Positions 1 through 64,000 of a stretch of DNA of 64,000 bases are shown here, in pieces. The stretch's first letter is position 1; each line of letters opens with the position of its first letter. The notes beneath the pieces are model-generated. The model saw only the letters and a list, made by a program, of their open reading frames with translations, made no database searches and had not been told where the DNA came from. The translations under genes and the position numbers were made by a program. This DNA is from Actinoplanes octamycinicus (GTDB lineage Bacteria; Actinomycetota; Actinomycetes; Mycobacteriales; Micromonosporaceae): positions 8,785,501 through 8,849,500 of the forward strand of contig NZ_JACHNB010000001.1 of NCBI RefSeq assembly GCF_014205225.1. The letters are read 5' to 3'.

Positions 1-549
1 GACCTTGGTCATCTCGGTGACCAGGTCGGCCGCCGCGATCAGGTCCGGGTGCGCGTCCCGCCCGGTGATCACCACGTGCTGGGTGCCCGGTCGCTCGGCG
101 AGCGTCCCGATCACGTCCGCGACGTCCACCCAGCCCCACTTCATCGGGTAGGTGAACTCGTCCAGCACGTAGAACTTGTAGGTCTCGGCGGCCAGGTCCC
201 GCTTGATCTGCGCCCACCCCTCGGCCGCCTCGGCGGCGTGGTCCCGCTCGGTCCCGGCGCGCTGGATCCAGGACCAGCCCTCACCCATCTTGTGCCAGGT
301 GACCGGCGTCCCGTTGACCCCGTCCAGGGCTTTCAGCGCGGTCTCCTCGCCGACCTTCCACTTCTGCGACTTGACGAACTGGAACACCCCGATCGGCCAC
401 CCCGCGCTCCACGCCCGCAACGCCATCCCGAACGCGGCCGTCGACTTCCCCTTCCCCGGCCCGGTGTGCACGGCGAACACCGCCTGCCGCCGCCGCTGCC
501 GCGTCGTCAGCCCGTCGTCGGGCACGGTGGTCACTTTCCCTTGCGGCAT
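1..549 (-). CDS. cobO: Cob(I)yrinic acid a,c-diamide adenosyltransferase (partial, 3' end outside window)
   Basis: Transfers the 5'-deoxyadenosyl group of ATP to the cobalt of a corrinoid during adenosylcobalamin synthesis, in the cytoplasm. The visible 183 residues carry the family P-loop GPGKGKST at 30-37 and a VLDEFTYP segment near 128-135. CobO proteins are usually about 200 residues, so only the last 15-20 are missing. The ATG start follows a GGGGAGAG ribosome site with 7 nt spacing. It lies downstream of the cobaltochelatase-type gene on the same strand, separated by 265 bp that include a 28-bp perfect inverted repeat, so co-transcription may be modulated there. Identification is firm. 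Confidence 0.93.
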   Translation of the reverse strand, partial: MPQGKVTTVPDDGLTTRQRRRQAVFAVHTGPGKGKSTAAFGMALRAWSAGWPIGVFQFVKSQKWKVGEETALKALDGVNGTPVTWHKMGEGWSWIQRAGTERDHAAEAAEGWAQIKRDLAAETYKFYVLDEFTYPMKWGWVDVADVIGTLAERPGTQHVVITGRDAHPDLIAAADLVTEMTKV

Positions 550-726
550 CTGGTCGCTCTCCCCTGCACATCAAAGATCCATTTTCGGTACGCGGTCCGC
601 ACCCGGCCGGCCGCGTCTCTCCGCGAGCACCGCCGTGCCCTCCCCGAGCCCTTGCCGTACCAAGCCCGGCCGCCCGTCCCCCTCCGCGAGCACCGCCGTG
701 CCCGAGGCCCAGCCGCGGTCCCGCCC

Positions 727-783
727 CCGGCTGGTTGTCATGGGTGTCTCCGGGGCCCGGAGACACCCATGACAACCAGCCGG
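727..783. repeat. Perfect 28-bp inverted repeat, one-base centre (palindrome family, locus 1)
   Basis: Arms 727-754 and 756-783 are exact reverse complements around a single base. The half-site contains GGCTGG, then GGGTGTCTC, as in the palindromes near 14.0-14.3, 31.0-31.3 and 58.9-59.2 kb. The right flank ACAACCGCGACGCGCG also recurs at the later loci. It sits between the chelatase stop and the cobO start, where it could fold as a very stable hairpin in the shared transcript. No T-run follows on either strand. Confidence 0.9.
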
Positions 784-814
784 ACAACCGCGACGCGCGT
801 CCCGGACCGTCCGG

Positions 815-3016
815 TCAGGCGGCTCGGCGGTAGGCGCGGTCGGCAGAGGCCGGGGCGGGCGCCGGACGCGCGTGGCCGGTGGCGGCTTCCAGCTGGTCCA
901 GCGGCATCACGTCGGCCCGGAGGGCGGCGGCGAGCTTGCCGGCCAGGCCCAGGCGGATCGGGCCGGACTCGCAGTCGACGACGACCGTGGCCACGCCGGA
1001 CAGGGCCGGGGCCAGCAGCAGCGGGTCCGGGCCGCTGGTGGCGCGGCCGTCGGTGACCACGATCAGCAGTGGGCGGCGCCGGGGGTCGCGGCGGCGTTCG
1101 GTGGCGATGGTGCGGGCGGCGGCGCGCAGGCCGGCGGCGAGCGGGGTCCGGCCACCGGTGCGCAGGGCGGCCAGCCGCATCACGCCGACCTCGTGGCTGG
1201 ACGTCGGCGGCAGCACCACCTCGGCGTCCGCGCCCCGGAAGGTGATCATCCCGATCCGGTCGCGGCGCTGGTAGGCGTCCCGCAGCAGGGACAACACCGC
1301 GGTCTTGACCAGCGTCATCCGCTTGCGGGCGGCCATCGAGCCGGACGCGTCGACGACGAAGAGCACCAGGTTCGCCTCGCGGCCGACGTGGATCGCCTCG
1401 CGCAGGTCCCGCGGCTCGACCCGGAACGCTCCTCGCGCCGACACGAGCTCACGGCCCCGCGCCACCTCCCCGGTCCCCGGGACAGCACGGTCGCCACGGA
1501 CAGTAGCTCGGCCGGCGTCCAGGGCGCCGCGGTGCAGGGCGGCTCGGAGGGTGGCGGGCAGGTGCGGGGCGCCGGCGAGTTTGCCGAGCGGCTTGCGGGC
1601 GCCGACGACCCGGCCGCGGCGGGCGTAGGCCGGGGAACGTTTGCCGGTGTGGCCGCCGTCGCCGCGCGCGGTGATCCGGAGCGTGCGCGGGCGGAAGGCG
1701 GCGCCGGCCTGGGCGGGCGCGGCGGCCTGGCCACCGCCGCGCGGCGCGTCACCCGCCGGCGGCGGGTCGGCGGGCGTGGACGGCGAGGTGTCGGCGGGCG
1801 TCGCGTCGGCCTGCGGACTGCCGCCCGGGCCACCGGGCGGAGGACCACCGGCCGGGCCACCGGGGCCGCCGTCGGGACCACCGTCCGGCCCGCGATCCGG
1901 GCCGCCGGGACCGCCGTCCGGGTCGTCGTCCGGGTGCCGGTCGTCCGGCCCCTCGCCCGCGGCGTCGTCCCGGGACTGACCGGCGAGGTCCTCCCGGGCC
2001 TGGCGCTCGGCCTCCTCGAGGGCCTGGTCCAGCTTCTCCTCGTCGGTGCCGGGCGGGTCGAGCGGATCGGTGCGGCGCCGGTGCGGCAGGGCCAGCCGGG
2101 CCGCGTCGCGGACGTCGTCGGCGGTGACCCGGTCGCGGCCGTGCCAGGCGGCCAGCGCGACCGCGCAGCGGGCCACCACGATGTCGGCGCGCATGCCGTC
2201 GACCCCGTAGGCCAGGCAGACCCGGGCGATCCGGTCCAGCTCGGCGTCCGGCAGCACGACCGTGGGCAGGATGGCGCGGGCGGCCGCGATCCGGGCGGCG
2301 TACTCGCGCTCGTCGGCGACGAACCGGGCGGCGAAAGCGGCCGGATCCAGCTCGTAGGCGAGCCGGCGGCGGACCACCTCGGCGCGCTGGGTGGCGTCGC
2401 GCGGGGCGGCCACCGTGACCACCAGGCCGAACCGGTCGACCAGCTGCGGGCGGGGCTCGCCCTCCTCCGGGTTCATCGTGCCGACCAGCAGGAACCGGGC
2501 CGCGTGCTTGACCGAGACACCGTCGCGCTCGACGTGGGCGCGGCCCATCGCGGCGGCGTCCAGGAGCAGGTCGACCAGGTGGTCCGGGAGCAGGTTGACC
2601 TCGTCGACGTAGAGCACGCCGCGGTGCGCGGCGGCGAGCAGGCCGGGCTCGTAGGCCTTGACGCCGTCGGCCAGGGCCCGCTGGATGTCGAGGGTCCCGA
2701 CCACCCGGTCCTCGGTGGCGCCGACCGGCAGCTCGACCAGGGTGGCCGGGCGGTGCGCGGCGGGGGTGTCGGCGGCGTGCGGGCCGTCCGGGCAGTCCGG
2801 GTCCGGGGCGGCCGGGTCGCAGGCGAAGCGGCACCCGCGGACCACCGTGACCGGCGGGAGCAGGGCGGCCAGGGCGCGGACCACGGTGCTCTTGGCGGTG
2901 CCCTTCTCGCCGCGGACCAGCACCCCGCCCACGGCCGGCGAGACCGAGGTCAGCAGGAGCGCGAGGCGCAGGTCGTCCAGGCCGACCACGGCCGAGAACG
3001 GGTACGGAGTTGTCAC
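815..3016 (-). CDS. Magnesium/cobalt chelatase AAA ATPase-VWA fusion (putative cobaltochelatase subunit)
   Basis: A 733-residue ChlI/ChlD-type fusion, thought to energise metal insertion into corrinoids with a CobN-type partner. Walker A GEKGTAKST lies at 36-44 and Walker B VLYVDEVNLL at 134-143. A long linker rich in Asp, Pro and Gly follows, then a C-terminal von Willebrand A domain whose metal site DASGSM is near residue 555. I chose the GTG at 3016 because GGGAGGG lies 8 nt upstream and the AAA domain begins at once; a longer open frame would run into the cobalamin riboswitch. It is followed by cobO. The cobalt role is inferred from this context; the fold itself is clear. Confidence 0.88.
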   Translation of the reverse strand: MTTPYPFSAVVGLDDLRLALLLTSVSPAVGGVLVRGEKGTAKSTVVRALAALLPPVTVVRGCRFACDPAAPDPDCPDGPHAADTPAAHRPATLVELPVGATEDRVVGTLDIQRALADGVKAYEPGLLAAAHRGVLYVDEVNLLPDHLVDLLLDAAAMGRAHVERDGVSVKHAARFLLVGTMNPEEGEPRPQLVDRFGLVVTVAAPRDATQRAEVVRRRLAYELDPAAFAARFVADEREYAARIAAARAILPTVVLPDAELDRIARVCLAYGVDGMRADIVVARCAVALAAWHGRDRVTADDVRDAARLALPHRRRTDPLDPPGTDEEKLDQALEEAERQAREDLAGQSRDDAAGEGPDDRHPDDDPDGGPGGPDRGPDGGPDGGPGGPAGGPPPGGPGGSPQADATPADTSPSTPADPPPAGDAPRGGGQAAAPAQAGAAFRPRTLRITARGDGGHTGKRSPAYARRGRVVGARKPLGKLAGAPHLPATLRAALHRGALDAGRATVRGDRAVPGTGEVARGRELVSARGAFRVEPRDLREAIHVGREANLVLFVVDASGSMAARKRMTLVKTAVLSLLRDAYQRRDRIGMITFRGADAEVVLPPTSSHEVGVMRLAALRTGGRTPLAAGLRAAARTIATERRRDPRRRPLLIVVTDGRATSGPDPLLLAPALSGVATVVVDCESGPIRLGLAGKLAAALRADVMPLDQLEAATGHARPAPAPASADRAYRRAA

Positions 3017-3069
3017 AGGGTGTTCCCTCCCGGCGGGTGTCCACGCCCGCGCGTCGGTCGTCACGAGCG

Positions 3070-3250
3070 GCCGGAGTCTCCTGACTCCCGGATCGCCGTT
3101 CCCCGCTCGCCTTCCGGCCTGCCGGCCGTGGCGTGCTGTCTCGTCAGCGGGTCGCTCCCCGGTCACAGTGGCGGGACCGTCCCGGATTCACACCGGGTTC
3201 CTCCGCAACCGCTCGGGCCCCATCCTTCCGACCGACAAGCCGCCCCGTCA
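3070..3250 (-). promoter_or_regulatory. Cobalamin riboswitch
   Basis: Read on the minus strand, the leader of the chelatase gene contains the B12-element core: GGTGTGAATCCGGGAC, GGTCCCGCCACTGTGACC, and the 3' conserved GGGAGTCAGGAGACTCC (about 3071-3090). Order and spacing match the cobalamin riboswitch, which lowers expression of B12 synthesis and transport genes when adenosylcobalamin is plentiful. The element ends about 55-60 nt before the GTG start. Outer boundaries are approximate. Confidence 0.95.
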
Positions 3251-3260
3251 AACAACCCCC

Positions 3261-3310
3261 ACGAGATCACACCCCGCGGCCGAGCAACGCCACGAGATCA
3301 CACCCCGCGG
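3261..3310. repeat. Pair of 19-bp direct repeats
   Basis: ACGAGATCACACCCCGCGG occurs exactly at 3261-3279 and 3292-3310, 31 bp apart, between the riboswitch and the glyoxalase-fold gene. It could be a twin binding site or a chance duplication; nothing else marks its role. Confidence 0.7.
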
Positions 3311-3661
3311 TCAGATCGAGACCAGGCAGAACACGTGCCCGTCCGGATCGGTGAGCACCGCCTGCCGCTCGCCCCACGGCTGGTCCTCCGGCGCGTCGAT
3401 CACGGCGGCTCCCGCCTTTTCGGCCGCCGCGGTCACCGCGTCGACGTCGTCCACCCGGAAACTGATCGCCACCCCGGCCAGCCCCGCGGTCGGCGGCCGC
3501 TGGTGCAACATGATCTCGGTGGTGGTGCCGGGAACGGTCAGCGTCGAGAAATCCCCGAACGCGGACTTCTCGGTGAGACCGAGCACATCCCGGTACAACG
3601 CCCGGCTCCGGTCCAGGTCCGCTACCGACACGATAAGGCGCTGAAGTCCGATTACGGTCAT
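3311..3661 (-). CDS. VOC (glyoxalase/bleomycin-resistance fold) protein
   Basis: A 116-residue single-domain member of the vicinal oxygen chelate superfamily, whose members are metal-dependent lyases, dioxygenases or ligand-binding resistance proteins. The N-terminal stretch with SVADLDRSRALYRDVLGL and the C-terminal DPDGHVFCLV are typical paired beta-alpha-beta-beta-beta modules. The ATG at 3661 begins MTVIGLQRL, the normal N-terminus of the family; an upstream extension of 15 residues has no family character. It stands alone, downstream of no obvious operon. The substrate cannot be told from sequence. Confidence 0.85.
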   Translation of the reverse strand: MTVIGLQRLIVSVADLDRSRALYRDVLGLTEKSAFGDFSTLTVPGTTTEIMLHQRPPTAGLAGVAISFRVDDVDAVTAAAEKAGAAVIDAPEDQPWGERQAVLTDPDGHVFCLVSI

Positions 3662-3822
3662 GCTCGCGACCCTACTACCGGGTTTTCGGTGACCACCCGC
3701 GGGCATTGAAGGGGGTCGGTGATCGCTCGGGACGCGCCAGCGTCCTGATCACCGACCTCCGCCCCGCGCGGGAGCATGCGATCCGCACCCCAGCGGACGC
3801 GCGAATACAAAGATCTTGATCT

Positions 3823-4347
3823 TCAGATTTTGTCCGTAGACGATGCGAAGACAGCCGCATAGTGGTCGCGCAAGTCTTTCCAGCCGTGGTCCATGGCGGC
3901 CTTGCCGCGGATCGCCGTCACCGGCTCGCCGGCCAGCAGCCGCCCGAGCACGTCGGCGCACAGGTGCCACCCGGCCGCGACCATCGCGTCCATGTCACGA
4001 TCGGCCAGCGTGTGCCGCAGCGTCAGCCGCGTGCCGTCCCCGGCCGGCTCCAGCTCCCAGCGCAGCAGATCCTCGCCCCAGGTGTATTCGAGCAGCTGGG
4101 TCGCCTCCACCCGATGAACGAAGGCGGGCAGCGCGGTCCGCTCGTCGCCGTCCACCATGGTGAGGGTGGCCGGACCGGTTTCGGTCAGCGGCCGGGAGGC
4201 GGTGAAGGGCGCCCAGCGGTCCAGCCGCTCCGGGTCGACCAGGGCGGCCCAGACCCGCTCGGGCGGCTGGGGCAGCTCGCGGATGAAGATCAGGGTCCAG
4301 CGGTCGCCGTCGGCGACCACCGCGGCCTCGGTGTGCGGTCCGGTCAC
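3823..4347 (-). CDS. SRPBCC/AHSA1-family protein
   Basis: A 174-residue START/Bet v1-like fold protein of the Aha1 C-terminal homology group. The family helix-grip pattern is visible: RELPQPPERVWAALVDPERL early, then the TMVDGDERTA strand and a long C-terminal helix ending GWKDLRDHYAAVF. The GTG start at 4347 overlaps the TGA stop of the ArsR gene (GTGA), with AGGAGG just upstream, so translation is probably coupled. In actinobacteria such ArsR-SRPBCC pairs are common; the SRPBCC partner may bind a hydrophobic ligand, but the ligand is unknown. Confidence 0.87.
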   Translation of the reverse strand: MTGPHTEAAVVADGDRWTLIFIRELPQPPERVWAALVDPERLDRWAPFTASRPLTETGPATLTMVDGDERTALPAFVHRVEATQLLEYTWGEDLLRWELEPAGDGTRLTLRHTLADRDMDAMVAAGWHLCADVLGRLLAGEPVTAIRGKAAMDHGWKDLRDHYAAVFASSTDKI

Positions 4348-4661
4348 GGTTCCTCCTCCGATGAGGTCGACGCGAGATGTCTTCCCAGGGCGTCCAGGTG
4401 GCCGTCCCACAAGGTCCGGTACGGCCGGAGCCATGCGTCGAGGGCCCGGAACGGCCCCGCCTCGAGCCGGTAGATCCGCTGCTGGGCCTGGGCCCGCACG
4501 CTGACCACACCGGCCTCGCGCAGCACCCGCAGGTGCTTGGAGACCGCGGGCTGGCTCATCCCGAGCGCCTGGACCAGGTCACCCACGCTCGCCTCGCGGG
4601 TCAGCAGCGCGTCGACGATGCGCCGGCGGGCCGGTTCGGCGAGCACTTCCAGGACGTCCAC
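4344..4661 (-). CDS. ArsR-family transcriptional repressor
   Basis: A 105-residue winged-helix regulator. Residues from about 1 to 85 contain the ArsR core: LAEPARRRIVDALL, then the recognition helix SQPAVSKHLRVLREAGVV and the wing. No CxC-type metal site is visible, so it belongs to the SRPBCC-associated class rather than metal sensors. I chose GTG 4661 (VDVLEVLAEPARR). A TTGACA hexamer at 4692-4697 reads on the same strand, and a weak -10 17 bp later falls about 7 nt before the GTG, which suggests a leaderless transcript. It overlaps the SRPBCC gene by 4 bp and probably controls that operon itself. Confidence 0.87.
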   Translation of the reverse strand: MDVLEVLAEPARRRIVDALLTREASVGDLVQALGMSQPAVSKHLRVLREAGVVSVRAQAQQRIYRLEAGPFRALDAWLRPYRTLWDGHLDALGRHLASTSSEEEP

Positions 4662-4691
4662 CCCACCAACATGCCCCAGCAGGAATATAAC

Positions 4692-4697
4692 TGTCAA
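4692..4697 (-). promoter_or_regulatory. Candidate -35 hexamer for the ArsR operon
   Basis: TTGACA on the minus strand, followed after 17 nt by GCATGT, a weak -10. The predicted transcription start would coincide with the GTG codon of the ArsR gene. Prediction only. Confidence 0.4.
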
Positions 4698-4718
4698 GGC
4701 ATACTGGGTGCCGAGAAA

Positions 4719-4744
4719 CGCCCCACCGGAATTCCGGTGGGGCG
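4719..4744 (-). terminator. gltA: Rho-independent terminator of citrate synthase
   Basis: A perfect 26-bp palindrome with 13-bp arms, centred on GGAATTCC, lies 50 bp beyond the citrate synthase stop. On the minus strand it is followed by TTTCTC. It separates gltA from the ArsR promoter. Confidence 0.85.
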
Positions 4745-4794
4745 CCGTTCGACGATCCGGTTCGGGCTCCGCCTCCGAGTCCGAGACGGATTTC

Positions 4795-6078
<1,284 letters not shown>

Positions 6079-6200
6079 GTATTTCCCTCACTTCACCGGC
6101 AGATGTCCCAAAGATTTTGCCGTTCACCGTAAACCCTCAACCTGAATGGGTCATCAGGTGGCCACCCGGTGAGGCATTGGTCACCAGTCCGTATAGACCG

Positions 6201-6228
6201 TTGCGCCATAGATAATGATCGGTATATT
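6201..6228 (+). promoter_or_regulatory. Candidate promoter of the UspA gene
   Basis: TTGCGC at 6201-6206 and TATATT at 6223-6228, 16 bp apart, lie about 34 bp before the start codon of the universal stress gene. This AT-rich patch stands out in the GC-rich surroundings. Prediction only. Confidence 0.4.
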
Positions 6229-6261
6229 GCGAGAACGTAACGGGAAGCGGAGGTCGGACCG

Positions 6262-7101
6262 ATGCAGATCCCGAGTCGGCCCCCCGTCGTGGTCGGGGTG
6301 AACGGGACCGCGGCCGGCCTGGCCGCCGTGCGCCTGGCCGCCCGGGAGGCGGTCTCCCGCGGCACACTCCTGACGGTGCTGCACGCTTTCAGCTGGGACG
6401 AGGCGGAATCCCGCCGCACCGCCTCACGCGTCGTCGAGGAGGCGGTCACCACCGCCCAGCGTTCCACACCCGGCCTCGACGTGCGGGGTCAACTCGTGGA
6501 TGGACCCGCCGCCCGGGTGCTGCGCAAGGCCAGCCGGACCGCCGGGCTGCTGGTCCTGGGCGCCGACGACCTGGCCGCGACCGGCCGGCTGCCGGCCACG
6601 TCGCCGCTGCTCGAGGCGGTCACCCAGGCCTGGTGCCCGGTGCTGGTGGCCCGCGGGCCACGCCCGCCGTCCGGCCGGGTGGTGGCCGCCGTGGACGGCT
6701 CCGCCCCGTCCGTCCTGGCCCTGCGCCACGCCGCCGAGGACGCCCGCCGCCGCCGGCTGCGGCTGGACGTGGCGCACGCCGGCGACGAGGAGACCGGGCA
6801 GCGGGTGCTGGACCGGGTGCTCGCCCTGGTGCCGGACCTGCCACCGCTGCGCCGCCGGCTGCTGACCGGCCCGCCGGCCGCCGCCCTGGTGCGGCTCTCC
6901 CGCGGCGCCGGGCTGATCGTGCTGGGCCCGCGCGGCTCCGGGGGCGCCGGCCGATTCGGATCGGTGGCCGACGAGTTGTTGCGGCACGGCGGCTGCCCGA
7001 CCGTTTTCGTCCACGGCCGCCGGGAACCCGCCGGAAAGTCGAAACCGGGCCACTCAACTGACCAATTCCGGCCGGTGACGACGCGTCCGTTGCTACGGTG
7101 A
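6262..7101 (+). CDS. Universal stress protein, tandem UspA domains
   Basis: A 279-residue cytoplasmic protein with two UspA folds (about 8-131 and 138-252). Each begins with a nucleotide-binding type strand (VVVGVNGTAAGL; VVAAVDGSAPSV). The second ends near GPRGSGGAGRFGSVADELL, close to the G-x2-G-x9-G-S/T ATP motif of ATP-binding Usp proteins; the first, GADDLAATGRLPATSPLL, is degenerate. Actinobacterial tandem Usps are induced in hypoxia or stationary phase. A GGAGG ribosome site lies just upstream. A 40-bp gap separates it from the downstream GGDEF-EAL gene, possibly in one transcript. Confidence 0.9.
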   Translation: MQIPSRPPVVVGVNGTAAGLAAVRLAAREAVSRGTLLTVLHAFSWDEAESRRTASRVVEEAVTTAQRSTPGLDVRGQLVDGPAARVLRKASRTAGLLVLGADDLAATGRLPATSPLLEAVTQAWCPVLVARGPRPPSGRVVAAVDGSAPSVLALRHAAEDARRRRLRLDVAHAGDEETGQRVLDRVLALVPDLPPLRRRLLTGPPAAALVRLSRGAGLIVLGPRGSGGAGRFGSVADELLRHGGCPTVFVHGRREPAGKSKPGHSTDQFRPVTTRPLLR

Positions 7102-7140
7102 GGAAACATTAGTCTTAGGGCAAAACGGGAGGAATGCCCG

Positions 7141-9477
7141 GTGCGCTCCGTGCTCCCGCCCGCCATCGCCCGCCGCCAATGGCAGTTCATGGCCGTCATC
7201 GGGGTCCTCGCGACCGCGTTGTACGCGGCCTACTCGTCCTCGAACCTCGCCGCGGTGAGCCTGGTGGTGCTCTGCGTGCTCACCGTGGCGGCCTGCTTCG
7301 TCGGGCCGCGCCGGTGGGGTGCCGAGCCGCCGGTGGCCTGGCTACTGATGGCGCTCGCGGCGCTGCTCTTCCTGGTCGGGCTGCTGATCCGGCCGACGGT
7401 CACCAACCAGCCGATGCCGCTGCCGCTGCTCGCCGACGTGGCCACCTTCAGCGGTTACCTGCTGCTCGGCACGTTCCTGTTCATGCTGCTGCGCCGCCGG
7501 CAGAGCCTGGAGCGGCACGCCGTGCTGGACGGCCTGATCGTCTGCCTGGCCGCCGGGCTGACCAGCACGCTGCTGCTGGCCGCGCCGGCCGCCGCGATCC
7601 CCGGCCGGCCCGCGCTGCTCTCCATCATCCAGGGCACCTACCCGCTCTTCGACATCGTGCTGGCGCTCCTGGTGATCAACCTGGCGTTCACCACCAAGAC
7701 CTGGCCGGTCAGCATGATCGCGCTGCTGGTGATGATGGTCGGGCTGTTCGTCGGCGACACCGCGTACGCGATCGTCGGGGTGAACGGCCAGATCTACGCC
7801 TCGCCGCTGCTCAACGTCCCGTACGTGCCGGCCTTCGCGGCGCTCGGGGTGGCCGCCCTGCACCCGTCGGTGACCGAGATGAGCCGCGCCGACCGGCTGC
7901 CCGTACAGGCCTGGTCCTGGCAGCGGCTGGCGGTGCTGCTGCCCGCGCTGTTCCTGCCGTTCGCGCTGCTGCTGACCACCGGCACCAGCGCCGCCTCGCA
8001 CCGGATGCTGATCGCGGTGGCCGGCGCCCTGATGATCCTGCTGCTGCTGGCCCGGGCGATCTCCGCGGTGCAGGCCCAGGTCGCCGCCCAGCTGCACTCC
8101 GAGCACCAGGCCACGCACGACCCGCTCACCTCGCTGCCCAACCGGCAGTCCATCTCCGGCGAGATCGAGCGGCTGGTCACCGCGGTCGACTCGCACGGCC
8201 CGCAGCGGGTCTGGGTCTACATGCTCGACCTGGACGGCTTCAAGTGGGTGAACGACTCGTGGGGTCACGACACCGGCGACCAGCTGGTGATCGAGGTCGG
8301 CCGCCGGTTGCGGGCCCAGGTCCCGGAGACGGTGCCGGTGGCCCGGGTCGGCGGCGACGAGTTCCTGCTCGCCTTCGTCGGCGACAAGGCCGGCGCGCTC
8401 CGGCTGGTGGACGACATCCGGGGCTGCTTCGCCCGCCCGTTCACGGTCCGCGACACCGAGGTGGTGATCAGCGCGTCGATCGGCATCGCGCACTCCAGCG
8501 GCGACGCGATGCGCTCCGCGGTCACCGCCGAGGCGCTGATGCGCGACGCGGACACCGCGATGTACCGGGCCAAGGCCGAGGGGCCGGGCCGGTCCACCAT
8601 CTTCGACACCTCGATGCACGACCAGGCCCGGGAGCGCATCGAGCTGGAGGTGGCGCTCCGCCAGGCGCTCAGCGACGACCAGCTCTACGTGGTCTACCAG
8701 CCGATCGTGCGGCTGGAGACCGGGATGCCGGTGGGCGCCGAGGCGCTGGTCCGCTGGGAGCACCCGACCCGCGGCCAGATCCCGCCGATGCTGTTCATCC
8801 CGATCGCCGAGGACTCCGGCCTGATCTCGCAGATCGGCACGTTCGTCCGCAACGAGGCGCTGCGCCAGCTCGGCGTGTGGCGCTCGCAGGGCGTCGTCTC
8901 GGAGAGCTTCTACCTGTCGATCAACGTGTCGCCGCGCCAGCTCAGCGAGCCGGACCTGCCGCTGGTCTTCTCCGGCGAGCTGTTCAAGTACGGCGTCCCG
9001 GCGCAGTGCGTGGCACTGGAGATGACCGAGTCGGTGATGGTGGACGGCTCCAGCGTGACCGGCCGGGTCCTCCACGAGCTGCGCCAGCTCGGCGCGAAAC
9101 TGCTGGTCGACGACTTCGGCACGGGCTTCTCCGCGCTCGGCTACCTGCGCCGGTTCCCGGTCACCGGGGTCAAGATCGACCGGTCCTTCGTGATCGGGCT
9201 GGGCAAGAACGTCGAGGACGACGAGATCGTCCGCGCGGTGGTCGCGATGAGCCACGCGCTGGGCCTGAGCGTGATCGCCGAGGGCGTCGAGACGGTGCTG
9301 CAGCGCGAGGCGCTCTACCACGTCGGCGTGGTGAACGGGCAGGGCTGGCTGTGGGGCAAGGCGGTGTCGGCGGTGGAGTTCGCCGAGCGCTGGCACCTGT
9401 CGGCGGCGCTGCCGGAGATCCCGCTGCCGGTCGCCGCGGTGACCAGCTCCGGGCGGCACCGCCGCCCGGAGGAGTAG
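7141..9477 (+). CDS. Membrane GGDEF-EAL cyclic-di-GMP turnover protein
   Basis: A 778-residue protein with about eight hydrophobic helices in residues 15-310, then a GGDEF domain (intact signature 404-408) and an EAL domain (EAL at 534-536). The EAL part also has DDFGTGFS and EGVET. Both catalytic signatures look intact, so it may make and hydrolyse c-di-GMP, though in such fusions one activity often dominates. The terminal QGWLWGKA replaces the usual QGYLFGKP. The membrane region probably senses a signal. The GTG start at 7141 follows GGGAGGA with 7 nt spacing. It converges on the next gene. Confidence 0.93.
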   Translation: MRSVLPPAIARRQWQFMAVIGVLATALYAAYSSSNLAAVSLVVLCVLTVAACFVGPRRWGAEPPVAWLLMALAALLFLVGLLIRPTVTNQPMPLPLLADVATFSGYLLLGTFLFMLLRRRQSLERHAVLDGLIVCLAAGLTSTLLLAAPAAAIPGRPALLSIIQGTYPLFDIVLALLVINLAFTTKTWPVSMIALLVMMVGLFVGDTAYAIVGVNGQIYASPLLNVPYVPAFAALGVAALHPSVTEMSRADRLPVQAWSWQRLAVLLPALFLPFALLLTTGTSAASHRMLIAVAGALMILLLLARAISAVQAQVAAQLHSEHQATHDPLTSLPNRQSISGEIERLVTAVDSHGPQRVWVYMLDLDGFKWVNDSWGHDTGDQLVIEVGRRLRAQVPETVPVARVGGDEFLLAFVGDKAGALRLVDDIRGCFARPFTVRDTEVVISASIGIAHSSGDAMRSAVTAEALMRDADTAMYRAKAEGPGRSTIFDTSMHDQARERIELEVALRQALSDDQLYVVYQPIVRLETGMPVGAEALVRWEHPTRGQIPPMLFIPIAEDSGLISQIGTFVRNEALRQLGVWRSQGVVSESFYLSINVSPRQLSEPDLPLVFSGELFKYGVPAQCVALEMTESVMVDGSSVTGRVLHELRQLGAKLLVDDFGTGFSALGYLRRFPVTGVKIDRSFVIGLGKNVEDDEIVRAVVAMSHALGLSVIAEGVETVLQREALYHVGVVNGQGWLWGKAVSAVEFAERWHLSAALPEIPLPVAAVTSSGRHRRPEE

Positions 9478-9485
9478 GACTCGGG

Positions 9486-10040
9486 TCAGGGCTTCTCGTT
9501 GTTGGGGAACTCGTAGAGCCAGAACGACTGGGCGTCCATCCGGGTCGGCACCGCCTTGCCGGAGATCCGGGTGAGGATCACCCCGATCATCCGGGGCAGC
9601 CGCAGCTGCTCCTCGTTGTAGGTGCAGATGTCCACGAACACCTTGCCGTTGGCCGCGCCGATCGGCCGGTACAGCGCGGTGAGCAGTTCGACGAAGACAC
9701 CGCTCCCGCTGCCGCCCTTCTTGGCGCCGACGAAGAGCACGTAGAAGATCCGCTTCTCGGCGTACAGCTCCGGCCAGTGGTGCCGGAAGTAGTCCGGCGA
9801 GATCAGCGAGACGGCCTCCAGGTTCGTGGTCATCGCGGCCATCCCGACCACCGTGCCGTCGTCGTCCAGGACGAGGTACTTCTCCGCCCGGTCGTCCTCC
9901 ATCAGCTCGTCGAACTCGTGCCGGTAGAGCAGATGCCGGTTCACCGCGAGCACGGCCAGGTCGCCGAACGACTCCGTGTAGAAGTCCCAGGCCGGGTCGA
10001 GCAGTTCGGCCGGTACCACCGGCATGACTTCCACACGCAT
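9486..10040 (-). CDS. GNAT-like acetyltransferase, hypothetical
   Basis: A 184-residue protein of mixed alpha/beta composition. A strand pair around YLVLDDDGTVVGMAAM, and later IFYVLFVGAKKGGSGSGVF followed by a helix, resembles the beta4 and pyrophosphate-binding loop arrangement of GNAT N-acetyltransferases, but the loop is not canonical. The fold call is tentative and no substrate can be named. The ATG start is at 10040. Its stop lies 8 bp from the end of the convergent GGDEF-EAL gene, with no room for a separate terminator. Confidence 0.6.
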   Translation of the reverse strand: MRVEVMPVVPAELLDPAWDFYTESFGDLAVLAVNRHLLYRHEFDELMEDDRAEKYLVLDDDGTVVGMAAMTTNLEAVSLISPDYFRHHWPELYAEKRIFYVLFVGAKKGGSGSGVFVELLTALYRPIGAANGKVFVDICTYNEEQLRLPRMIGVILTRISGKAVPTRMDAQSFWLYEFPNNEKP

Positions 10041-10180
10041 GTTCGCCCCCGTGAAGTTGCCTCGCTTCCTGACAAACCTCTCAGCCCCACTGGTGCGGCG
10101 CGGGCAATTCCGGCATCATTCGCTCACAGATTTGCCGACGTGAGCTGCCTCACGTCGGCCCGGGAGGGCGCGGAGGCGAC

Positions 10181-10294
10181 ATGGCGAACCACATCGGCAC
10201 CGAGGTGTTGGTCGCTGTCCTGGTGATGCTGGCCGCCGGGCTGGGCCTGGCGCTGCTCGCCGCGACACGGGGCGGGTTGCCGCCCCGCCGCTGA
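10181..10294 (+). CDS. Small single-span membrane protein (37 residues)
   Basis: ATG 10181 is preceded by GGAGG with a short spacer. The peptide begins MANHIGTEVLVAVLVML and is one hydrophobic helix (about residues 8-29) followed by a basic tail ending GLPPRR. It ends 22 bp before the exonuclease III gene on the same strand. Small membrane proteins of this kind are easily missed. I cannot tell a function. Confidence 0.5.
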   Translation: MANHIGTEVLVAVLVMLAAGLGLALLAATRGGLPPRR

Positions 10295-10316
10295 CGCCAT
10301 GCGGCAGGCTGGACGG

Positions 10317-11090
10317 ATGCGCTTCGCCACCTGGAACGTCAATTCGGTCAAGGCCCGCCTGCCCCGCCTGCTCGACTGGCTGGAGCACACCGCCCCGGAC
10401 GTGGTCTGCCTGCAGGAGACCAAGGTCGGCGAGGACGCCTTCCCGGCCGCCGAGGTGGCCGAGCTGGGCTATGCGACGGCCGCCCACGGCCAGGGCCGGT
10501 GGAACGGGGTGGCGCTGCTGTCCCGGGTCGGCGTCGAGGAGGTCCGCCGCGGGTTCCCGGGCGAGCCCGGCTACCCCGATCCGGAGGCCCGGGCGATCAG
10601 CGCGGTCTGCGACGGCATCCGGTTCATGTCGGTCTACGTGCCGAACGGCCGCACCCCGGACGACCCGCACTACCTCTACAAGCTGGAGTGGCTGCGGGTG
10701 CTGCGCGACGTGCTCGCCGCCGACCTGGCCACCGGCCCGCTGGTGGTGGCCGGCGACTTCAACGTGGCGCCGACCGACGCGGACGTCTGGGACCCGGCCC
10801 TGTTCGCCGGCTCCACCCACGTCACGCCGCCGGAGCGGGCGGCGATCGCCGCGCTGCGCGATCTCGGGCTCACCGACGTGCCGGCCCGCGCCATGAAGGG
10901 CGACCACCCGTTCACCTATTGGGATTACCGCGCCGGGATGTTCCACCAGAACAAGGGGATGCGGATCGACCACGTCTACGCCAGCGCCGACGTGGCCGCC
11001 GCGGTCACGGACGCGGTGGTGGATCGCGAAGCGCGCAAGGGCAAAGGTCCGTCCGATCACGCCCCGGTGGTGGTCGACATCCGGCGCTGA
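10317..11090 (+). CDS. xthA: Exodeoxyribonuclease III (AP endonuclease family)
   Basis: A 257-residue Mg-dependent nuclease of the exonuclease III/APE1 family, acting on abasic sites and 3' ends in base excision repair. The core motifs are present: FATWNVNSVKARL at the N-terminus, VVCLQETKV with the metal-binding Glu, VAGDFNVAPTDADVW with catalytic Asp and Asn, and the C-terminal GPSDHAPVVVDI with the catalytic Asp-His. I chose ATG 10317 because the family begins M-R/K-F-A-T-W-N; an upstream ATG adds six unrelated residues. Length is normal for the family. Confidence 0.95.
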   Translation: MRFATWNVNSVKARLPRLLDWLEHTAPDVVCLQETKVGEDAFPAAEVAELGYATAAHGQGRWNGVALLSRVGVEEVRRGFPGEPGYPDPEARAISAVCDGIRFMSVYVPNGRTPDDPHYLYKLEWLRVLRDVLAADLATGPLVVAGDFNVAPTDADVWDPALFAGSTHVTPPERAAIAALRDLGLTDVPARAMKGDHPFTYWDYRAGMFHQNKGMRIDHVYASADVAAAVTDAVVDREARKGKGPSDHAPVVVDIRR

Positions 11091-11185
11091 CCGTGCCGGT
11101 CCGGGACCGCGCGATGCCCGATTCCCGGCCAACCCCGTAGGCTGAGGTTGGTTCTGCACGACTCGGCGGGGAGACGGGAGGAACG

Positions 11186-12898
11186 ATGGCTTCGCGAACG
11201 CCGGCCGCTCGCGGCGAGGCGGCGACGCCACCGGTCCAGGTGGCCACGCCGCAGTTACTCCGGGCGGCGCTCGACGCCGCCACCGAGGCGATGCTGCTGT
11301 GCGCCGCCGCGGACGACACCATCCTGCTGGCCAACGCGGCTGCCCAGGCCCTGGTGCCCGGCCTGCGGCCCGGCGAGACCCTGACCGCGGCGCCGCTCCC
11401 GGAGCTGGCCGCGGCCGCGGCGGACGGCGCCGACAGCTTCCGGTCCGAGCACCAGGACCATTTTCTGTACGGGTTGCGCCGCCGCCTCGACGACGACCAC
11501 TACGCGTGGTACCTGCGGGACCGCACCGACGAGCACGAGCGCACCGCGGCGCTGGAGGCCGAGCGGGCCCGGGCCGCGTTCCTGGCCGACGCCGGCCGGC
11601 ACCTGTCCGCCTCGCTGCACCTGCGCCGGGTCCGGCGCACCGTCGCCGAGCTGGCCGCCGCCCACCTGGCCGACGCCGCGGTGGTGATCCTGCCCCCGAT
11701 CAAGCGGCAGAGCTCCTGGACCAGGCTGCTGCCCGGCCACCCGGTGGAGGAGGGCACCCTGCCCGAGCGCAGCCTCACCGAGGTGCCCGGCCTGCGCGAG
11801 GTGATCGACGGCTTCCCGCCGATCCCGAGCCGCTGGCTCGACCCGGGCCAGGCGCCCGGCTGGCTCTTCCCGGCCGCGCTCGGTCCGATCGGCGCGCTGC
11901 TGGTCACCCCGCTGCCCGGCAACGCCGAGCCGGCCGGCGCGCTGATCCTGGCCCGCACCGGCGCACGCGCCGCGTTCAGCGAGCAGGACGAGGCCCTGGT
12001 CCGGGTGTTCGCGATCCGGGCCGGCGCCGCCCTGGCCGCGGCCGGCCTCTACCGCGCCCAGGTGGACACCACCGCGGTGCTGCAGGCCGACCTGCTGCCC
12101 CCGGAGCTGCCCCCGACCGAGGGATTCGAGCTGGCCGGCTCCTACCAGGCGGCGTTCGAGGCGCTGCAGGTCGGCGGCGACTTCTACGAGGTGTTCGGCC
12201 CGTCCGCGGCCGGCTCGGACACGTTGGTCGCGCTCGGCGACGTGTGCGGCACCGGCCCGGAGGCGGCGGTGCTGACCGGCAAGGTGCGCCAGACGCTGCG
12301 CGCGCTGCGCCTGGTGCGGGCCGGGCCGGAGACCATGCTGCGGGTGCTCAACCAGGCCATGCTGGAGTCCAGCCGCAAGCAGCGCTTCGTCACCCTGGTG
12401 GTCGGCTCGATCACCCGGGCCGAGCACGGCCGGGTGCGGATCGAGCTGGTCAGCGGCGGCCACCCGCCGCCGATGGTGCTGCGCGCCGACGGCACGGTCG
12501 AGGAGGTGCCGGTCAGCGGGACGCTGATCGGCGTGATGCCGGAGACGGTCGTGCATCCGGCCACCGTCGAGCTGGCCCCCGGCGAGCTGTGCCTGCTCTA
12601 CAGCGACGGCCTGACCGAGGCGCGCGGCGGGCCGACCGGCCACGACCAGTTCGGCGAGGCCCGGCTCCGGCAGTCGCTGTCCTCGTGTGCCGGGCTGCCC
12701 GGCGCGGTCACCCTGGAGAGGCTGCGTCAGCTGGTCTCCGACTGGGTACATGGAGGCACCACAGACGACATCGCGATGCTGACGGTCCGGGCGCCGGCGC
12801 GACCACCGCTCAGCTTGCGCGGCGGCGGGGCGCCGAACCAGTCTCCTTACCTGGCCGCCACCCGCCGCGCCGACCGGAGGGCCCGCCCGCGCGTATGA
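11186..12898 (+). CDS. PAS/GAF-domain PP2C (SpoIIE-type) phosphatase
   Basis: A 570-residue cytoplasmic signalling protein. A PAS-like domain (about 22-120), a GAF-like domain (about 130-295) and a SpoIIE/RsbU-type PP2C domain (about 310-545) follow in order. The phosphatase part has LQVGGDFYEVF, ALGDVCGTGPEAA and, near the end, GGTTDDIAMLTV, which supply the metal-binding Asp residues. Such enzymes dephosphorylate anti-sigma antagonist (STAS) proteins in partner switching. ATG 11186 follows GGGAGGAACG. Its stop overlaps the start of the B12-binding gene (ATGA), so the two are translationally coupled and probably act together. Confidence 0.92.
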   Translation: MASRTPAARGEAATPPVQVATPQLLRAALDAATEAMLLCAAADDTILLANAAAQALVPGLRPGETLTAAPLPELAAAAADGADSFRSEHQDHFLYGLRRRLDDDHYAWYLRDRTDEHERTAALEAERARAAFLADAGRHLSASLHLRRVRRTVAELAAAHLADAAVVILPPIKRQSSWTRLLPGHPVEEGTLPERSLTEVPGLREVIDGFPPIPSRWLDPGQAPGWLFPAALGPIGALLVTPLPGNAEPAGALILARTGARAAFSEQDEALVRVFAIRAGAALAAAGLYRAQVDTTAVLQADLLPPELPPTEGFELAGSYQAAFEALQVGGDFYEVFGPSAAGSDTLVALGDVCGTGPEAAVLTGKVRQTLRALRLVRAGPETMLRVLNQAMLESSRKQRFVTLVVGSITRAEHGRVRIELVSGGHPPPMVLRADGTVEEVPVSGTLIGVMPETVVHPATVELAPGELCLLYSDGLTEARGGPTGHDQFGEARLRQSLSSCAGLPGAVTLERLRQLVSDWVHGGTTDDIAMLTVRAPARPPLSLRGGGAPNQSPYLAATRRADRRARPRV

Positions 12899-13935
12899 TC
12901 ACCAGCCACTCGTCCCGCGCCCTCGACGACCCCGGCCTCTACCAGGAATACCTCGACCTGGTCGGGGACGGCGACGAGTTCGGCGCCACCGAGATCGCCC
13001 GGTCACTGCTCGACGACGGCGTCCCGGCCCAGCGGATCATGGTCGATCTGATCGGCGGCACCCAGGCCCGGGTCGGCGAGCTGTGGGCGGCGAACGAGTG
13101 GTCGGTGGCCCGCGAGCACGCCGCGACGGCGGTCAACGAGCGGGTGCTGGCCGCGCTCACCGTCGGCCGGAACACCCCGCCCCGGCGCGGCCGGATCACC
13201 CTGGCCTGCGTGGACGGCGAGTGGCACGGGCTGCCCGCACGGATCCTGGCCGAGCTGCTGCGGATGGACGGCTGGCGGGTCGACTTCCTCGGCGCCAGCG
13301 TCCCCGGCCCGCACCTGATCACCCACCTGCACCAGACCGGCCCGGACGCGGTCGCGCTGAGCTGCATGATCCCGACCCGGCTGCCGCGCGCCCACGCCGC
13401 GATCACCGCCTGCCGGGCGGCCGGCGTCCCGGTCATCGCCGGTGGCCGGGGCATGGGTCCCGGCGGCCGCTACGCCGAGCGGCTCGGCGCCGACGCCTGG
13501 GCCGGCACCGCCGAGGAGGCGGTGATCCGGCTGGCCACCGACTGGCCGCCGCCGCTGCCCCCGGAGTTCCCCACCGAGTTCCTGGGCGACGAGGAGTACA
13601 CCCACCTGGTCCGCTCCCGGCCCCAGCTGATCGAGACCGCGATGCAGCGGCTGGCCGCGGCCTACCCGGCGGTGCACCACTACAACGAGCAGCAGCGCGA
13701 GGCCACCCTGGAGGACTTCGGCCACATCGCCGACTTCCTGGCCGCCTCGCTCTACATCAACGAGCCCCAGGTCTTCCGCGACTTCACCACGTGGACCGCG
13801 GGCGTCCTGACCGCCCGCAAGGTCCCGGTCGCCGCCCTCCGCACCGGCCTGCGCCTGGTCCGCGACCAGCTGATCGACTTCCCCACCGCCATCGCCACCC
13901 TGGACCTGGCGATCGCCGACCTCCCCCAGTCCTGA
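12895..13935 (+). CDS. B12-binding sensor protein with CarH-type Wx9EH motif
   Basis: A 346-residue protein with a helical B12-cap domain (about 15-95), a Rossmann B12-binding domain (about 99-215) and an extra helical C-terminal domain (about 230-346). W64 and E74-H75 make the Wx9EH motif that marks adenosylcobalamin light receptors of the CarH type. His111 in GEWHGLP is at the lower-ligand position, but the usual Gly of DxHxxG is not conserved. There is no MerR DNA-binding domain, so output must go through another protein, presumably the coupled phosphatase it overlaps by 4 bp. The light-sensing role is inference. Confidence 0.85.
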   Translation: MITSHSSRALDDPGLYQEYLDLVGDGDEFGATEIARSLLDDGVPAQRIMVDLIGGTQARVGELWAANEWSVAREHAATAVNERVLAALTVGRNTPPRRGRITLACVDGEWHGLPARILAELLRMDGWRVDFLGASVPGPHLITHLHQTGPDAVALSCMIPTRLPRAHAAITACRAAGVPVIAGGRGMGPGGRYAERLGADAWAGTAEEAVIRLATDWPPPLPPEFPTEFLGDEEYTHLVRSRPQLIETAMQRLAAAYPAVHHYNEQQREATLEDFGHIADFLAASLYINEPQVFRDFTTWTAGVLTARKVPVAALRTGLRLVRDQLIDFPTAIATLDLAIADLPQS

Positions 13936-14000
13936 CCCGGTCACGTCCAGCGCCAGCCGCGACGCCCGTCACTGCCCACCGTCCCACCCGCGGCCCCCGT

Positions 14001-14323
14001 CCCCGGCTGGCCCTCCCGGGTGTCTCAACCTCCCTGAAACACCCATGAGAAGCAGCCGGCCCACGGTCCCGGCTGGCCCTCACGGGTGTCTCAACCTCCC
14101 TGAAACACCCGCGAGAGGCAGCCGGCCCACGGTCCCGGCTGGCCCTCACGGGTGTCTCAACCTCCCTGAAACACCCATGAGAAGCAGCCGGCCCCCGGTC
14201 CCGGCTGGCCCTCACGGGTGTCTCAACCTCCCTGAAACACCCATGAGAAGCAGCCGGCCCCCGGTCCCGGCTGGCCCTCACGGGTGTCTCAACCTCCCTG
14301 AAACACCCGTGAGAGGCAGCCGG
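14001..14323. repeat. Five tandem 66-bp palindromic repeats (palindrome family, locus 2)
   Basis: GTGTCTCAACCTCCCTGAAAC recurs with starts at 14020, 14086, 14152, 14218 and 14284, an exact 66-bp period. Each unit is an imperfect inverted repeat: arms with CCGGCTGG and CACGGGTGTCTCA around a 7-nt loop ACCTCCC. The region 13936-14629 has no convincing gene; open frames here arise because 66 is a multiple of 3. Confidence 0.95.
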
Positions 14324-14463
14324 GACCGTGGGCGGCGGCCGCGGCCGGGACCAGCCGCGGCGTGGGCTGGTTCGCCACCGTGGATCATCGCCATTCGGAT
14401 GATCCAGGATGTGTCCCGCGGCCCCCTGTGCTGGGCGCGCTTGCCGGCGTACCGTGCTGAGGC

Positions 14464-14499
14464 CACGCGGCCACCGGGCGGGCCCCCGGTGGCCGCGTG
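14464..14499. terminator. Strong GC hairpin, possible bidirectional terminator
   Basis: Arms 14464-14478 and 14485-14499 are perfect 15-bp complements around a 6-nt loop. It lies 130 bp beyond the stop of the 80-residue minus-strand gene. No T-run follows on either side, so a terminator function is only likely. Confidence 0.5.
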
Positions 14500-14629
14500 T
14501 TCACCAGACGCACCTCACGGAATCCGCCGTGGACCCGCACGGTGCGGATCGCCGCGACGCGAGGCGGGCGGCGCGGGACCACCCGGCTCGCGGCCGCTTG
14601 TGCCGCGGCCGGGGCCGCGGCGGGGTCGG

Positions 14630-14872
14630 TCAGCTGCGGCGGAAGACGTAGCTGCGTCCGCCGGAGGCGCCGGCGGCGCGGCTGGCTCGGGCGCGGTCGG
14701 ACCGCTCCCGGGCTGCCTGCCGGGTGTCACGGGCGCCGTGGTGGGCCACCTCGGCGCTGCCGCCCTGATCGTCGCTGGTGCCGGTCTTCGGCACGCGGCC
14801 GAGAGCCGCGGCGAGGTCCCGGCGGGCGAGGTCGTCCTGGTCGAGATGCACCGAGAAAGATTGCGCAGGCAT
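14630..14872 (-). CDS. Small hydrophilic protein of unknown function (80 residues)
   Basis: The ATG at 14872 is preceded by a strong AGGAGGT site with 6-nt spacing, the best evidence that this is real. The protein starts MPAQSFSVHLDQDDLARRDL. The middle and C-terminal parts are rich in Arg, Ala and Ser and end SYVFRRS. There is no signal peptide, membrane segment or known domain. The ribosome site GGAGGTAGCGATATG is nearly identical to the one inside the 3' end of the histidine kinase gene near 22760. Function unknown. Confidence 0.6.
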   Translation of the reverse strand: MPAQSFSVHLDQDDLARRDLAAALGRVPKTGTSDDQGGSAEVAHHGARDTRQAARERSDRARASRAAGASGGRSYVFRRS

Positions 14873-15422
14873 ATCGCTACCTCCTGGAAGGTCGAGTCCG
14901 GTGCCCGGTTCGGGGGCGGGCGGGAAGGCCGGCGATCGATGCCGCGGGGAGGTTGCCGGGATCGGAGACGCCACCGGAGCCATACCGGAGGAAGTCGCAT
15001 CCGAGCGCGGAACCCGATCGGCGATCGAAGGTCAGCGCGGAAGGCGACCTGCGCGGGCTCGACCGAGCGCATTCACCATCGGACACGGAGACCGGGGATG
15101 CTAGGGAGCCGGTGGCGCGGGCGCCTGGGATGCGATCACAGCATGCGGCCAACCTATGCGGCATGCTCGGGTGACGCCACCGATTATTCGGCGACTCCGG
15201 TATGAGGTGGTCGCGGCGGTTCTGGGCGTACCGAAAATGGGAAACCGCGCCATAAAGCGGACCGCGACCGCGACAGCGGACCGACCGCGACAGCGGACCG
15301 TGACCGCAACAGCGAACCGACCGAAACAGCGGACCGCGACCGGGACGGAGCAGCGAACAGGGCCACGGGGACGGCGAAGCGGGCCGGCTGCACCGCCGGC
15401 CCGCTTCCAGGGACGAGAGACC
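14873..15422. other. Gene-poor interval with degenerate short repeats
   Basis: No convincing gene in these 550 bp. From about 15250 to 15360 the sequence is a degenerate tandem of short blocks such as GACCGCGACAGCGGACC. The rest contains nothing I recognise apart from the hairpin at 15376-15407. Confidence 0.55.
15376..15407 (-). terminator. Hairpin terminator downstream of LamG protein gene
   Basis: Perfect 13-bp arms (15376-15388, 15395-15407) with a 6-nt loop lie 16 bp beyond the stop of the LamG-domain gene. There is no T-run, as is common in actinobacterial terminators. Confidence 0.6.
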
Positions 15423-16154
15423 TCAGCCGAGCTGGATGTAAACGTCGTCGAGCTGGCCGTGGTACATGTCGCTGGAGGCGCCGAAGTTCGGGCCGCCGAT
15501 GCGCAGCGGCATGGCGTTGTCGACCGACAGGGTGGCCGGGATCGTGGCGCGGGTGCCGGGGACGCCGTCGACCGAGATCGACAGGTTGGTGCCGTTGCGC
15601 TCACAGACGATCTTGTGCCAGTTGCCGTCGGCGATCGGGCGGGCCGAGGTCGCGGCGAAGGACTCGGTGCTGCCCTTGCCGGTCATCGCGCACTGGGCGC
15701 GGCCGATCTTGCCGGTCAGCTGCAGCTTCCAGACGCTGTCCGCGCCGGCCAGGCCCTTCTGCATGATGTTGGCCTTGCCGCGCAGCTGGGCCGCGGTCAC
15801 CCGGACGCTGGCCGCCCACCGGAAGGTGCGGGTTCCGGGGTTCAGGTCGACGTCGTTCGGGGCTTCCAGCAGGGCGCGCCCGCAGGTGCCGGTGGTCGGG
15901 CACACGGCCGGGAAGGCGGCGTAGCGGCCGGCGCCCTCCGTGTTGATCGCGACGGTGCCGTTGTCGGCGCCGCGGACGGTGAGGCTGGAGCCTCGGCCGG
16001 ACAGGTCGGAGATCTTGCCGGCGGTCGCGCCGCCGTCGAAGTTGTAGCGTGCCACCAGGGTCGGCGGCGGGTCCACCACGGGCGCGGCGGCCGCGGGGGC
16101 GGCCATGGCCGGGACCGTCAGGAGAACCAGGGTGGAGAGCTTGAACATCTTCAT
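15423..16154 (-). CDS. Secreted LamG/concanavalin-A-like domain protein
   Basis: A 243-residue exported protein. Residues 1-25 form a signal peptide with a hydrophobic core and an Ala-rich cleavage region. The rest is one jelly-roll of the laminin-G type: LVARYNFDGG at its start, DGNWHKIVCERNG and LSISVDGVPG in the middle, and QLDDVYIQL at the end, a pattern typical of LamG_3 proteins in actinobacteria. Four Cys residues may form disulfides. Such domains usually bind carbohydrate or protein outside the cell. Target unknown. Confidence 0.85.
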   Translation of the reverse strand: MKMFKLSTLVLLTVPAMAAPAAAAPVVDPPPTLVARYNFDGGATAGKISDLSGRGSSLTVRGADNGTVAINTEGAGRYAAFPAVCPTTGTCGRALLEAPNDVDLNPGTRTFRWAASVRVTAAQLRGKANIMQKGLAGADSVWKLQLTGKIGRAQCAMTGKGSTESFAATSARPIADGNWHKIVCERNGTNLSISVDGVPGTRATIPATLSVDNAMPLRIGGPNFGASSDMYHGQLDDVYIQLG

Positions 16155-16221
16155 GCCCCAGAAGATGCCCGATAATGCCGGTTTGGGGGGTAATAAACCC
16201 GACTATGTAGATCGTACGGGG

Positions 16222-16581
16222 TCAGAGAAGTCCCGCGGACTCCGCGATCAGGCAGACCCCGACCAGGCGCAGCAGCGGCCAGCCGGCGGTGGCCCAGCCC
16301 GCGACCGTGGTCGGCGCGAAGCCCGGCTCGGGCAGCGGGCGGCCGGTCCGGACCGCGGCGGCGGCGATGCTGCGCGCGTACGCCGCCAGCCCCTCCGCGT
16401 CGATCGCCCGGCCGGCGCCGAGCAGCGCCTCCCGGACGGCGGCGGCGTGCTGGTCGACGCGGGCCAGCAGACCCGGCTCGGCGAACGCGGCGGCCAGGCC
16501 GTCGACCCCCACGCGGGCCATCATCTCGTCGAGGTAGGAGTCGGCGGTAACGGCGGCGAAGGCGATGCTCTCGTTCGTCAT
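16222..16581 (-). CDS. Small actinobacterial conserved protein (DUF6401-like)
   Basis: A 119-residue, Ala-rich, mainly helical protein. The order YLDEMMARVGVDGLAAA, then LLARVDQHAAAVREALL and C-terminal WPLLRLVGVCLIAESAGLL, resembles small proteins grouped as DUF6401 in actinomycetes; I recall this family only loosely. The hydrophobic C-terminus could be a membrane anchor or a buried helix. It lies just upstream of the LamG gene on the same strand, 67 bp away, and may share its transcript. Function unknown. Confidence 0.6.
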   Translation of the reverse strand: MTNESIAFAAVTADSYLDEMMARVGVDGLAAAFAEPGLLARVDQHAAAVREALLGAGRAIDAEGLAAYARSIAAAAVRTGRPLPEPGFAPTTVAGWATAGWPLLRLVGVCLIAESAGLL

Positions 16582-16663
16582 GCAGGAGAATCTGCCAGGT
16601 GCCGCCCGGTCCCGACAGGGGCGTGACCGAACGGCACCAGAGCCGCACCAAGCTGCAACCGGG

Positions 16664-19600
16664 CTACAGCGGCAGCGCGTCCATCGCCTTGAATATCCGC
16701 TTGTCAGAGACCGGGTAGGCGGTGCCCAGGGTCTGCGCGAAGAAGTTGATCCGCAGCTCCTCGATCATCCAGCGGATCTCCCGCAGCCCGTCCGCGGCCG
16801 GGCTGTCCGGAGGCGCCTCCGCTGTCAGCTCGCGGTACTCCGCCTCGATCTCCTGAATCTGGGTGATCAGCTGGCGGTCCCGCCCGGCCGAGCCGCCCAG
16901 CCGGTCCAGCCGGTAGCTGATCCCGCGCAGGTAACGCGGCATGTGGTGCAGCTGCTTCCACCCGGTCTCGGTCACGAAACCCGGGTAGATCAGGCCCTTG
17001 AGCTGCTGCCGGATGTCGGTGAGCGCGGGCAGCAGCATCGGGTCCTTGAACTGGCGCACCCGCTGGTCCACGTCGTACGCCGTGGCCAGCACCGCCTGCA
17101 CCTGGGTGACCACGTTGGCCACCGCGTCGACCAGGTCCTCGCGGACCGTGTCGCGCAGCGAGGCGAACTCCACCGACGACCAGACCGGCCCGCCCGCGTC
17201 GGCGACCAGCTTGTCCACCGCCGCGCCCGCGCAGTCGTCGAGCAGCTCGGCGACCGACCGGTACGGGTTGGCCCGGGACAGCTCCAGCTTCGCCCGGTTG
17301 TCCAGCCGCCCCTGCAGGAACCGGGCGGCCGGCGGCAGCGTGAGCAGCAGCAGCCGCCGGGTCCCGGCCCGCATCGCGATCCGCTGCTCGGCCTCGGTCT
17401 CGAACACCTTCACGCCGACGCTGGCGCCCTCGTCGACCAGGGCCGGCCAGACGTTGACCTGGTAGCCGCCGCGGACCTGGGCGACCCGGTGCGGGATCGC
17501 CCCGAAGTCGTTCGTGGTGATCCCGGTGCGCTCCAGGTCGCCGGCCGCCCGGGAGATGGTGGCCTGCACCTTGGGCTGCAACTCGCGGCGCAGCACCTCC
17601 AGGTCACGCCCCTCGGCGACCACCTCGCCGGCCTCGTTGACGATCCGGAAGTTCATCCGCAGGTGGTCCGGCACCTGGTCGGGCCGCCAGGCGTCGCGCG
17701 GCACGATGGTGCCGGTGAGCCGGCGCAGCTCGTTGCCGATCGCGTCGGGCAGCGGGCCGCGGCGGGCCGGGACCCGGTCGAGGACCGCCTCGGCCCAGTC
17801 CGGGACCGGGACGAAGCTGGTGCGCATCGCCTTGGGCAGGGCGCGGATCAGGGCGATCACCACGTCCTTGCGGAAGCCGGGCACCGACCAGCCGAAGTCC
17901 TCCGCGTCCACCTTGTTGATCAGGTCGAGCGGGAGCTGGACGGTGACGCCGTCGGCGTGCTTGCCGGGCTCGAATTCGTACCGCAGCGGAAGCTTCACCC
18001 CGGCCGCCAGCCAGGCGTCGGGGAAGGCGTTCGGATCGACGGAGTCCCGGCCGGCGTTGACCAGCTCATCCCGGGTAAACGTCAATAAATCCGGATTCGT
18101 CCGGCGCTCGTGCTTCCACCAGCCGTCGAAATGCCGCGACGAGACGACCTCCGCCGGAATCTTCGCGTCATAGAGCGAGAAGACCGTCTCGTCGTCAACC
18201 GCGATGTCCCGCCGTCGTGCCCGGTTCTCCAGATCGGTGATCTGGCGCAACAGCCGCCGGTTCGCCTCGAAGAACTTGTGGTGCGTCTCCCAGTCCCCCT
18301 CCACCAGGGCGTGCCTGATGAACAGCTCCCGGGACACCTCCGGATCGACCTTGCTGTAGCCCACCCGGCGCCGCGGCACGATCGGCAACCCGTAGAGGGT
18401 GACTTTCTCGAAGGCCATCACGGCGCCCAGCTTGCGATCCCAGTGCGGCTCGCTGTAGGAGCGTTTCACCAGGTGCGGAGCGAGTTTCTCGGCCCACTCG
18501 GGCTCGATCCGGGCGTTCACCCGGGCCCACAGCCGGCTCGTCTCGACCAGCTCGGCGGACATCACCCAGCGCGGCTGCCGCTTGAACAGCGCCGAGCCCG
18601 GGAAGATCGCGAACTTGGCGCCGCGCGCCCCCAGATATTCGCGCTTGTCGGTGTCCTTGAGCCCGATGTGGCTGAGCAGACCGGCCAGGAGGGCGGTGTG
18701 CACCGGTTGCGGCGCGACGCCGGCTTCCCAGTCCTCCTTCAAAGTCAGCTTGAGGGTACGGACGACCTGCTTCAGCTGCGTGTAGATGTCCTGCCACTCC
18801 CGCACCCGCAGGTAGTTCAGGAACTCCGAGCGGCACAGCCGACGGAACTGGTTGCCGGACAGCTCGTGCTGTTTCTCCCGCAGGTAGCGCCACAGGTTGA
18901 GGTAGGTGAAGAAGTCCGATTCCTTGTCGACGAACCGGGCGTGTTTCTCGTCGGCCTGCTGCTGCTTGTCGGCCGGCCGCTCGCGCGGGTCCTGGATCGA
19001 CAGCGCGGCGGCGATCACCATCACCTCGGCGAGGCAGTCCTGCTTGTCCGCCTCGATCACCATCCGGGCCAGCCGCGGGTCGACCGGCAGCTGGGCGAGC
19101 TGGCGGCCGAGCGGGGTGAGCTTGCCCTGGTCCAGCGCGCCGAGCTCCTCGAGGAGCTTGATGCCGTCGGTGATGTTGCGCCGGTCCGGCGGGTCGATGA
19201 ACGGGAACTTGGGCAGGTCGCCGAGCCCCAGGTTGGTCATCTGCAGGATGACCGAGGCGAGGTTGGTCCGCAGGATCTCCGGCTCGGTGAACTCCGGCCG
19301 GCCGTCGAAGTCCTCCTCCGAGTAGAGCCGGATGCAGATGCCGTCCGAGGTGCGGCCGCAGCGGCCCTTGCGCTGGTTCGCGCTGGCCTGGGAGACCGGC
19401 TCGATGGGCAGCCGCTGCACCTTGAGCCGATGCGAGTACCGGCTGATCCGGGCGGTGCCCGGGTCGATCACGTAGCGGATGCCGGGCACGGTCAGCGAGG
19501 TCTCGGCGACGTTGGTGGCCAGCACGATCCGCCGGCCGGCGTGCCGCTCGAAGACCTTGTGCTGCTCGGCGGCGCTCAGCCGGCCGTAGAGCGGGACCAC

Positions 19601-20581
19601 CTCGGTGTTCCGCAGATCCTTCTTGACCAGCGCGTCGGCGGTGTCCCGGATCTCCCGCTCGCCGGACATGAAGACCAGGATGTCGCCGTCGGCCGGCAGC
19701 TCGTCGACCGCCGCCGCGATGCCCTCGATCTGGTCGATCGGCTCCTCGCGGACCGTGTCGTCGTCCTCCTCGTCGTCGAGGAGCGTGGTGGTCACCAGCG
19801 GGCGGTAGCGGACCTCGACCGGATAGGTCCGGCCGGACACCTCGATCACCGGGGCCGGCTTGCCGGCGGCGTCCGCGAAGTGCTCGGCGAACCGCTGCGT
19901 CTCGATCGTCGCGGAGGTGATCACCAGCTTCAGGTCGGGGCGTTTCGGCAGCAGGTCGCGCAGGTAGCCGAGGATGAAGTCGATGTTGAGGCTGCGCTCG
20001 TGCGCCTCGTCGATGATCAGCGTGTCGTACCGCCGGAGCATCCGGTCGGTCTGGATCTCGGCCAGCAGGATGCCGTCGGTCATCACCTTGACCAGGGTGT
20101 CCTCGCCGACGTGGTCGGTGAACCGGACCTTGTACCCGACCGTCGAGCCGAGCGGCCGGTCCAGCTCCTCGGCGATCCGCTCGGCGACGGTGCGGGCCGC
20201 GATCCGCCGCGGCTGGGTGTGCCCGATCTGCCCGCGCACGCCGCGGCCCAGCTCCAGGCAGATCTTCGGGATCTGGGTGGTCTTGCCGGAACCGGTCTCG
20301 CCGGCCACCACGACGACCTGGTGGTCGCGGATCGCCGCGGCGATGTCGTCCTTGCGGGCGCTGACCGGCAGCGCCTCCGGATAGGTGATCGGCGGGACCG
20401 CGGCGAGCCGGGTCTCCAGACGCAGGCGCGCCCGGTCGACCTCCTCGGCGATCTCGTCGAGGGCGGTGGACCGGGCGGCGTCGTCACGGATGCGCCGGGT
20501 GCCGTCGAGGCGGCGCCGCAGCCGGTGCTCGTCGCGGGGCAGGAGCTCGGAGATCCGGCTGCGTAGTTCAGATACAGACAT
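16664..20581 (-). CDS. hrpA: ATP-dependent RNA helicase HrpA
   Basis: A 1305-residue DEAH-box helicase of normal HrpA length. Residues 70-240 hold GETGSGKTTQ (motif I), TQPRRIAART (Ia), IIDEAHERS (II) and ITSATIET (III). The second RecA domain includes FMSGEREI, TNVAETSLTVPG and QRKGRCGRTSDG (motif VI). HA2, OB-fold and a long HrpA-specific C-terminal region follow, ending at 16664. In bacteria HrpA unwinds RNA and is linked to mRNA processing and rescue of stalled ribosomes. ATG 20581 has only a weak ribosome site. It is transcribed away from the LCP gene direction only by its own start; the two are on the same strand, 57 bp apart. Confidence 0.96.
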   Translation of the reverse strand: MSVSELRSRISELLPRDEHRLRRRLDGTRRIRDDAARSTALDEIAEEVDRARLRLETRLAAVPPITYPEALPVSARKDDIAAAIRDHQVVVVAGETGSGKTTQIPKICLELGRGVRGQIGHTQPRRIAARTVAERIAEELDRPLGSTVGYKVRFTDHVGEDTLVKVMTDGILLAEIQTDRMLRRYDTLIIDEAHERSLNIDFILGYLRDLLPKRPDLKLVITSATIETQRFAEHFADAAGKPAPVIEVSGRTYPVEVRYRPLVTTTLLDDEEDDDTVREEPIDQIEGIAAAVDELPADGDILVFMSGEREIRDTADALVKKDLRNTEVVPLYGRLSAAEQHKVFERHAGRRIVLATNVAETSLTVPGIRYVIDPGTARISRYSHRLKVQRLPIEPVSQASANQRKGRCGRTSDGICIRLYSEEDFDGRPEFTEPEILRTNLASVILQMTNLGLGDLPKFPFIDPPDRRNITDGIKLLEELGALDQGKLTPLGRQLAQLPVDPRLARMVIEADKQDCLAEVMVIAAALSIQDPRERPADKQQQADEKHARFVDKESDFFTYLNLWRYLREKQHELSGNQFRRLCRSEFLNYLRVREWQDIYTQLKQVVRTLKLTLKEDWEAGVAPQPVHTALLAGLLSHIGLKDTDKREYLGARGAKFAIFPGSALFKRQPRWVMSAELVETSRLWARVNARIEPEWAEKLAPHLVKRSYSEPHWDRKLGAVMAFEKVTLYGLPIVPRRRVGYSKVDPEVSRELFIRHALVEGDWETHHKFFEANRRLLRQITDLENRARRRDIAVDDETVFSLYDAKIPAEVVSSRHFDGWWKHERRTNPDLLTFTRDELVNAGRDSVDPNAFPDAWLAAGVKLPLRYEFEPGKHADGVTVQLPLDLINKVDAEDFGWSVPGFRKDVVIALIRALPKAMRTSFVPVPDWAEAVLDRVPARRGPLPDAIGNELRRLTGTIVPRDAWRPDQVPDHLRMNFRIVNEAGEVVAEGRDLEVLRRELQPKVQATISRAAGDLERTGITTNDFGAIPHRVAQVRGGYQVNVWPALVDEGASVGVKVFETEAEQRIAMRAGTRRLLLLTLPPAARFLQGRLDNRAKLELSRANPYRSVAELLDDCAGAAVDKLVADAGGPVWSSVEFASLRDTVREDLVDAVANVVTQVQAVLATAYDVDQRVRQFKDPMLLPALTDIRQQLKGLIYPGFVTETGWKQLHHMPRYLRGISYRLDRLGGSAGRDRQLITQIQEIEAEYRELTAEAPPDSPAADGLREIRWMIEELRINFFAQTLGTAYPVSDKRIFKAMDALPL

Positions 20582-20638
20582 GGCGGGCCAAGAATAGGCG
20601 CAAGCGCTCGAGAACGCCTGGTGATTAACGCCGCCCTG

Positions 20639-21739
20639 TCACTCCCCCTCCTCGTCCTCGTCCTCCACCGTGCCGTCCGGGTGCTCGGCCAGCCACTGGT
20701 CGATGGTGTCGTTCCGCACCGCGGCGAACATCTCGGCGGCGGCCTTCGTGTCGAGCTGGACCGCGCTGCCGGCCGGGGTCCTCAGGTCGGCCCGGGTGTA
20801 CGGCACGGTGGCGAACGTGATCGCCGACGGCCGGATGTCGCGCACCGCGAAGACCAGGTCCCGCAGGTCGAGCTTCTGGTCCACGGTCAGCGAGTCGGCC
20901 GCGATGCCGAGCAGCTCGTCCATCTGCAGCGGCTTGAACAGCAGCTTGTCCTTGGCCACCTTGGCGATCACCGCCTTGACCACCAGCTGCTGGTTGCGGA
21001 TCCGGCCGAAGTCGCCGCCGGGCACGTTGTAGCGCTGGCGCATGAACTCCTCGGCGACCGCGCCGTCCATGTCGTGGCAGCCCTGCTTCCACTCCCGGTC
21101 GGAGAAGGTGCTCTTCACGTCGTACGGGACGCAGACGTTCACCCCGTTCACCGCGTCGACCAGGTCGTGGATGCTGGTGAAGTTGGCGATCATGGCGCCG
21201 TCCAGCGGCACCCCGGTCAGCTGGCGCACGGTGGACGCGGTCAGCGCCGCCCCGCCGAACGCGAACGCCGCGTTGATCTTGTTCTTGCCGCCCTTCCAGC
21301 TGCCGCCGGCCGGCACCTCGACGTAGCTGTCCCGCGGGATCGAGATGATCGTGGCGCGGTTCCGCTCCTTGGCGATGTGCACCAGCATGATGGTGTCCGA
21401 GCGCTCGCCGATCGGGCTGGTCCCGCCCGGCTCGGCGGCCCGCGAGTCGGAGCCGAGCAGCAGCAGGTTGAGCGCCCCGGACTCCCAGTTCTCCCGGCTC
21501 TGCGCGGCCTCCTCGGCGGGCGCCGAGGGCAGCAACGACGCCCGGTCCACCTTGTCCTCGTAGCGGTTGACCAGCACGTAACCACCGGCGGTCACCCCGC
21601 CGATCAGGAACACCAGCAGCACCGAGAGCACGATCAGGGCCTTCTGCCAGCCCGCTCGCCGCCGGAACCACCCGCGTCGCTGCGGCGGCGCGGTGTCGGT
21701 CGCCGGCTCGGCCCCGGCATCCTGAAGATCTGCATTCAC
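20639..21739 (-). CDS. LytR-CpsA-Psr family cell-wall glycopolymer ligase
   Basis: A 366-residue membrane protein that attaches polyprenyl-linked glycopolymers to peptidoglycan. A basic cytoplasmic stretch and one transmembrane helix (about 34-57) precede the extracellular LCP domain. The domain shows LNLLLLGSDSR, SDTIMLVHI, IISIPRDSYVEVP with the catalytic-region Arg and Asp, KINAAFAFGG and FGRIRNQQLVV. The C-terminal tail is very acidic (EDEDEEGE). GTG 21739 follows GAGG; a longer frame adds only 12 residues. It is upstream of hrpA on the same strand. Confidence 0.9.
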   Translation of the reverse strand: MNADLQDAGAEPATDTAPPQRRGWFRRRAGWQKALIVLSVLLVFLIGGVTAGGYVLVNRYEDKVDRASLLPSAPAEEAAQSRENWESGALNLLLLGSDSRAAEPGGTSPIGERSDTIMLVHIAKERNRATIISIPRDSYVEVPAGGSWKGGKNKINAAFAFGGAALTASTVRQLTGVPLDGAMIANFTSIHDLVDAVNGVNVCVPYDVKSTFSDREWKQGCHDMDGAVAEEFMRQRYNVPGGDFGRIRNQQLVVKAVIAKVAKDKLLFKPLQMDELLGIAADSLTVDQKLDLRDLVFAVRDIRPSAITFATVPYTRADLRTPAGSAVQLDTKAAAEMFAAVRNDTIDQWLAEHPDGTVEDEDEEGE

Positions 21740-22146
21740 GCGCCTCACTGTGCGGACGGCACGCCCACCGGTCAAGGTGGAGAGATCGTCCGTTCAGCCT
21801 CTTTTCCCTGCCGGCCACTCCGATCAGCCGCTGATCGGCACCCCGGGGAGCAACGGGATCACCGCGGCCACCGGAACAGCGGCGGTGGCGGGGCCGGGCC
21901 GGGGTTGGCCCGCCGTGGGGGACGGCGGACCCGCATGAGACGCGCGGCGGTCGGGTGGTGAAGCGGGCCTCGCGTGCCGACTGCCACGGGAGTCGGCGTC
22001 GTACCGGAAAAGAGCAACCGCGACCGTGCGGGCGGCATCGCGGCAGCGGGGATGGTCCTGGAACGCCGGGCGGGATCCCGTGTCCCCGGACGGCCCTGGC
22101 TCGATATCCCGGATGACGGGATCGGACAATCGAATCGAGGCCGAGG
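21740..22146. other. Intergenic region containing a duplicated 150-bp element (copy A)
   Basis: Between divergent LCP and response-regulator genes. About 21924-22078 is clearly homologous to 44715-44862: shared blocks include GGCGGACCCGCA, GCGTGCCG, CTGCCACGGG, GTCGTACCGGAAAAGA and GGCATCGCGGCAGCG. Indels break every reading frame between the copies, so the homology is not protein-coding. Confidence 0.75.
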
Positions 22147-22521
22147 GTGATCGTTGTCGCTGAGGACCACGAGGACATCCGCTACGTGCTGAAACGCTCG
22201 CTGGAGCGGGCCGGCCACCGGGTCGTGGTGGCCGAGGACGGGGCGGCCGCGCTGGCCGCGGTCCGCGAGCACCGGCCGGACCTGGTGGTGACCGACGTCG
22301 ACATGCCGCGGATGACCGGGCTGGACCTGTGCCGGGCGATCCGCGCGGACGACGACCTGCGGCACATCCCGGTGGTGGTGGCCAGCGGGTCGCTGATGCC
22401 CGGGGACGCGCAGGCCAGCGATGCCGGGGCGTCCGCGACGCTGCTCAAGCCGTTCGTCCCGGCGCAGCTGCTGGCCCTGGTCGCGGCCCTGCTCCCGCAG
22501 ACCACCCCGGACAACGCCTGA
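22147..22521 (+). CDS. Stand-alone response regulator receiver (CheY-like)
   Basis: A 124-residue receiver domain with no output domain. Acidic pocket E6-D7, phospho-acceptor Asp50 in VVTDVDMP, Ser80 in VVASG and Lys101 in LLKPF are all in place, so it should accept phosphate. The GTG start at 22147 has a weak ribosome site. It converges on the CHASE histidine kinase gene with 31 bp between stops; such neighbours are often partners, though opposite orientation makes this a guess. Output is presumably by protein contact. Confidence 0.9.
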   Translation: MIVVAEDHEDIRYVLKRSLERAGHRVVVAEDGAAALAAVREHRPDLVVTDVDMPRMTGLDLCRAIRADDDLRHIPVVVASGSLMPGDAQASDAGASATLLKPFVPAQLLALVAALLPQTTPDNA

Positions 22522-22552
22522 CTCTCCTTTTCGGTACGGCCGGAGCGCCCGG

Positions 22553-24883
22553 TCAGTCCTGGTGCTGGTGGTCCGGCACCGGCGCGCGCAACCGGGCGGC
22601 CGCCGGGTCGTGCGCCGACGGGTCGGCCGCGGGCAGCGCCGACAGCCCGGGCAACCGGCTGTCCAGCATCGCCGCCCGCTCGGCCAGCGCCCGGTCCAGG
22701 GCGGCGCGCACCTGGGCGTCGTCCTCCTCGGCGGGCTCCTTCGGGATGTGCCTCATCGCTACCTCCTCGATACCGGCCAGCGGCAGGGTGAAGAAGAACC
22801 GCGTCCCCCCGCCGGCGTTGTCCTCGACCCCGATCACGCCGCCGTGCCGCTCCACGATCCGCCGGCAGATCGCCAGCCCGAGCCCGGTGCCGGCGTACCC
22901 GGTGGCCCCCTCGGCCCGGTGGAACGACTCGAAGACGCGGGGCTTCTCCTGCTCCGGGATGCCGATCCCGGCGTCGGTGACGACGATCCGGGTCCAGCCC
23001 GCGCCGGCCGGCTCGGCGGTCACCTCGGCGCGTGGCACGGCGCCCGGCCGGATGTACTTGAAGGCGTTGCCGACCAGGTTGTCCAGCACGTGCCGGAGCA
23101 GCGCCGGGTCGGCCCGGACCGCGGGCAGCTCGCCCACCGACCACTCCGGCGCCGGCCCGCCGGCCGACCGCAGGCTCCCGGCCCGCTCCTGCAGCACCTC
23201 CCGGACCAGCGGCGCCAGCTCCATGTCGGTGATCCGCAGCGGCGCGTCCCGCGCGGTGCTGTACGCCAGCAGCGTCTCGATCAGCGCGTCCATCCGGTCC
23301 ACGGCCAGCATGATCCGCTGGAGGGAGCCGCGCACCGCGTCCTCGTCGCCGAGGTCGTCGACGGCCAGCTCGCAGTGCCCGCGGGCGATCGCGAGCGGCG
23401 CCTTCAGGTCGTGCGCCACCACACCCGCGAAGATCGCCAGGTCGGTCTCGTGCCGCCGCAGGTCGGTGATGTCCCGGAAGACCGCGACCGCGCCGCGCTG
23501 CCCGGCGCTCGGGTCCAGCGGCCGGGCGTCGATCCCGAGCAGCACCCCGTCCGGCCGGCCGGCGTTGCGGATGATCACCTCGGAGCCGTCGATCGGCTCC
23601 CCGCGCAGCGCCCGGATCAGCGGCATCTCGTCCAGCGGCAGCGGGGTGACCCCGTCCGGCCGGAACGCGCCGTAGTGCTCCTGCCAGTCCGCCGGGTTGT
23701 CGCTGGGCTCGGTGACGCCCATCAGCTGCTGGGCCGCCGGGTTCTCCAGCAGCACCCGGCCACGGTCGTCGACGACGCTGACCCCGTCCCCGATGGTCGT
23801 CATGATCGCGCCGAGCAGCCCGGCCTGCTTGCGGCTCTCCGCCTCGGCGGTGCGCAGGTCCGCGATCGCCTCCTCGACCCGGTCCCGGGCCCGGCTCCGG
23901 CCGGTGGCCAGCACGTGGACCAGCCAGGCGAGCAGCGCGGTGAGGCCCAGGCCGCAGGCCAGCACGGTGGCCGGCAGGTGGCCGCCGGCGCCGGGCAGCC
24001 GGGTCGAGTCGGCCCGCAGGCCGAGCACCCAGGTGTGGTCGCCGACCGGGACCGGCCGTTCCCGGTGCAGGTCCGGCTCGCCGCCCACCGCCAGCTCGGC
24101 GACCGGGACCCGGCTGCCGTCGCTGTTCACCGCGACCAGGCTGCCGTTGAGCTGGCCCTGGCTGACCGTGCTGAGCACGCCCTGCAGGAAGTCGCCGCCG
24201 CGCAGGCCGAGCACCACCCAGCCACGGAAGACCGGATCGTTGGCCCGGGTCCAGACCGGCGCGGCGAAGACGAACGACTGCTGCCGCTGCCCGGCCGGCA
24301 GGCCCCGGTCGCGCAGCAGCACGTAGGTGTCCGAGACGGTGCCGTGCATGGTCTGCCGGGCGGTGTCCAGGGCGGCGGCCGGCTGGGCCACCGCGCCCAG
24401 GTCGGCACCCTGGACCCGGGAGCCGGCCTCGTCCCCGGCCAGCGCCCGGGTGAAGATCGGGAAGTAGTGCTCGTCCCGGCCGGTGGCCGGGTGCAGGGTC
24501 AGCCCGCTCGCGCCGTGCGCCCGCCAGTACGCCTGGGCGGCCGGGACCTCGGCGGTGCGCACCGGCACGACGTAGGCGACCGCGGCCACCCCGAGCAGCC
24601 CGGCGGCGTCCAGCGGCGCGCTGGCCTGGTCGAAGTCCTCCCAGGTCAGGTTCTCGTCGGTGGCCAGGCCGGCGGCGACGGTCTCGAGCAGGGTGCGGTA
24701 GCGGTCGGTCTCGGCGCGGACCGCGGCGACCGCCATCTGGGCGCGCTGGTCCATCACCCGGCGGGTGTTCTCCCGCTGGGCGGCGCGCAGCCCGGCCACC
24801 GTCAGCAGCGTGACCAGGAGTCCGGCGAGCACGACCGCGGCGGCCAGCGCCGGGCCGGTATAGCGGCTCCGTCCCTCCACCAT
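22553..24883 (-). CDS. CHASE-PAS sensor histidine kinase
   Basis: A 776-residue membrane kinase. A first transmembrane helix (about 10-30) and a second (about 290-312) bracket an extracellular CHASE domain (LETVAAGLATDENLTWEDF, AAVAYVVPV). A PAS domain (about 345-470), HisKA with His491 in VVAHDLKAPLA and an HATPase with DNLVGNAFKY, DAGIGIPE and GTGLGLAIC follow. CHASE domains sense small extracellular ligands. The last 67 residues lie beyond the normal HATPase end and are preceded by an internal AGGAGGT plus ATG (see finding). ATG 24883 was chosen; GTG at the next codon is possible. Confidence 0.92.
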   Translation of the reverse strand: MVEGRSRYTGPALAAAVVLAGLLVTLLTVAGLRAAQRENTRRVMDQRAQMAVAAVRAETDRYRTLLETVAAGLATDENLTWEDFDQASAPLDAAGLLGVAAVAYVVPVRTAEVPAAQAYWRAHGASGLTLHPATGRDEHYFPIFTRALAGDEAGSRVQGADLGAVAQPAAALDTARQTMHGTVSDTYVLLRDRGLPAGQRQQSFVFAAPVWTRANDPVFRGWVVLGLRGGDFLQGVLSTVSQGQLNGSLVAVNSDGSRVPVAELAVGGEPDLHRERPVPVGDHTWVLGLRADSTRLPGAGGHLPATVLACGLGLTALLAWLVHVLATGRSRARDRVEEAIADLRTAEAESRKQAGLLGAIMTTIGDGVSVVDDRGRVLLENPAAQQLMGVTEPSDNPADWQEHYGAFRPDGVTPLPLDEMPLIRALRGEPIDGSEVIIRNAGRPDGVLLGIDARPLDPSAGQRGAVAVFRDITDLRRHETDLAIFAGVVAHDLKAPLAIARGHCELAVDDLGDEDAVRGSLQRIMLAVDRMDALIETLLAYSTARDAPLRITDMELAPLVREVLQERAGSLRSAGGPAPEWSVGELPAVRADPALLRHVLDNLVGNAFKYIRPGAVPRAEVTAEPAGAGWTRIVVTDAGIGIPEQEKPRVFESFHRAEGATGYAGTGLGLAICRRIVERHGGVIGVEDNAGGGTRFFFTLPLAGIEEVAMRHIPKEPAEEDDAQVRAALDRALAERAAMLDSRLPGLSALPAADPSAHDPAAARLRAPVPDHQHQD

Positions 24884-24903
24884 TCCGAGCGTAAGCCGCA
24901 AAA

Positions 24904-24938
24904 CGCCCCCGTCGGCCGGAGTTCGGCCAACGGGGGCG
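24904..24938 (-). terminator. Rho-independent terminator of the SH3/glucosaminidase gene
   Basis: 15-bp arms (24904-24918, 24924-24938) with one mismatch and a 5-nt loop lie 14 bp beyond the stop of the minus-strand secreted protein gene. On that strand it is followed by TTTT. It lies just upstream of the histidine kinase start. Confidence 0.8.
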
Positions 24939-24951
24939 CTGTCGGAGCGAA

Positions 24952-26091
24952 TTACTTCCAGGTGTCGTACTGGTAGAGCCGGTAGGCCGCCATGATCCCG
25001 GTGACCTTGGTGTAGTAGTTCGGGTCGGTGGCGTAACCGGCCTTCCACACCTGCCAGATGAAGTTGTTGGCGTCCCTGGTGTAGGCGAACGCCGGCGTGT
25101 ACCGCTGGTTGACCTTCAGGAAGTACCCGTGGTCCCGGAACGAGTGCGCCATCGTGGCGTAGGTCCGGAAGGCGTCCGAGGTGGCGAAGCACTTGCCGGC
25201 CTTGTCGCACTCGGTGGTCTGGTAGACGTGGCAGCCGCTGGCGATGGTGCCGAACTTGCCGCTCTGGCACTTGATCCCGAAGTAGTTCCTGTCCACCGCG
25301 GCCAGCCCGCTCTTGCCCCAGCCGGACTCCAGGATCGCCTGGGCGATGGTCACCGACGGCGGCACGCCGTACTGCCGCCAGCCCTGCTGGGCGCCGGACA
25401 CCGCGGCCGCGATGAACTGGGCCTGGGTCATCGACGGGGTGGCCGGCGTGGCCGGTGACGACGGCGCGCAGGCGGCCAGCGTGGCGGCGACCACGTAGGC
25501 GTGCGACAGGTACCGCCCGTCGGTGGTCCGGTCCCACTGGGTGGTGGTGCGCACGGTGCCCCGGACGTTCGACCCGGGCACCGCGCAGACCAGCTGCACG
25601 GTGGCGCCGTTGGCCACCTTGCGTACCGAGGCGCCCTGGGTGGACGGCGCGGTCCGGACGTTCACCGCCCCGTCCGCGGTCCGCACCTTGGCGGTCACGT
25701 ACGCCGTCTTCCCGCTCTGCGCCGGCTTCGCCTTCACCTTGTCGGCGGCCGGCGTCCCCCCGCACGCCGGCACCTTCGCGGTCGCCTTGACGTACGAGTG
25801 CGACACGTAGTACCCGCTGGTCAGCCGGTCCCACACGGCGGTGGTCCGGAGCTTGCCGCGCACGCTCTGCCCGGTCACCTGGCAGGCCACGGCGATCCGC
25901 TGCCCGTCGTGCAGGGTCCCCTTGATCGCGGCCGCCAGCGACGGCTGGGCGCGGACCTTGAGCTGGCTGTTCACGTCGACGACGGCGGTCACGCCGGCCG
26001 CGCTGGCGGCGGTCGGCGCCATCCCCAGCCCGGCCCCGGCGGCAAGCACCAGCGCGGCGCCGGTGAGCAGTCGTCGGGAGCTGTGCCTCAT
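24952..26091 (-). CDS. Secreted SH3-domain N-acetylglucosaminidase (peptidoglycan hydrolase)
   Basis: A 379-residue exported enzyme. A signal peptide (about 1-31, ending AASAA) is followed by two related bacterial SH3 repeats (about 33-110 and 125-208), each with a VWDR/QWDR and Y-x-SH(S/A)YV signature. The C-terminal glucosaminidase (FlgJ/LytD-like) domain starts near MTQAQFIAAAV. SVTIAQAILESGWGKSGLA holds the catalytic Glu, and NYFGIKC is the next family motif. It should cleave peptidoglycan glycan strands after binding the wall. ATG 26091 has AGGGG 9 nt upstream; the longer upstream frame has no signal sequence. Confidence 0.92.
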   Translation of the reverse strand: MRHSSRRLLTGAALVLAAGAGLGMAPTAASAAGVTAVVDVNSQLKVRAQPSLAAAIKGTLHDGQRIAVACQVTGQSVRGKLRTTAVWDRLTSGYYVSHSYVKATAKVPACGGTPAADKVKAKPAQSGKTAYVTAKVRTADGAVNVRTAPSTQGASVRKVANGATVQLVCAVPGSNVRGTVRTTTQWDRTTDGRYLSHAYVVAATLAACAPSSPATPATPSMTQAQFIAAAVSGAQQGWRQYGVPPSVTIAQAILESGWGKSGLAAVDRNYFGIKCQSGKFGTIASGCHVYQTTECDKAGKCFATSDAFRTYATMAHSFRDHGYFLKVNQRYTPAFAYTRDANNFIWQVWKAGYATDPNYYTKVTGIMAAYRLYQYDTWK

Positions 26092-26245
26092 GAAAACGTC
26101 CCCTTCGTTCCGGTCGGCTCCGTACGAAGGTCCGTTGCGCCCGTTGCGCCCGGAGTGCGCATCCGGGTGCGGCCGGGTTGCTTGGAAATCAGTGAGACGG
26201 GGAAAGGCGTGACCACACTTCGGCGTCGACTTACCAGGAGAGGCG

Positions 26246-27148
26246 ATGACGGCGGTCGCACAACCGGCACGCAGCGAGACCACCCCGGCCCCCAGTCGAT
26301 GGCACGCCATATCGCCGCTGCTGGTCGCGGTGCTGGCGGCGGCCGGCGCCGTCCTGGTCTACGCGGTCTTCATCCGCACCGGGCTCGGCCAGACCGTGGA
26401 CACCGCGTCGATGCGCGGCGGCGACGTGCGGCACGAGCAGGTCACCCAGGTGCTCAGCCGGACCCTGCAGGCCACCCAGCTGGCCGCGCTGGCGATCGTC
26501 TGCCTGGTCGCGGTCGGGGTCGGCATCCTGCGCCGGCGGCTCGACCTGTCGATCGGCGCGGCGCTGCTGGTGCTCGCCGCGAACGTCGCGGTCCAGCAGC
26601 TCAAGGCCCACCTGGACCGGCCCGACCTGGACGGCACCGGGATGCCGAACTCGTTCCCCAGCGGGCACACCGCGGCCGCCGCGTCGGTCGCCTTCGTGCT
26701 GATCCTGGTCTTCCCGCGGGCGCTGCGCGGCGCGATGGGCCTGCTCGGCGCGGCCTACGTCACGGTGGTCGCGGTGGCCACCGTGTGGGCCGAGTGGCAC
26801 CGGCCCAGCGACACGGTCGCCGCCCTGCTGATCGTGCTGACCTGCGGCGCGCTGATCGCCTGGGTGATCCGGCTGCGCCGGGCCGGCGGCGAGCGCCCGT
26901 CGATCACCCCGGCCCGGGTGGCCACCCTGCCGCTCGGCCTGGTCGGCGCGATCTCCACCGCCGCGTGCCTGTTCGGCCTGGCCACCGTGGCCGTGTCCGA
27001 GCGGGTGCTGCCGGACCTGGTGTCCGGCCGGTTCGCGTTCCTCACCGGGGTCGCGGGCATCCTGTCCGCCGTCGCCGGGACGTTCTATTTCTGGGTCCGG
27101 CTCACCGCCGGTGATCCGCTGGCACCCGCTCAGGGAGGCACCAAATGA
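26246..27148 (+). CDS. PAP2-family membrane phosphatase
   Basis: A 300-residue integral membrane phosphatase with about six helices. Motif 2 is PNSFPSGHTAAA and motif 3 is EWHRPSDTVAA, carrying the catalytic His residues; the Lys/Arg of motif 1 lies in KAHLDRPDL. Members dephosphorylate lipid phosphates such as undecaprenyl pyrophosphate or phosphatidic acid; the substrate here is unknown. ATG 26246 follows AGGAGAGGCG. The stop overlaps the start of the next gene (ATGA), showing translational coupling. Confidence 0.9.
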   Translation: MTAVAQPARSETTPAPSRWHAISPLLVAVLAAAGAVLVYAVFIRTGLGQTVDTASMRGGDVRHEQVTQVLSRTLQATQLAALAIVCLVAVGVGILRRRLDLSIGAALLVLAANVAVQQLKAHLDRPDLDGTGMPNSFPSGHTAAAASVAFVLILVFPRALRGAMGLLGAAYVTVVAVATVWAEWHRPSDTVAALLIVLTCGALIAWVIRLRRAGGERPSITPARVATLPLGLVGAISTAACLFGLATVAVSERVLPDLVSGRFAFLTGVAGILSAVAGTFYFWVRLTAGDPLAPAQGGTK

Positions 27149-27870
27149 CCACGCCCGACGACCACCACGCCAACCTCACCCCCGCCCCGGCGACGTCCCC
27201 GGTCACCGGCACTCCCCCAGCCGTCCCCACCGACCCCGCCCCGCCCGCGCCCACCGGTCCCGCGGCACCCGCTGCGAGCGACTCGGCGGCGGGCGGATCG
27301 GTGCCCGCCGACGATCCCGCTGCTGCCGCGCCGCAGGCCACCGGGCACATCCCACCCGGTCCGGCCGGCGTCCCGCAGCTGCCCGCGCAGAACCTCGGGC
27401 AGACCGCGGCCACCGGCCCGGCCGTGGTGGTCGGCAGCTATCCGGAATACGCCCAGGCGCAGAAGGCCGTCGACTACCTGTCCGACAACAAGTTCCCGGT
27501 CGAGCGCACCTCGATCGTCGGCACCGACCTGCGCCTCGTCGAGACCGTGCTGGGCCGCCTCACCACGGCCCGCGCGGCAGCCGCCGGAGCCGCCAGCGGC
27601 GCCTGGTTCGGTCTCTTCATCGGCGTGCTGTTCGGCCTGTTCAGCGACTCGAACTGGTTCTCGGTCATCCTCACCACGGTGATCATCGGCGCGATCTGGG
27701 GCGCGATCTTCGGCGCCATCGCCCACGCGGCCACCGGCGGCCGCCGCGACTTCACGTCCCGCAGCTCACTGCAGGCCGCCCAGTATGCCGTTCTCGCCGA
27801 CGCCGAGGTCGCCGACGAAGCCCGCACCCTCCTGGTCCGCCTCAACTGGCAGGCGAGCGGCGCCCAATGA
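27145..27870 (+). CDS. General stress protein 17M-like membrane protein
   Basis: A 241-residue protein. Residues 1-85 are disordered, rich in Pro, Ala and Thr. The C-terminal domain starts VVVGSYPEYAQAQKAVDYLSD and matches the general stress protein 17M-like fold. In the middle, two hydrophobic helices (about 145-190, WFGLFIGVLFGLF and IIGAIWGAIFGAI) suggest membrane insertion. It overlaps the PAP2 gene by 4 bp. A SigB-type sigma factor gene follows in convergent orientation, consistent with a general stress role, but regulation is not shown by sequence. Confidence 0.82.
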   Translation: MTTPDDHHANLTPAPATSPVTGTPPAVPTDPAPPAPTGPAAPAASDSAAGGSVPADDPAAAAPQATGHIPPGPAGVPQLPAQNLGQTAATGPAVVVGSYPEYAQAQKAVDYLSDNKFPVERTSIVGTDLRLVETVLGRLTTARAAAAGAASGAWFGLFIGVLFGLFSDSNWFSVILTTVIIGAIWGAIFGAIAHAATGGRRDFTSRSSLQAAQYAVLADAEVADEARTLLVRLNWQASGAQ

Positions 27871-28209
27871 CCCTCCGGAGATCCGCTCGCCCTCCGGCGA
27901 TCAACTTCACGATCAAGAGCTTGCTGACTCGGGTCCGCGCTGATCACCGATCGTCGCTCCCGCCAGGGACCCTTCCGGTCTGAGCTGGCCGCTGGCGCGT
28001 CCAGAACGCTCAGCCCGCAAGGGCGACGTCCGCGGGTGGTCGCGACGCCACAAGAAAAGACCGAGCGGCACGGGACGGGTCCCGTGCCGCTCGGTCCTTG
28101 ATCTCGATCGGGGTCCAGCGGATCGCGACCACCCGGCGGTGACGGCGATCAGTTGTCAGCGCGGACCCACGACATCTGCTCGACGAATTCGGCCTTGATC
28201 TCCTGTCGG
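27871..28209. other. Intergenic region between stress protein and sigma factor genes
   Basis: Contains the strong terminator at 28059-28096. Just beyond the sigma factor stop, the minus strand carries an AGGAG and a short open stretch ending EFVEQMSWVRADN; it has no good start and I do not call it a gene. Nothing else recognised. Confidence 0.5.
28059..28096 (-). terminator. Rho-independent terminator of the sigma factor gene
   Basis: Perfect 18-bp arms (28059-28076, 28079-28096). On the minus strand the stem is followed by TTTTCTTG. It lies about 110 bp beyond the sigma factor stop and also blocks readthrough from the plus-strand stress operon. Confidence 0.88.
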
Positions 28210-29013
28210 CTACAGGTCGTTGGCGAGCTGGGTGCGAAGCTTGCCGAGGGCCTTGGTGAGCAGGCGGGAGACGTGCATCTGGCTGATCCCGATCTGGTCG
28301 GCGATCTGCGACTGGGTCAGGTTGCCGTAGAAGCGCAGCGTCAGGATCCGCTGCTCGCGCTCGTCCAGGGTGGCGAGCGCCGGCCCGAGGGCGACCCGGG
28401 TCTCGGCCAGCTCGTATTCATGATCCTCGCCGCCCAGGGTGTCGCCGAGCTCGGTGGTGCCGTCGGCGCTGATCGGGGTGGAGAGCGAGGTGGCGTTGTA
28501 GGCGCGGGCGCCCTCCAGGCCCTCCAGCACGTCCTCCTCGCTGATGCCGAGGTGGGCGGCGATGTCCGGGACCGTGGGCGAGCGGCCGAGGGAGTGGGTG
28601 AGCGTGCTGTTCGCCTCGGTGATCGCCAGGCGCAGCTCCTGCAGGCGGCGCGGGACGCGGACCGACCAGGTGCGGTCGCGGAAGTGCCGCTTGATCTCGC
28701 CGATGATGGTGGGGATCGCGTAGCCGGCGAAGTCGACGCCGCGCTCCGGATCGAACTTGTCGACCGCCTTGATCAGACCGACCGTCGCGGTCTGCACCAG
28801 GTCGTCGGTGGGCTCGCCACGCCCGGAATAGCGGTGGGCGAGGTGCCGGGCCAGCGGCAGCCAGGCCTCGATCGCCCGGTCCCGCAACCGGGAACGATCC
28901 CGCCCGGCCGGCGCGCCGGCCATCGCGTCCAGCAGCTCGGTGGCGGTCGCCTCGGGTGCGGCGTGTGCCCGGTCGCTGTGAACCTCTGTTGCCTGAACCT
29001 CGATCGTTGCCAT
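28210..29013 (-). CDS. SigB/SigF/SigG-type alternative sigma factor
   Basis: A 267-residue group 3 sigma-70 factor. Region 2 shows LVQTATVGLIKAVDKFDPERG and FAGYAIPTIIGEIKRHFRD, with WSVRVPRRLQEL after it; this run is diagnostic of the SigB/SigF class. Region 3 (about 140-185) and region 4 with REQRILTLRFYGNLTQSQIA and a helix-turn-helix follow. Such factors direct stress or sporulation regulons and are held by anti-sigma kinases; no anti-sigma gene lies alongside. ATG 29013 follows GGAGG with good spacing. The 110-residue-upstream leader carries a short inverted repeat CGCTAG/CTAGCG at 29078-29098. Confidence 0.93.
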   Translation of the reverse strand: MATIEVQATEVHSDRAHAAPEATATELLDAMAGAPAGRDRSRLRDRAIEAWLPLARHLAHRYSGRGEPTDDLVQTATVGLIKAVDKFDPERGVDFAGYAIPTIIGEIKRHFRDRTWSVRVPRRLQELRLAITEANSTLTHSLGRSPTVPDIAAHLGISEEDVLEGLEGARAYNATSLSTPISADGTTELGDTLGGEDHEYELAETRVALGPALATLDEREQRILTLRFYGNLTQSQIADQIGISQMHVSRLLTKALGKLRTQLANDL

Positions 29014-29267
29014 GGGTGGTCCTCCATCAGACGGGCAGAGAGCCGTGCCCGCTCGCGGCGACCGTTCTGAGAAGCAACGCTAGCCGAGAAGACTAGCGGT
29101 GCCTAGCTGAAAGTATGAGTGACGTTACGTGAATGCGGGAACTACCCAACGGGTTCATCCTATGGAGTCCGGCGCGGTCCCGCAGGGGCGCGCGGGATTT
29201 GCTGTCGGACCCTCGTGATAGACAGCACGGCAGAGTGAGCAGCAGGAAGAAGACGGGAAGGCATCGG

Positions 29268-30107
29268 ATGACCATCCTCGGCATCGACATCGGCGGCTCG
29301 GGCGTCAAGGGAGCGCCGGTCGACACCGCGCGCGGCGAGCTGCTCGACGAGCGGTTCCGCGTGCCCACCCCGCAGCCCGCCGACGTGGACAGCGTGGTGG
29401 ACGCGGTCGCCGAGGTGGCGGCCAAGTTCGACGGGTTCGACAGCGTCGGCGTCACCTTCCCGGGCGTGGTCGTCGACGGCGTCACCCGCACCGCGGCGAA
29501 TGTGCACAAGTCCTGGATCGACGCCCCGGCCGCCCGGCTGTTCAGCGAGCGGCTCGGCAAGCCGGTCACCGTGCTCAACGACGCGGACGCGGCCGGCGCG
29601 GCCGAGGTGGCCTTCGGCGCCGGGCACGACCAGTCCGGCCTGATCATGATGGTGACCCTGGGCACCGGCATCGGCACCGCGCTGTTCCTCGACGGCGTCC
29701 TCCTGCCGAACACGGAGCTGGGCCACCTGGAGATCGACGGCAAGGACGCCGAGCTGATCGCCTCCGACCGGGTCCGCGAGGCGAAGGACCTGAGCTGGGA
29801 GGAGTTCGCCAGCCGGGTCAGCAAGTACCTGCGGCACGTCGAGATGCTGCTCTCCCCGCGGCTGTTCATCATCGGCGGCGGCGTCAGCAAGAAATCCGAC
29901 AAGTACTTCCCGCTGCTCGAGGTGAACACCCCGGTCGTCGCCGCCACCCTGCTGAACAACGCCGGCATCATCGGCGCCGCGGTCTCCGCGCAGCAGGCCA
30001 CCACCGGGCACGGCCAGCACCCGGGCTCGATCCCGGTGGACGCCACCGCGCCCGGTTCGCCGGTCGCCGCCGCGGCGCACACCGTGAACTCCGGGGAGGC
30101 CCGCTGA
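29268..30107 (+). CDS. ppgK: Polyphosphate glucokinase
   Basis: Phosphorylates glucose to glucose-6-phosphate using polyphosphate or ATP. The 279-residue ROK-family protein has the phosphate loop GIDIGGSGVKGA near the N-terminus, NDADAAGAAEVAFGAG with the catalytic Asp, and LGTGIGTALFLDG. The actinobacterial PPGK signature ELGHLEIDGKDAE follows. About 30 C-terminal residues are a low-complexity extension. ATG 29268 starts MTILGIDIGG; longer frames add no homology. Its TGA overlaps the next start (TGATG), so the two genes are coupled. Confidence 0.93.
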   Translation: MTILGIDIGGSGVKGAPVDTARGELLDERFRVPTPQPADVDSVVDAVAEVAAKFDGFDSVGVTFPGVVVDGVTRTAANVHKSWIDAPAARLFSERLGKPVTVLNDADAAGAAEVAFGAGHDQSGLIMMVTLGTGIGTALFLDGVLLPNTELGHLEIDGKDAELIASDRVREAKDLSWEEFASRVSKYLRHVEMLLSPRLFIIGGGVSKKSDKYFPLLEVNTPVVAATLLNNAGIIGAAVSAQQATTGHGQHPGSIPVDATAPGSPVAAAAHTVNSGEAR

Positions 30108-30574
30108 TGGCCCGCACCATCGCCACCACCACCAAGGTCAGCCGTGCCGAGCTGGTCGAGTTCCTCCGGCCGCGGCACCACGCGATCCTGATGACGGTGC
30201 GCAAGGACGGCCGCCCCCAGTCCTCACCGAACACGTGCGGCGTCGACACCGAGGGCCGGATCGTCATCTCCAGCTACCCGGAGCGGGCCAAGGTGGCCAA
30301 CATCCGGCGCAACCCGCAGGTCACCCTCTGCGTGCTCTCCGACGAGTGGAACGGCCCGTGGGTCCAGGTCGACGGTACCGCCGAGGTGATCGACCTGCCC
30401 GACGCCGTCGAGCCCCTGGCGGAGTATTTCCGCTGCATCTCCGGCGAGCACCCGAACTGGGACGAGTACCGGCAGGCCATGCGCGACCAGGGCAAGTGCC
30501 TGATCCGGGTGACCATCGAGTCGTGGGGGCCGCTGGCCACCGGCGGCTTCCCGCCCCGCCTCGCCGACAGCTGA
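30107..30574 (+). CDS. PPOX-class flavin/F420-dependent oxidoreductase
   Basis: A 155-residue split-barrel protein of the pyridoxamine phosphate oxidase superfamily. The order LRPRHHAILMTVRKDGRPQ, then VISSYPERAKVANIRRNPQV and VQVDGTAEVIDLPDAVEPL is that of the actinobacterial PPOX class usually annotated as F420-dependent. A conserved heme-site is absent. It starts at the ATG overlapping the ppgK stop. The cofactor (FMN, F420 or other) cannot be fixed from sequence alone. Confidence 0.88.
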   Translation: MARTIATTTKVSRAELVEFLRPRHHAILMTVRKDGRPQSSPNTCGVDTEGRIVISSYPERAKVANIRRNPQVTLCVLSDEWNGPWVQVDGTAEVIDLPDAVEPLAEYFRCISGEHPNWDEYRQAMRDQGKCLIRVTIESWGPLATGGFPPRLADS

Positions 30575-30609
30575 CCCGACCCGCCGCGGTCTGAGCTTCC
30601 GACTCCCAG

Positions 30610-30787
30610 CCCGTAAGCCGAGCGGTCTTGCCGCCGTGCCCGCAAGCCGAGCGGTCTTCCGGCCGTGCCCGCAAGCCGAGCGGTCTTCCGGCCGTGCCCG
30701 CAAGCCGAGCGGTCTTGCGGCTCGGCCCATAAGCCGAGCGGTCTTGCGGCTCGGCCCATAAGCCGCGTCTTGCGGCTCGGCCCCTCA
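30610..30787. repeat. Six tandem 29-bp repeats
   Basis: AAGCCGAGCGGTCTT recurs at 30615, 30644, 30673, 30702, 30731, and truncated at 30760, an exact 29-bp period. Many units contain the inverted repeat CCGCAAG/CTTGCGG around CCGAGCGGT. There are no spacers, so it is not a CRISPR array. The interval 30575-31370 has no gene I can support. Confidence 0.92.
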
Positions 30788-30799
30788 GGAACGGAAAGG

Positions 30800-30848
30800 C
30801 CGCACGGCCGGCACCCCCAGGAGGACAAATGGGGTGCCGGCCGTGCGG
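30800..30848. terminator. Long hairpin, possible bidirectional terminator
   Basis: Perfect 18-bp arms (30800-30817 and 30831-30848) with a 13-nt loop; GGAAA and TTTCC extend the stem outside. The loop holds AGGAGG and an ATG, probably by chance. It lies after the ppgK operon and the 29-bp array. Confidence 0.6.
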
Positions 30849-30950
30849 TTTCCGCCCTCTCCGCGAGGGGTCAGGCGTGCTGTCCGGCGGGCGCGAGGAA
30901 CGCCCCAGCACGCCGAGCGGAGAGGGTTGGGTGAGAAGTCTTCGTTCCGC

Positions 30951-31328
30951 CGGCGCAAGGCGCGCAGCAGCCCAGGCCACGTCGCGCGTCACGGCCCGGC
31001 GGGCTGGGCCTCAAAGGTGCCTCAAGAGTGGTGAGACACCCCTGAGCGCCAGCCGGACCGGCGCAAGGCGCGCAGCGGTCCGGGCCACGTCGCGCGTCGC
31101 GGGTTGGCGGGCTGGGCCCCAAGGGTGCCTCAAGGGCGGTGAAACACCCTTGAGAGCCAGCCGGACCGGCGCGAGGCGCGCAGCGGTCCGGGCCACGACG
31201 CGCGTCGCGGGTTGGCGGGCTGGGCCCCAAAGGTGCCTCAACGGTGGTGAGACACCCCTGAGCGCCAGCCGGACCGGCGCAAGGCGCGCAGCGGTCCGGG
31301 CCACGACGCGCGTCGCGGGTTGACGGCT
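30951..31328. repeat. 108-bp tandem repeats with embedded palindromes (palindrome family, locus 3)
   Basis: CGGCGCAAGG starts recur at 30951, 31059, 31167 and 31275, and GTGCCTCAA at 31017, 31125 and 31233: an exact 108-bp period, about 3.5 units. Each unit contains an imperfect palindrome (GGTGCCTCA ... TGAGACACCCC ... CCAGCCGG) and a CGACGCGCGTCGCGGGTT block shared with locus 1 and locus 4 flanks. The first IS110 element begins about 40 bp beyond the array. Confidence 0.93.
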
Positions 31329-31357
31329 GGGTGCTACGCGTGGGCTGACGGTGAGAT

Positions 31358-32536
31358 GCTCCTATGGATGTCAAGCGGCGAGTTCAAGATCGTTCATTCT
31401 GATGAGTTGGTAGAGCTCGCGGGCGACATATCGCTTAAGGCATCGAATGATTTCTTTCTTCGACATGCCTTCCTTGGTGCGTCGTTGCATGTAGTCGCGG
31501 GTGCGGGGATCCCAGCGCAGGCGGCAGAGCACGACGCGGTAGAGGGCGGCGTTGGCCTGTCGGTCGCCGCCACGGTTGAGCCGGTGCCGGGTCGTCTTGC
31601 CGGACGAGGCCGGGATCGGCGCAACGCCGCAGAGCATGGCGAACGCCGCCTCGGAGGCGAGCCGGTCGTGGTTCTCCCCGGCACTGACCAGCAACTGCCC
31701 GGCGATCTCGGCGCCGACACCGTTAGCGGCCAGCAAGCCAGGGTTGATCGCGGCGACGACCGGCTCGAGCAGCTCGTCGAGGTCGGTGATCTCGGCGGAC
31801 AGCTGCTGATGGCGGCGGGCCAGACTGCGCAGGGCGAGCTTGACGGCGGTGAGCGGGGTCGCGGCGTCAGCCCGCTCGGGGCGCAGGTTCGCGCAGGTGA
31901 CGACCAGCTGTTTGACGCTCAGGCCGCGTAGCCGGGCACGCAGCTCGTCGGGAGCGGTGACGATCAGGGTCTTCATCTGGCGCTGGGTGTCGGCGCGCTG
32001 TTCGACCGCGCTGCGCCGGGCCACGCGCAGGTTACGTAACGCTTCGACGCGCCCGTCGCGCTGTTTGGGGGTGCCGGTGCGTTCACCAGCCAGCGCGGCC
32101 CGGGCGGCTTGGATCGCGTCGATCGGGTCGGATTTTCCCTGGAAGCGGCGGGTCTTACGGTCTGGCCGGTCGACCTCGATCACGTCGGCGTGCTCGTCGC
32201 GGAGCAGGCGAGCCAGGCCCGCGCCGTAGGCGCCGGTGCCCTCGACCCCGACCCGGCTCAGCCGGCCGTGCCCGCGTATCCAGGCCAGCAGATCGGCGTA
32301 GCCGGCCGCGGTGGCGGGGAACTCATGCGTGCCGAGAACCCGGCCGACCTGGTCGATCACGGCGGCGGTGTGGGTGTCCTGGTGAGTGTCGACGCCACCG
32401 AAGACCTCGATCACAGTGTCATCAGGTGTAATGGAAGGCATCGTCGTCCTGTCGTTCGTGACTGGGTGCAGGGCGGCACGCACCAGCCGGGCAACGCGGA
32501 CAAGACAGAGATGGGGCCTCTAGCCAGGCTCCTATG
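31358..32536 (-). mobile_element. IS110-family insertion sequence (copy 1)
   Basis: A 9-bp direct repeat GCTCCTATG at 31358-31366 and 32528-32536 brackets one transposase gene, giving an element of about 1.17 kb. IS110 elements lack long terminal inverted repeats and leave short core repeats, in keeping with this. The non-coding stretch 32442-32536 ahead of the transposase is where IS110-group elements encode the bridge RNA that guides recombination. Ends are inferred from the repeat alone. Confidence 0.7.
31371..32441 (-). CDS. IS110-family transposase (DEDD recombinase)
   Basis: A 356-residue, apparently intact transposase. The N-terminal DEDD RuvC-like domain begins VFGGVDTHQDTHTAAV and continues with VGVEGTGAYGAGLARLL and KSDPIDAIQAARA, giving the acidic residues. 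The C-terminal Tnp_20 domain has AAFAMLCGVAPIPASSGKT and HRLNRGGDRQANAALYRVV, including the catalytic Ser region. ATG 32441 starts MPSITPDD; the ORF extends 14 codons further without family similarity. The stop lies at the element's very edge. Confidence 0.93.
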   Translation of the reverse strand: MPSITPDDTVIEVFGGVDTHQDTHTAAVIDQVGRVLGTHEFPATAAGYADLLAWIRGHGRLSRVGVEGTGAYGAGLARLLRDEHADVIEVDRPDRKTRRFQGKSDPIDAIQAARAALAGERTGTPKQRDGRVEALRNLRVARRSAVEQRADTQRQMKTLIVTAPDELRARLRGLSVKQLVVTCANLRPERADAATPLTAVKLALRSLARRHQQLSAEITDLDELLEPVVAAINPGLLAANGVGAEIAGQLLVSAGENHDRLASEAAFAMLCGVAPIPASSGKTTRHRLNRGGDRQANAALYRVVLCRLRWDPRTRDYMQRRTKEGMSKKEIIRCLKRYVARELYQLIRMNDLELAA

Positions 32537-32667
32537 AAGTCACAACGCCACGCCTGATGAGTGCATGAGCACCTCCCGGCCAGGGTCGACAAATCCCGTT
32601 AAGGACCCGAAGTCAGTCAGGCGGAGGGTCAGACCCCGGCGGGAGGTGCTCACCAACATCATCTCTG

Positions 32668-33249
32668 TCAGGCGGCGAGGGGCTCGCGGGACTGCTCGGC
32701 GTCGAGCAAGTAGAGCAGGGTGTCGCGGTGCATGGCGGCGATCGGCTCGAGCAGGTCCGGGTGGCGGAGCAGGGTGGCGGCCTCGCGGTCGCGGGCGTCC
32801 GGCTGCAGCAGGCGGCGGAACTCGCTGGGCAGACCACTGGTGCGGCGGGTGTGCGGGCGCGGGCGGGGCTCCGGGATCGGCACGGCGGCGATCACCGCGT
32901 CGACGCCGCGGCGGGCCAGCATCGGGTCGGCGAGCAGGCAGGCGGCCCAGCTGACGACGACCTCGTCGACCCAGGTGCGCCAGCCTTCGCCCTCGGCGAA
33001 CTCGTCCTCCGGCTCGCTGCCGGCCTTCCAGTCCAGGACCGCGGAGCCGCCCGGGCCGGCGATGGCGACCAGCGCTGCGTCGATCTCGGTCGGGTAGCGC
33101 AGCCAGGCGGCGACCGTGACGGCCTGCCGGGCCTGCAGCTCGGAGAGGGTGTGCGCGACCGTGTTCGACTCACCGCCGGGGTAGGCCCGGGCCAGCCAGT
33201 GGGTGCTGGCGGCGATCACCGGGGACAGTGCGGTCGACGGTCCGGCCAC
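32668..33249 (-). CDS. Hypothetical protein, 193 residues
   Basis: GTG start at 33249 (VAGPSTALSPVIAAS). Helical, soluble, with SELQARQAVTVAAWLRYP and WRTWVDEVVVSWAACLLADP as the most patterned stretches and a Pro/Arg-rich break near residue 130 followed by RRLLQPDARDREAATLLRHP. No domain recognised, no signal peptide or membrane helix. It lies between the first IS110 element and the divergent spermidine-synthase-like gene. Base composition matches the chromosome, so it is not obviously cargo. Confidence 0.65.
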   Translation of the reverse strand: MAGPSTALSPVIAASTHWLARAYPGGESNTVAHTLSELQARQAVTVAAWLRYPTEIDAALVAIAGPGGSAVLDWKAGSEPEDEFAEGEGWRTWVDEVVVSWAACLLADPMLARRGVDAVIAAVPIPEPRPRPHTRRTSGLPSEFRRLLQPDARDREAATLLRHPDLLEPIAAMHRDTLLYLLDAEQSREPLAA

Positions 33250-33340
33250 GACGTGCTCCTTACCTCAGGCGCTGCCGGGTTCGGCGGCGTCACGGGTATT
33301 GCTCGGTCGCGGCACCCCCGGTCTTGAGTAAGGTTCCTCG

Positions 33341-34420
33341 ATGGCAACGCACGGCAACCGACGCACTCCCGAGCGCTCCGGGAAGGGGCGCCCGGGGCGA
33401 GGCAGCGGCGGGACCGCTCGCGACGAGGAAGCCGCCGGCAAGGGGCGAGACGCCACCGAGCGGCGAGCGGCGCCGACAAAAGACGGCGAGCGGCGTGCGG
33501 CGCCGACAAAAGACCGCGAGCGGCGAGCGGCGCCGACAAAAGACCGCGAGCAGCGAGCGGCGCCGACAAAAGACCGCGAGCAGCGAGCGGCGCCGACTAA
33601 AGACCGCGAGCAGCGAGCGGCGCCGGCAAAAGACCGCGAGCAGCGAGCGGCGCCGGTAAGAGGCGGCGAGCGGCGAGCGGTCGTGGCCGGGCGGGTGGAG
33701 CTGGTGCCGGACCCGGGGCGGGCGGACGGGTGGACGCTGCTGGCGGACGGGGTGCCGCAGTCGTATGTCGACCTGGCCGACCCGGAGCATCTGGAGTTCG
33801 GCTACGTCCGGCAGATCGCCCGGGTGCTGCGTTCGCACGCGCGCGGCGGCGTACCGGAAAGCGTCCTGCATCTCGGTGGGGGCGGGCTGACCGTGCCGCG
33901 CCTGGTGGCCCGGTGGTGGCCGGGCGCCGCGCAGGTCGTGGTGGAGCTGGACGCGGACCTGGTGGCGATGGTGCTGCGGGAGATCCCGCCGGAGCGGCCG
34001 GTGGAGATCGTGGTCGGCGACGCGCGGGAGGCGGTGGAGCGGGCCGCGACCGGCGGGTACGACGTGGTCGTGGCCGACGTGTTCGCCGGCGCGGCGACGC
34101 CGGCGCATCTGGGGACGGTGGAGTTCGCCCGCGAGGTGCGCCGCGTGCTGCGCCCGGACGGGTTACTGATCATGAACGTGACGGACGTCCCACCGATGGC
34201 GTTCACCCGGATCCGGGTGGCCACCGTGGCGGCCGCGTTCGCCGAGGTCGGTCTGCTCGGTGACCAGGCGGTGGTCCGCGGGCGGCGGGCCGGCAACGTG
34301 ATCGTGCTGGCCGGCCGGGTTCCGCCGCTGCGGATGAGCCGGGATGAGCGCCTGTTGCGAGAAGGTGAACTTGTCGTGTTTTCCGGCGGCGCGCGGCCGT
34401 GGATGGATGCGAAACGGTAG
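33341..34420 (+). CDS. Spermidine-synthase-like methyltransferase-fold protein with N-terminal decapeptide repeats
   Basis: A 359-residue protein. Residues 40-109 are seven tandem copies of a basic decapeptide (E-R/Q-R-A-A-P-T-K-D-R). The C-terminal 240 residues form a spermidine-synthase-type Rossmann fold: PQSYVDLADPEHLEFGYVRQ, VLHLGGGGLTVPRL as nucleotide loop, VVVELDADLV with an acidic residue after the second strand, and YDVVVADVFAGAATP. Actinobacteria carry several such proteins without proven polyamine activity, so the reaction is uncertain. The repeats look disordered and may bind nucleic acid or vary in number. Confidence 0.82.
   Translation: MATHGNRRTPERSGKGRPGRGSGGTARDEEAAGKGRDATERRAAPTKDGERRAAPTKDRERRAAPTKDREQRAAPTKDREQRAAPTKDREQRAAPAKDREQRAAPVRGGERRAVVAGRVELVPDPGRADGWTLLADGVPQSYVDLADPEHLEFGYVRQIARVLRSHARGGVPESVLHLGGGGLTVPRLVARWWPGAAQVVVELDADLVAMVLREIPPERPVEIVVGDAREAVERAATGGYDVVVADVFAGAATPAHLGTVEFAREVRRVLRPDGLLIMNVTDVPPMAFTRIRVATVAAAFAEVGLLGDQAVVRGRRAGNVIVLAGRVPPLRMSRDERLLREGELVVFSGGARPWMDAKR
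33458..33667 (+). repeat. Seven in-frame 30-bp tandem repeats
   Basis: Unit GAGCGGCGAGCGGCGCCGAC plus AAAAGACCGC, repeated with few changes inside the N-terminal region of the spermidine-synthase-like gene. The 30-bp period keeps frame. Near-identity of units suggests recent expansion by slippage. Confidence 0.93.
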
Positions 34421-34574
34421 GGGGACTCCGGTAGGTTTGGCGGCATCGGCGATCGGCCGTTTCGCGGAACCCTCCTGTTGTTTCAAAGTCTCCACTCCGG
34501 GGAGTCATAGGACGGCCGCGGTGGTTTTTCCGGTCGCCGGGTCCTGCTGAGCCCCTCTGACTACGGTGGAGATC

Positions 34575-36539
34575 ATGACCGGTCGCTTCCCCATCGAAGA
34601 CGTGACGCCGGCCGTTGCCGGTGGCCGCTACCCCGCGAAGGCGGTGGTCGGTGAACTGGTGCCGGTTTCCGCGGTGTCCTATCGCGAAGGACACCACGCG
34701 CTCGGAGTGAATGTGGTATGGCGTGGCCCGGACGGGCAGACCAAGCCGTTCACCCGGATGACCCCCGGCACGCCGGGGCTGGACCAGTGGCACGCGACGA
34801 TCCGGCCGGACGAGGTCGGCCGGTGGACGTTCACGGTGGAGGCGTTCGACGATCCGTACCGGACGTGGCGGGACGCCGTGGTGAAGAAGATCGGCGCCGG
34901 GCAGGGCGCCGAGGATCTCGCCAACGACCTCGCCGAGGGCTCCGACATCCTGGACCTGGCCACCAAGGTCGTGCCGGCCGAGCACGAGGAGAAGGTGCGC
35001 GCCGCGGCCGCCGCGCTGCGTGACCACCAGCGGTCGCTGTTCGCCCGGGTCACCCCGGCGCTCGACCTGGAGGAGCTGCTCTGGCACAACCCGGTGCGGC
35101 ACCTGGTCACCACGACCCGGTCGTTCGCCATCTGGGTGGACCGCAAGCGGGCGCTGTACTCGGCGTGGTACGAGTTCTTCCCGCGGTCCGAGGGCGCCGA
35201 GATCGGGCCGGAGGCGACGCCGATCAAGCACGGCACGTTCCGCACGGCCGCGGAGCGACTGCCGGCCATCGCGGAGATGGGCTTCAACGTCGTCTACCTG
35301 CCGCCGATCCACCCGATCGGCAAGATCAACCGCAAGGGGCGGAACAACACGCTGGTCGCCCGCCCGGAGGACGTCGGCTCGCCGTGGGCGATCGGCTCCG
35401 ACGAGGGCGGGCACGACGCGATCCACCCGCAGCTCGGCACGATGGAGGACTTCATCGCGTTCCGGGAGCGGACCGAGGAGCTCGGCATGGAGGTGGCGCT
35501 CGACCTCGCGCTGCAAGCCGCGCCGGACCACCCGTGGGTCAAGGAGCACCCGGAGTTCTTCACCACCAAGCCGGACGGCACCATCGCGTACGCCGAGAAC
35601 CCGCCCAAGAAGTACCAGGACATCTACCCGATCAACTGGGACAACGACTACCGCACGCTGCGCGACGAGGTCTACCGCGTGGTGATGCACTGGGTGAACG
35701 CCGGGGTGCGGATCTTCCGGGTCGACAACCCGCACACCAAGGCGGTCAACTTCTGGCAGTGGCTGATCCCCAAGGTCAAGGAGACCCACCCGGACGTGCT
35801 GTTCCTGGCCGAGGCGTTCACCCGCCCGGCGATGATGAACGGGCTCGGCAAGATCGGCTTCACCCAGTCGTACACGTACTTCACCTGGCGCACCAGCGCG
35901 CCGGAGATGCGCGAGTACATGGAGCAGCTGCTCACCTCGATCGACTGGATGCGGCCGAACTTCTGGCCCAACACCCCGGACATCCTGCACGAGTCGCTGC
36001 AGCACGGCGGCCCGCCGATGTTCAAGATCCGCGCGGTGCTGGCGTCGATGCTCACCCCGTCCTGGGGCATGTACTCCGGGTACGAGCTGTTCGAGCACGT
36101 GGCCCGGCCCGGCTCGGAGGAGTACATCGACAACGAGAAGTTCGAGCTGAAGCCGCGCGACTACGCCGCCGCCGAGCGGGCCGGCCGGTCGCTGGCGCCG
36201 TACCTGACCAAGCTGAACCGGATCCGGGAGCAGAACCCCGCCCTGCACTGGCTCCGCAACCTGCGCTTCCACGACATCGACAACGGCGCGCTGCTGTGCT
36301 TCTCCAAGCGCGACGCCGACACCGGCAACACGGTGCTGGTGATCGTCTCGTTCGACGCTGCCAACGTGCAGTGGGGCAACACCACTCTGGACATGCCCGC
36401 CCTGGGGCTGGACTGGCACGACACGTTCAAGGTCGTCGACCAGATCAGCGGCGCGGCGTACGAGTGGGGGCAGTACAACGCGGTCCGGATCGATCCGTAC
36501 GTCGAACCGGCGCACATCTTCGTGGTGCAGGCGGGGTAG
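34575..36539 (+). CDS. glgE: Alpha-1,4-glucan:maltose-1-phosphate maltosyltransferase
   Basis: Adds maltosyl units from maltose-1-phosphate to linear alpha-1,4-glucan, in the cytoplasm. The 654-residue GH13_3 enzyme has an N-terminal beta-sandwich domain (1-110), an all-helical S domain and the catalytic barrel. Nucleophile Asp384 lies in FRVDNPH and acid/base Glu413 in FLAEAFTRP; their 29-residue spacing equals that of Streptomyces Glg[18 protein letters not shown] is also typical. ATG 34575 was chosen; a GTG nine bases upstream is possible. It opens an operon with treS (12 bp gap), mak and glgB. Confidence 0.96.
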
Positions 36540-36550
36540 GGGGACACCTG

Positions 36551-38308
36551 ATGGACTTGACGAGTGAGCGGGATCCGGCAGAGGGAAGTCACACCGAGGA
36601 CGGGGTGGTCGAGCACCCGGACTCGGCGGACTTCGGCCATGCCCGGGTGCTCCCGGCGGACCGGACCTGGTTCCAGCGCGCGGTCTTCTACGAGGTGCTG
36701 GTCCGGGCGTTCTACGACTCCGGTTCGGACGGTGGCGGCGACCTGCGCGGCCTGATCGAGCGGCTCGACTATCTGCAGTGGCTCGGCGTGGACTGCCTGT
36801 GGCTGCCGCCGTTCTACGACTCGCCGCTGCGCGACGGCGGCTACGACATCCGCGACTTCTACAAGGTGCTGCCCGAGTTCGGCACGGTCGAGGACTTCGT
36901 GGCGCTGCTCGACGCGGCCCACAAGCGCGGCATCCGGGTGATCACCGACCTGGTCATGAACCACACGTCCGACTCGCACCCGTGGTTCCAGGCGTCCCGG
37001 CACGACCCGGACGGGCCGTACGGCGACTTCTACGTCTGGAACGACACCAGCGAGAAGTACCAGGACGCGCGGATCATCTTCGTCGACACCGAGGAGTCGA
37101 ACTGGACGTTCGACCCGGTGCGGCGGCAGTTCTACTGGCACCGGTTCTTCTCCCACCAGCCGGATCTCAACTACGAGAACCCGAAGGTGCAGGAGGCCAT
37201 GCTGGACGTGCTCCGGTTCTGGCTGGACCTGGGCATCGACGGGTTCCGGCTGGACGCGGTGCCGTACCTCTTCGAGGAGGAGGGCACCAACTGCGAGAAC
37301 CTGCCGGCCACCCACGCGTTCCTGAAGCACTGCCGGAAGGTGATCGACGACGAGTTCCCCGGCCGGGTGCTGCTGGCCGAGGCGAACCAGTGGCCGGCCG
37401 ACGTGGTGGAGTACTTCGGCGACCCGAAGTCCGGCGGCGACGAGTGCCACATGGCGTTCCACTTCCCGCTGATGCCGCGCATCTTCATGGCGGTCCGGCG
37501 CGAGTCGCGCTTCCCGATCTCGGAGATCCTGGCCCAGACGCCGGCCATCCCGGAGAACTGTCAGTGGGGCATCTTCCTGCGCAACCACGACGAGCTGACG
37601 CTCGAGATGGTCACCGACGAAGAGCGCGACTACATGTACACCGAGTACGCCAAGGATCCGCGGATGAAGGCGAACGTCGGCATCCGCCGCCGGCTCGCCC
37701 CGCTGCTGGAGAACGACCGGAACCAGATCGAGCTGTTCACCGCCCTGCTGCTGTCGCTGCCCGGCTCGCCGGTGCTCTACTACGGCGACGAGATCGGGAT
37801 GGGCGACAACATCTGGCTCGGTGACCGGGACGGCGTGCGGACCCCGATGCAGTGGACACCGGACCGGAACGCCGGCTTCTCCACCGCCACCCCCGGGCGG
37901 CTCTACCTGCCGGTCAACCAGGATCCGGTGTACGGCTATCAAGCGGTCAACGTGGAAGCCCAGCGGGACAGTGCGACGTCCCTGCTGAACTGGACCCGGA
38001 CGATGCTGGCGGTGCGCCGCCGGCACGAGGCGTTCGCCGTCGGGACGTTCCGCGAGCTGGGCGGCTCCAACCCCTCGGTGCTGGCGTACCTGCGGGAGTA
38101 CGGCGACGACGTGGTGCTCTGCGTGAACAACCTGTCACGCTTCCCGCAGCCGATCGAACTCAACCTGCAGCACTGGAACGGGTACACCCCGGTGGAATTG
38201 ACCGGCCACGTGAACTTCCCGCGGATCGGTCAGCTGCCGTACCTTCTGACCCTTCCGGGACACGGCTTCTACTGGTTCCAGTTGTGCGGGTCTGAGGAGA
38301 AGCAATGA
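36551..38308 (+). CDS. treS: Trehalose synthase (maltose-trehalose isomerase)
   Basis: Interconverts trehalose and maltose by intramolecular transglucosylation; in this pathway it supplies maltose to the kinase encoded next. 585 residues, GH13_16. The barrel is complete: [16 protein letters not shown] [28 protein letters not shown] with the nucleophile Asp, [10 protein letters not shown] with the acid Glu, and [13 protein letters not shown] with the transition-state Asp. ATG 36551 follows the glgE stop by 11 bp. Its TGA overlaps the ATG of mak, so the two are translated together, as TreS and Mak form a complex in mycobacteria. Confidence 0.96.
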
Positions 38309-39618
38309 CGCTGCCTTATGCCGAGTGGTTACCGAAACAACGCTGGTACGCGGGGCGCAGCCGGGTGCTCGCCTCGATCAAGGAGGCCTCGGCCACGCCG
38401 CTGGGCGAGGACCTCGAGCTGGTCCTGATCGACGTCGAGTACACCGACGGCAGCTCCGAGCGCTACCAGGTGATCGTCGCCCGGGGCTCCGAGCTGCTGC
38501 CGGAGTACGCCGCGGTGGCCACCATCGGGGTCGACGAGCAGGGGCGGACGGCGTACGACGCCCTCTACTCCACCGAGGCGGCGCGCCACCTGCTCCGCCT
38601 CGTCGACCGCTCGGAGCCGGTGGGCGACCTCACCTTCGAGAAGGAACCCGGGGTCGAGCTGCCCCTGGAGTCCTGGCCGCGGGTGTTCGACGCGGAGCAG
38701 AGCAACACCAGCGTGATCTTCGAGCAGGACGCGATCCTCAAGGTGTTCCGCCGGGTCACCTGCGGGATCAACCCGGACATCGAGCTGAACCGGGTGCTCG
38801 GCCGGGCGGAGAACCCGCACGTGGCGCGGCTGCTCGGCTCGTTCGAGACGGCCGACGACGCGGGACAGTGCTCGCTCGGGATGGTCACCGCGTACGCGGC
38901 GAACTCGGCCGAGGGCTGGGCGATGGCGACCGCGTCGGCCCGGGACCTGTTCGCCGACGCGGAGTTCCACGCCGACGAGGCCGGCGGGGACTTCCAGGGC
39001 GAGTCGTACCGGCTCGGCGAGGCGGTCGCGTCGGTGCACCTGACCCTCGCGGAGGAGCTGGGCGCCGGCCCGTCGCCGTTCCCGGTCGACGCGGTGCTGG
39101 CCCGGTTGCGCACCAACGCCAACGCGGTCCCCGAGCTGCAGCAGTACGTGCCGGCGATCACCGAGCGGTTCGAGTCGCTGACCGGCGAGCAGGTGACCGT
39201 CCAGCGGGTGCACGGCGACCTGCACCTCGGGCAGGTGCTGCGGACCCCGGAGGCCTGGCTGCTGATCGACTTCGAGGGCGAGCCGGGCCAGCCGCTGGAC
39301 GAGCGGCGGCTGCCCGACTCGCCGCTGCGCGACGTCGCCGGGGTGCTGCGCTCCTACGAGTACGCCGCCTACCAGCTGCTGGTGGACCAGGACGACGACG
39401 AGCACCTGGCGGCCCGCGCCCGGGAGTGGGTGGACCGCAACCGGGCCGCGTTCTGCGACGGGTACGCGCACGCCGCCGGGACCGACCCGCGGGCCCAGCA
39501 GGCGCTGCTGGCCGCGTACGAACTCGACAAGGCGGTCTACGAGGCCGCCTACGAAGCCCGACACCGTCCCGGATGGCTGCGGATCCCCCTGCGGTCCATC
39601 GCGCGGCTGGTCGGCTGA
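38305..39618 (+). CDS. mak: Maltokinase
   Basis: Phosphorylates maltose with ATP to maltose-1-phosphate, the GlgE substrate. The 437-residue protein has the N-terminal maltokinase cap ([13 protein letters not shown]) and the aminoglycoside-phosphotransferase-like fold. The catalytic segment is [12 protein letters not shown], followed by the metal-binding [10 protein letters not shown]. The four-base overlap with treS (ATGA) shows coupling. The downstream glgB start is 27 bp away. Length and motifs are normal for the family. Confidence 0.95.
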
Positions 39619-39645
39619 CCCCTTTTCTCTCCAGAGGAAGCGAAG

Positions 39646-41796
39646 ATGATCGGGCACACCACCTCCAGGCTCGCCGCCGACCAGCGGGCCATGCACGCCG
39701 TGATCTCCGGCGACACCCACGACCCGCACGCCGTCCTGGGGGCCCACCCCAGCGGCGGGCACACCGTGATCCGGACCCTGCGCAAGGGCGCTTCCGCGGT
39801 GGCCGTCCTGCACGAGGGCGAACGCTACGAGATGACGCAGGTCCACCCGGACGGGATCTTCGCGGCCGAGCTGCCCGGGACGGTGCTCGACTACCGGCTG
39901 GACGTGGACGGCACGCCGTGCGACGACCCGTACCGTCATCTGCCCACCCTGGGCGAGCTGGACCTGCACCTGATCGGCGAGGGCCGGCACGAGAAGCTCT
40001 GGAAGGTGCTCGGCGCGCAGCCGCGCGGCGCGGGCGTGGCCTTCGCGGTGTGGGCGCCCAGCGCCCGCGGTGTCCAGGTGATCGGCGACTTCGCCGGCTG
40101 GGGACCGTACGACGGGTGGCCGATGCGGTCGCTCGGCTCCAGCGGCGTCTGGGAGCTGTACGTGCCGGCCGCGCACGTCGGCACCAAGTACAAGTTCAAG
40201 ATCCTCGGGCGGGACGGGGTCTGGCGGGAGCACGCCGACCCGCTCGCCCAGCACACCGAGGTGCCGCCGGCCACCGCGTCGGTGGTCTACCAGTCCTCCT
40301 ACCAGTGGCACGACGAGCAGTGGATGCGCTCGCGGGCCGGCAAGGCCTGGCACCAGGAGCCGGTCAGCTGCTACGAGGTGCACCTGGGCTCGTGGCGGCC
40401 GGGGCTGAACTATCTCGAACTGGCGGAGCAACTCGTCGACTACGTCGTCGAGACGGGCTTCACCCACGTCGAGCTGATGCCGGTGATGGAGCACCCGTTC
40501 GGCGGCTCCTGGGGTTACCAGGTCACCGGGTACTTCGCGCCGACGTCTCGCTTCGGAAACCCGGACGAGTTCCGGCATCTGGTGGACAAACTGCACCAGG
40601 CCGGGATCGGCGTGATCCTGGACTGGGTGCCGGCCCACTTCCCCAAGGACGAGTGGGCGCTGGCCCGATTCGACGGCACCCCGCTCTACGAGCACGGCGA
40701 CTGGCGGCGCGGCGAGCACCCGGACTGGGGCACCTACGTCTTCGACTTCGGGCGCAAGGAGGTCCGCAACTTCCTGGTCGCCAACGCGCTCTACTGGTGC
40801 GAGGAGTTCCACGCCGACGGGCTCCGGGTCGACGCCGTCGCGTCGATGCTCTACCTGGACTACTCCCGCAAGGACGGCGAGTGGACGCCGAACCAGTACG
40901 GCGGCCGGGAGAACCTGGACGCGATCAGCTTCCTGCAGGAGATGAACGCGACCGTCTACAAGAACCACCCCGGCGTGGTCACCATCGCCGAGGAGTCCAC
41001 CGCGTGGCCCGGCGTCACCCGGCCCACCCATCTCGGCGGGCTCGGCTTCGGCTTCAAATGGAACATGGGCTGGATGAACGACACCCTGGCCTACATGGTC
41101 AAGGAGCCGATCCACCGGCAGTGGCACCACCACCAGATGACCTTCGCGACCGTCTACGCGTGGAGCGAGAACTACGTCCTGCCGATCAGCCACGACGAGG
41201 TGGTGCACGGCAAGGGCTCGCTGACCGGCAAGATGCCCGGCGACCTGTGGCAGAAACTCGCCAACACCCGGGCGCTGCTCGGCTTCATGTGGGCCTTCAC
41301 CGGCAAGCAGCTGCTCTTCATGGGCGCCGAGATGGGCGACCTGCGGGAGTGGAGCGAGGAACGCGGGCTGGACTGGGCGCTGCTCGACGACCCGCAGTTC
41401 GGCGGGATCAAGAGCCTGGTCACCGACCTGAACCGGGTCTACAAGGAGACCCCGGCGATCTGGACGCAGGACACCAACGCGTCCGGCTTCCGCTGGATCA
41501 CCAGTGACGACTCGCAGCACAACACGTTCTCGTTCGTCCGCTTCGCGCCGAACGGCGACACCCTCGCGTGCATCGTCAACTTCGCCGCGGTCCCGCACGA
41601 GAACTACCGGATCGGCCTGCCCAAACCGGGCCGCTGGTTGGAGGTCGTCAACACCGACAGCGAACTCTACGGCGGGTCCGGCGTCGGCAACATGGGCGCT
41701 GTCCAGGCCGAGGACCTGCCCTGGCACGGCTTCGACCACTCGGCCGCGCTCCGGGTGCCGCCGCTCGGCGCCCTCTGGCTCAAACTGGAGAGCTGA
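39646..41796 (+). CDS. glgB: 1,4-alpha-glucan branching enzyme
   Basis: Introduces alpha-1,6 branches into the glucan made by GlgE. 716 residues, GH13_9. Two N-terminal beta domains (including CBM48, [18 protein letters not shown]) precede the barrel. Active-site segments are [15 protein letters not shown] with the nucleophile Asp, [11 protein letters not shown] with the Glu, and [15 protein letters not shown] with the His-Asp pair. Lone member of the family in the window. ATG 39646 follows AGAGGAAG. It ends the four-gene pathway operon. Confidence 0.96.
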
Positions 41797-41842
41797 GCCC
41801 TCGCGGGGGACGGGCTGCCGCCCGTCCCCCATCATTGATCGG

Positions 41843-43006
41843 GTGCGATTGTCCCCGGTCCAGCGCCGCTTGCTGTCCTTCGGCGTACGCGAATGGGCCG
41901 CCACGCCCACTCACCCCGGCGCCCACCTCGTCGCCGCCCCGGCGCCGTCTCCCGGAGCCCCGACGCCCCCGGCGCTGTCTCCCGGGTCCGCGCCGGGCCC
42001 GGCACTGTCCCTCGGATCCACGGCGGGCCCGGCACCATCCCTCGGACCCGCGGCGGTCCCGCCACTGTCCCTCGACGAGCTCCCGGCCTGGTGCCGGCGG
42101 GTCGCCGACGCGCTCGACGCCGACGCCGCCCTGAGCCGGGCAGACCTGGAGCGCGCCCTGCTCGCCACGGAGCTGGCCTTCGCGAGCAGCACCCTCGGCC
42201 ACGCCGCCCGGTGGCCACACACCACCGGATTCCCGGACCGCGACGCCATCACCGTCCTCCGCGCGATCCAGGAGCAGTTCCGGCACGACACTCCCCCGGC
42301 CGTCTACGAACCGGCCTGGACCCCGATGCTCGACGCTGAGGACCGAGCGATCTGGGACCGGCTCGACACCCGGTTCGGGGTGCGCCTCAGCACGAGCCCT
42401 CGCCGATGGCCCGGCAGCACCGAGCCGGACCCCTCGGTCACCTTCGACCTGTCCTCGATCATCGCCGCGCCGGCCTGGTCGCAGCAGCCGGGGCCGCCCC
42501 CGGCCGCCGTCCCGACCCCTGTCCCGCCCCCAGCCGCCACCACCGCCCGAACCGCCGCCACGGTGCCGGCCGCTGTCCCGCCCCCAGCCGCCGCCACGGC
42601 CCCGACCGCGGCCTCGCCCCCGACCGCTCTCCCGGCCCCGACCGCTGTCGCGGCCGCTGTCCCGGTCCCGGCCGCTGCGGCGCTGAGTGCGCGGATCGAC
42701 GCGCTCAACGCGATGGCCCTGCTCGCCTTCGCCGAGGCGGTCCCGGACGGCGGCCGGCTGGCCGTCCTCGACTGGCAGCACCAGAGCTACTGGTTCCGGC
42801 CCGACCTGCAGGTGCGCCGAGGCGACCCGTGGCCGCTGAGCGTCTTCCCGGACGGCGACTACTACATCTTCCTCACCGAGGACCTCACCGCCGGCACCTT
42901 CGGCCACCCGTGGGAACAGACCCTCTGCGTTTTCGGCGAGCCGCTGATGACCACCCTGGTCCCGCTCCTGACCGGCTGGCTCCCGATCATCCGGGACCAC
43001 CGCTGA
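41843..43006 (+). CDS. DUF2716-type protein with long Pro/Ala/Thr-rich insert
   Basis: A 387-residue protein. The C-terminal 110 residues (AVLDWQHQSYWFRPDLQV, SVFPDGDYYIFLTEDL, GTFGHPWEQTLCVFGE) match the DUF2716 pattern as I remember it, and the first part of that domain may be the WDRLDTRFGVRLSTSPRRW region. The two are separated by about 85 residues of Pro/Ala/Thr repeats. Another Pro-rich stretch is at 30-70. GTG 41843 lacks a clear ribosome site. Its last 20 bp overlap the convergent DUF4240 gene. Function unknown. Confidence 0.75.
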   Translation: MRLSPVQRRLLSFGVREWAATPTHPGAHLVAAPAPSPGAPTPPALSPGSAPGPALSLGSTAGPAPSLGPAAVPPLSLDELPAWCRRVADALDADAALSRADLERALLATELAFASSTLGHAARWPHTTGFPDRDAITVLRAIQEQFRHDTPPAVYEPAWTPMLDAEDRAIWDRLDTRFGVRLSTSPRRWPGSTEPDPSVTFDLSSIIAAPAWSQQPGPPPAAVPTPVPPPAATTARTAATVPAAVPPPAAATAPTAASPPTALPAPTAVAAAVPVPAAAALSARIDALNAMALLAFAEAVPDGGRLAVLDWQHQSYWFRPDLQVRRGDPWPLSVFPDGDYYIFLTEDLTAGTFGHPWEQTLCVFGEPLMTTLVPLLTGWLPIIRDHR

Positions 43007-43535
43007 CCCGCCCGAACAACCCGGCCAGCCGTGGGTAGCTGCGTGGCCGGCTCCAGTCCGGCGTCCGCGGGTCGCACCGGATCCAGAAGCCCCGTCTCTC
43101 GAGCGCCTCGTCGAACACCTCGTCGTCGCCCGGATAGGCCGCCCGCGCGACGTAGGCGAGCGCCTCCCACCACGGCCACTCCTCGTCGGCCCAGTCGCGC
43201 CTCGGCCTGGTCAGGCGGTGCACCGAGGGCAGCGTGGCCAGCGCGTCCGGATCGGCGGCCACCCGCTCGAACGCCTCGCGGCCCTGACCGATCAGCCAAC
43301 ACTGGAAATACCAGAAGCCGTCGGTCGAGCAGCCGTCCAGGAGCACGTCGGCGGCGCCCCACACCGCGGCGTTGTCGATCCGGTCGCGGCACTCCTGCAG
43401 GCGCATCTCGAAGTCCTCGATGTGCGTGCGGTCGAGCCTGCTCAGCACGCTGACCAGCCAGTCCTCCCGCCCGGCGAGGGTGTCCCGGGCACGGCCGCTG
43501 CGCTCGACCAGCCGCCAGAATCCGTCGATGTCCAC
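42987..43535 (-). CDS. DUF4240 domain protein
   Basis: A 182-residue soluble protein starting VDIDGFWRLVERSG, the FW motif that opens DUF4240. LLDGCSTDGFWYFQCWLIGQG, then ERVAADPDAL and EALAYVARAAY continue the family pattern. Rich in Trp and acidic residues. GTG 43535 was preferred over an upstream codon because GGTGGGAT precedes it and the domain begins there. It overlaps the 3' end of the DUF2716 gene by 20 bp. Both families are of unknown function and often linked to immunity or toxin neighbourhoods, which I do not see here. Confidence 0.78.
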   Translation of the reverse strand: MDIDGFWRLVERSGRARDTLAGREDWLVSVLSRLDRTHIEDFEMRLQECRDRIDNAAVWGAADVLLDGCSTDGFWYFQCWLIGQGREAFERVAADPDALATLPSVHRLTRPRRDWADEEWPWWEALAYVARAAYPGDDEVFDEALERRGFWIRCDPRTPDWSRPRSYPRLAGLFGRVSGGPG

Positions 43536-43614
43536 GCCGCAGATCCCACCACCGGGGTACGACACTTTCCCGCCCCCGCCGCCCGACCGCGGAAACTCGC
43601 GGGAGAATCGCCGG

Positions 43615-44160
43615 TCAGCCCGGGTCGCGGGCCAGCCACTCCGGGGCGAGGATGCCGAAGAGGAGGTCGTCGGTCCACTCGCCCTTGATGAAGGTCTGCT
43701 GCCGCAGCAGGCCCTCCCGGGTGAAGCCGAGCCGCTCCATCAGCGCCGCCGACGGGGCGTTGCGCGCGTCGCACTCGCCCATCACGCGGTGCAGCCCCTG
43801 CAGGCGGAACAAGCGGTCCAGCACGGCGCTCACGGCCTCGGTCGCCAGACCCATCTTCTGGTACGCCGGAGCGAGCGTGAACCCGATCTCGGCCTGCCGC
43901 AGATTGTCGTGCAGCCGCACCGCCACGTCTCCGATCAGGACGCGGTCGGCGGTGTGCTCGATCGCGTACTGGAACCAGCCCGGCTGGTCGGGTGAGCTGG
44001 CCGCGAAGTTGCGCACCGCGGTCTCCGCCTTGTCCAGCGGGAACGGCGCGTCCCACGACTGATAGCGCGCGACCTCCGGATCCGACCGGTACTCCGCCAG
44101 CGTCGCCGCGTCCGTCGCCCGGAACCTCCGCAGGATCAACCGCTCCGTCGCCATCAGCAT
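43615..44160 (-). CDS. GNAT acetyltransferase, RimJ/RimL type
   Basis: A 181-residue acetyl-CoA-dependent N-acetyltransferase. It opens with TERLILRRFRATDAATLAEYRSD-like sequence, has IGDVAVRLHDNLRQAEIGFTL (strands 3-4), the coenzyme-A loop PAYQKMGLATEAVSAVL (Q/R-x-x-G-x-A variant), and CDARNAPSAALMERLGF near the end, all RimJ/RimL features. ATG 44160 or 44154 could be the start. It is divergent from the YjbR gene, with 41 bp between start codons that must hold both promoters. Substrate unknown. Confidence 0.9.
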   Translation of the reverse strand: MLMATERLILRRFRATDAATLAEYRSDPEVARYQSWDAPFPLDKAETAVRNFAASSPDQPGWFQYAIEHTADRVLIGDVAVRLHDNLRQAEIGFTLAPAYQKMGLATEAVSAVLDRLFRLQGLHRVMGECDARNAPSAALMERLGFTREGLLRQQTFIKGEWTDDLLFGILAPEWLARDPG

Positions 44161-44201
44161 CCGACGAGAATATGTCAGACGCCCGGAGCACAATCCCGGA
44201 T

Positions 44202-44576
44202 ATGAGCGAGCGGGTGCGCGAGGTCTGTCTGGCCCTGCCGGAGGTCGAGGAGCGGCTCAGTCATGGGGCGCCGGGCTTCTTCGTGCGGGGCCGGAGACAG
44301 TTCGTCATGCTGTGGCCGGAGGGTCACCACGACAACCAGTTCCCCCATCTCTGGTGCGCCGCGCCACCGGGCGCGCAGGAGGAGCTGGTCGCCGAGGACC
44401 CGGCCCGGTTCTTCCGACCACCCTATGTGGGCCACCGCGGCTGGCTCGGCGTCCGCCTCGACCGGGATCCGGACTGGTCGGAGGTCGCCGAGCTGTGCAC
44501 CGACGCCTACCGCGTGATCGCGCCGAAGACGCTGGTCGCCCGCCTCGACTCCGGCGACGGGGAGGCGCCCGGCTGA
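44202..44576 (+). CDS. MmcQ/YjbR family protein
   Basis: A 124-residue protein of the CyaY-like YjbR fold. MSERVREVCLALPEVEERLSHG at the start, FVRGRRQFVMLW, and the C-terminal YVGHRGWLGVRLDRDPDWSEV and YRVIAPKTLVARL are the family pattern. Some members are DNA-binding; the role is unknown. It is divergent from the acetyltransferase gene. Repeats fill the 555 bp downstream. Confidence 0.88.
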   Translation: MSERVREVCLALPEVEERLSHGAPGFFVRGRRQFVMLWPEGHHDNQFPHLWCAAPPGAQEELVAEDPARFFRPPYVGHRGWLGVRLDRDPDWSEVAELCTDAYRVIAPKTLVARLDSGDGEAPG

Positions 44577-45131
44577 TCCGATGACTCCGGTGGGCCGAGC
44601 GTCAGGCGGCGCGGGCCGACGGTGCGCTGAGCCGCCCGCCGCTGGGCAGCGCGGGCCGTGCGATGGGCAGCGCGGGCCGTGCGATGGGCAGCGCGAGAGG
44701 GGGTGTTGGCCGCCGGCGGACCCGCACGACACGCGCAGCGGTCGTGAGCGGGCCGGGACATCGCGTGCCGGCTGCCACGGGGCTGCCAGTCGTACCGGAA
44801 AAGATCCGGAAGGCGCGGGAGGCATCGCGGCAGCGAGGATGGTTGTCGCCCGCCGGGCGGAAAGGCAACGGCGGGCGGTGATCGGTGAGGTTGAGGCGGA
44901 CCGTCGCGGTCCGGCGCGAGGTGAGGCCGGGGCCGACAGCGCTTCCCGGTACGACGAGCCTCGCGACCCGTCGTGCCGAAAAGGCTCGTCGTGCCGAGAA
45001 GACTCGTCGTGCCGAGAAGACTCGTCGTGCCGAGAAGACTCGTCGTGCCGAGAAGACTCGTCGTGCCGAGAAGACTCGTCGTGCCGAGAAGACTCGTCGT
45101 GCCGAGAAGACTCGTCGTGCCGAGAAAGGGG
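44577..45131. other. Repeat-filled intergenic interval with duplicated element (copy B)
   Basis: Between the convergent YjbR and PP2C genes. 44640-44695 has a 21-bp tandem (GGGCAGCGCGGGCCGTGCGAT, 2.5 copies written here as period 21). 44715-44862 is homologous to 21924-22078 (copy A). 44969-45130 is an 18-bp tandem array. No gene is supported. Confidence 0.75.
44969..45130. repeat. Nine tandem 18-bp repeats abutting the PP2C stop codon
   Basis: CGTCGTGCCGAGAAGACT starts at 44969, then every 18 bp to 45113; the first and last copies are slightly altered. Minus-strand units read CTCGGCACGACGAGTCTT, a 4-bp stem plus a T-rich tail, repeated. The array ends one base before the TAG of the phosphatase gene, so it forms its 3' untranslated region. 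Confidence 0.95.
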
Positions 45132-45851
45132 CTAGATCTCGATCACGTCGGCGATGATGACCGTGACGTTGTCCGGGGCGCCGTTCTCCAGCGTCCGATT
45201 GACCAGCTCGGCGGCACACGTCCGGCGATCCGGGTTGTCGCGCAGGGTCTGGGCGATCACCGCGTCCTCCACGTAATCGGACAGGCCGTCGCTGCAGAGC
45301 AGGTAACGGTCGCCGACGCGGGCCGGGATCATCCGGCCGGCCGGGCGGAACGGGCCGCCCTGCACCGCCTGGGTGACCAGCGCCCGCTGCGGGTGCCGGC
45401 GGGCGTCGTCCGGGGTCAGCACACCCTGGTCGACCAGCGCCTGGACGTAGGTGTCATCCCGGGTGAGCTGCTGGAACTCGCCGTCGCGGAGCAGGTAGCA
45501 GCGGGAGTCGCCGACGTTGAGCGCGGCCAGCCGGTCGCCGGAGAGCAGCAGCGCGGTCACCGTGGTGCCCATGCCGTCGCGGGCGTCGTCGTCGGCGACG
45601 GCCTTCTCGATCTGCTTGTTCGCCAGCTGCAGCGCCTCGATCAGATCCTGCAGCGGCTCCCCCGTGTCGGGTTTGTGGTCCACCTCGCCGAGCGTCTGCA
45701 CCAGAATGTCGCTCGCGAGCTCTCCGGCGGGCAACCCGCCCATGCCATCCGCGACCACGAAGAGGCGATTGCCGACGAAAACCGCGTCCTCGTTGTTGGA
45801 CCGGACCAGGCCCTGATCAGTGGCGGCGACCGCCCGGACAGCAAGCGTCAT
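45132..45851 (-). CDS. PP2C-family Ser/Thr protein phosphatase
   Basis: A 239-residue cytoplasmic phosphatase of the PstP/PrpC type that reverses Ser/Thr kinase signalling. Motifs: DQGLVRSNNED with Glu21-Asp22, VVADGMGG with metal ligand Asp35, GTTVTALLL, LNVGDSRCYLLRDG, YLLCSDGLSDYV, and GAPDNVTVIIADV with the last Asp. It has no membrane helix or extra domain. A membrane Ser/Thr kinase lies 2.7 kb away. Tandem 18-bp repeats begin right after its stop. ATG 45851. Confidence 0.95.
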   Translation of the reverse strand: MTLAVRAVAATDQGLVRSNNEDAVFVGNRLFVVADGMGGLPAGELASDILVQTLGEVDHKPDTGEPLQDLIEALQLANKQIEKAVADDDARDGMGTTVTALLLSGDRLAALNVGDSRCYLLRDGEFQQLTRDDTYVQALVDQGVLTPDDARRHPQRALVTQAVQGGPFRPAGRMIPARVGDRYLLCSDGLSDYVEDAVIAQTLRDNPDRRTCAAELVNRTLENGAPDNVTVIIADVIEI

Positions 45852-46109
45852 GTAGCAAGAGTGCCAAAGGCCAGTTGGGTTGTCTCTAGTACCCCCATAC
45901 CTACCTTTCGTGGCGCCCGACCGGTCCGACCTTTTCGCAGCTCAGCACGGCTGTCGCGGGCGTACCGCAGGCGGTGGCCGGGCGAGGCGGTTACTGGCCG
46001 GATTCGGCCAGCCAGGTGACACCTGGCGGTGGTACCGCTGGTGATCATGACGGCGTATCCCTGCGGGGCGACGCGACAAGCGCCGGTGGCCTCGGTAACA
46101 ATCGTCGGC

Positions 46110-48527
46110 GTGACGACAGCGATCCATCAACGCATTGCCTCCGAGTTGGGGGTACGGGAAGGCCAGGTGTCGGCGGCCGTCGAGCTGCTCGACGGCGGCG
46201 CGACCGTGCCGTTCATCGCCCGCTACCGCAAGGAGGTGACCGGCACCCTCGACGACGCGCAGCTGCGCACCCTGGAGGAGCGCCTGGGCTACCTGCGGGA
46301 GCTGGAGGACCGGCGCACGGCGGTGCTGGAGTCGATCCGCTCCCAGGGCAAGCTGGACGAGGCGCTGGAGCAGCAGATCCTCGAGGCCGACACGAAGGCC
46401 CGGCTGGAGGACATCTACCTCCCGTTCAAGCCGAAGCGGCGGACGAAGGCGCAGATCGCCCGGGAGGCCGGCCTGGAGCCGCTGGCCGACGGCCTGCTCA
46501 ACGATCCGTCCGTCGACCCGAAGGCAGCGGCCGCGGCCTTCGTCGACGCCGAGAAGGGCGTCGCCGACCCGCAGGCCGCGCTGGACGGCGCCCGGGCCAT
46601 CCTGATCGAGCGGTTCGCCGAGGACGCCGACCTGATCGGTGACCTGCGCGAGCAGATGTGGACCCGGGGCCGGCTGGTCGCCAAGGTGCGGGACGGCAAG
46701 CAGACCGACGGGGCGAAGTTCTCCGACTACTTCGACTTCGCCGAGCCGTACTCGAAACTGCCCTCGCACCGGATCCTGGCCATGCTCCGCGGCGAGAAGG
46801 AGGAGGTCCTCGACCTCACCATGGAGCCGCACCCGGAGGAGGACGAGGGCTACTTCGAGGGCCGGATCGCCGGGCGCAACGGGATCGCCGACCACGGCCG
46901 GCCGGGCGACAAGTGGCTGATCGACACGGTGCGCTGGGCGTGGCGGACCCGGATCCTCATCCACCTCGGGGCCGATCTGCGGGTCCGGCTGCGCGAGGCG
47001 GCCGAGGACGAGGCCGTCCGGGTCTTCGCGGCGAACCTGCGGGACCTGCTGCTGGCCGCCCCGGCCGGCACCCGCGCCACGATGGGCCTGGACCCGGGTT
47101 TCCGGACCGGCGTCAAGGTGGCCGTGGTCGACGCGACCGGCAAGGTGGTCGCCACCGACACGATCTACCCGCACGTGCCGCAGAACAAGTGGGACGAGTC
47201 GATCCACCGGCTCGCCGCGCTGGCCAGCAAGCACAACGTCGAGCTGATCGCGATCGGCAACGGCACCGCGTCCCGGGAGACCGACAAGCTCGCCACCGAG
47301 CTGATCAAGAAGCACCCGGAGGCGAAGCTGACCAAGGTGGTGGTCTCCGAGGCGGGCGCGTCGGTCTACTCCGCCTCGGCGTACGCCTCGCAGGAGCTGC
47401 CCGGCCTGGACGTCTCGCTGCGCGGCGCGGTCTCCATCGCCCGCCGCCTGCAGGACCCGCTCGCCGAGCTCGTCAAGATCGACCCGAAGTCGATCGGCGT
47501 CGGCCAGTACCAGCACGACCTGTCCGAGGTGAAGCTGGCCCGTTCGCTGGACGCGGTGGTCGAGGACTGCGTGAACGGCGTCGGCGTGGACGTCAACACC
47601 GCCTCGGCGCCGCTGCTCACCCGGGTCTCCGGGATCACCGCCGGGCTGGCCGAGAACATCGTGCTGCACCGCGACCAGAACGGCCCGTTCAAGAACCGCA
47701 ACGAGATCAAGAAGGTGGCCCGGCTCGGCCCGAAGGCGTTCGAGCAGTGCGCCGGCTTCCTGCGGATCCGCGACGGTGAGGACCCGCTGGACTTCTCCAG
47801 CGTGCACCCGGAGTCGTACCCGGTGGTCCGGACCATCGCGGCCGACGCGGGCGCCGACGTCAAGACGCTGATCGGCAACAGCCCGATCCTGAAGGCGATC
47901 CGGCCGGAGAAGTTCGTGACCGACACGGTCGGCCTGCCGACCATCACCGACATCCTCAAGGAGCTGGAGAAACCCGGCCGCGACCCGCGCCCGGCGTTCA
48001 CCACCGCGACCTTCGCCGAGGGCGTCGAGAAGATCTCCGACCTGAAGCCGGGCATGGTGCTGGAGGGGCAGGTCACCAACGTGGCCGCGTTCGGCGCGTT
48101 CGTCGACATCGGCGTGCACCAGGACGGGCTGGTGCACGTGTCGGCGCTGTCCGAGAAGTTCGTCCAGGACCCGCGCGAGGTGGTCAAGTCCGGCGACGTG
48201 GTCAAGGTCCGCGTCCTGGAGGTCGACCCGGTCCGCAAGCGGATCTCGCTGACCATGCGGCTCTCCGACGAGCCGAACAAGGGCCGGCAGCCGCGCGAGG
48301 ACCGCGGCGGTCAGGGTGGCCCGCGTGGTGGCCAGGGTGGTCAGGGCGGCCAGCGTGGTGGCCAGGGCGGCCAGCGTGGCGGCCAGGGTGGTCAGCGGGG
48401 CGGTCAGAGCGGTCAGCGGGGCGGTCAGCCGCGGCAGGGCGGCGGCCAGCGCGGCGGCGGCGGCAACAGCTTCGGCAACAGCGCGATGGCCGACGCGCTG
48501 CGCCGCGCCGGGCTGACCAAGGACTGA
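46110..48527 (+). CDS. tex: Tex-family RNA-binding transcription accessory protein
   Basis: An 805-residue protein of the Tex/Spt6-like family. The N-terminal helical region has [14 protein letters not shown]; a YqgF/RuvC-like domain has [17 protein letters not shown]; helix-hairpin-helix follows ([19 protein letters not shown]). The S1 RNA-binding domain is at about 650-720 ([19 protein letters not shown]). The last 75 residues are Gly/Gln/Arg repeats (QRGGQGG type), an RGG-like tail that probably binds nucleic acid. GTG 46110 was chosen from homology; the ribosome site is weak. It converges on the kinase gene. Confidence 0.95.
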
Positions 48528-48540
48528 CGGGTCAGAGCGA

Positions 48541-48577
48541 TTTCCGGTACGGGGTGCGGCGCATCCCGTACCGGAAA
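48541..48577. terminator. Bidirectional terminator between tex and kinase gene
   Basis: Perfect 13-bp arms (48541-48553, 48565-48577) that extend through GTGC/GCAT to a 3-nt loop. TTT at one side and AAA at the other give T-tails on both strands. It lies exactly between two convergent stops. Confidence 0.88.
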
Positions 48578-48593
48578 GGGCTCGCCGCGGGCG

Positions 48594-50393
48594 TCAGGCC
48601 CAGATCCGGACGTCGCTGTAGGAGACCTGGAACGGGCCGGTCTTCGGCGCCGTCCGCTCGTTGAAGACACCGAGGAACATCCGGCCGGCGCCGTACCCCG
48701 CCTCGGTCAGCCTGGCCGAGCCGAGGTCGGTGCCGTCCCGGCTCACGGTGACCGTGTCGGCGGTGACACCCAGCCGGAACCGGTACGCCGTGCCCCGGTC
48801 GAGCGGCTCCTTCAGGACGAAGGTCCGGATCGTGCTGACGTCGCCTTTCCCGTCCCGGTTGTGCACCCCGATGTAGACGTTCCGCTCGCAGATCCGGGCC
48901 TGATAGCCGTGGCTGTCGTCGAACCGGAACCAGATCGCGGCGCAGCTGTCCGGCGTGTCCAGCCGCAGCGTGGTCTCGATGGTCAGGTTGGCCGGCAGCT
49001 CGTCGGCCGGGCCACGGCACTTGTAGAGGCCGTTGGTCTCCCGGCGGGCCACCAGCATCGCGTCGGCGAAGTCGCACCGCCCCTCACCGGGCTGGTCGCT
49101 GGCCGACCAGAAGCCCGGGCCGGTCAGCGCGTCGGAGATCCGCGGCTCGCCGAGCACCGGATCGGCGACCGTCCCCCCGGGGTCCCCGGACGGCTGCCCG
49201 GACCGGTCGGCGCGGTCGCGGACCATCACCGCGACGATCGCCGCGCCGGCCACCAGCACCGCGGTCAGCAGGACCAGCACCAGCGGCAGCAGCCACCGGC
49301 GGCGCGGCGCGGGCGGCGGGTCGCCGGTGATCACGGTGTCCGCCGGCGGGGACGAGATCGGGACCGTGACGATCGAGTTCTCGTCGTAGCCGACCAGGCC
49401 GGGCGGGATGTTCAGGGTGGGGGCCGTGGTGGTGGCGCCGGCCATCGCCTTGGCCGGGATCGCGAACCCGGTCACCGCCTGCGCCTCGGCCGCGGCGGCG
49501 CGCAGGTCCGGCTGGTCGGCCAGGGCGGCCGCGGTGGCCGCCGGCCGATCCCCGGAGATCAGCAGGTCGAGCAGCTCGCGGGCGCTGGGCCGGTTGGCCG
49601 GGTCCTTCTCCAGGGCGTGCGCGACCAGGCCGCGCAGCGGGCGGGCCAGCTCGTGCAGGCGGGGCGGCTGGGTCAGGATGCGGGCCGCGGTGGCGGCCGG
49701 CGAGTCGGCGTAGAACGGGGTCTTGCCGGTGCCGGCGTAGGTCACCACGCTGCCCCAGGCGAACACGTCGGCGGCCGGGGTGATCGGGGTGCCGGCGTCG
49801 GTGTCGAACCGCTCCGGCGCCATGTAGGCCACCGTGCCGACCATCTGGTCCGGCCGGGTGTTGCCGCTGGTCGCGGTCATCGCCCGGGCGATCCCGAAGT
49901 CGATCACCTTGGGGCTGCCCGGGGCGAGCAGCACGTTGCGCGGCTTGAGGTCGCGGTGGATCACGCCGGCGCCGTGGATCGCGGTCAGCGCGGTGGCCAC
50001 GCCGATCGCCACACTGTGCAGGTTCGCCGAGGTCAGCGGGCCGCGCTGCTCGACCACCTCGGCCAGGGTGGGCCCGTCGACGAACTCCACCACCAGGTAG
50101 GGCTGGTCGTGCTCGGGGTCGGCGTCGAGCACCTCGGCGGTGCAGAACGGCGGCACCTGCCGGGCCCGCTCCACCTCGCTGCGGAACCGGCGGCGGAACT
50201 CGTCGTCGTCGGCCAGATCGAGCCGGACCACTTTGACGGCGACCAGCGCCGTGCCGTTTCTCGGCCGGGCCAGATAGACCGTGCCCATGCCGCCCTCGCC
50301 GAGCCGCCCGAGCAACTCGTAGTCGCCGAGCATGCGCGGATCGTGCGGACGCAACTGTTGCGTCCGATCGCCCGGCACCGTGCTGTCGACCAT
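48594..50393 (-). CDS. Membrane Ser/Thr protein kinase with extracellular sensor domain
   Basis: A 599-residue receptor-type kinase. The kinase domain (about 24-285) has GEGGMG at 32-37, Lys54, HRDLKPRN with Asp148 and DFG at 165-167, so it looks active. A linker and one transmembrane helix (about 355-378) lead to an extracellular domain of 190 residues with a jelly-roll look (TIETTLRLDTPDSCAAIWF, YRFRLGVTADTVTVSRDG), like LamG or DUF1080 folds. This resembles no PASTA kinase, so it probably senses a glycan or similar. ATG 50393. Convergent with tex. Confidence 0.94.
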   Translation of the reverse strand: MVDSTVPGDRTQQLRPHDPRMLGDYELLGRLGEGGMGTVYLARPRNGTALVAVKVVRLDLADDDEFRRRFRSEVERARQVPPFCTAEVLDADPEHDQPYLVVEFVDGPTLAEVVEQRGPLTSANLHSVAIGVATALTAIHGAGVIHRDLKPRNVLLAPGSPKVIDFGIARAMTATSGNTRPDQMVGTVAYMAPERFDTDAGTPITPAADVFAWGSVVTYAGTGKTPFYADSPAATAARILTQPPRLHELARPLRGLVAHALEKDPANRPSARELLDLLISGDRPAATAAALADQPDLRAAAAEAQAVTGFAIPAKAMAGATTTAPTLNIPPGLVGYDENSIVTVPISSPPADTVITGDPPPAPRRRWLLPLVLVLLTAVLVAGAAIVAVMVRDRADRSGQPSGDPGGTVADPVLGEPRISDALTGPGFWSASDQPGEGRCDFADAMLVARRETNGLYKCRGPADELPANLTIETTLRLDTPDSCAAIWFRFDDSHGYQARICERNVYIGVHNRDGKGDVSTIRTFVLKEPLDRGTAYRFRLGVTADTVTVSRDGTDLGSARLTEAGYGAGRMFLGVFNERTAPKTGPFQVSYSDVRIWA

Positions 50394-50623
50394 GTTTCTC
50401 GCGCCCCCCAGTGTTCGCTCGCACTGTATCGGGCGTGTCGGCGACCGGAGTAGACCCGGTGGCCCGGTTGCCGCCGAACCGACACACCGGGGGTCAACCC
50501 TGAGGACGGGTCTCCGGGACCGATCCGGGCATCGCCGGATGGAAAGTGTCGTACCCGGGTAGCACTCTTGAAGCATCACTTCCCCACCCGGGGAGGCCAA
50601 CCAAGGAAAGAGAGCGATCCGCC

Positions 50624-50872
50624 ATGAACGCCGTGCACGACACGATGGCCCGCCAGGGTCTGGTCCGCCCGCGTGACGGCCGCATGCTCGGTGGCGTCTG
50701 TGCCGGCCTGGGCCGCCGCTTCGGGATCGACCCGTGGATCGCCCGCCTGCTGTTCGTCCTGATCCTCTTCCTGATCCCAGGCAGCCAGATCCTGATCTAC
50801 CCGGTGCTCTGGATCGTGATGCCGTCCGAGCAGACCTCCTACGAGCCGACCGTCCCGCCGGCCACCTGGTGA
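50624..50872 (+). CDS. PspC-domain membrane protein
   Basis: An 82-residue protein with the PspC motif LGGVCAGLGRRFGIDPWIARLLFV followed by a hydrophobic helix (about 40-65). PspC proteins are linked to the phage-shock envelope stress response or to two-component sensors in actinobacteria. ATG 50624 was chosen for the MNAVHDTM start. The next gene begins 5 bp after its stop, so they are likely co-transcribed. The upstream 230 bp hold no gene. Confidence 0.88.
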   Translation: MNAVHDTMARQGLVRPRDGRMLGGVCAGLGRRFGIDPWIARLLFVLILFLIPGSQILIYPVLWIVMPSEQTSYEPTVPPATW

Positions 50873-50876
50873 TCGC

Positions 50877-51152
50877 ATGACCATCGTCGGCACGCTCATC
50901 GTCGAGGGACCGCCCCGGTCCCTGCTGGCCTTCGCCCGGGCCGTCCCGATCCTGGTGGACGGGGTGGCCAAGGGCGAGGTCAAGGCCGGCAAGCGGCTCA
51001 CCCTGGCGCTCGCCCCCGGGTCGCACTCGGTGCAGGCCCAGCGGCACGGGACGCCGCTGCCGGTCCGGCTCGGCCCCGGCCTGGTCACCCGGGTGCGGGT
51101 GGAGCGGGACGGCGCGGGCAAGGCGCACCTGGTCGAGGTTGACCACGCGTGA
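50877..51152 (+). CDS. Small beta-rich protein, PEGA-like
   Basis: A 91-residue protein starting 5 bp after the PspC stop. PILVDGVAKGEVKAGKRLTL and LAPGSHSVQAQRHG resemble the DG-x-x-x-G and PG-x-H turn pattern of PEGA-type beta-sandwich domains. No signal peptide; cytoplasmic by sequence. The role is unknown; adjacency suggests a shared transcript with the PspC protein. Confidence 0.65.
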   Translation: MTIVGTLIVEGPPRSLLAFARAVPILVDGVAKGEVKAGKRLTLALAPGSHSVQAQRHGTPLPVRLGPGLVTRVRVERDGAGKAHLVEVDHA

Positions 51153-51203
51153 CCGCACGGCCACGATGGGCAGTGGTGCTCACGACGGCGTGCGGAGGCG
51201 ACG

Positions 51204-51767
51204 ATGGCCAAGATCCTGCTCCTGACCGGTGACGCGGCCGAGGACCTGGAGGTGATGTATCCCTACCAGCGGCTGCTGGAGGAGGGCTACCAGGTCGACA
51301 TCGCCGCCCCGACCGCCAAGAAGCTGCAGTTCGTGGTGCACGACTTCGTGGACGGCTTCGACACCTACACCGAGAAGCCGGGCCACACCTGGCCGGCCGA
51401 TCTGAGCTTCGCCGAGGTGGACCCGTCGGGCTACGCCGCGCTGGTGCTGCCCGGCGGACGCGCCCCCGAGTACATCCGCAACGACCTGGACTGCCTGCGG
51501 ATCGTCCGGCACTTCTTCGAGGCGGACAAGCCGGTCGCCGCGCTCTGCCACGGCCCGCTGGTGCTGGCCGCGGCCGGGGTGCTGGACGGGCGTACCAGCA
51601 GTGCGTACCCGGCCTGCGCGCCGGACGTCCGGGCCGGCGGCGGCACCTGGATCGACAGCGCCGCCCACGTCGACGGCGTGGTGGTCACCGGCCGTGCCTG
51701 GCCGGACCACCCGTCCTGGATGCGGGAGTTCCTGACCGTCCTGCGCGCCAAGGCGCCGGTCAGCTGA
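51204..51767 (+). CDS. DJ-1/PfpI-family protein
   Basis: A 187-residue class I glutamine amidotransferase-like protein. Nucleophile elbow AALCHGP holds Cys115-His116; an acidic residue at Glu13 or Glu16 lies in GDAAEDLEVMYP, and LVLPGGRAPEYIR is the family loop. Members are deglycases, proteases or chaperones; sequence does not decide. ATG 51204 follows GGAGGCGACG. It is in the same direction as the PspC genes, 51 bp away. Confidence 0.9.
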   Translation: MAKILLLTGDAAEDLEVMYPYQRLLEEGYQVDIAAPTAKKLQFVVHDFVDGFDTYTEKPGHTWPADLSFAEVDPSGYAALVLPGGRAPEYIRNDLDCLRIVRHFFEADKPVAALCHGPLVLAAAGVLDGRTSSAYPACAPDVRAGGGTWIDSAAHVDGVVVTGRAWPDHPSWMREFLTVLRAKAPVS

Positions 51768-51875
51768 CCGGGACCGGCCGGGCCGGCCCGGCGGTGGCCG
51801 GTCGCGCGGGTGCCGCCGCGCAACCGGCCGCCGCCAGGATCACCGGTAAGGTCCGCGGACGGCGCCGGGCCGGCG

Positions 51876-53354
51876 TCAGTGTGCCGACGTGGCCGGGTCG
51901 ATCAGCCGCAGCGCCAGCGCCGGGCAGACGTTGACCGCCTTGCGGGCCCCGTCCTCCAGCCACGGCGGCAGCGGCGTCTGCGGGAAGGCCGGGAAGCCGT
52001 TGTGGTCCAGCCGGATGATCTCCGGGGCGACCGCCGAGCAGAGCCCGTGCCCGTCGCACCGCGACCAGTCCAGCGCCAGCTTCCGGGCACCCTTCTCGGC
52101 GGTGTACGGCAGCGGCAGGATGCCCCGCACCTGCTTCCCGCAGCCCTCCCCGTTGGCGTGCGCCTCGACGTCCTTGGCGAACACCTCCAGCGCGGAGAGC
52201 GCGAACCGCGACGTGCCGTCCGGGTGGCTGCACGCGCCCCGCCCCTTGACCAGACCGGCCGCCTGCCGCACCTGCTCCAGCGCGGAGCCGCCGAGCGACA
52301 CCAGGGTGACCGCCCGGGCCAGGTCGGGCAGGCCCAGGCGGCACGGGCCGCACTGACCCGCCGACTCGCCGGCCAGGTACTGCACGACCTGGGCGACCTC
52401 GCCGAGCGCGCAGGTCTTCGAGCCGATCGGGATCAGCATGCCGGCGCCGAGCGTGCCGCCGACCTTGGCGAATCCCTTGCGCGAGATGGTCACCGTCTCG
52501 GCCTGCTCGGCGCTGATCCACTTGCCGTGGTAGCCGCCGACCAGCAGGCCCGGGCCGATGTCCGCGCCGCACATGGCGAGCACGTCCATCAGCGGGGTGC
52601 CGCTGGGCGCCTCGACGACGGCCGGGTTGGTGGCCGAGCCGCCGACGGTGAGCATCACCGTGCCCGGCTCCTCCGGGATGCCGACCGAGTTGTACTCCCA
52701 CGGCCCGAGCCGGGCCGCGATCGCCAGCTGCGAGTACGTCTCGGCGTTGGAGAGCAGGGTGGGCAGCCCCATCACGCCGTTGTCGCTGGACCGGACCTTG
52801 CGGCCGGGCGGGATGTGCGCCTCGCCGTTGATCCCGCGGACCAGCGCGCCACCCTCGCCGGAGATGAACCGGTGCGGGACCGTGACGATCCGGGTCGGGC
52901 AGGGCATCTTGCGCTCGGCCAGCGCGGCGGTCAGCGAGTTCTGCCCGATGCCGTCGTCGGCGATGCCGATGACGATCTCCTCGGCGTCCAGGGCGGCGGC
53001 CGCCAGCGCGGCGCCGTCCAGGATCAGGTGCGGGCCACGGGTCAGGATCGCCTTGTCCTTCCAGGACGGGGGCTCACCCTCGGTGGCGTTCACCACGATC
53101 ACCGGGGGCAGATCCTGACGCTTGCAGGAGTCGATCACGGCGCGCACCTTGCGGGCGAACGGGAAGCCGGCGCCACCACGTCCGCGCAGCTCGATGCGGT
53201 CGGCGAGACCGATCAGCTCACCCGACGAGAGGGCCGCGAACCCGCCGTGCACCTCCTGGTGCGCCTGCAGGTCGAGACGGCCGTACTCGTCGTAGCCCGC
53301 GGTGATCCGCGGGATGCCGATCGAGGTGACCGGGGGAACCTGTGCGGTGCTCAA
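51876..53354 (-). CDS. NuoF-like flavoprotein fused to 3Fe-4S-type ferredoxin
   Basis: A 492-residue electron-transfer protein. Residues 55-345 are NuoF-like: FMN loop GRGGAGFP at 58-65 and NATEGEPPSWKDKAIL near 89-104. Its iron-sulfur motif is ESAGQCGPCRLG: Cys335, Cys338 and Cys375, but the first usual Cys is Ala332. The C-terminal ferredoxin has Cys433, His436 in the second-ligand place, Cys439 and Cys477-Pro, a [3Fe-4S] pattern. The TTG start (53354) overlaps the stop of the upstream membrane protein gene, so the two are coupled. It probably passes electrons from NAD(P)H to that protein's hemes. Confidence 0.85.
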   Translation of the reverse strand: MSTAQVPPVTSIGIPRITAGYDEYGRLDLQAHQEVHGGFAALSSGELIGLADRIELRGRGGAGFPFARKVRAVIDSCKRQDLPPVIVVNATEGEPPSWKDKAILTRGPHLILDGAALAAAALDAEEIVIGIADDGIGQNSLTAALAERKMPCPTRIVTVPHRFISGEGGALVRGINGEAHIPPGRKVRSSDNGVMGLPTLLSNAETYSQLAIAARLGPWEYNSVGIPEEPGTVMLTVGGSATNPAVVEAPSGTPLMDVLAMCGADIGPGLLVGGYHGKWISAEQAETVTISRKGFAKVGGTLGAGMLIPIGSKTCALGEVAQVVQYLAGESAGQCGPCRLGLPDLARAVTLVSLGGSALEQVRQAAGLVKGRGACSHPDGTSRFALSALEVFAKDVEAHANGEGCGKQVRGILPLPYTAEKGARKLALDWSRCDGHGLCSAVAPEIIRLDHNGFPAFPQTPLPPWLEDGARKAVNVCPALALRLIDPATSAH

Positions 53355-55045
53355 TTCACGTCACCGCGCAGCTGCGAGAAGTACGCCTCGTCGTCGTCAC
53401 GGCCGCCGCGGGTGCGGCGGGCCGGGACGCCACCGCCGCGGACCACGTCGGCGGACGGGCGGCGGGACCGGCGGGACGTGGTGTCGACCAGGGTGTCGTC
53501 GTCGGCGAACCGGTCGTCGGCCAGGTCGACGAACTCGCTGCGGCTGTGCCGGCCGTCGTCGGCGCGGCGGCGGCCGCCACGGGACTCGTCCTCCTCCTCG
53601 TAGCGCGGGGCGCGCTGGCGGGGCACCTCCTCGTACCGGTCGTCGTCGGCGCGACGCCGGCCGCCGCGCGGGCGCTCCTCGTAGTAGTAGTCGTCGTCGG
53701 CGTAGCGGGGCAGCCGGGTGCCGGTGTCGGTCATCTCGTCCCGGCGCAGACGGGTGCCGGTGTCGTCCATGCGGAGCCGGGTGCCGGTGTCGTCCATCCG
53801 GAGTCGGGTCCCGGTGTCCTCCATCCGCAGGCGGGTGCCGGTGTCGTCCATCCGCAGGCGGGTGCCGGTGTCCTCGGCCGAGCGGCGGCCGCGGGGCTCG
53901 TCGTCCTCGTAACGGCGGCTGCGCGGGCGGGGGCCGTCGTCGTAGTAGTCGTCGTCGCGGCGGCGCGGGCGCGGGGCCGGCTCGTCGTACCGCTCCTCCT
54001 CGAAGTCACGGCGCGACATCGCCCGGGTCGGCTCGTCGTACCGCTCGTCGTCGACCGCGCGGCGCTGGCGCGGGGCCGGCTCCAGCTCGCGGCGGTCGGC
54101 GATCGGCGCCGGGCTGATCGGGGCCACGGCCGGGCTGACCGGGGCGACCGGGGGCGCCATCGGCGGGGCCGAGGGGGCGGCCGGCACCCAGCTGTTCACG
54201 CTCGGGGCGGCCTGGACCAGGTCGCCGGTCGGCTCGCGGTCCCGGGGGCCACTGCCCCAGCGGTTGCGCGGCGCGCTGGAGGTGGGCACCACGCCGCCGC
54301 CGGACGTCGGCCGGGCGGCGCCGACCCCGGCCGCGGACGAGAAGTCCTTGCGCCGGTTGAGGCTGACCGAGAGGCGGACGGCGAGCCCGATCAGCACCAG
54401 CAGGACGCAGATGACATAGCTGACGATCACCCAGGTCGCCGCGGCACGGCCGGCGCCGAGACCGTGCATCAGGGCGATCGGCCACATCAGGTAGGAGATC
54501 GAGTGGATCGCCCGCCACATCCACGGCTTGCCCCGGCCGATGAACTTGGCCCGGATCAGGCCGCTCCAGGTGACCAGCACCATGACGTACCCGGAGATCT
54601 GCCCCAGCCCGATCCAGAGCGTGTTGGTCGGGGTGAGGAACGGGACGAAGATGTCGATCACGCGGATGTGCGACTCGACGGTCTTGGTCCACAGGTGGAA
54701 GACCAGCGAGGAGATCGCCATCACGCCGGTGGTCCGGTGGGCGGACTGGAGGAGGACACGCTGCCTGATGGAGAGGACCAGGCGGTCGGTGGAGACCAGG
54801 CCGACCATGATGGTGATCGAGAGTGACACAAGGGTGAGGACACCCATGTAGTACTCCGCGTACGTGAAGAAGTAGACATATCCCACGCGGCCGGGCTTGG
54901 TCATCATCGCGACCGACCAGACCGCCGCCAGGACACACACCACCAGCAGGATGACCGCGCCCATGGGCACGGAGCGAGTACCGGTGGAGCCGATGTCGAC
55001 CGCGACCCTACTCGCGGTGCCTTCTTTGTTCTTCGACCGGGCCAT
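53351..55045 (-). CDS. Ferric-reductase-like di-heme membrane protein with long disordered tail
   Basis: A 564-residue protein. Residues 1-230 have six membrane helices; His103/His117 and His181/His194 have the spacing of heme-ligand pairs in ferric reductase/NADPH-oxidase-like domains. No FAD or NAD domain follows; that role may be met by the coupled NuoF-ferredoxin protein. Residues 235-564 are highly charged and disordered, with Asp-Thr-Gly-Thr-Arg-Leu-Arg repeats near 391-440. ATG 55045 follows GAGGAG. The overlapping downstream start (TTGA) supports joint action. Confidence 0.85.
   Translation of the reverse strand: MARSKNKEGTASRVAVDIGSTGTRSVPMGAVILLVVCVLAAVWSVAMMTKPGRVGYVYFFTYAEYYMGVLTLVSLSITIMVGLVSTDRLVLSIRQRVLLQSAHRTTGVMAISSLVFHLWTKTVESHIRVIDIFVPFLTPTNTLWIGLGQISGYVMVLVTWSGLIRAKFIGRGKPWMWRAIHSISYLMWPIALMHGLGAGRAAATWVIVSYVICVLLVLIGLAVRLSVSLNRRKDFSSAAGVGAARPTSGGGVVPTSSAPRNRWGSGPRDREPTGDLVQAAPSVNSWVPAAPSAPPMAPPVAPVSPAVAPISPAPIADRRELEPAPRQRRAVDDERYDEPTRAMSRRDFEEERYDEPAPRPRRRDDDYYDDGPRPRSRRYEDDEPRGRRSAEDTGTRLRMDDTGTRLRMEDTGTRLRMDDTGTRLRMDDTGTRLRRDEMTDTGTRLPRYADDDYYYEERPRGGRRRADDDRYEEVPRQRAPRYEEEDESRGGRRRADDGRHSRSEFVDLADDRFADDDTLVDTTSRRSRRPSADVVRGGGVPARRTRGGRDDDEAYFSQLRGDVN
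53730..53875 (-). repeat. In-frame 27-bp tandem repeats (DTGTRLRMD)
   Basis: At least five near-identical 27-bp units inside the tail of the di-heme membrane protein encode a nine-residue repeat. Frame is preserved, as expected for expansion under coding constraint. Confidence 0.9.
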
Positions 55046-55422
55046 TGACTCCTCGTTTTCCGCAACGGTCACGTCCCGTGGGCGGTGGGACGCCGGCGTT
55101 CGTGGGGAACGCCCCGTGCTCAAGTTGTTCCGGACCCGTCCGTGGCGGTGCTTTCCCCTGCGAAGCCCCGGCCGTGTCCTCCCCGGATTACGTGCCGGGC
55201 GGGGCTTCGGATGAACGCGTGCGAAATTTCTGGGCGACTCTTTTCCGTGATCAGCCGGCTACGTCCCGCACATGGCCGCTGAGCTGCTTTAACGACCGTT
55301 TTACGGATCCGCTAAGGAGAATTTAAGGTGCGCCATGGAGTGACTCGGACCACCGGATGAACCAAACGGCCCCGCGCGGCGAACTTACTGATAACGCCAG
55401 ACGTCAACGAAGGGGGATCGAC
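55046..55422. other. Intergenic region, no gene
   Basis: Divergent promoter region of the di-heme protein and the next secreted protein gene. An AAGGAGAATTT near 55312-55325 precedes only a ten-codon frame. AT-rich patches near 55265-55330 may hold promoters. Nothing else recognised. Confidence 0.5.
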
Positions 55423-56211
55423 GTGCGGCATTCCACCGCGCTGCTCTGGGCCGTCCTGGCCGGGTCCGCTCTGGGCGCGGCCGGCACCACGGCGCCGGCC
55501 GCCGCTGACGTGCCGGGCTTCGGCGTACGCCTGACCGCGCCCGCCACGTTCAAGTCCGGTGGCAACACCAAGACCCTCACCGCGGTGGTCACCTCCGACC
55601 AGCGCGCCTGCCGCAAGGTGCGGTTCTCGCTGGTCGTGCGCGCCGGATCGGTCCCGCTCGACCGGATCCGGGTGACCCGGTTCGAGGACTCCGGCGAGTT
55701 CCCCACCCAGCTCCGGGTGGACGGCGACACCGCCACCCTGGTCGACGAGCGGCTCGACCCGGGCACGCTGTGCCGCAACCGGACGGTCACCGGGCGCTGG
55801 CAGGTCGGGTTCAGCGGGCGGGACGGCGGCGAGGTGCGCTTCGAGGTGCAGGCCTTCGACGAGCGGGACACGCTGCTCTCGGCCGGCGGGGCGGGCACCG
55901 AGGTGACCGGGCAGGTGGCCACCTCCTCGCCGACCCCGTCGAAGACCAGCGCGTCGCCGGAGCCGACCGAGACCGGGGAGGAGACCGAGGCGCCGGCCGA
56001 CAGCGAACCGACCGGTGACCCCACGCCGACCAGGACGGCGGGCGCGCTCGCGCCGGCCTCCGAGGACAGCAACCTGCTCGGGCCGGGGCTGATCGTCGGT
56101 GGGGTGTTCTTCTTCCTCGGGCTGTTGCTGCTGCTGCGGTTGCGGGCGCGGACCCGGGCGGCGCGGCAGCGGGCGGAGACTCTGCCGACCGGGTTCTACA
56201 CCATGCCGTAA
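55423..56211 (+). CDS. Membrane-anchored extracellular protein of unknown function
   Basis: A 262-residue protein with a signal peptide (about 1-28, ending APAAA), an extracellular beta-rich domain (about 30-175), a Pro/Thr/Glu-rich stalk (about 180-230) and a C-terminal transmembrane helix (LIVGGVFFFLGLLLLLRL) followed by basic residues. Two Cys pairs (CRKVRF, LCRNRT) may form a disulfide. The GTG start at 55423 is preceded by AGGGGGAT; an upstream ATG would precede a poor signal sequence. No domain recognised. Confidence 0.75.
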   Translation: MRHSTALLWAVLAGSALGAAGTTAPAAADVPGFGVRLTAPATFKSGGNTKTLTAVVTSDQRACRKVRFSLVVRAGSVPLDRIRVTRFEDSGEFPTQLRVDGDTATLVDERLDPGTLCRNRTVTGRWQVGFSGRDGGEVRFEVQAFDERDTLLSAGGAGTEVTGQVATSSPTPSKTSASPEPTETGEETEAPADSEPTGDPTPTRTAGALAPASEDSNLLGPGLIVGGVFFFLGLLLLLRLRARTRAARQRAETLPTGFYTMP

Positions 56212-56323
56212 TCAGTCCGGTTATTCCGGCTTGTACCGCGCGCTTCCACCCCTTCAATGGACATTTCGGTCTACGGTGCCACTACCGTGATCCACAGCGT
56301 CACCGTCCATCGGGGAGGACTCC

Positions 56324-57283
56324 GTGACCCGTACCGTCAAGATCGCGGGCGCCGTCGGCGCCCTCGCCCTGGCCTCCATCGCCGTGCCCGCCGGCGTGTC
56401 CTACGCCGGCACACCGTTCGCCGCGCCCGTCGCGCGCTCAGCCACCGGGGCGAACATTGGAGCGGACACCGGCTCGGCCGCTCGATCCGCCGGATTCGCC
56501 GGATCGGTCACCGGGCCGGCTTCGCGGTCGGCCGCCGGCTCAGCTCCCGGCGCGACCAGCGGCCTCGCCTCCGGACCGGGCGCCGAGTCAGCGTCCGGCG
56601 CCACCAGCGGCCTCGCCACCGGGCCGGGCGCCGAGTCAGCCTCCGGCGCAGCCAGCGGCCTCGCCACCGGACCGGGCGCCGGTTCAGCGAACGGCCCGGC
56701 TACCGGGCTGGCCGCGGGCTCAGCAAACGGCCTCGCCACCGGACTGGCCGCGGGCTCAGCCACCGGATCGGCCACCGGTTCCACAACCGGGTCGGCCGGC
56801 GGCTCGGCGACGACCCAGGAGGAGAGTTTCCTGGGCGGCGAGCCGCTGGTCCCGGACGCCGTCGAGCCGCCCGCCGGCAACGTCGTGCACGCCGTGCTCA
56901 AGGCCCGCGGCGTACAGATCTACGAGTGCAAACGCAGCATGTGGCAGCCGCTCGAACCGGCCGCCTCCCTGACCGGCGTGACCATGAGCCCGGTCAAGAA
57001 GGTGACCGCGGTCCACTTCCGCGGCCCCGCCTGGGTGTCCGACCAGGACGGCTCGATGGTCCAGGGCGCCGCCCCGGTCACCGCCCAGCCCGCGGAGCCC
57101 GGCAGCCTCCCGCCGATGCTGCTCAAGGCCACCGGCAACCGCGGCGGCGGCATCTTCGGCCCGGTCACCTACATCCAGCGCCTCGACGCTCACGGCGGCG
57201 CCGCCCCGTCCACCTCCTGCGGCGGCGACCAGCCGGTAGCCGTCCCCTACCGCGCCGTCTACCGCTTCTTCACCACAAAATAG
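56324..57283 (+). CDS. Secreted DUF3455-type protein with low-complexity Ala/Gly/Ser/Thr region
   Basis: A 319-residue exported protein. Signal peptide about 1-27 (VSYAG cleavage). Residues 30-165 are degenerate repeats of Ala, Gly, Ser and Thr. The C-terminal domain (about 170-319) shows GVQIYECKRSMWQPLEPAASL, AVHFRGPAWVSDQDGSMVQ and VTYIQRLDAHGGAAPSTSC, the DUF3455 pattern. GTG 56324 follows GGGGAGG. The low-complexity part is probably an extended linker from the cell surface. Function unknown. Confidence 0.8.
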   Translation: MTRTVKIAGAVGALALASIAVPAGVSYAGTPFAAPVARSATGANIGADTGSAARSAGFAGSVTGPASRSAAGSAPGATSGLASGPGAESASGATSGLATGPGAESASGAASGLATGPGAGSANGPATGLAAGSANGLATGLAAGSATGSATGSTTGSAGGSATTQEESFLGGEPLVPDAVEPPAGNVVHAVLKARGVQIYECKRSMWQPLEPAASLTGVTMSPVKKVTAVHFRGPAWVSDQDGSMVQGAAPVTAQPAEPGSLPPMLLKATGNRGGGIFGPVTYIQRLDAHGGAAPSTSCGGDQPVAVPYRAVYRFFTTK

Positions 57284-57384
57284 GATCTGCCCGCTCCCAG
57301 CAGCCGCCGAACACCACCCCACCCTTGACGATCACAATCTTCATATACGCAGGTCCGCCGTGGTACGGACCGCATGCTCCCGGC

Positions 57385-58650
57385 ACCCCTCTGTCAAGGG
57401 GTTGGTGTGGGGGATGTTTTAGGGTGGTGGTTGGCGGGTCCGGGTTGTGACTTTTCCGAAGTGTCGATCTTGGGGTTTGGGTCGGCCGCGCTGGAGTTTC
57501 GAGTCGCCCCCGTGTGTCCTCCCGGATCCGTCGCCGGGGTTGTTGCGGCTGCCGCGTCTTTGATCATTTGTCGGTAGACGGTGTCGGACAGGCGTCGTTT
57601 CAACGCTCGCATGGCTTCCATCGCGGTTTTGCCTTCGGCGCGTTTGTGCTGGTAATAGGCGCGTGCGGGGGTGTCGTAGCGGAGCTGGGTGATGACCATG
57701 ATGTGCAGGACCCGGTTGATGCGCCGGTTCCCGGCCCGGTTGAGCCGGTGATGGTGATGGTCGCCGGAGGACACGTCGATGGGGGCGGTGCCGTTCCAGG
57801 TGGCGAAGTGTCCGCGGGTCGGGAAGCGGTGGATGTCGCCGATGTCGCCGAGCAGGCGGGCGGCGCCGGAGGGGCCGATGCCGTTGAGGCTGGTCAGCTG
57901 GGTGCCGGTGGCGGCCAGCACGGTCGTCAGCTGCCGGTTGGCTGCTTTGATCTTGGTGTCCAGGGTGGTGAGCTCGTCGACCAGGTCGCCGGCCAGCTGA
58001 TAGCGGGTGGCGGTGACGATGTCGCCGGCCGGGACGCTGACGCGTTCGAGCAGGGTGCGGGCCTGGTCGGTGGTCAGGTTCTTCTTCGCGCCGCCGGGGA
58101 TCAGTTCGAGCAGTAGCTGGTGCAGCCGGTTGATGGTCTCGGTGCGGGTGGCGCCGAGCTGGTCGCGGCGGTCGGCCAGCAGCCGCAGCGCGACGGTGGC
58201 GCCGTCGGCACGAACCTGGTGCAGGCCCGGGGTGCGTAGCGCTGTCACGGCGATGTGGTGGGCGTCGTGACCGTCGGTTTTGCGGCCGTGGCCGGTGTCG
58301 AAGTTGCGGGCTTTCGCGGCGAGTTTCGCCGGGACGTCCAGCACGGTTTCGCCGTCGGCGACCAGCCGCTGGGCCAGGTGCCGGCCGATGCCGTTACAGC
58401 CCTCGACCGCCCACACCCGGCCGGCGTGACGGCGGCCGGCAGCGAGCAGCTGCTGGTAGCCGCCGGTGTCGGTGCCGTACCTACCGCGGGCCAGTACCTG
58501 TTCACGCTCGTTGATGATCTCGATCGTCGCGGACCGCTTGTGCGGATCGACCCCAATGATCAGCTGACCCATCGTCGGTAACCTTCCCGTCGTCGCAGCA
58601 CACAACGCCGGCGGGAGGGCATCGCTACTTACAGCTGGGCAAACCCCTCT
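57385..58650 (-). mobile_element. IS110-family insertion sequence (copy 2)
   Basis: An 8-bp direct repeat ACCCCTCT at 57385-57392 and 58643-58650 flanks one transposase gene (element about 1.26 kb). At the left end the repeat lies in a small hairpin CCCCT/AGGGG. It is a different element from copy 1: the transposases share only the family architecture. Palindromic repeats start about 290 bp to its right. Ends are inferred. Confidence 0.6.
57394..58572 (-). CDS. IS110-family transposase (DEDD recombinase)
   Basis: A 392-residue transposase, apparently intact. N-terminal DEDD domain: LIIGVDPHKRSATIEII, VWAVEGCNGIGRHLAQRL and GRKTDGHDAHHIAVTAL. The Tnp_20 C-terminal domain has LTSLNGIGPSGAARLLGDI, FATWNGTAPIDVSSGDHHHH, and LNRAGNRRINRVLHIMVIT. 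The last 40 residues are low-complexity. ATG 58572 starts MGQLIIGVDPHK; the longer frame adds 32 unrelated residues. Divergent from the copy at 31.4 kb. Confidence 0.93.
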   Translation of the reverse strand: MGQLIIGVDPHKRSATIEIINEREQVLARGRYGTDTGGYQQLLAAGRRHAGRVWAVEGCNGIGRHLAQRLVADGETVLDVPAKLAAKARNFDTGHGRKTDGHDAHHIAVTALRTPGLHQVRADGATVALRLLADRRDQLGATRTETINRLHQLLLELIPGGAKKNLTTDQARTLLERVSVPAGDIVTATRYQLAGDLVDELTTLDTKIKAANRQLTTVLAATGTQLTSLNGIGPSGAARLLGDIGDIHRFPTRGHFATWNGTAPIDVSSGDHHHHRLNRAGNRRINRVLHIMVITQLRYDTPARAYYQHKRAEGKTAMEAMRALKRRLSDTVYRQMIKDAAAATTPATDPGGHTGATRNSSAADPNPKIDTSEKSQPGPANHHPKTSPTPTP

Positions 58651-58940
58651 CAAGCCACTCCGCGCCACGGTGACCGGCAGGGTTCAAGCCGGGAGAAAGC
58701 CACACCCCGCCATCTGAGTGGGCAGCGCGGGCCTGAGAATCCCTACCGATCACCTCGACCAAGCCTGGCCGGGCCGCGGTCGTACATCAATTCTCTTTAA
58801 GTAGCGCGGGCCGGGCCCGGCGATCTGGCCGCTGCGCGTCCATAACAATCGCCGCCCCCTTCAAGGCCCGTGGGTGGTCCCACAAACCCCCAACCCGCGA
58901 CGCCCGCCCGTACCACGGCCCGAATCGCGCCCAACGGCCT

Positions 58941-59260
58941 CGGCTGGCTTCCAGGGGTGCCTCAAGACACTTGAGGCACCCCTGGAAGCCAGCCGACAAC
59001 CGCACGACACGCCACCCCCGACCGCCTTGCGAGTCCAGCTGGTCGACACGGGTGTCTCAAGACGCTTGAAGCACCCCTGGAAGCCAGCCGACAACCGCGC
59101 GACGCGCCACCGCCACCACCCCCGACCGCCCTGCGAGTCCGGCTGGTCGACACGGGTGTCTCAAGACGCCTGAAGCACCCCTGGAAACCAGCCGACAATC
59201 GCACGACGCGCCACCGCCACCACCCCCGACCGCCTTGCGGGTTGAGCTGGTCGGCAGGGG
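58941..59260. repeat. Palindrome family, locus 4 (three copies plus a degenerate one)
   Basis: The first copy is perfect: 25-bp arms (58941-58965 and 58971-58995) with loop GACAC. GTGTCTCAAGACGCTTGAAG and a variant follow at 59052 and 59156, and a degenerate fourth near 59240. Spacers carry CGACAACCGCGCGACGCGCC, shared with loci 1 and 3. Confidence 0.93.
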
Positions 59261-59362
59261 TGTGTGCGAGGCCTCAAGGCACGTGGCACCGGGCCGGAAC
59301 ACGGTCTCCGTGGAGCAGGCCGCCCCTTGCTGACCAGCCGCGACCTGGTAGCGCGCTGCGGA

Positions 59363-59560
59363 GCGCGGGAGCGGCGTCATCGCGGGTGGGACGGTGAGCC
59401 CGGGTCAGCGCGGGAGCGGCGTCATCGCGGGTAGGACGGTGAGCCCGGGTCAGCGCGGGAGCGGCGCCATCGCGGGTGGGACGGTGAGCCCGGGTCAGCG
59501 CGGGAGCGACGTCATTACGGGTGGGACCGTGAGCCCGAGGTAGCGCGGTAGCGGGTCAGT
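59363..59560. repeat. 45-bp tandem repeats
   Basis: GCGCGGGAGCGGCGTCATCG starts at 59363, 59408, 59453 and 59498, with a truncated unit at 59543. It ends 20 bp before the stop of the PP2C gene at 59583, forming its 3' flank. Confidence 0.93.
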
Positions 59561-59582
59561 CCGGGGCGAGCAGGACGGCGGG

Positions 59583-60320
59583 TCAGGTGACGGTCAGGGC
59601 GACGGCGGTGGCGTTGTCGTGGCCGCCGGCCTGGAGGGTGGCGTCCAGCAGGGACTGGACGACGGTGCGGGGTGGGACGGCGGCCATGACATGGGCGAGC
59701 TGCTGGTAGGAGAGCTGGCCGGAGACGCCGTCGGTGCAGAGCAGCAGGCGGTCGCCGGGGTGCAGGGGGACGTCGAGGATGTCCGGGTCCGGCTGGTCGG
59801 GGTGGCCCGTGTAGCGGGTCAGGCGGTACCCGTCGGCTTCGGCTCGGGGGTCGGTGGCGGCGTACCAGCCGTGGGTGAGGCCGAGCCAGGCGATCGTGTG
59901 GTCGACGGTGAGCAGTTCGAGCAGGCCGGCGCGGAGGCGGTAGGCGCGGGAGTCGCCGAGCTGCACGATCCGGGCGGCGGCGTCGTCGCCCGGGACGCCG
60001 GCCAGCGCGGTCAGCGTGCAACCGGTGAGGTCGCGGAGGGTGCGGGCCTTCTGCCGTACGCGGGAATGGGCCTCCTGGACAGCGGCCCGCAGCGCGGCCG
60101 GGTCCGGACCGGCGAACCGGGTCGCGAAGGTCTCCACCGCGATGCGGCCGGCGGCCGCGCTCCCCTCCCCCGCGCCCATCCCGTCGGCGACGATCGCCAG
60201 CGGCCGGTCGGCGTCCAGGTGCAGCACGTCGTAGTTGCGGTCGTAGCGATGCCCGGTCACGCTGCCGGCCGCCGCGGTCACGACCCGGCCGCCGAACCGC
60301 CACACCGCCTCGCCGATCAC
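59583..60320 (-). CDS. PP2C-like protein phosphatase
   Basis: A 245-residue phosphatase. Metal and active-site motifs: RNYDVLHLDADRPLAIVADGMG with Asp46, GCTLTALAG, VQLGDSRAYRLRAG, LLLCTDGVSGQL and GGHDNATAVALTV. The DGMGG glycine is Ala50, a small change. The GTG start at 60320 overlaps the stop of the membrane PH-type protein gene (GTGA), so it is the last gene of the MarR-PH-PP2C operon. Target unknown. Confidence 0.88.
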   Translation of the reverse strand: MIGEAVWRFGGRVVTAAAGSVTGHRYDRNYDVLHLDADRPLAIVADGMGAGEGSAAAGRIAVETFATRFAGPDPAALRAAVQEAHSRVRQKARTLRDLTGCTLTALAGVPGDDAAARIVQLGDSRAYRLRAGLLELLTVDHTIAWLGLTHGWYAATDPRAEADGYRLTRYTGHPDQPDPDILDVPLHPGDRLLLCTDGVSGQLSYQQLAHVMAAVPPRTVVQSLLDATLQAGGHDNATAVALTVT

Positions 60321-61243
60321 CTCAGCACCGCCGTGCCGACCAGGGACGCACCGGCGACAGACGGCGGGGCGGTAACGCCGGCCCGGACAGACTGCCCACC
60401 GGAAATGCCCGGAATGCCGCGCCGGGCAGACTGCGCAAGGGAAAGGGCCGGAACGCCGACCTCGGCAAACTGCGCAAGAGAAAGGGCTGGAACGCCGACC
60501 CCGGCAGACTGCGCAAGGGAAAGGGCCGGAACGCCGACCCCGGCAGACTGCGCGAGAGAAAGGGCGGGAAGGCTGGGCCGGGCAGGCTGCGCGAGGGTAG
60601 CGGCGGGAACGTAAGGCCGGGCAGGCGGCGGCGGGGTCACGGGACTGCGGGGCTGGGGAGGTGGGGGGCGGGCGGCGGCGACCAGGGCCTCCGGCTCGTC
60701 GGCGTGGAAGCGGATCTGGCTGACCGACTCGCCGCGGGTCTTGCGGACCGGGACGGTGAGCGGCTCGGTGAGGCGGATGTCGACGCTGGTCTGGCTGGCC
60801 ATGCCGAGGGACAGCACCCCGTCCTCCAGCTGGGTCTGGCCGCCCGGCGGCATCGAGCGGCGGCGCACGTCGATCGCCGCGATCTGATCCCAGCGCAGCG
60901 GCAGGTCGAGGGTGAGGCTGTTGCGGATCCGCAGGCCGGACGGGCCGACCAGGTGCTGGTGCACGTGCATGGTGGCGAGCAGGCCGACCATCCAGACCAG
61001 GCCGTAGACGCCGATGGCGAGCGCGGCGAGCCGGACCGGCTCCCAGGGCACGATCAGGTGCAGGATCGGCACCTCGATGGCGGAGACAACGAGCAGGACG
61101 CCGAGGATCAGGTTGACCGCGCGATGGTAGGTGAAGCGCTGCGCGCCGGGCTCGATCGGGACCGGGCGCCGGAAGACCCAGCGGTAGAGCGCGGCCCACA
61201 GCCGCAGCTCGTAGACGACCACGAAGCGGATCAGCTTGATCAT
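60317..61243 (-). CDS. Membrane protein with PH-like domain and C-terminal repeat tail
   Basis: A 308-residue protein. Two membrane helices (about 43-65 and 72-92) are followed by a beta-rich PH-like domain (about 95-185: GLRIRNSLTLDLPLRWDQI, VSQIRFHADEPEAL). The tail from 195 on is Pro-rich, then has four 13-residue repeats (PALSLAQSAGVGV) at about 226-275. ATG 61243 overlaps the MarR stop by 4 bp, and its own stop overlaps the PP2C start. All three genes thus are one coupled operon. Function unknown. Confidence 0.82.
   Translation of the reverse strand: MIKLIRFVVVYELRLWAALYRWVFRRPVPIEPGAQRFTYHRAVNLILGVLLVVSAIEVPILHLIVPWEPVRLAALAIGVYGLVWMVGLLATMHVHQHLVGPSGLRIRNSLTLDLPLRWDQIAAIDVRRRSMPPGGQTQLEDGVLSLGMASQTSVDIRLTEPLTVPVRKTRGESVSQIRFHADEPEALVAAARPPPPQPRSPVTPPPPARPYVPAATLAQPARPSLPALSLAQSAGVGVPALSLAQSAGVGVPALSLAQFAEVGVPALSLAQSARRGIPGISGGQSVRAGVTAPPSVAGASLVGTAVLR
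60395..60607 (-). repeat. In-frame 39-bp tandem repeats
   Basis: Four near-identical units encoding PALSLAQSAGVGV, inside the tail of the membrane PH-type protein. Frame is conserved. Confidence 0.88.
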
Positions 61244-61704
61244 GAGGTCACCCCCGGTTGATGGGTCAGGCCGAGGCCGTGCAGCGTGTGCAGGACGTCG
61301 TCGAGGCCGGCGACCAGCCCGTCGAAGCGCTCGGCCGGCATGTGCGCGAACAGCTGCCTGCCGAACTCGCGCTGCTGGGCGGCCGTCTCGTCGAGCAGCG
61401 CGGCGCCCCGGTCGGTGCAGGTCACTAGTGCGGCGCGGCGGTCGGTGGGGTGCGGCTCGCGGGTGACCAGGCCGCCGGCGACCAGCCCGTCGACCAGCCC
61501 GGTGACCGCCCGCGGGGTCACCCGGAGCGCCTCGGCGAGGACGTGCTGCGGGCTGGGGCCGAGCGAGCGCAGCGTCCAGAGCAGCGTCATCCGGGAGACC
61601 GAGAGGCCCTGCGCGGCGAGGCTTTTCGTCATGTCCTCGTGGAGCAGCACGACCAGCTCCAGGATCCGGTCGAGCGCCCCGGCGTACCGCTGGTCCTGGT
61701 CCAT
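61240..61704 (-). CDS. MarR-family transcriptional regulator
   Basis: A 154-residue winged-helix dimeric regulator. LSVSRMTLLWTLRSLGPSP, then the recognition helix LRVTPRAVTGLVDGLVAGGLVTREPHPTDRRA, which includes the MarR wing D-R-R. The stop overlaps the membrane protein start by 4 bp. It likely represses its own operon in the absence of an inducing ligand; the ligand is unknown. ATG 61704. The upstream 102 bp to the cellulase stop carry the promoter. Confidence 0.93.
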   Translation of the reverse strand: MDQDQRYAGALDRILELVVLLHEDMTKSLAAQGLSVSRMTLLWTLRSLGPSPQHVLAEALRVTPRAVTGLVDGLVAGGLVTREPHPTDRRAALVTCTDRGAALLDETAAQQREFGRQLFAHMPAERFDGLVAGLDDVLHTLHGLGLTHQPGVTS

Positions 61705-61806
61705 GCCCTTACCCTACTTCATCGTGTAGGGCCTTCACAATCTAAGGAAAAAGGAACCCCCACCCCGGGCATGATCGGGGTGGGGGTCCGGTCTAGCTCA
61801 GCGGCG

Positions 61807-63576
61807 TCACAGCGCCGGGTAGGCGTTCGCCATCAGCTGCTGGAACTGGGCGGAGAACCAGGCGCCGGAGATCGGCGCGTTCGGCAGGGCACCGCTCATG
61901 CTGTTGCCGTTGCGGGCGTTACCGGTGTAGGTCGGGTCGCACATCCGGTCGAAGCCCTTGCCCTCGTCGTTCGGGATCAGCGAGGACGAGCCGTCCGACT
62001 CACCCGGGGGCTTCACCCAGACGTAGGCGTCGATACCGGAGGCCGGGGCGGCCTTCGGACGCTCACCGAGACCGGCACCGGCCTGGTTGCACCAGTTGCC
62101 GGCGTGGAGCCGGCGGTCGATGCGCGACTCGTTGACGTAGGTGTTGACGTCGGTCGAGCTGCTCGCCTTGGTGGGCCGGGCCGAGCCGCCCCAGCCGTTG
62201 CGCGAGGTGTCGATCAGCATGCCGATGTTGCTGTTGAAGCCGATCGAGACCAGCTTCTGCCGGAACGCCTGGGCGAACGTCAGCTCATCGGAGTACTGGT
62301 TCCAGTCGAGCCACTTGGACTGCCGGATGTTCTGGCCACCGACCGTGACGGTCGGCTGGATGTACGGCTCCTGCAGCGCCGAGTAGTTCGCCGTGTTGGT
62401 GATGAACCCGGTGACGTTGTTGACGCTGCCGGAGGCCTTGGCGGCCTGCAGCATGATGTCCGCGACCGGGCCGAAGTTCGAGTCCCAGCCGATCCAGCCG
62501 TGGTGAGCGGCGTCCACGTAGTTGTAGACGTTGCCGATCGCGCCCAGCTTGTTCAGGGCGTAACCGACACCCTGCACGTACCCGCCGTTGGCCTTCATCG
62601 TGTCGCACATCGCCGTGCCGCCGGCGTTGCCGGAGGTGTTGGTGACGATGTTCGGCAGCGAGTCGATCTCGACGACGTTGATGATGCGCAGGTTCTTGTA
62701 CTTCGCGTCGCCCTCGATCGCCGCGATCGGGTCGATGTACTCCGACTTGTAACGCGGCAGGTCGTCCGGACCGAGCTCACCGTTGGAGGCGAGCGCGGAA
62801 CAGTCCCGGCCGGGCAGGTTGTAGATCACGAACTGGATGTAGCCGGCACCCTGGGCGAGGGCCGCGTCCAGGTGGTCACGGACGCCCATCGAGCCGTTCG
62901 AGCTGCTGTTGTCGGTGCCCTCGATGGCGGCGATCCGGTCCAGCCAGACCGCGGTCGGGTTGCTCGACACCCGGCTGCCACCGGGCTCGGCGTCGGCCTT
63001 CGCCTTCCACTCCGGGTTGACGTAGCCCTTGACCCCCGCGTACGGGTTGTCCACCTTGACGCCCGGGTCGGTGGGGGTCGACACGCTGGCAGACGGGCTG
63101 GGCGGCGTCGACACCGAGGGCGAGCCGGGGTTCGACGGCGACGGCGAGTTCGGGACCGAGCCGGTGCAGGCGACGCCGTTGAGCTTGAACGTCGACGGCG
63201 CCGTGTTGGTGCCCGAGTAGTTCGCGTTGAAGCCGAAGTTCGCCGTGGCGTTGGTGCCGAGCGAGGCGGACCACGACGGGTTCACCGCGGTGACGTTCTG
63301 CCCGGACTGGGTGATCGTGGCGCTCCAGCCCTGGGTGATCGTCTGGTTCCCGGGGAAGGCCCAGGTGAGGTTCCAGCCGCCGGAGATCGGGTCACCGAGG
63401 TTGGTGACCGTCACGTTGCCGGTGAAACCAGTGCTCCACTGGTTCACCGAGTAGTCGACGCGACAACCGGCGGCGGCACTGGCGTCGGTCGCGACCGCGA
63501 CCGCACCGGCGCCGGCCACGACACTCACGGCGGCGGCTGCCGTGAGGGCGCGGGCCCGGGGGGAAATGGGTCTCAT
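61807..63576 (-). CDS. Secreted GH6 cellulase with N-terminal CBM2
   Basis: A 589-residue exported cellulase that cleaves beta-1,4-glucan with inversion. A signal peptide (about 1-35) is followed by a family 2 cellulose-binding module (about 37-138, with Trp residues in GWNLTW and QGWSAT), a Ser/Pro/Thr linker (about 140-175) and the GH6 domain. The acid Asp lies in VIYNLPGRDCSALAS, and VNVVEIDSLPNIV, VYNYVDAAHHGWIGW and VWVKPPGESDG are the other family motifs. ATG 63576 follows AGGAG. A perfect CebR-type operator lies about 100 bp upstream. Confidence 0.96.
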   Translation of the reverse strand: MRPISPRARALTAAAAVSVVAGAGAVAVATDASAAAGCRVDYSVNQWSTGFTGNVTVTNLGDPISGGWNLTWAFPGNQTITQGWSATITQSGQNVTAVNPSWSASLGTNATANFGFNANYSGTNTAPSTFKLNGVACTGSVPNSPSPSNPGSPSVSTPPSPSASVSTPTDPGVKVDNPYAGVKGYVNPEWKAKADAEPGGSRVSSNPTAVWLDRIAAIEGTDNSSSNGSMGVRDHLDAALAQGAGYIQFVIYNLPGRDCSALASNGELGPDDLPRYKSEYIDPIAAIEGDAKYKNLRIINVVEIDSLPNIVTNTSGNAGGTAMCDTMKANGGYVQGVGYALNKLGAIGNVYNYVDAAHHGWIGWDSNFGPVADIMLQAAKASGSVNNVTGFITNTANYSALQEPYIQPTVTVGGQNIRQSKWLDWNQYSDELTFAQAFRQKLVSIGFNSNIGMLIDTSRNGWGGSARPTKASSSTDVNTYVNESRIDRRLHAGNWCNQAGAGLGERPKAAPASGIDAYVWVKPPGESDGSSSLIPNDEGKGFDRMCDPTYTGNARNGNSMSGALPNAPISGAWFSAQFQQLMANAYPAL

Positions 63577-63678
63577 CAGGACTCCTCGAGACGTACGGCG
63601 GACGCCAATGATCAGCGCCGATGGGAGCGACGGCCGACATATCGGTGGGGATCGTTGGCCGACGCGGACAGCATTACA

Positions 63679-63692
63679 TGGGAGCGCTCCCA
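63679..63692. promoter_or_regulatory. CebR/CelR-type operator
   Basis: TGGGAGCGCTCCCA is a perfect 14-bp palindrome, identical to the site bound by CebR in Streptomyces and CelR in Thermobifida, LacI-type repressors released by cellobiose or cello-oligosaccharides. It lies about 103 bp upstream of the cellulase start, within the region expected for its promoter. Confidence 0.93.
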
Positions 63693-63788
63693 GCGCAATG
63701 ATCCGGAAACACTTGGGCAACTGCCTGTTCACCGCGCCCGGACGTGGTGCAACAGCCGCCGTCCCGGCGGCCACAACCGGATGTGACG

Positions 63789-64000
63789 ATGCGGAGCATG
63801 ACCAGCGGACCGGGCGGCGACGAGGACGTCGGGGACCTCTTCGACCGGCACGCGCGGGCCGTCTACAACCACGCCTTCCGGCTCACCGGCTCCTGGTCGC
63901 TGGCCGAGGAGATCACCCAGCGGACCTTCCTCACCGCCTGGCAGCGGCGCGCCGACATCCGCCTGGTCGACGGCTCGCCGCTGCCCTGGCTGCTGGTCAC
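63789..64000 (+). CDS. ECF-type RNA polymerase sigma factor (partial)
   Basis: The first 70 or so residues of a sigma-70 family protein, cut by the window end. Region 2 is visible: LFDRHARAVYNHAFRLTGS, then EEITQRTFLTAWQRR. ATG 63789 and ATG 63798 are both possible starts, in frame, with no clear ribosome site. It is divergent from the cellulase gene, so the region between them, including the CebR-type site, could affect both. Confidence 0.85.
   Translation, partial: MRSMTSGPGGDEDVGDLFDRHARAVYNHAFRLTGSWSLAEEITQRTFLTAWQRRADIRLVDGSPLPWLLV

Follow-up and report, generated by a model that had tools for sequence, protein, structure and literature searches.

A phosphatase gene and a photocobilin-like gene overlap by four bases

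The window, a 64,000-nucleotide stretch of the Actinoplanes octamycinicus genome, carries two adjoining genes on the plus strand. The first (11186-12898) encodes a predicted Ser/Thr phosphatase of 570 amino acids with a PAS-GAF-PPM architecture (SpoIIE/RsbU-type PP2C), and the second (12895-13935) encodes a B12-binding protein of 346 amino acids with phmmer and Foldseek matches to photocobilin structures. The ATG of the second gene (12895-12897) overlaps the TGA of the first (12896-12898), creating an ATGA stop/start overlap at positions 12895-12898 that can be read directly from the sequence. The gene coordinates and the overlap given in a previous, sequence-only reading of this DNA are therefore borne out. 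The same junction is present in relatives: with start codons chosen by script, a start/stop overlap joins the pair in 50 of 64 cases and is exactly four bases long in 39. Translation of the two genes is likely to be coupled through this overlap.

The phosphatase matches the Pfam SpoIIE model with 142 bits versus a cut-off of 25 (2.4e-41). Its PPM domain (residues 315-535; 12128-12790) contains Asp332, Asp352, Asp474, Asp527 and Asp528, which we take to be the metal-binding aspartates of the PPM/SpoIIE family, and all five are identical in the best PP2C match at each of the 92 related loci that have one. A GAF-like domain (residues 146-258; 11621-11959) scores 21.5 bits (E 3.6e-4), just under the cut-off of 22.4, and a PAS-like domain (residues 22-112; 11249-11521) matches PAS_8 over residues 24-57 with 16.5 bits (E 8e-3), under the cut-off of 21.8. 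The AlphaFold2 model (mean pLDDT 88.4, pTM 0.62) has alpha/beta domains at both positions. Thus, of the PAS/GAF/SpoIIE assignment made from the sequence alone, the SpoIIE part stands firmly, and the PAS and GAF parts fall slightly short by Pfam and reappear in the model. The closest folds are the PP2C domains of Rv1364c (3KE6, ranked first), RssB, SiaA and SpoIIE. In the model, a long helix (residues 266-301; 11981-12088) connects the GAF-like and phosphatase domains. Partner proteins are thought to act at a linker helix of this kind, by analogy with RsbU and RsbP (PMC12143880), and residues 266-301 might be such a partner-responsive linker.

The B12-binding protein resembles a stand-alone photocobilin

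The best match for the product of the second gene is SasPcob (8J2W/8J2X), with a phmmer E value of ~1e-87 over residues 18-333 and Foldseek TM scores of 0.86-0.87 at 45-46% identity. Judged by alignment and structural model, the protein is a stand-alone photocobilin that combines a CarH-like B12 module with a globin-like biliverdin domain. The B12 module consists of a four-helix bundle (12931-13161; Pfam B12-binding_2, 3e-13) and a Rossmann-type B12-binding domain (13186-13539; Pfam B12-binding, 7.5e-18). The bundle carries W64 and E74-H75 in Wx9EH spacing, with nine residues separating W64 from E74, and the Rossmann-type domain carries E109-x-H111. As the earlier reading had proposed, these residues are present; they align with W61, E71-H72 and His108 of SasPcob, and H111 is the expected lower cobalt ligand. 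The third domain (13591-13920) had been left as an unassigned helical region. Because the match to the photocobilin crystal structures spans residues 18-333, this region can now be recognized as the globin-like (photoglobin) domain, in agreement with the model helices, and is expected to form the biliverdin pocket. D274 and W300 align with Asp270 and Trp296, the residues that contact biliverdin in SasPcob.

By chance, the Wx9EH motif is expected ~0.006 times per 346 residues at the local composition. It is also absent from the seven other B12-domain loci of this genome that were searched within 1.5 kb on each side (eight of nine B12-domain matches were examined, including the photocobilin, and two frames were cut by the locus end). 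A chance motif was rejected on these grounds. The proposed CarH-type light-sensor signature is supported by the sequence. As previously noted, no DNA-binding domain is found by Pfam, and a CarH-type repressor was rejected for this reason and for a CarH (NF052513) score of 41.2 bits versus a cut-off of 400. The B12 fold is shared with corrinoid carriers, weak NCBIfam matches to MtgC, MtbC and pyl_corrinoid occur, and relatives are publicly named 'methanogenic corrinoid protein MtbC1', as might be seen for an ordinary metabolic corrinoid carrier. However, the scores lie far under the cut-offs (40.8 versus 310, 31.2 versus 350 and 26.2 versus 215.3, respectively), and the full-length photocobilin match, the Wx9EH motif and the globin-like domain make a carrier role extremely improbable, so this candidate was rejected.

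Among the 88 complete photocobilins that are paired with a phosphatase, W64, E74, H75, E109, H111 and W300 are each present in 86-88 sequences, compared to a mean column identity of 53%; D274 is kept in 79 and lost in nine. These residue counts leave out 12 loci without a PP2C match and seven with fragments or partial matches (L108 belongs to both groups), among which L101, L105 and L107 do not have Asp at the position of D274. When all 108 aligned sequences are included, 87 have Asp there. At one locus (L092), W64 and H111 are both replaced by Arg, though a PP2C match is present.

The gene pair is conserved in most relatives

A same-strand PP2C match is located no more than 600 bp upstream of the photocobilin in 92 of 104 relative loci (29/29, 35/35 and 28/40 in the three locus sets). 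Co-occurrence gives a similar picture in raw counts, which carry no correction for relatedness and depend on thresholds chosen for the analysis and on the top candidates scored per genome. Specifically, a phosphatase match (E<=1e-55) occurs in 44 of 394 genomes of the class, all 44 of which are among the 65 genomes with a photocobilin. By coordinates, 45 of 47 phosphatase copies abut a photocobilin, and the two solitary copies adjoin a STAS gene (L135) and another SpoIIE gene (L136). Within the genus, five of 67 genomes have no photocobilin match (E<=1e-40), and in all five the phosphatase match (E<=1e-90) is absent as well. In the A. octamycinicus genome itself, the eight other B12-domain matches are at least 61 kb from any of the 27 SpoIIE matches. 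Chance adjacency was rejected on the basis of this separation and the 92 paired loci. The conserved adjacency, which had been put forward as a check on the idea that the B12 protein is coupled to a PP2C phosphatase, lends that idea support at the sequence level, but pairing was not seen at 11 photocobilin-like loci of other classes (L145-L152, L154, L156 and L157; flanks of ~1.5 kb, shorter at two contig edges). The joint retention or absence of the two genes in most relatives points to a light-controlled signalling switch.

The relatives without a PP2C match (L093, L094, L096-L099, L106, L108, L111, L112, L114 and L115) include a contig edge (L093) and a decayed copy (L108). L094 adjoins a GGDEF protein (GGDEF 5e-24), as does L098 by ORF reading, and L112, L114 and L115 adjoin genes for an apparent dehydrogenase and an apparent metallo-hydrolase. 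Two further observations concern more remote sequences. Genome G762 has a distant photocobilin without a close phosphatase, and L162, which is related in the B12 module alone, has a PP2C match ~0.9 kb downstream.

The link to GGDEF proteins raises the possibility that the photocobilin targets another enzyme, such as the GGDEF-EAL protein encoded at 7141-9477, with the phosphatase merely co-transcribed. Photocobilins elsewhere are fused to or located beside GGDEF or EAL proteins (AbDPcob; L094, L147 and L149), and the GGDEF-EAL gene has syntenic counterparts in L043, L048 and L057. However, two genes and 1.7 kb separate it from the phosphatase gene. The phosphatase gene lies close upstream of the photocobilin at 92 of 104 loci, and the genus genomes that lack the photocobilin lack the phosphatase too. 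A target of this kind is therefore quite unlikely.

STAS genes and a cobalamin riboswitch in the genomic context

A STAS-like gene is found within 500 bp downstream of the pair at 33 of 104 loci, including 23/29 and 9/40 class loci, and Pfam STAS was confirmed in all five that were scanned. Catenuloplanes japonicus (L069) is one relative with the STAS gene next to the pair. Partner switching, the output suggested by the sequence-only reading, is supported by sequence as a likely output. A STAS gene is absent within 500 bp downstream at 34 of 35 genome-contig loci of Actinoplanes and other genera (two of these loci have less than 500 bp of downstream sequence), and the window contains no STAS match. 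Genome-wide there are 30 STAS matches, the best of which has a modest lead (62.5 versus 48.3 bits), adjoins a kinase-like gene (L138) and is only a candidate ortholog. Any STAS target in A. octamycinicus would thus have to be encoded away from the pair. The genome also contains two heme oxygenase matches.

A cobalamin riboswitch is located at 3074-3203 on the minus strand, ahead of a Mg-chelatase/VWA-type gene (815-3166). It had been reported together with B12 synthesis genes in the window; the riboswitch is present, and the one gene checked is this Mg-chelatase/VWA-type gene. The riboswitch adds no visible connection to the pair, and a meaningful link to its gene was rejected given the 8 kb distance and the opposite strand. 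The riboswitch might nonetheless fit a sensor of cobalamin supply or form, for which adenosylcobalamin loading would be enough to switch the phosphatase and photolysis in soil would be a side effect, and adenosylcobalamin binding alone does lower the cyclase activity of AbDPcob (PMC10979010). However, the riboswitch precedes another gene on the other strand, and the W and EH residues that read the adenosyl group are near-invariant in the pairs, as is the Trp of the biliverdin domain, although a sensor of supply would not obviously need them. We regard a supply sensor as improbable, if less so than a different target enzyme.

A proposed light-signalling unit

We propose, with a probability of about 0.62, that the two genes form a light-signalling unit in which the photocobilin controls the phosphatase in trans, and hence a STAS/anti-sigma switch. 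In the dark, the photocobilin would hold adenosylcobalamin in a base-off, His111-on state, with the adenosyl group stacking against W64 and E74-H75 holding it in place, and biliverdin would sit next to it, bound non-covalently in the globin-like domain at the C terminus. Illumination with green light, or with red light via biliverdin, would break the Co-C bond and change the conformation of the protein. Presumably, the photocobilin then acts on the PAS-GAF-linker region of the phosphatase, with which it would be co-translated, much as in RsbQ/RsbP or RsbT/RsbU; RsbP and RsbU are activated by partner proteins (PMC12143880). The light state would most likely be the activating one, and the active phosphatase would dephosphorylate a STAS anti-anti-sigma protein and thereby free a sigma factor. 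The phosphatase could also sense another signal through its own PAS and GAF domains.

Either sign of light control is possible because of the behaviour of SasPcob. Its holo form activates, in the light state, a diguanylate cyclase added in trans, whereas without biliverdin the dark form activated the cyclase and the light form inhibited it (PMC10979010). An opposite arrangement, in which the phosphatase is activated or held in an assembled state by dark, adenosylcobalamin-bound photocobilin and is released or inhibited upon illumination, would also suit the nine paired photocobilins that have lost the counterpart of a key biliverdin contact, D274. However, D274 and W300 are both kept in the A. 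octamycinicus protein and heme oxygenase genes are present, which makes the holo form, with light as the activating state, more likely. We consider the opposite sign the leading alternative, at roughly one chance in five.

Potential partners of SasPcob, namely STAS, SpoIIE and PP2C phosphatases, were already named in the 2024 photocobilin paper, which supersedes the earlier impression that no such pair had been described; that paper also called the function of stand-alone photocobilins less clear and showed trans control for a diguanylate cyclase domain from another photocobilin (PMC10979010). The kind of protein is therefore known, and what the genome comparisons appear to add is its near-obligate pairing with a phosphatase. 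The 2022 photoglobin paper (doi 10.1016/j.csbj.2021.12.022) may already list PP2C neighbours, which would limit the novelty of the pairing. The pairing suggests a likely natural partner enzyme for stand-alone photocobilins, and a likely STAS substrate is encoded next to the pair in many relatives. With both candidates named, the function of stand-alone photocobilins becomes a three-protein test. More broadly, and at slightly worse than even odds, many stand-alone photocobilins throughout the class may act in trans as dedicated light switches for a single lineage of PAS-GAF-PPM phosphatases, derived from an ancestral phosphatase-photocobilin-STAS operon. Each would be an RsbQ/RsbT-like activator that reads green and red light via B12 and biliverdin, such that light gates a sigma-factor switch. 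If the proposed unit operates as described, soil actinomycetes would set sigma-factor activity by B12 and bilin photochemistry.

Comparison with known systems

The protein most similar to the predicted photocobilin is SasPcob from Saccharothrix syringae (8J2W, 8J2X; PMC10979010), which has the same full-length domain order, fold and W/EH/ExH signature, stands alone, and carries Asp270 and Trp296 in the places of D274 and W300. The protein described here, known from its sequence and a model, is 45-46% identical to it. AbDPcob/AbPcob from Acidimicrobiaceae (8J2Y; PMC10979010) shares the domain order, fold and signature, but AbDPcob carries a fused diguanylate cyclase and a His at the Asp position. 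Members of the CarH/LitR group, such as Thermus CarH (5C8D), have in common the B12 module, W-x9-EH and the lower His, with a partial match in fold (TM ~0.5 by query length), whereas the present protein lacks a MerR/HTH domain and has an additional globin-like domain.

For the phosphatase, the nearest parallels are RsbQ-RsbP and RsbT-RsbU of Bacillus subtilis, in which a separate partner and a sensor-linker-PPM phosphatase feed a STAS/anti-sigma switch (PMC12143880). RsbQ is an alpha/beta hydrolase, whereas the partner in Actinoplanes is a predicted B12-bilin photoreceptor, for which activation is proposed by analogy. Among other actinobacterial PAS/GAF-PPM phosphatases, Rv1364c shares the PPM fold (3KE6), and both Rv1364c and OsaC are alike in domain style (PMC12143880). 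Rv1364c is fused to its own anti-sigma and anti-anti-sigma domains (PMC12143880); in A. octamycinicus neither is fused or adjacent, and the phosphatase instead has a photoreceptor gene attached.

Identity of the photocobilin and the neighbouring phosphatase

The host genome (10.28 Mb in a single contig) carries a phosphatase gene (11186-12898, plus strand) whose end overlaps, in an ATGA, the start of the B12-protein gene (12895-13935, plus strand). The closest named relatives of the B12 protein are Actinoplanes proteins. The solved structures closest to it in sequence are 8J2W and 8J2X, both of SasPcob from Saccharothrix (E about 1e-87, residues 17/18-333), followed by 8J2Y of AbPcob (E 7.5e-46) and then by Thermus CarH entries (E about 1e-6 to 1e-7). 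The same three photocobilin structures are the top fold matches of the model (mean pLDDT 89.7; TM 0.83-0.87), whereas the match to CarH-type domains is limited to the B12 module. The protein is therefore, like 8J2W, 8J2X and 8J2Y, a photocobilin (PMC10979010). Sequence and fold matches also show that its C-terminal helical domain, left unassigned by the sequence-only reading, is the globin-like biliverdin-binding domain known from this group; the residues named in that reading (W64, E74-H75 and H111) proved correct.

The biliverdin contacts Asp270 and Trp296 of SasPcob align with D274 and W300, whereas AbPcob, a poor biliverdin binder, has His in place of the Asp (PMC10979010). The genome also has two matches to heme oxygenase, a possible source of biliverdin. 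The photocobilin is the sole full-length match in its own genome; two further matches (E 5e-4 and 4e-3) cover part of the B12 module only.

Pfam clearly identifies a SpoIIE/PPM domain in the phosphatase and gives weak matches to GAF and PAS. Its structure model (mean pLDDT 88.4; pTM 0.62, which leaves the domain arrangement uncertain) places PAS at residues 22-112, a helix at 114-140, GAF at 146-258, a long helix at 266-301 and PPM at 315-535. Among known folds, PP2C domains come closest, namely those of Rv1364c, RssB, SiaA and SpoIIE. A second SpoIIE match in the window (about 59589-59807, minus strand) is weak and partial (23.4 bits, family positions 106-191).

Immediately 3' of the photocobilin gene lie five copies of a 66-bp repeat (13991-14323, 95% matches), each holding a GGGTGT...ACACCC inverted repeat. 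Similar units occur at 30950-31331 and 58955-59263; the repeats may form a family of hairpin elements or act as terminators in a stack. Elsewhere in the window (815-3203, minus strand), a cobalamin riboswitch (70 bits) precedes a Mg-chelatase/VWA-type gene and may mark the beginning of a cobalamin operon extending beyond the window.

Conservation of the pair

Adjacency of the two genes in relatives, which the sequence-only reading had put forward for checking, is widely kept. Among 394 genomes of the class, 65 (own included) have a photocobilin match at E<=1e-20, with the best five candidates per genome scored; a scan of the genome_contigs set added 35 loci, and 104 loci were examined overall. 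In 92 of the 104, the photocobilin is preceded, at a distance of no more than 600 bp, by a PP2C match in the same orientation: 29/29 of the closest class loci, 35/35 of those mostly from Actinoplanes and near genera, and 28/40 of the remaining class loci. When start codons are assigned by script, the start of one gene overlaps the stop of the other in 50 of the first 64 loci, and in 39 of these the overlap is exactly four bases.

The reverse search (E<=1e-55, a threshold set by us; best three candidates per genome scored) found the phosphatase in 44 of the 394 genomes, every one of which belongs to the 65 that have a photocobilin. By coordinates, 45 of 47 phosphatase copies abut a photocobilin and two do not. 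The remaining 21 photocobilin genomes have more distant PP2C partners or none. Of the 67 genomes in the genus, 62 contain a photocobilin match at E<=1e-40, in some cases partial or broken, and 61 contain a phosphatase match at E<=1e-90. At these thresholds, all five genomes that lack the first also lack the second, and one further genome (G762) has a distant photocobilin and no close phosphatase. All pairing and co-occurrence counts are raw and ignore kinship among genomes. As a control, the eight other B12-domain matches in the host genome were compared with its 27 SpoIIE matches; the distance to the closest of these is 61-659 kb.

Across the 88 complete PP2C-paired photocobilins, where column identity to the query averages 53%, E74 and H75 are kept in all, W64, H111 and W300 in 87, E109 in 86 and D274 in 79. 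Five phosphatase Asp residues are kept in 92/92 loci, as judged from the best PP2C match of each. In 11 relatives without PP2C, W64, E74 and W300 are kept in all, H111 in 10, H75 in nine and D274 in five. Because it is mostly kept there too, the B12 signature is a feature of photocobilins rather than of the pairing.

Several loci depart from the common arrangement. One PP2C-paired photocobilin (L092) has Arg at both W64 and H111 and, judged by these residues, is possibly B12-free. Three distant relatives (L112, L114, L115) adjoin an apparent alcohol dehydrogenase and metallo-hydrolase, named from ORF reading. H75 is altered in L112 and L115 and H111 in L115, so some of these proteins may no longer be light sensors. 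A decayed copy (L108, about 2672-3558) has the phosphatase GAF part fused directly into the second half of the photocobilin.

A STAS gene as third member

In 23/29, 1/35 and 9/40 loci of the three sets, the photocobilin is followed, at a distance of no more than 500 bp, by a STAS-like match in the same orientation. In L014 and L016, tandem photocobilin genes lie between PP2C and STAS, so that the STAS-like match sits after the second. All five STAS-like genes scanned are Pfam STAS/STAS_2, and all nine proteins used as queries contain D-S-x-G, the site at which SpoIIAA carries its phosphoserine. Two genomes of the window's own family (L038, L039) have the gene. No STAS-like match was found in the window, and all but one of the 35 genome_contigs loci likewise lack it (two of these 34 have less than 500 bp downstream). 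The putative substrate of the window phosphatase must be encoded elsewhere. The best STAS match in the host genome is no more than a modest lead. This top match to the Catenuloplanes STAS gene (L138; C1 near 6106454) follows a gene that reads as kinase-like, and its product is a candidate unlinked target.

Proposed mechanism and comparison with known systems

In the dark, the photocobilin would hold AdoCbl and biliverdin; light would break the Co-C bond and change its conformation, behaviour published for SasPcob and AbDPcob (PMC10979010). The cyclase domain of AbDPcob is activated in trans by light-state holo SasPcob, an effect whose sign is reversed without biliverdin (PMC10979010). Partner proteins switch PPM phosphatases with this domain layout via the helix preceding the PPM domain, as shown for RsbT on RsbU; RsbQ is known to activate RsbP, with the helix mode predicted there (PMC12143880). 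Because of the SasPcob effect and these partner switches, we expect the PAS-GAF-linker part of the phosphatase to be where the photocobilin would act, and the phosphatase to be activated by the light state when both chromophores are bound. The contact, the sign of control and the substrate are those we infer.

Photocobilins as a kind are already known, and photoglobins belong among the bilin-binding globins (PMC10151467). The sequence-only reading knew of no described system with precisely this pair, but a 2024 interaction-network analysis had already proposed STAS, SpoIIE and PP2C phosphatases as potential SasPcob interactors in Saccharothrix (PMC10979010). SignatureFinder catalogues output domains of light-responsive B12 domains, and PP2C does not appear among them in the sections examined (PMC11796333). 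The literature searched, whose scope excluded the 2022 photoglobin paper, yielded no assay of a photocobilin-PP2C pair. What the present analysis adds is that the pairing extends across the class, that the two genes are absent together, and that in many relatives a STAS gene adjoins the pair.

Among 11 photocobilin-like loci from other classes of the phylum (flanks of about 1.5 kb, shorter at two contig edges), none has a PP2C match; GGDEF lies nearby in one and EAL in one. Partnership with PP2C thus seems to be particular to the organism's own class, with diguanylate-cyclase-type partners elsewhere, in agreement with the arrangement of AbDPcob.
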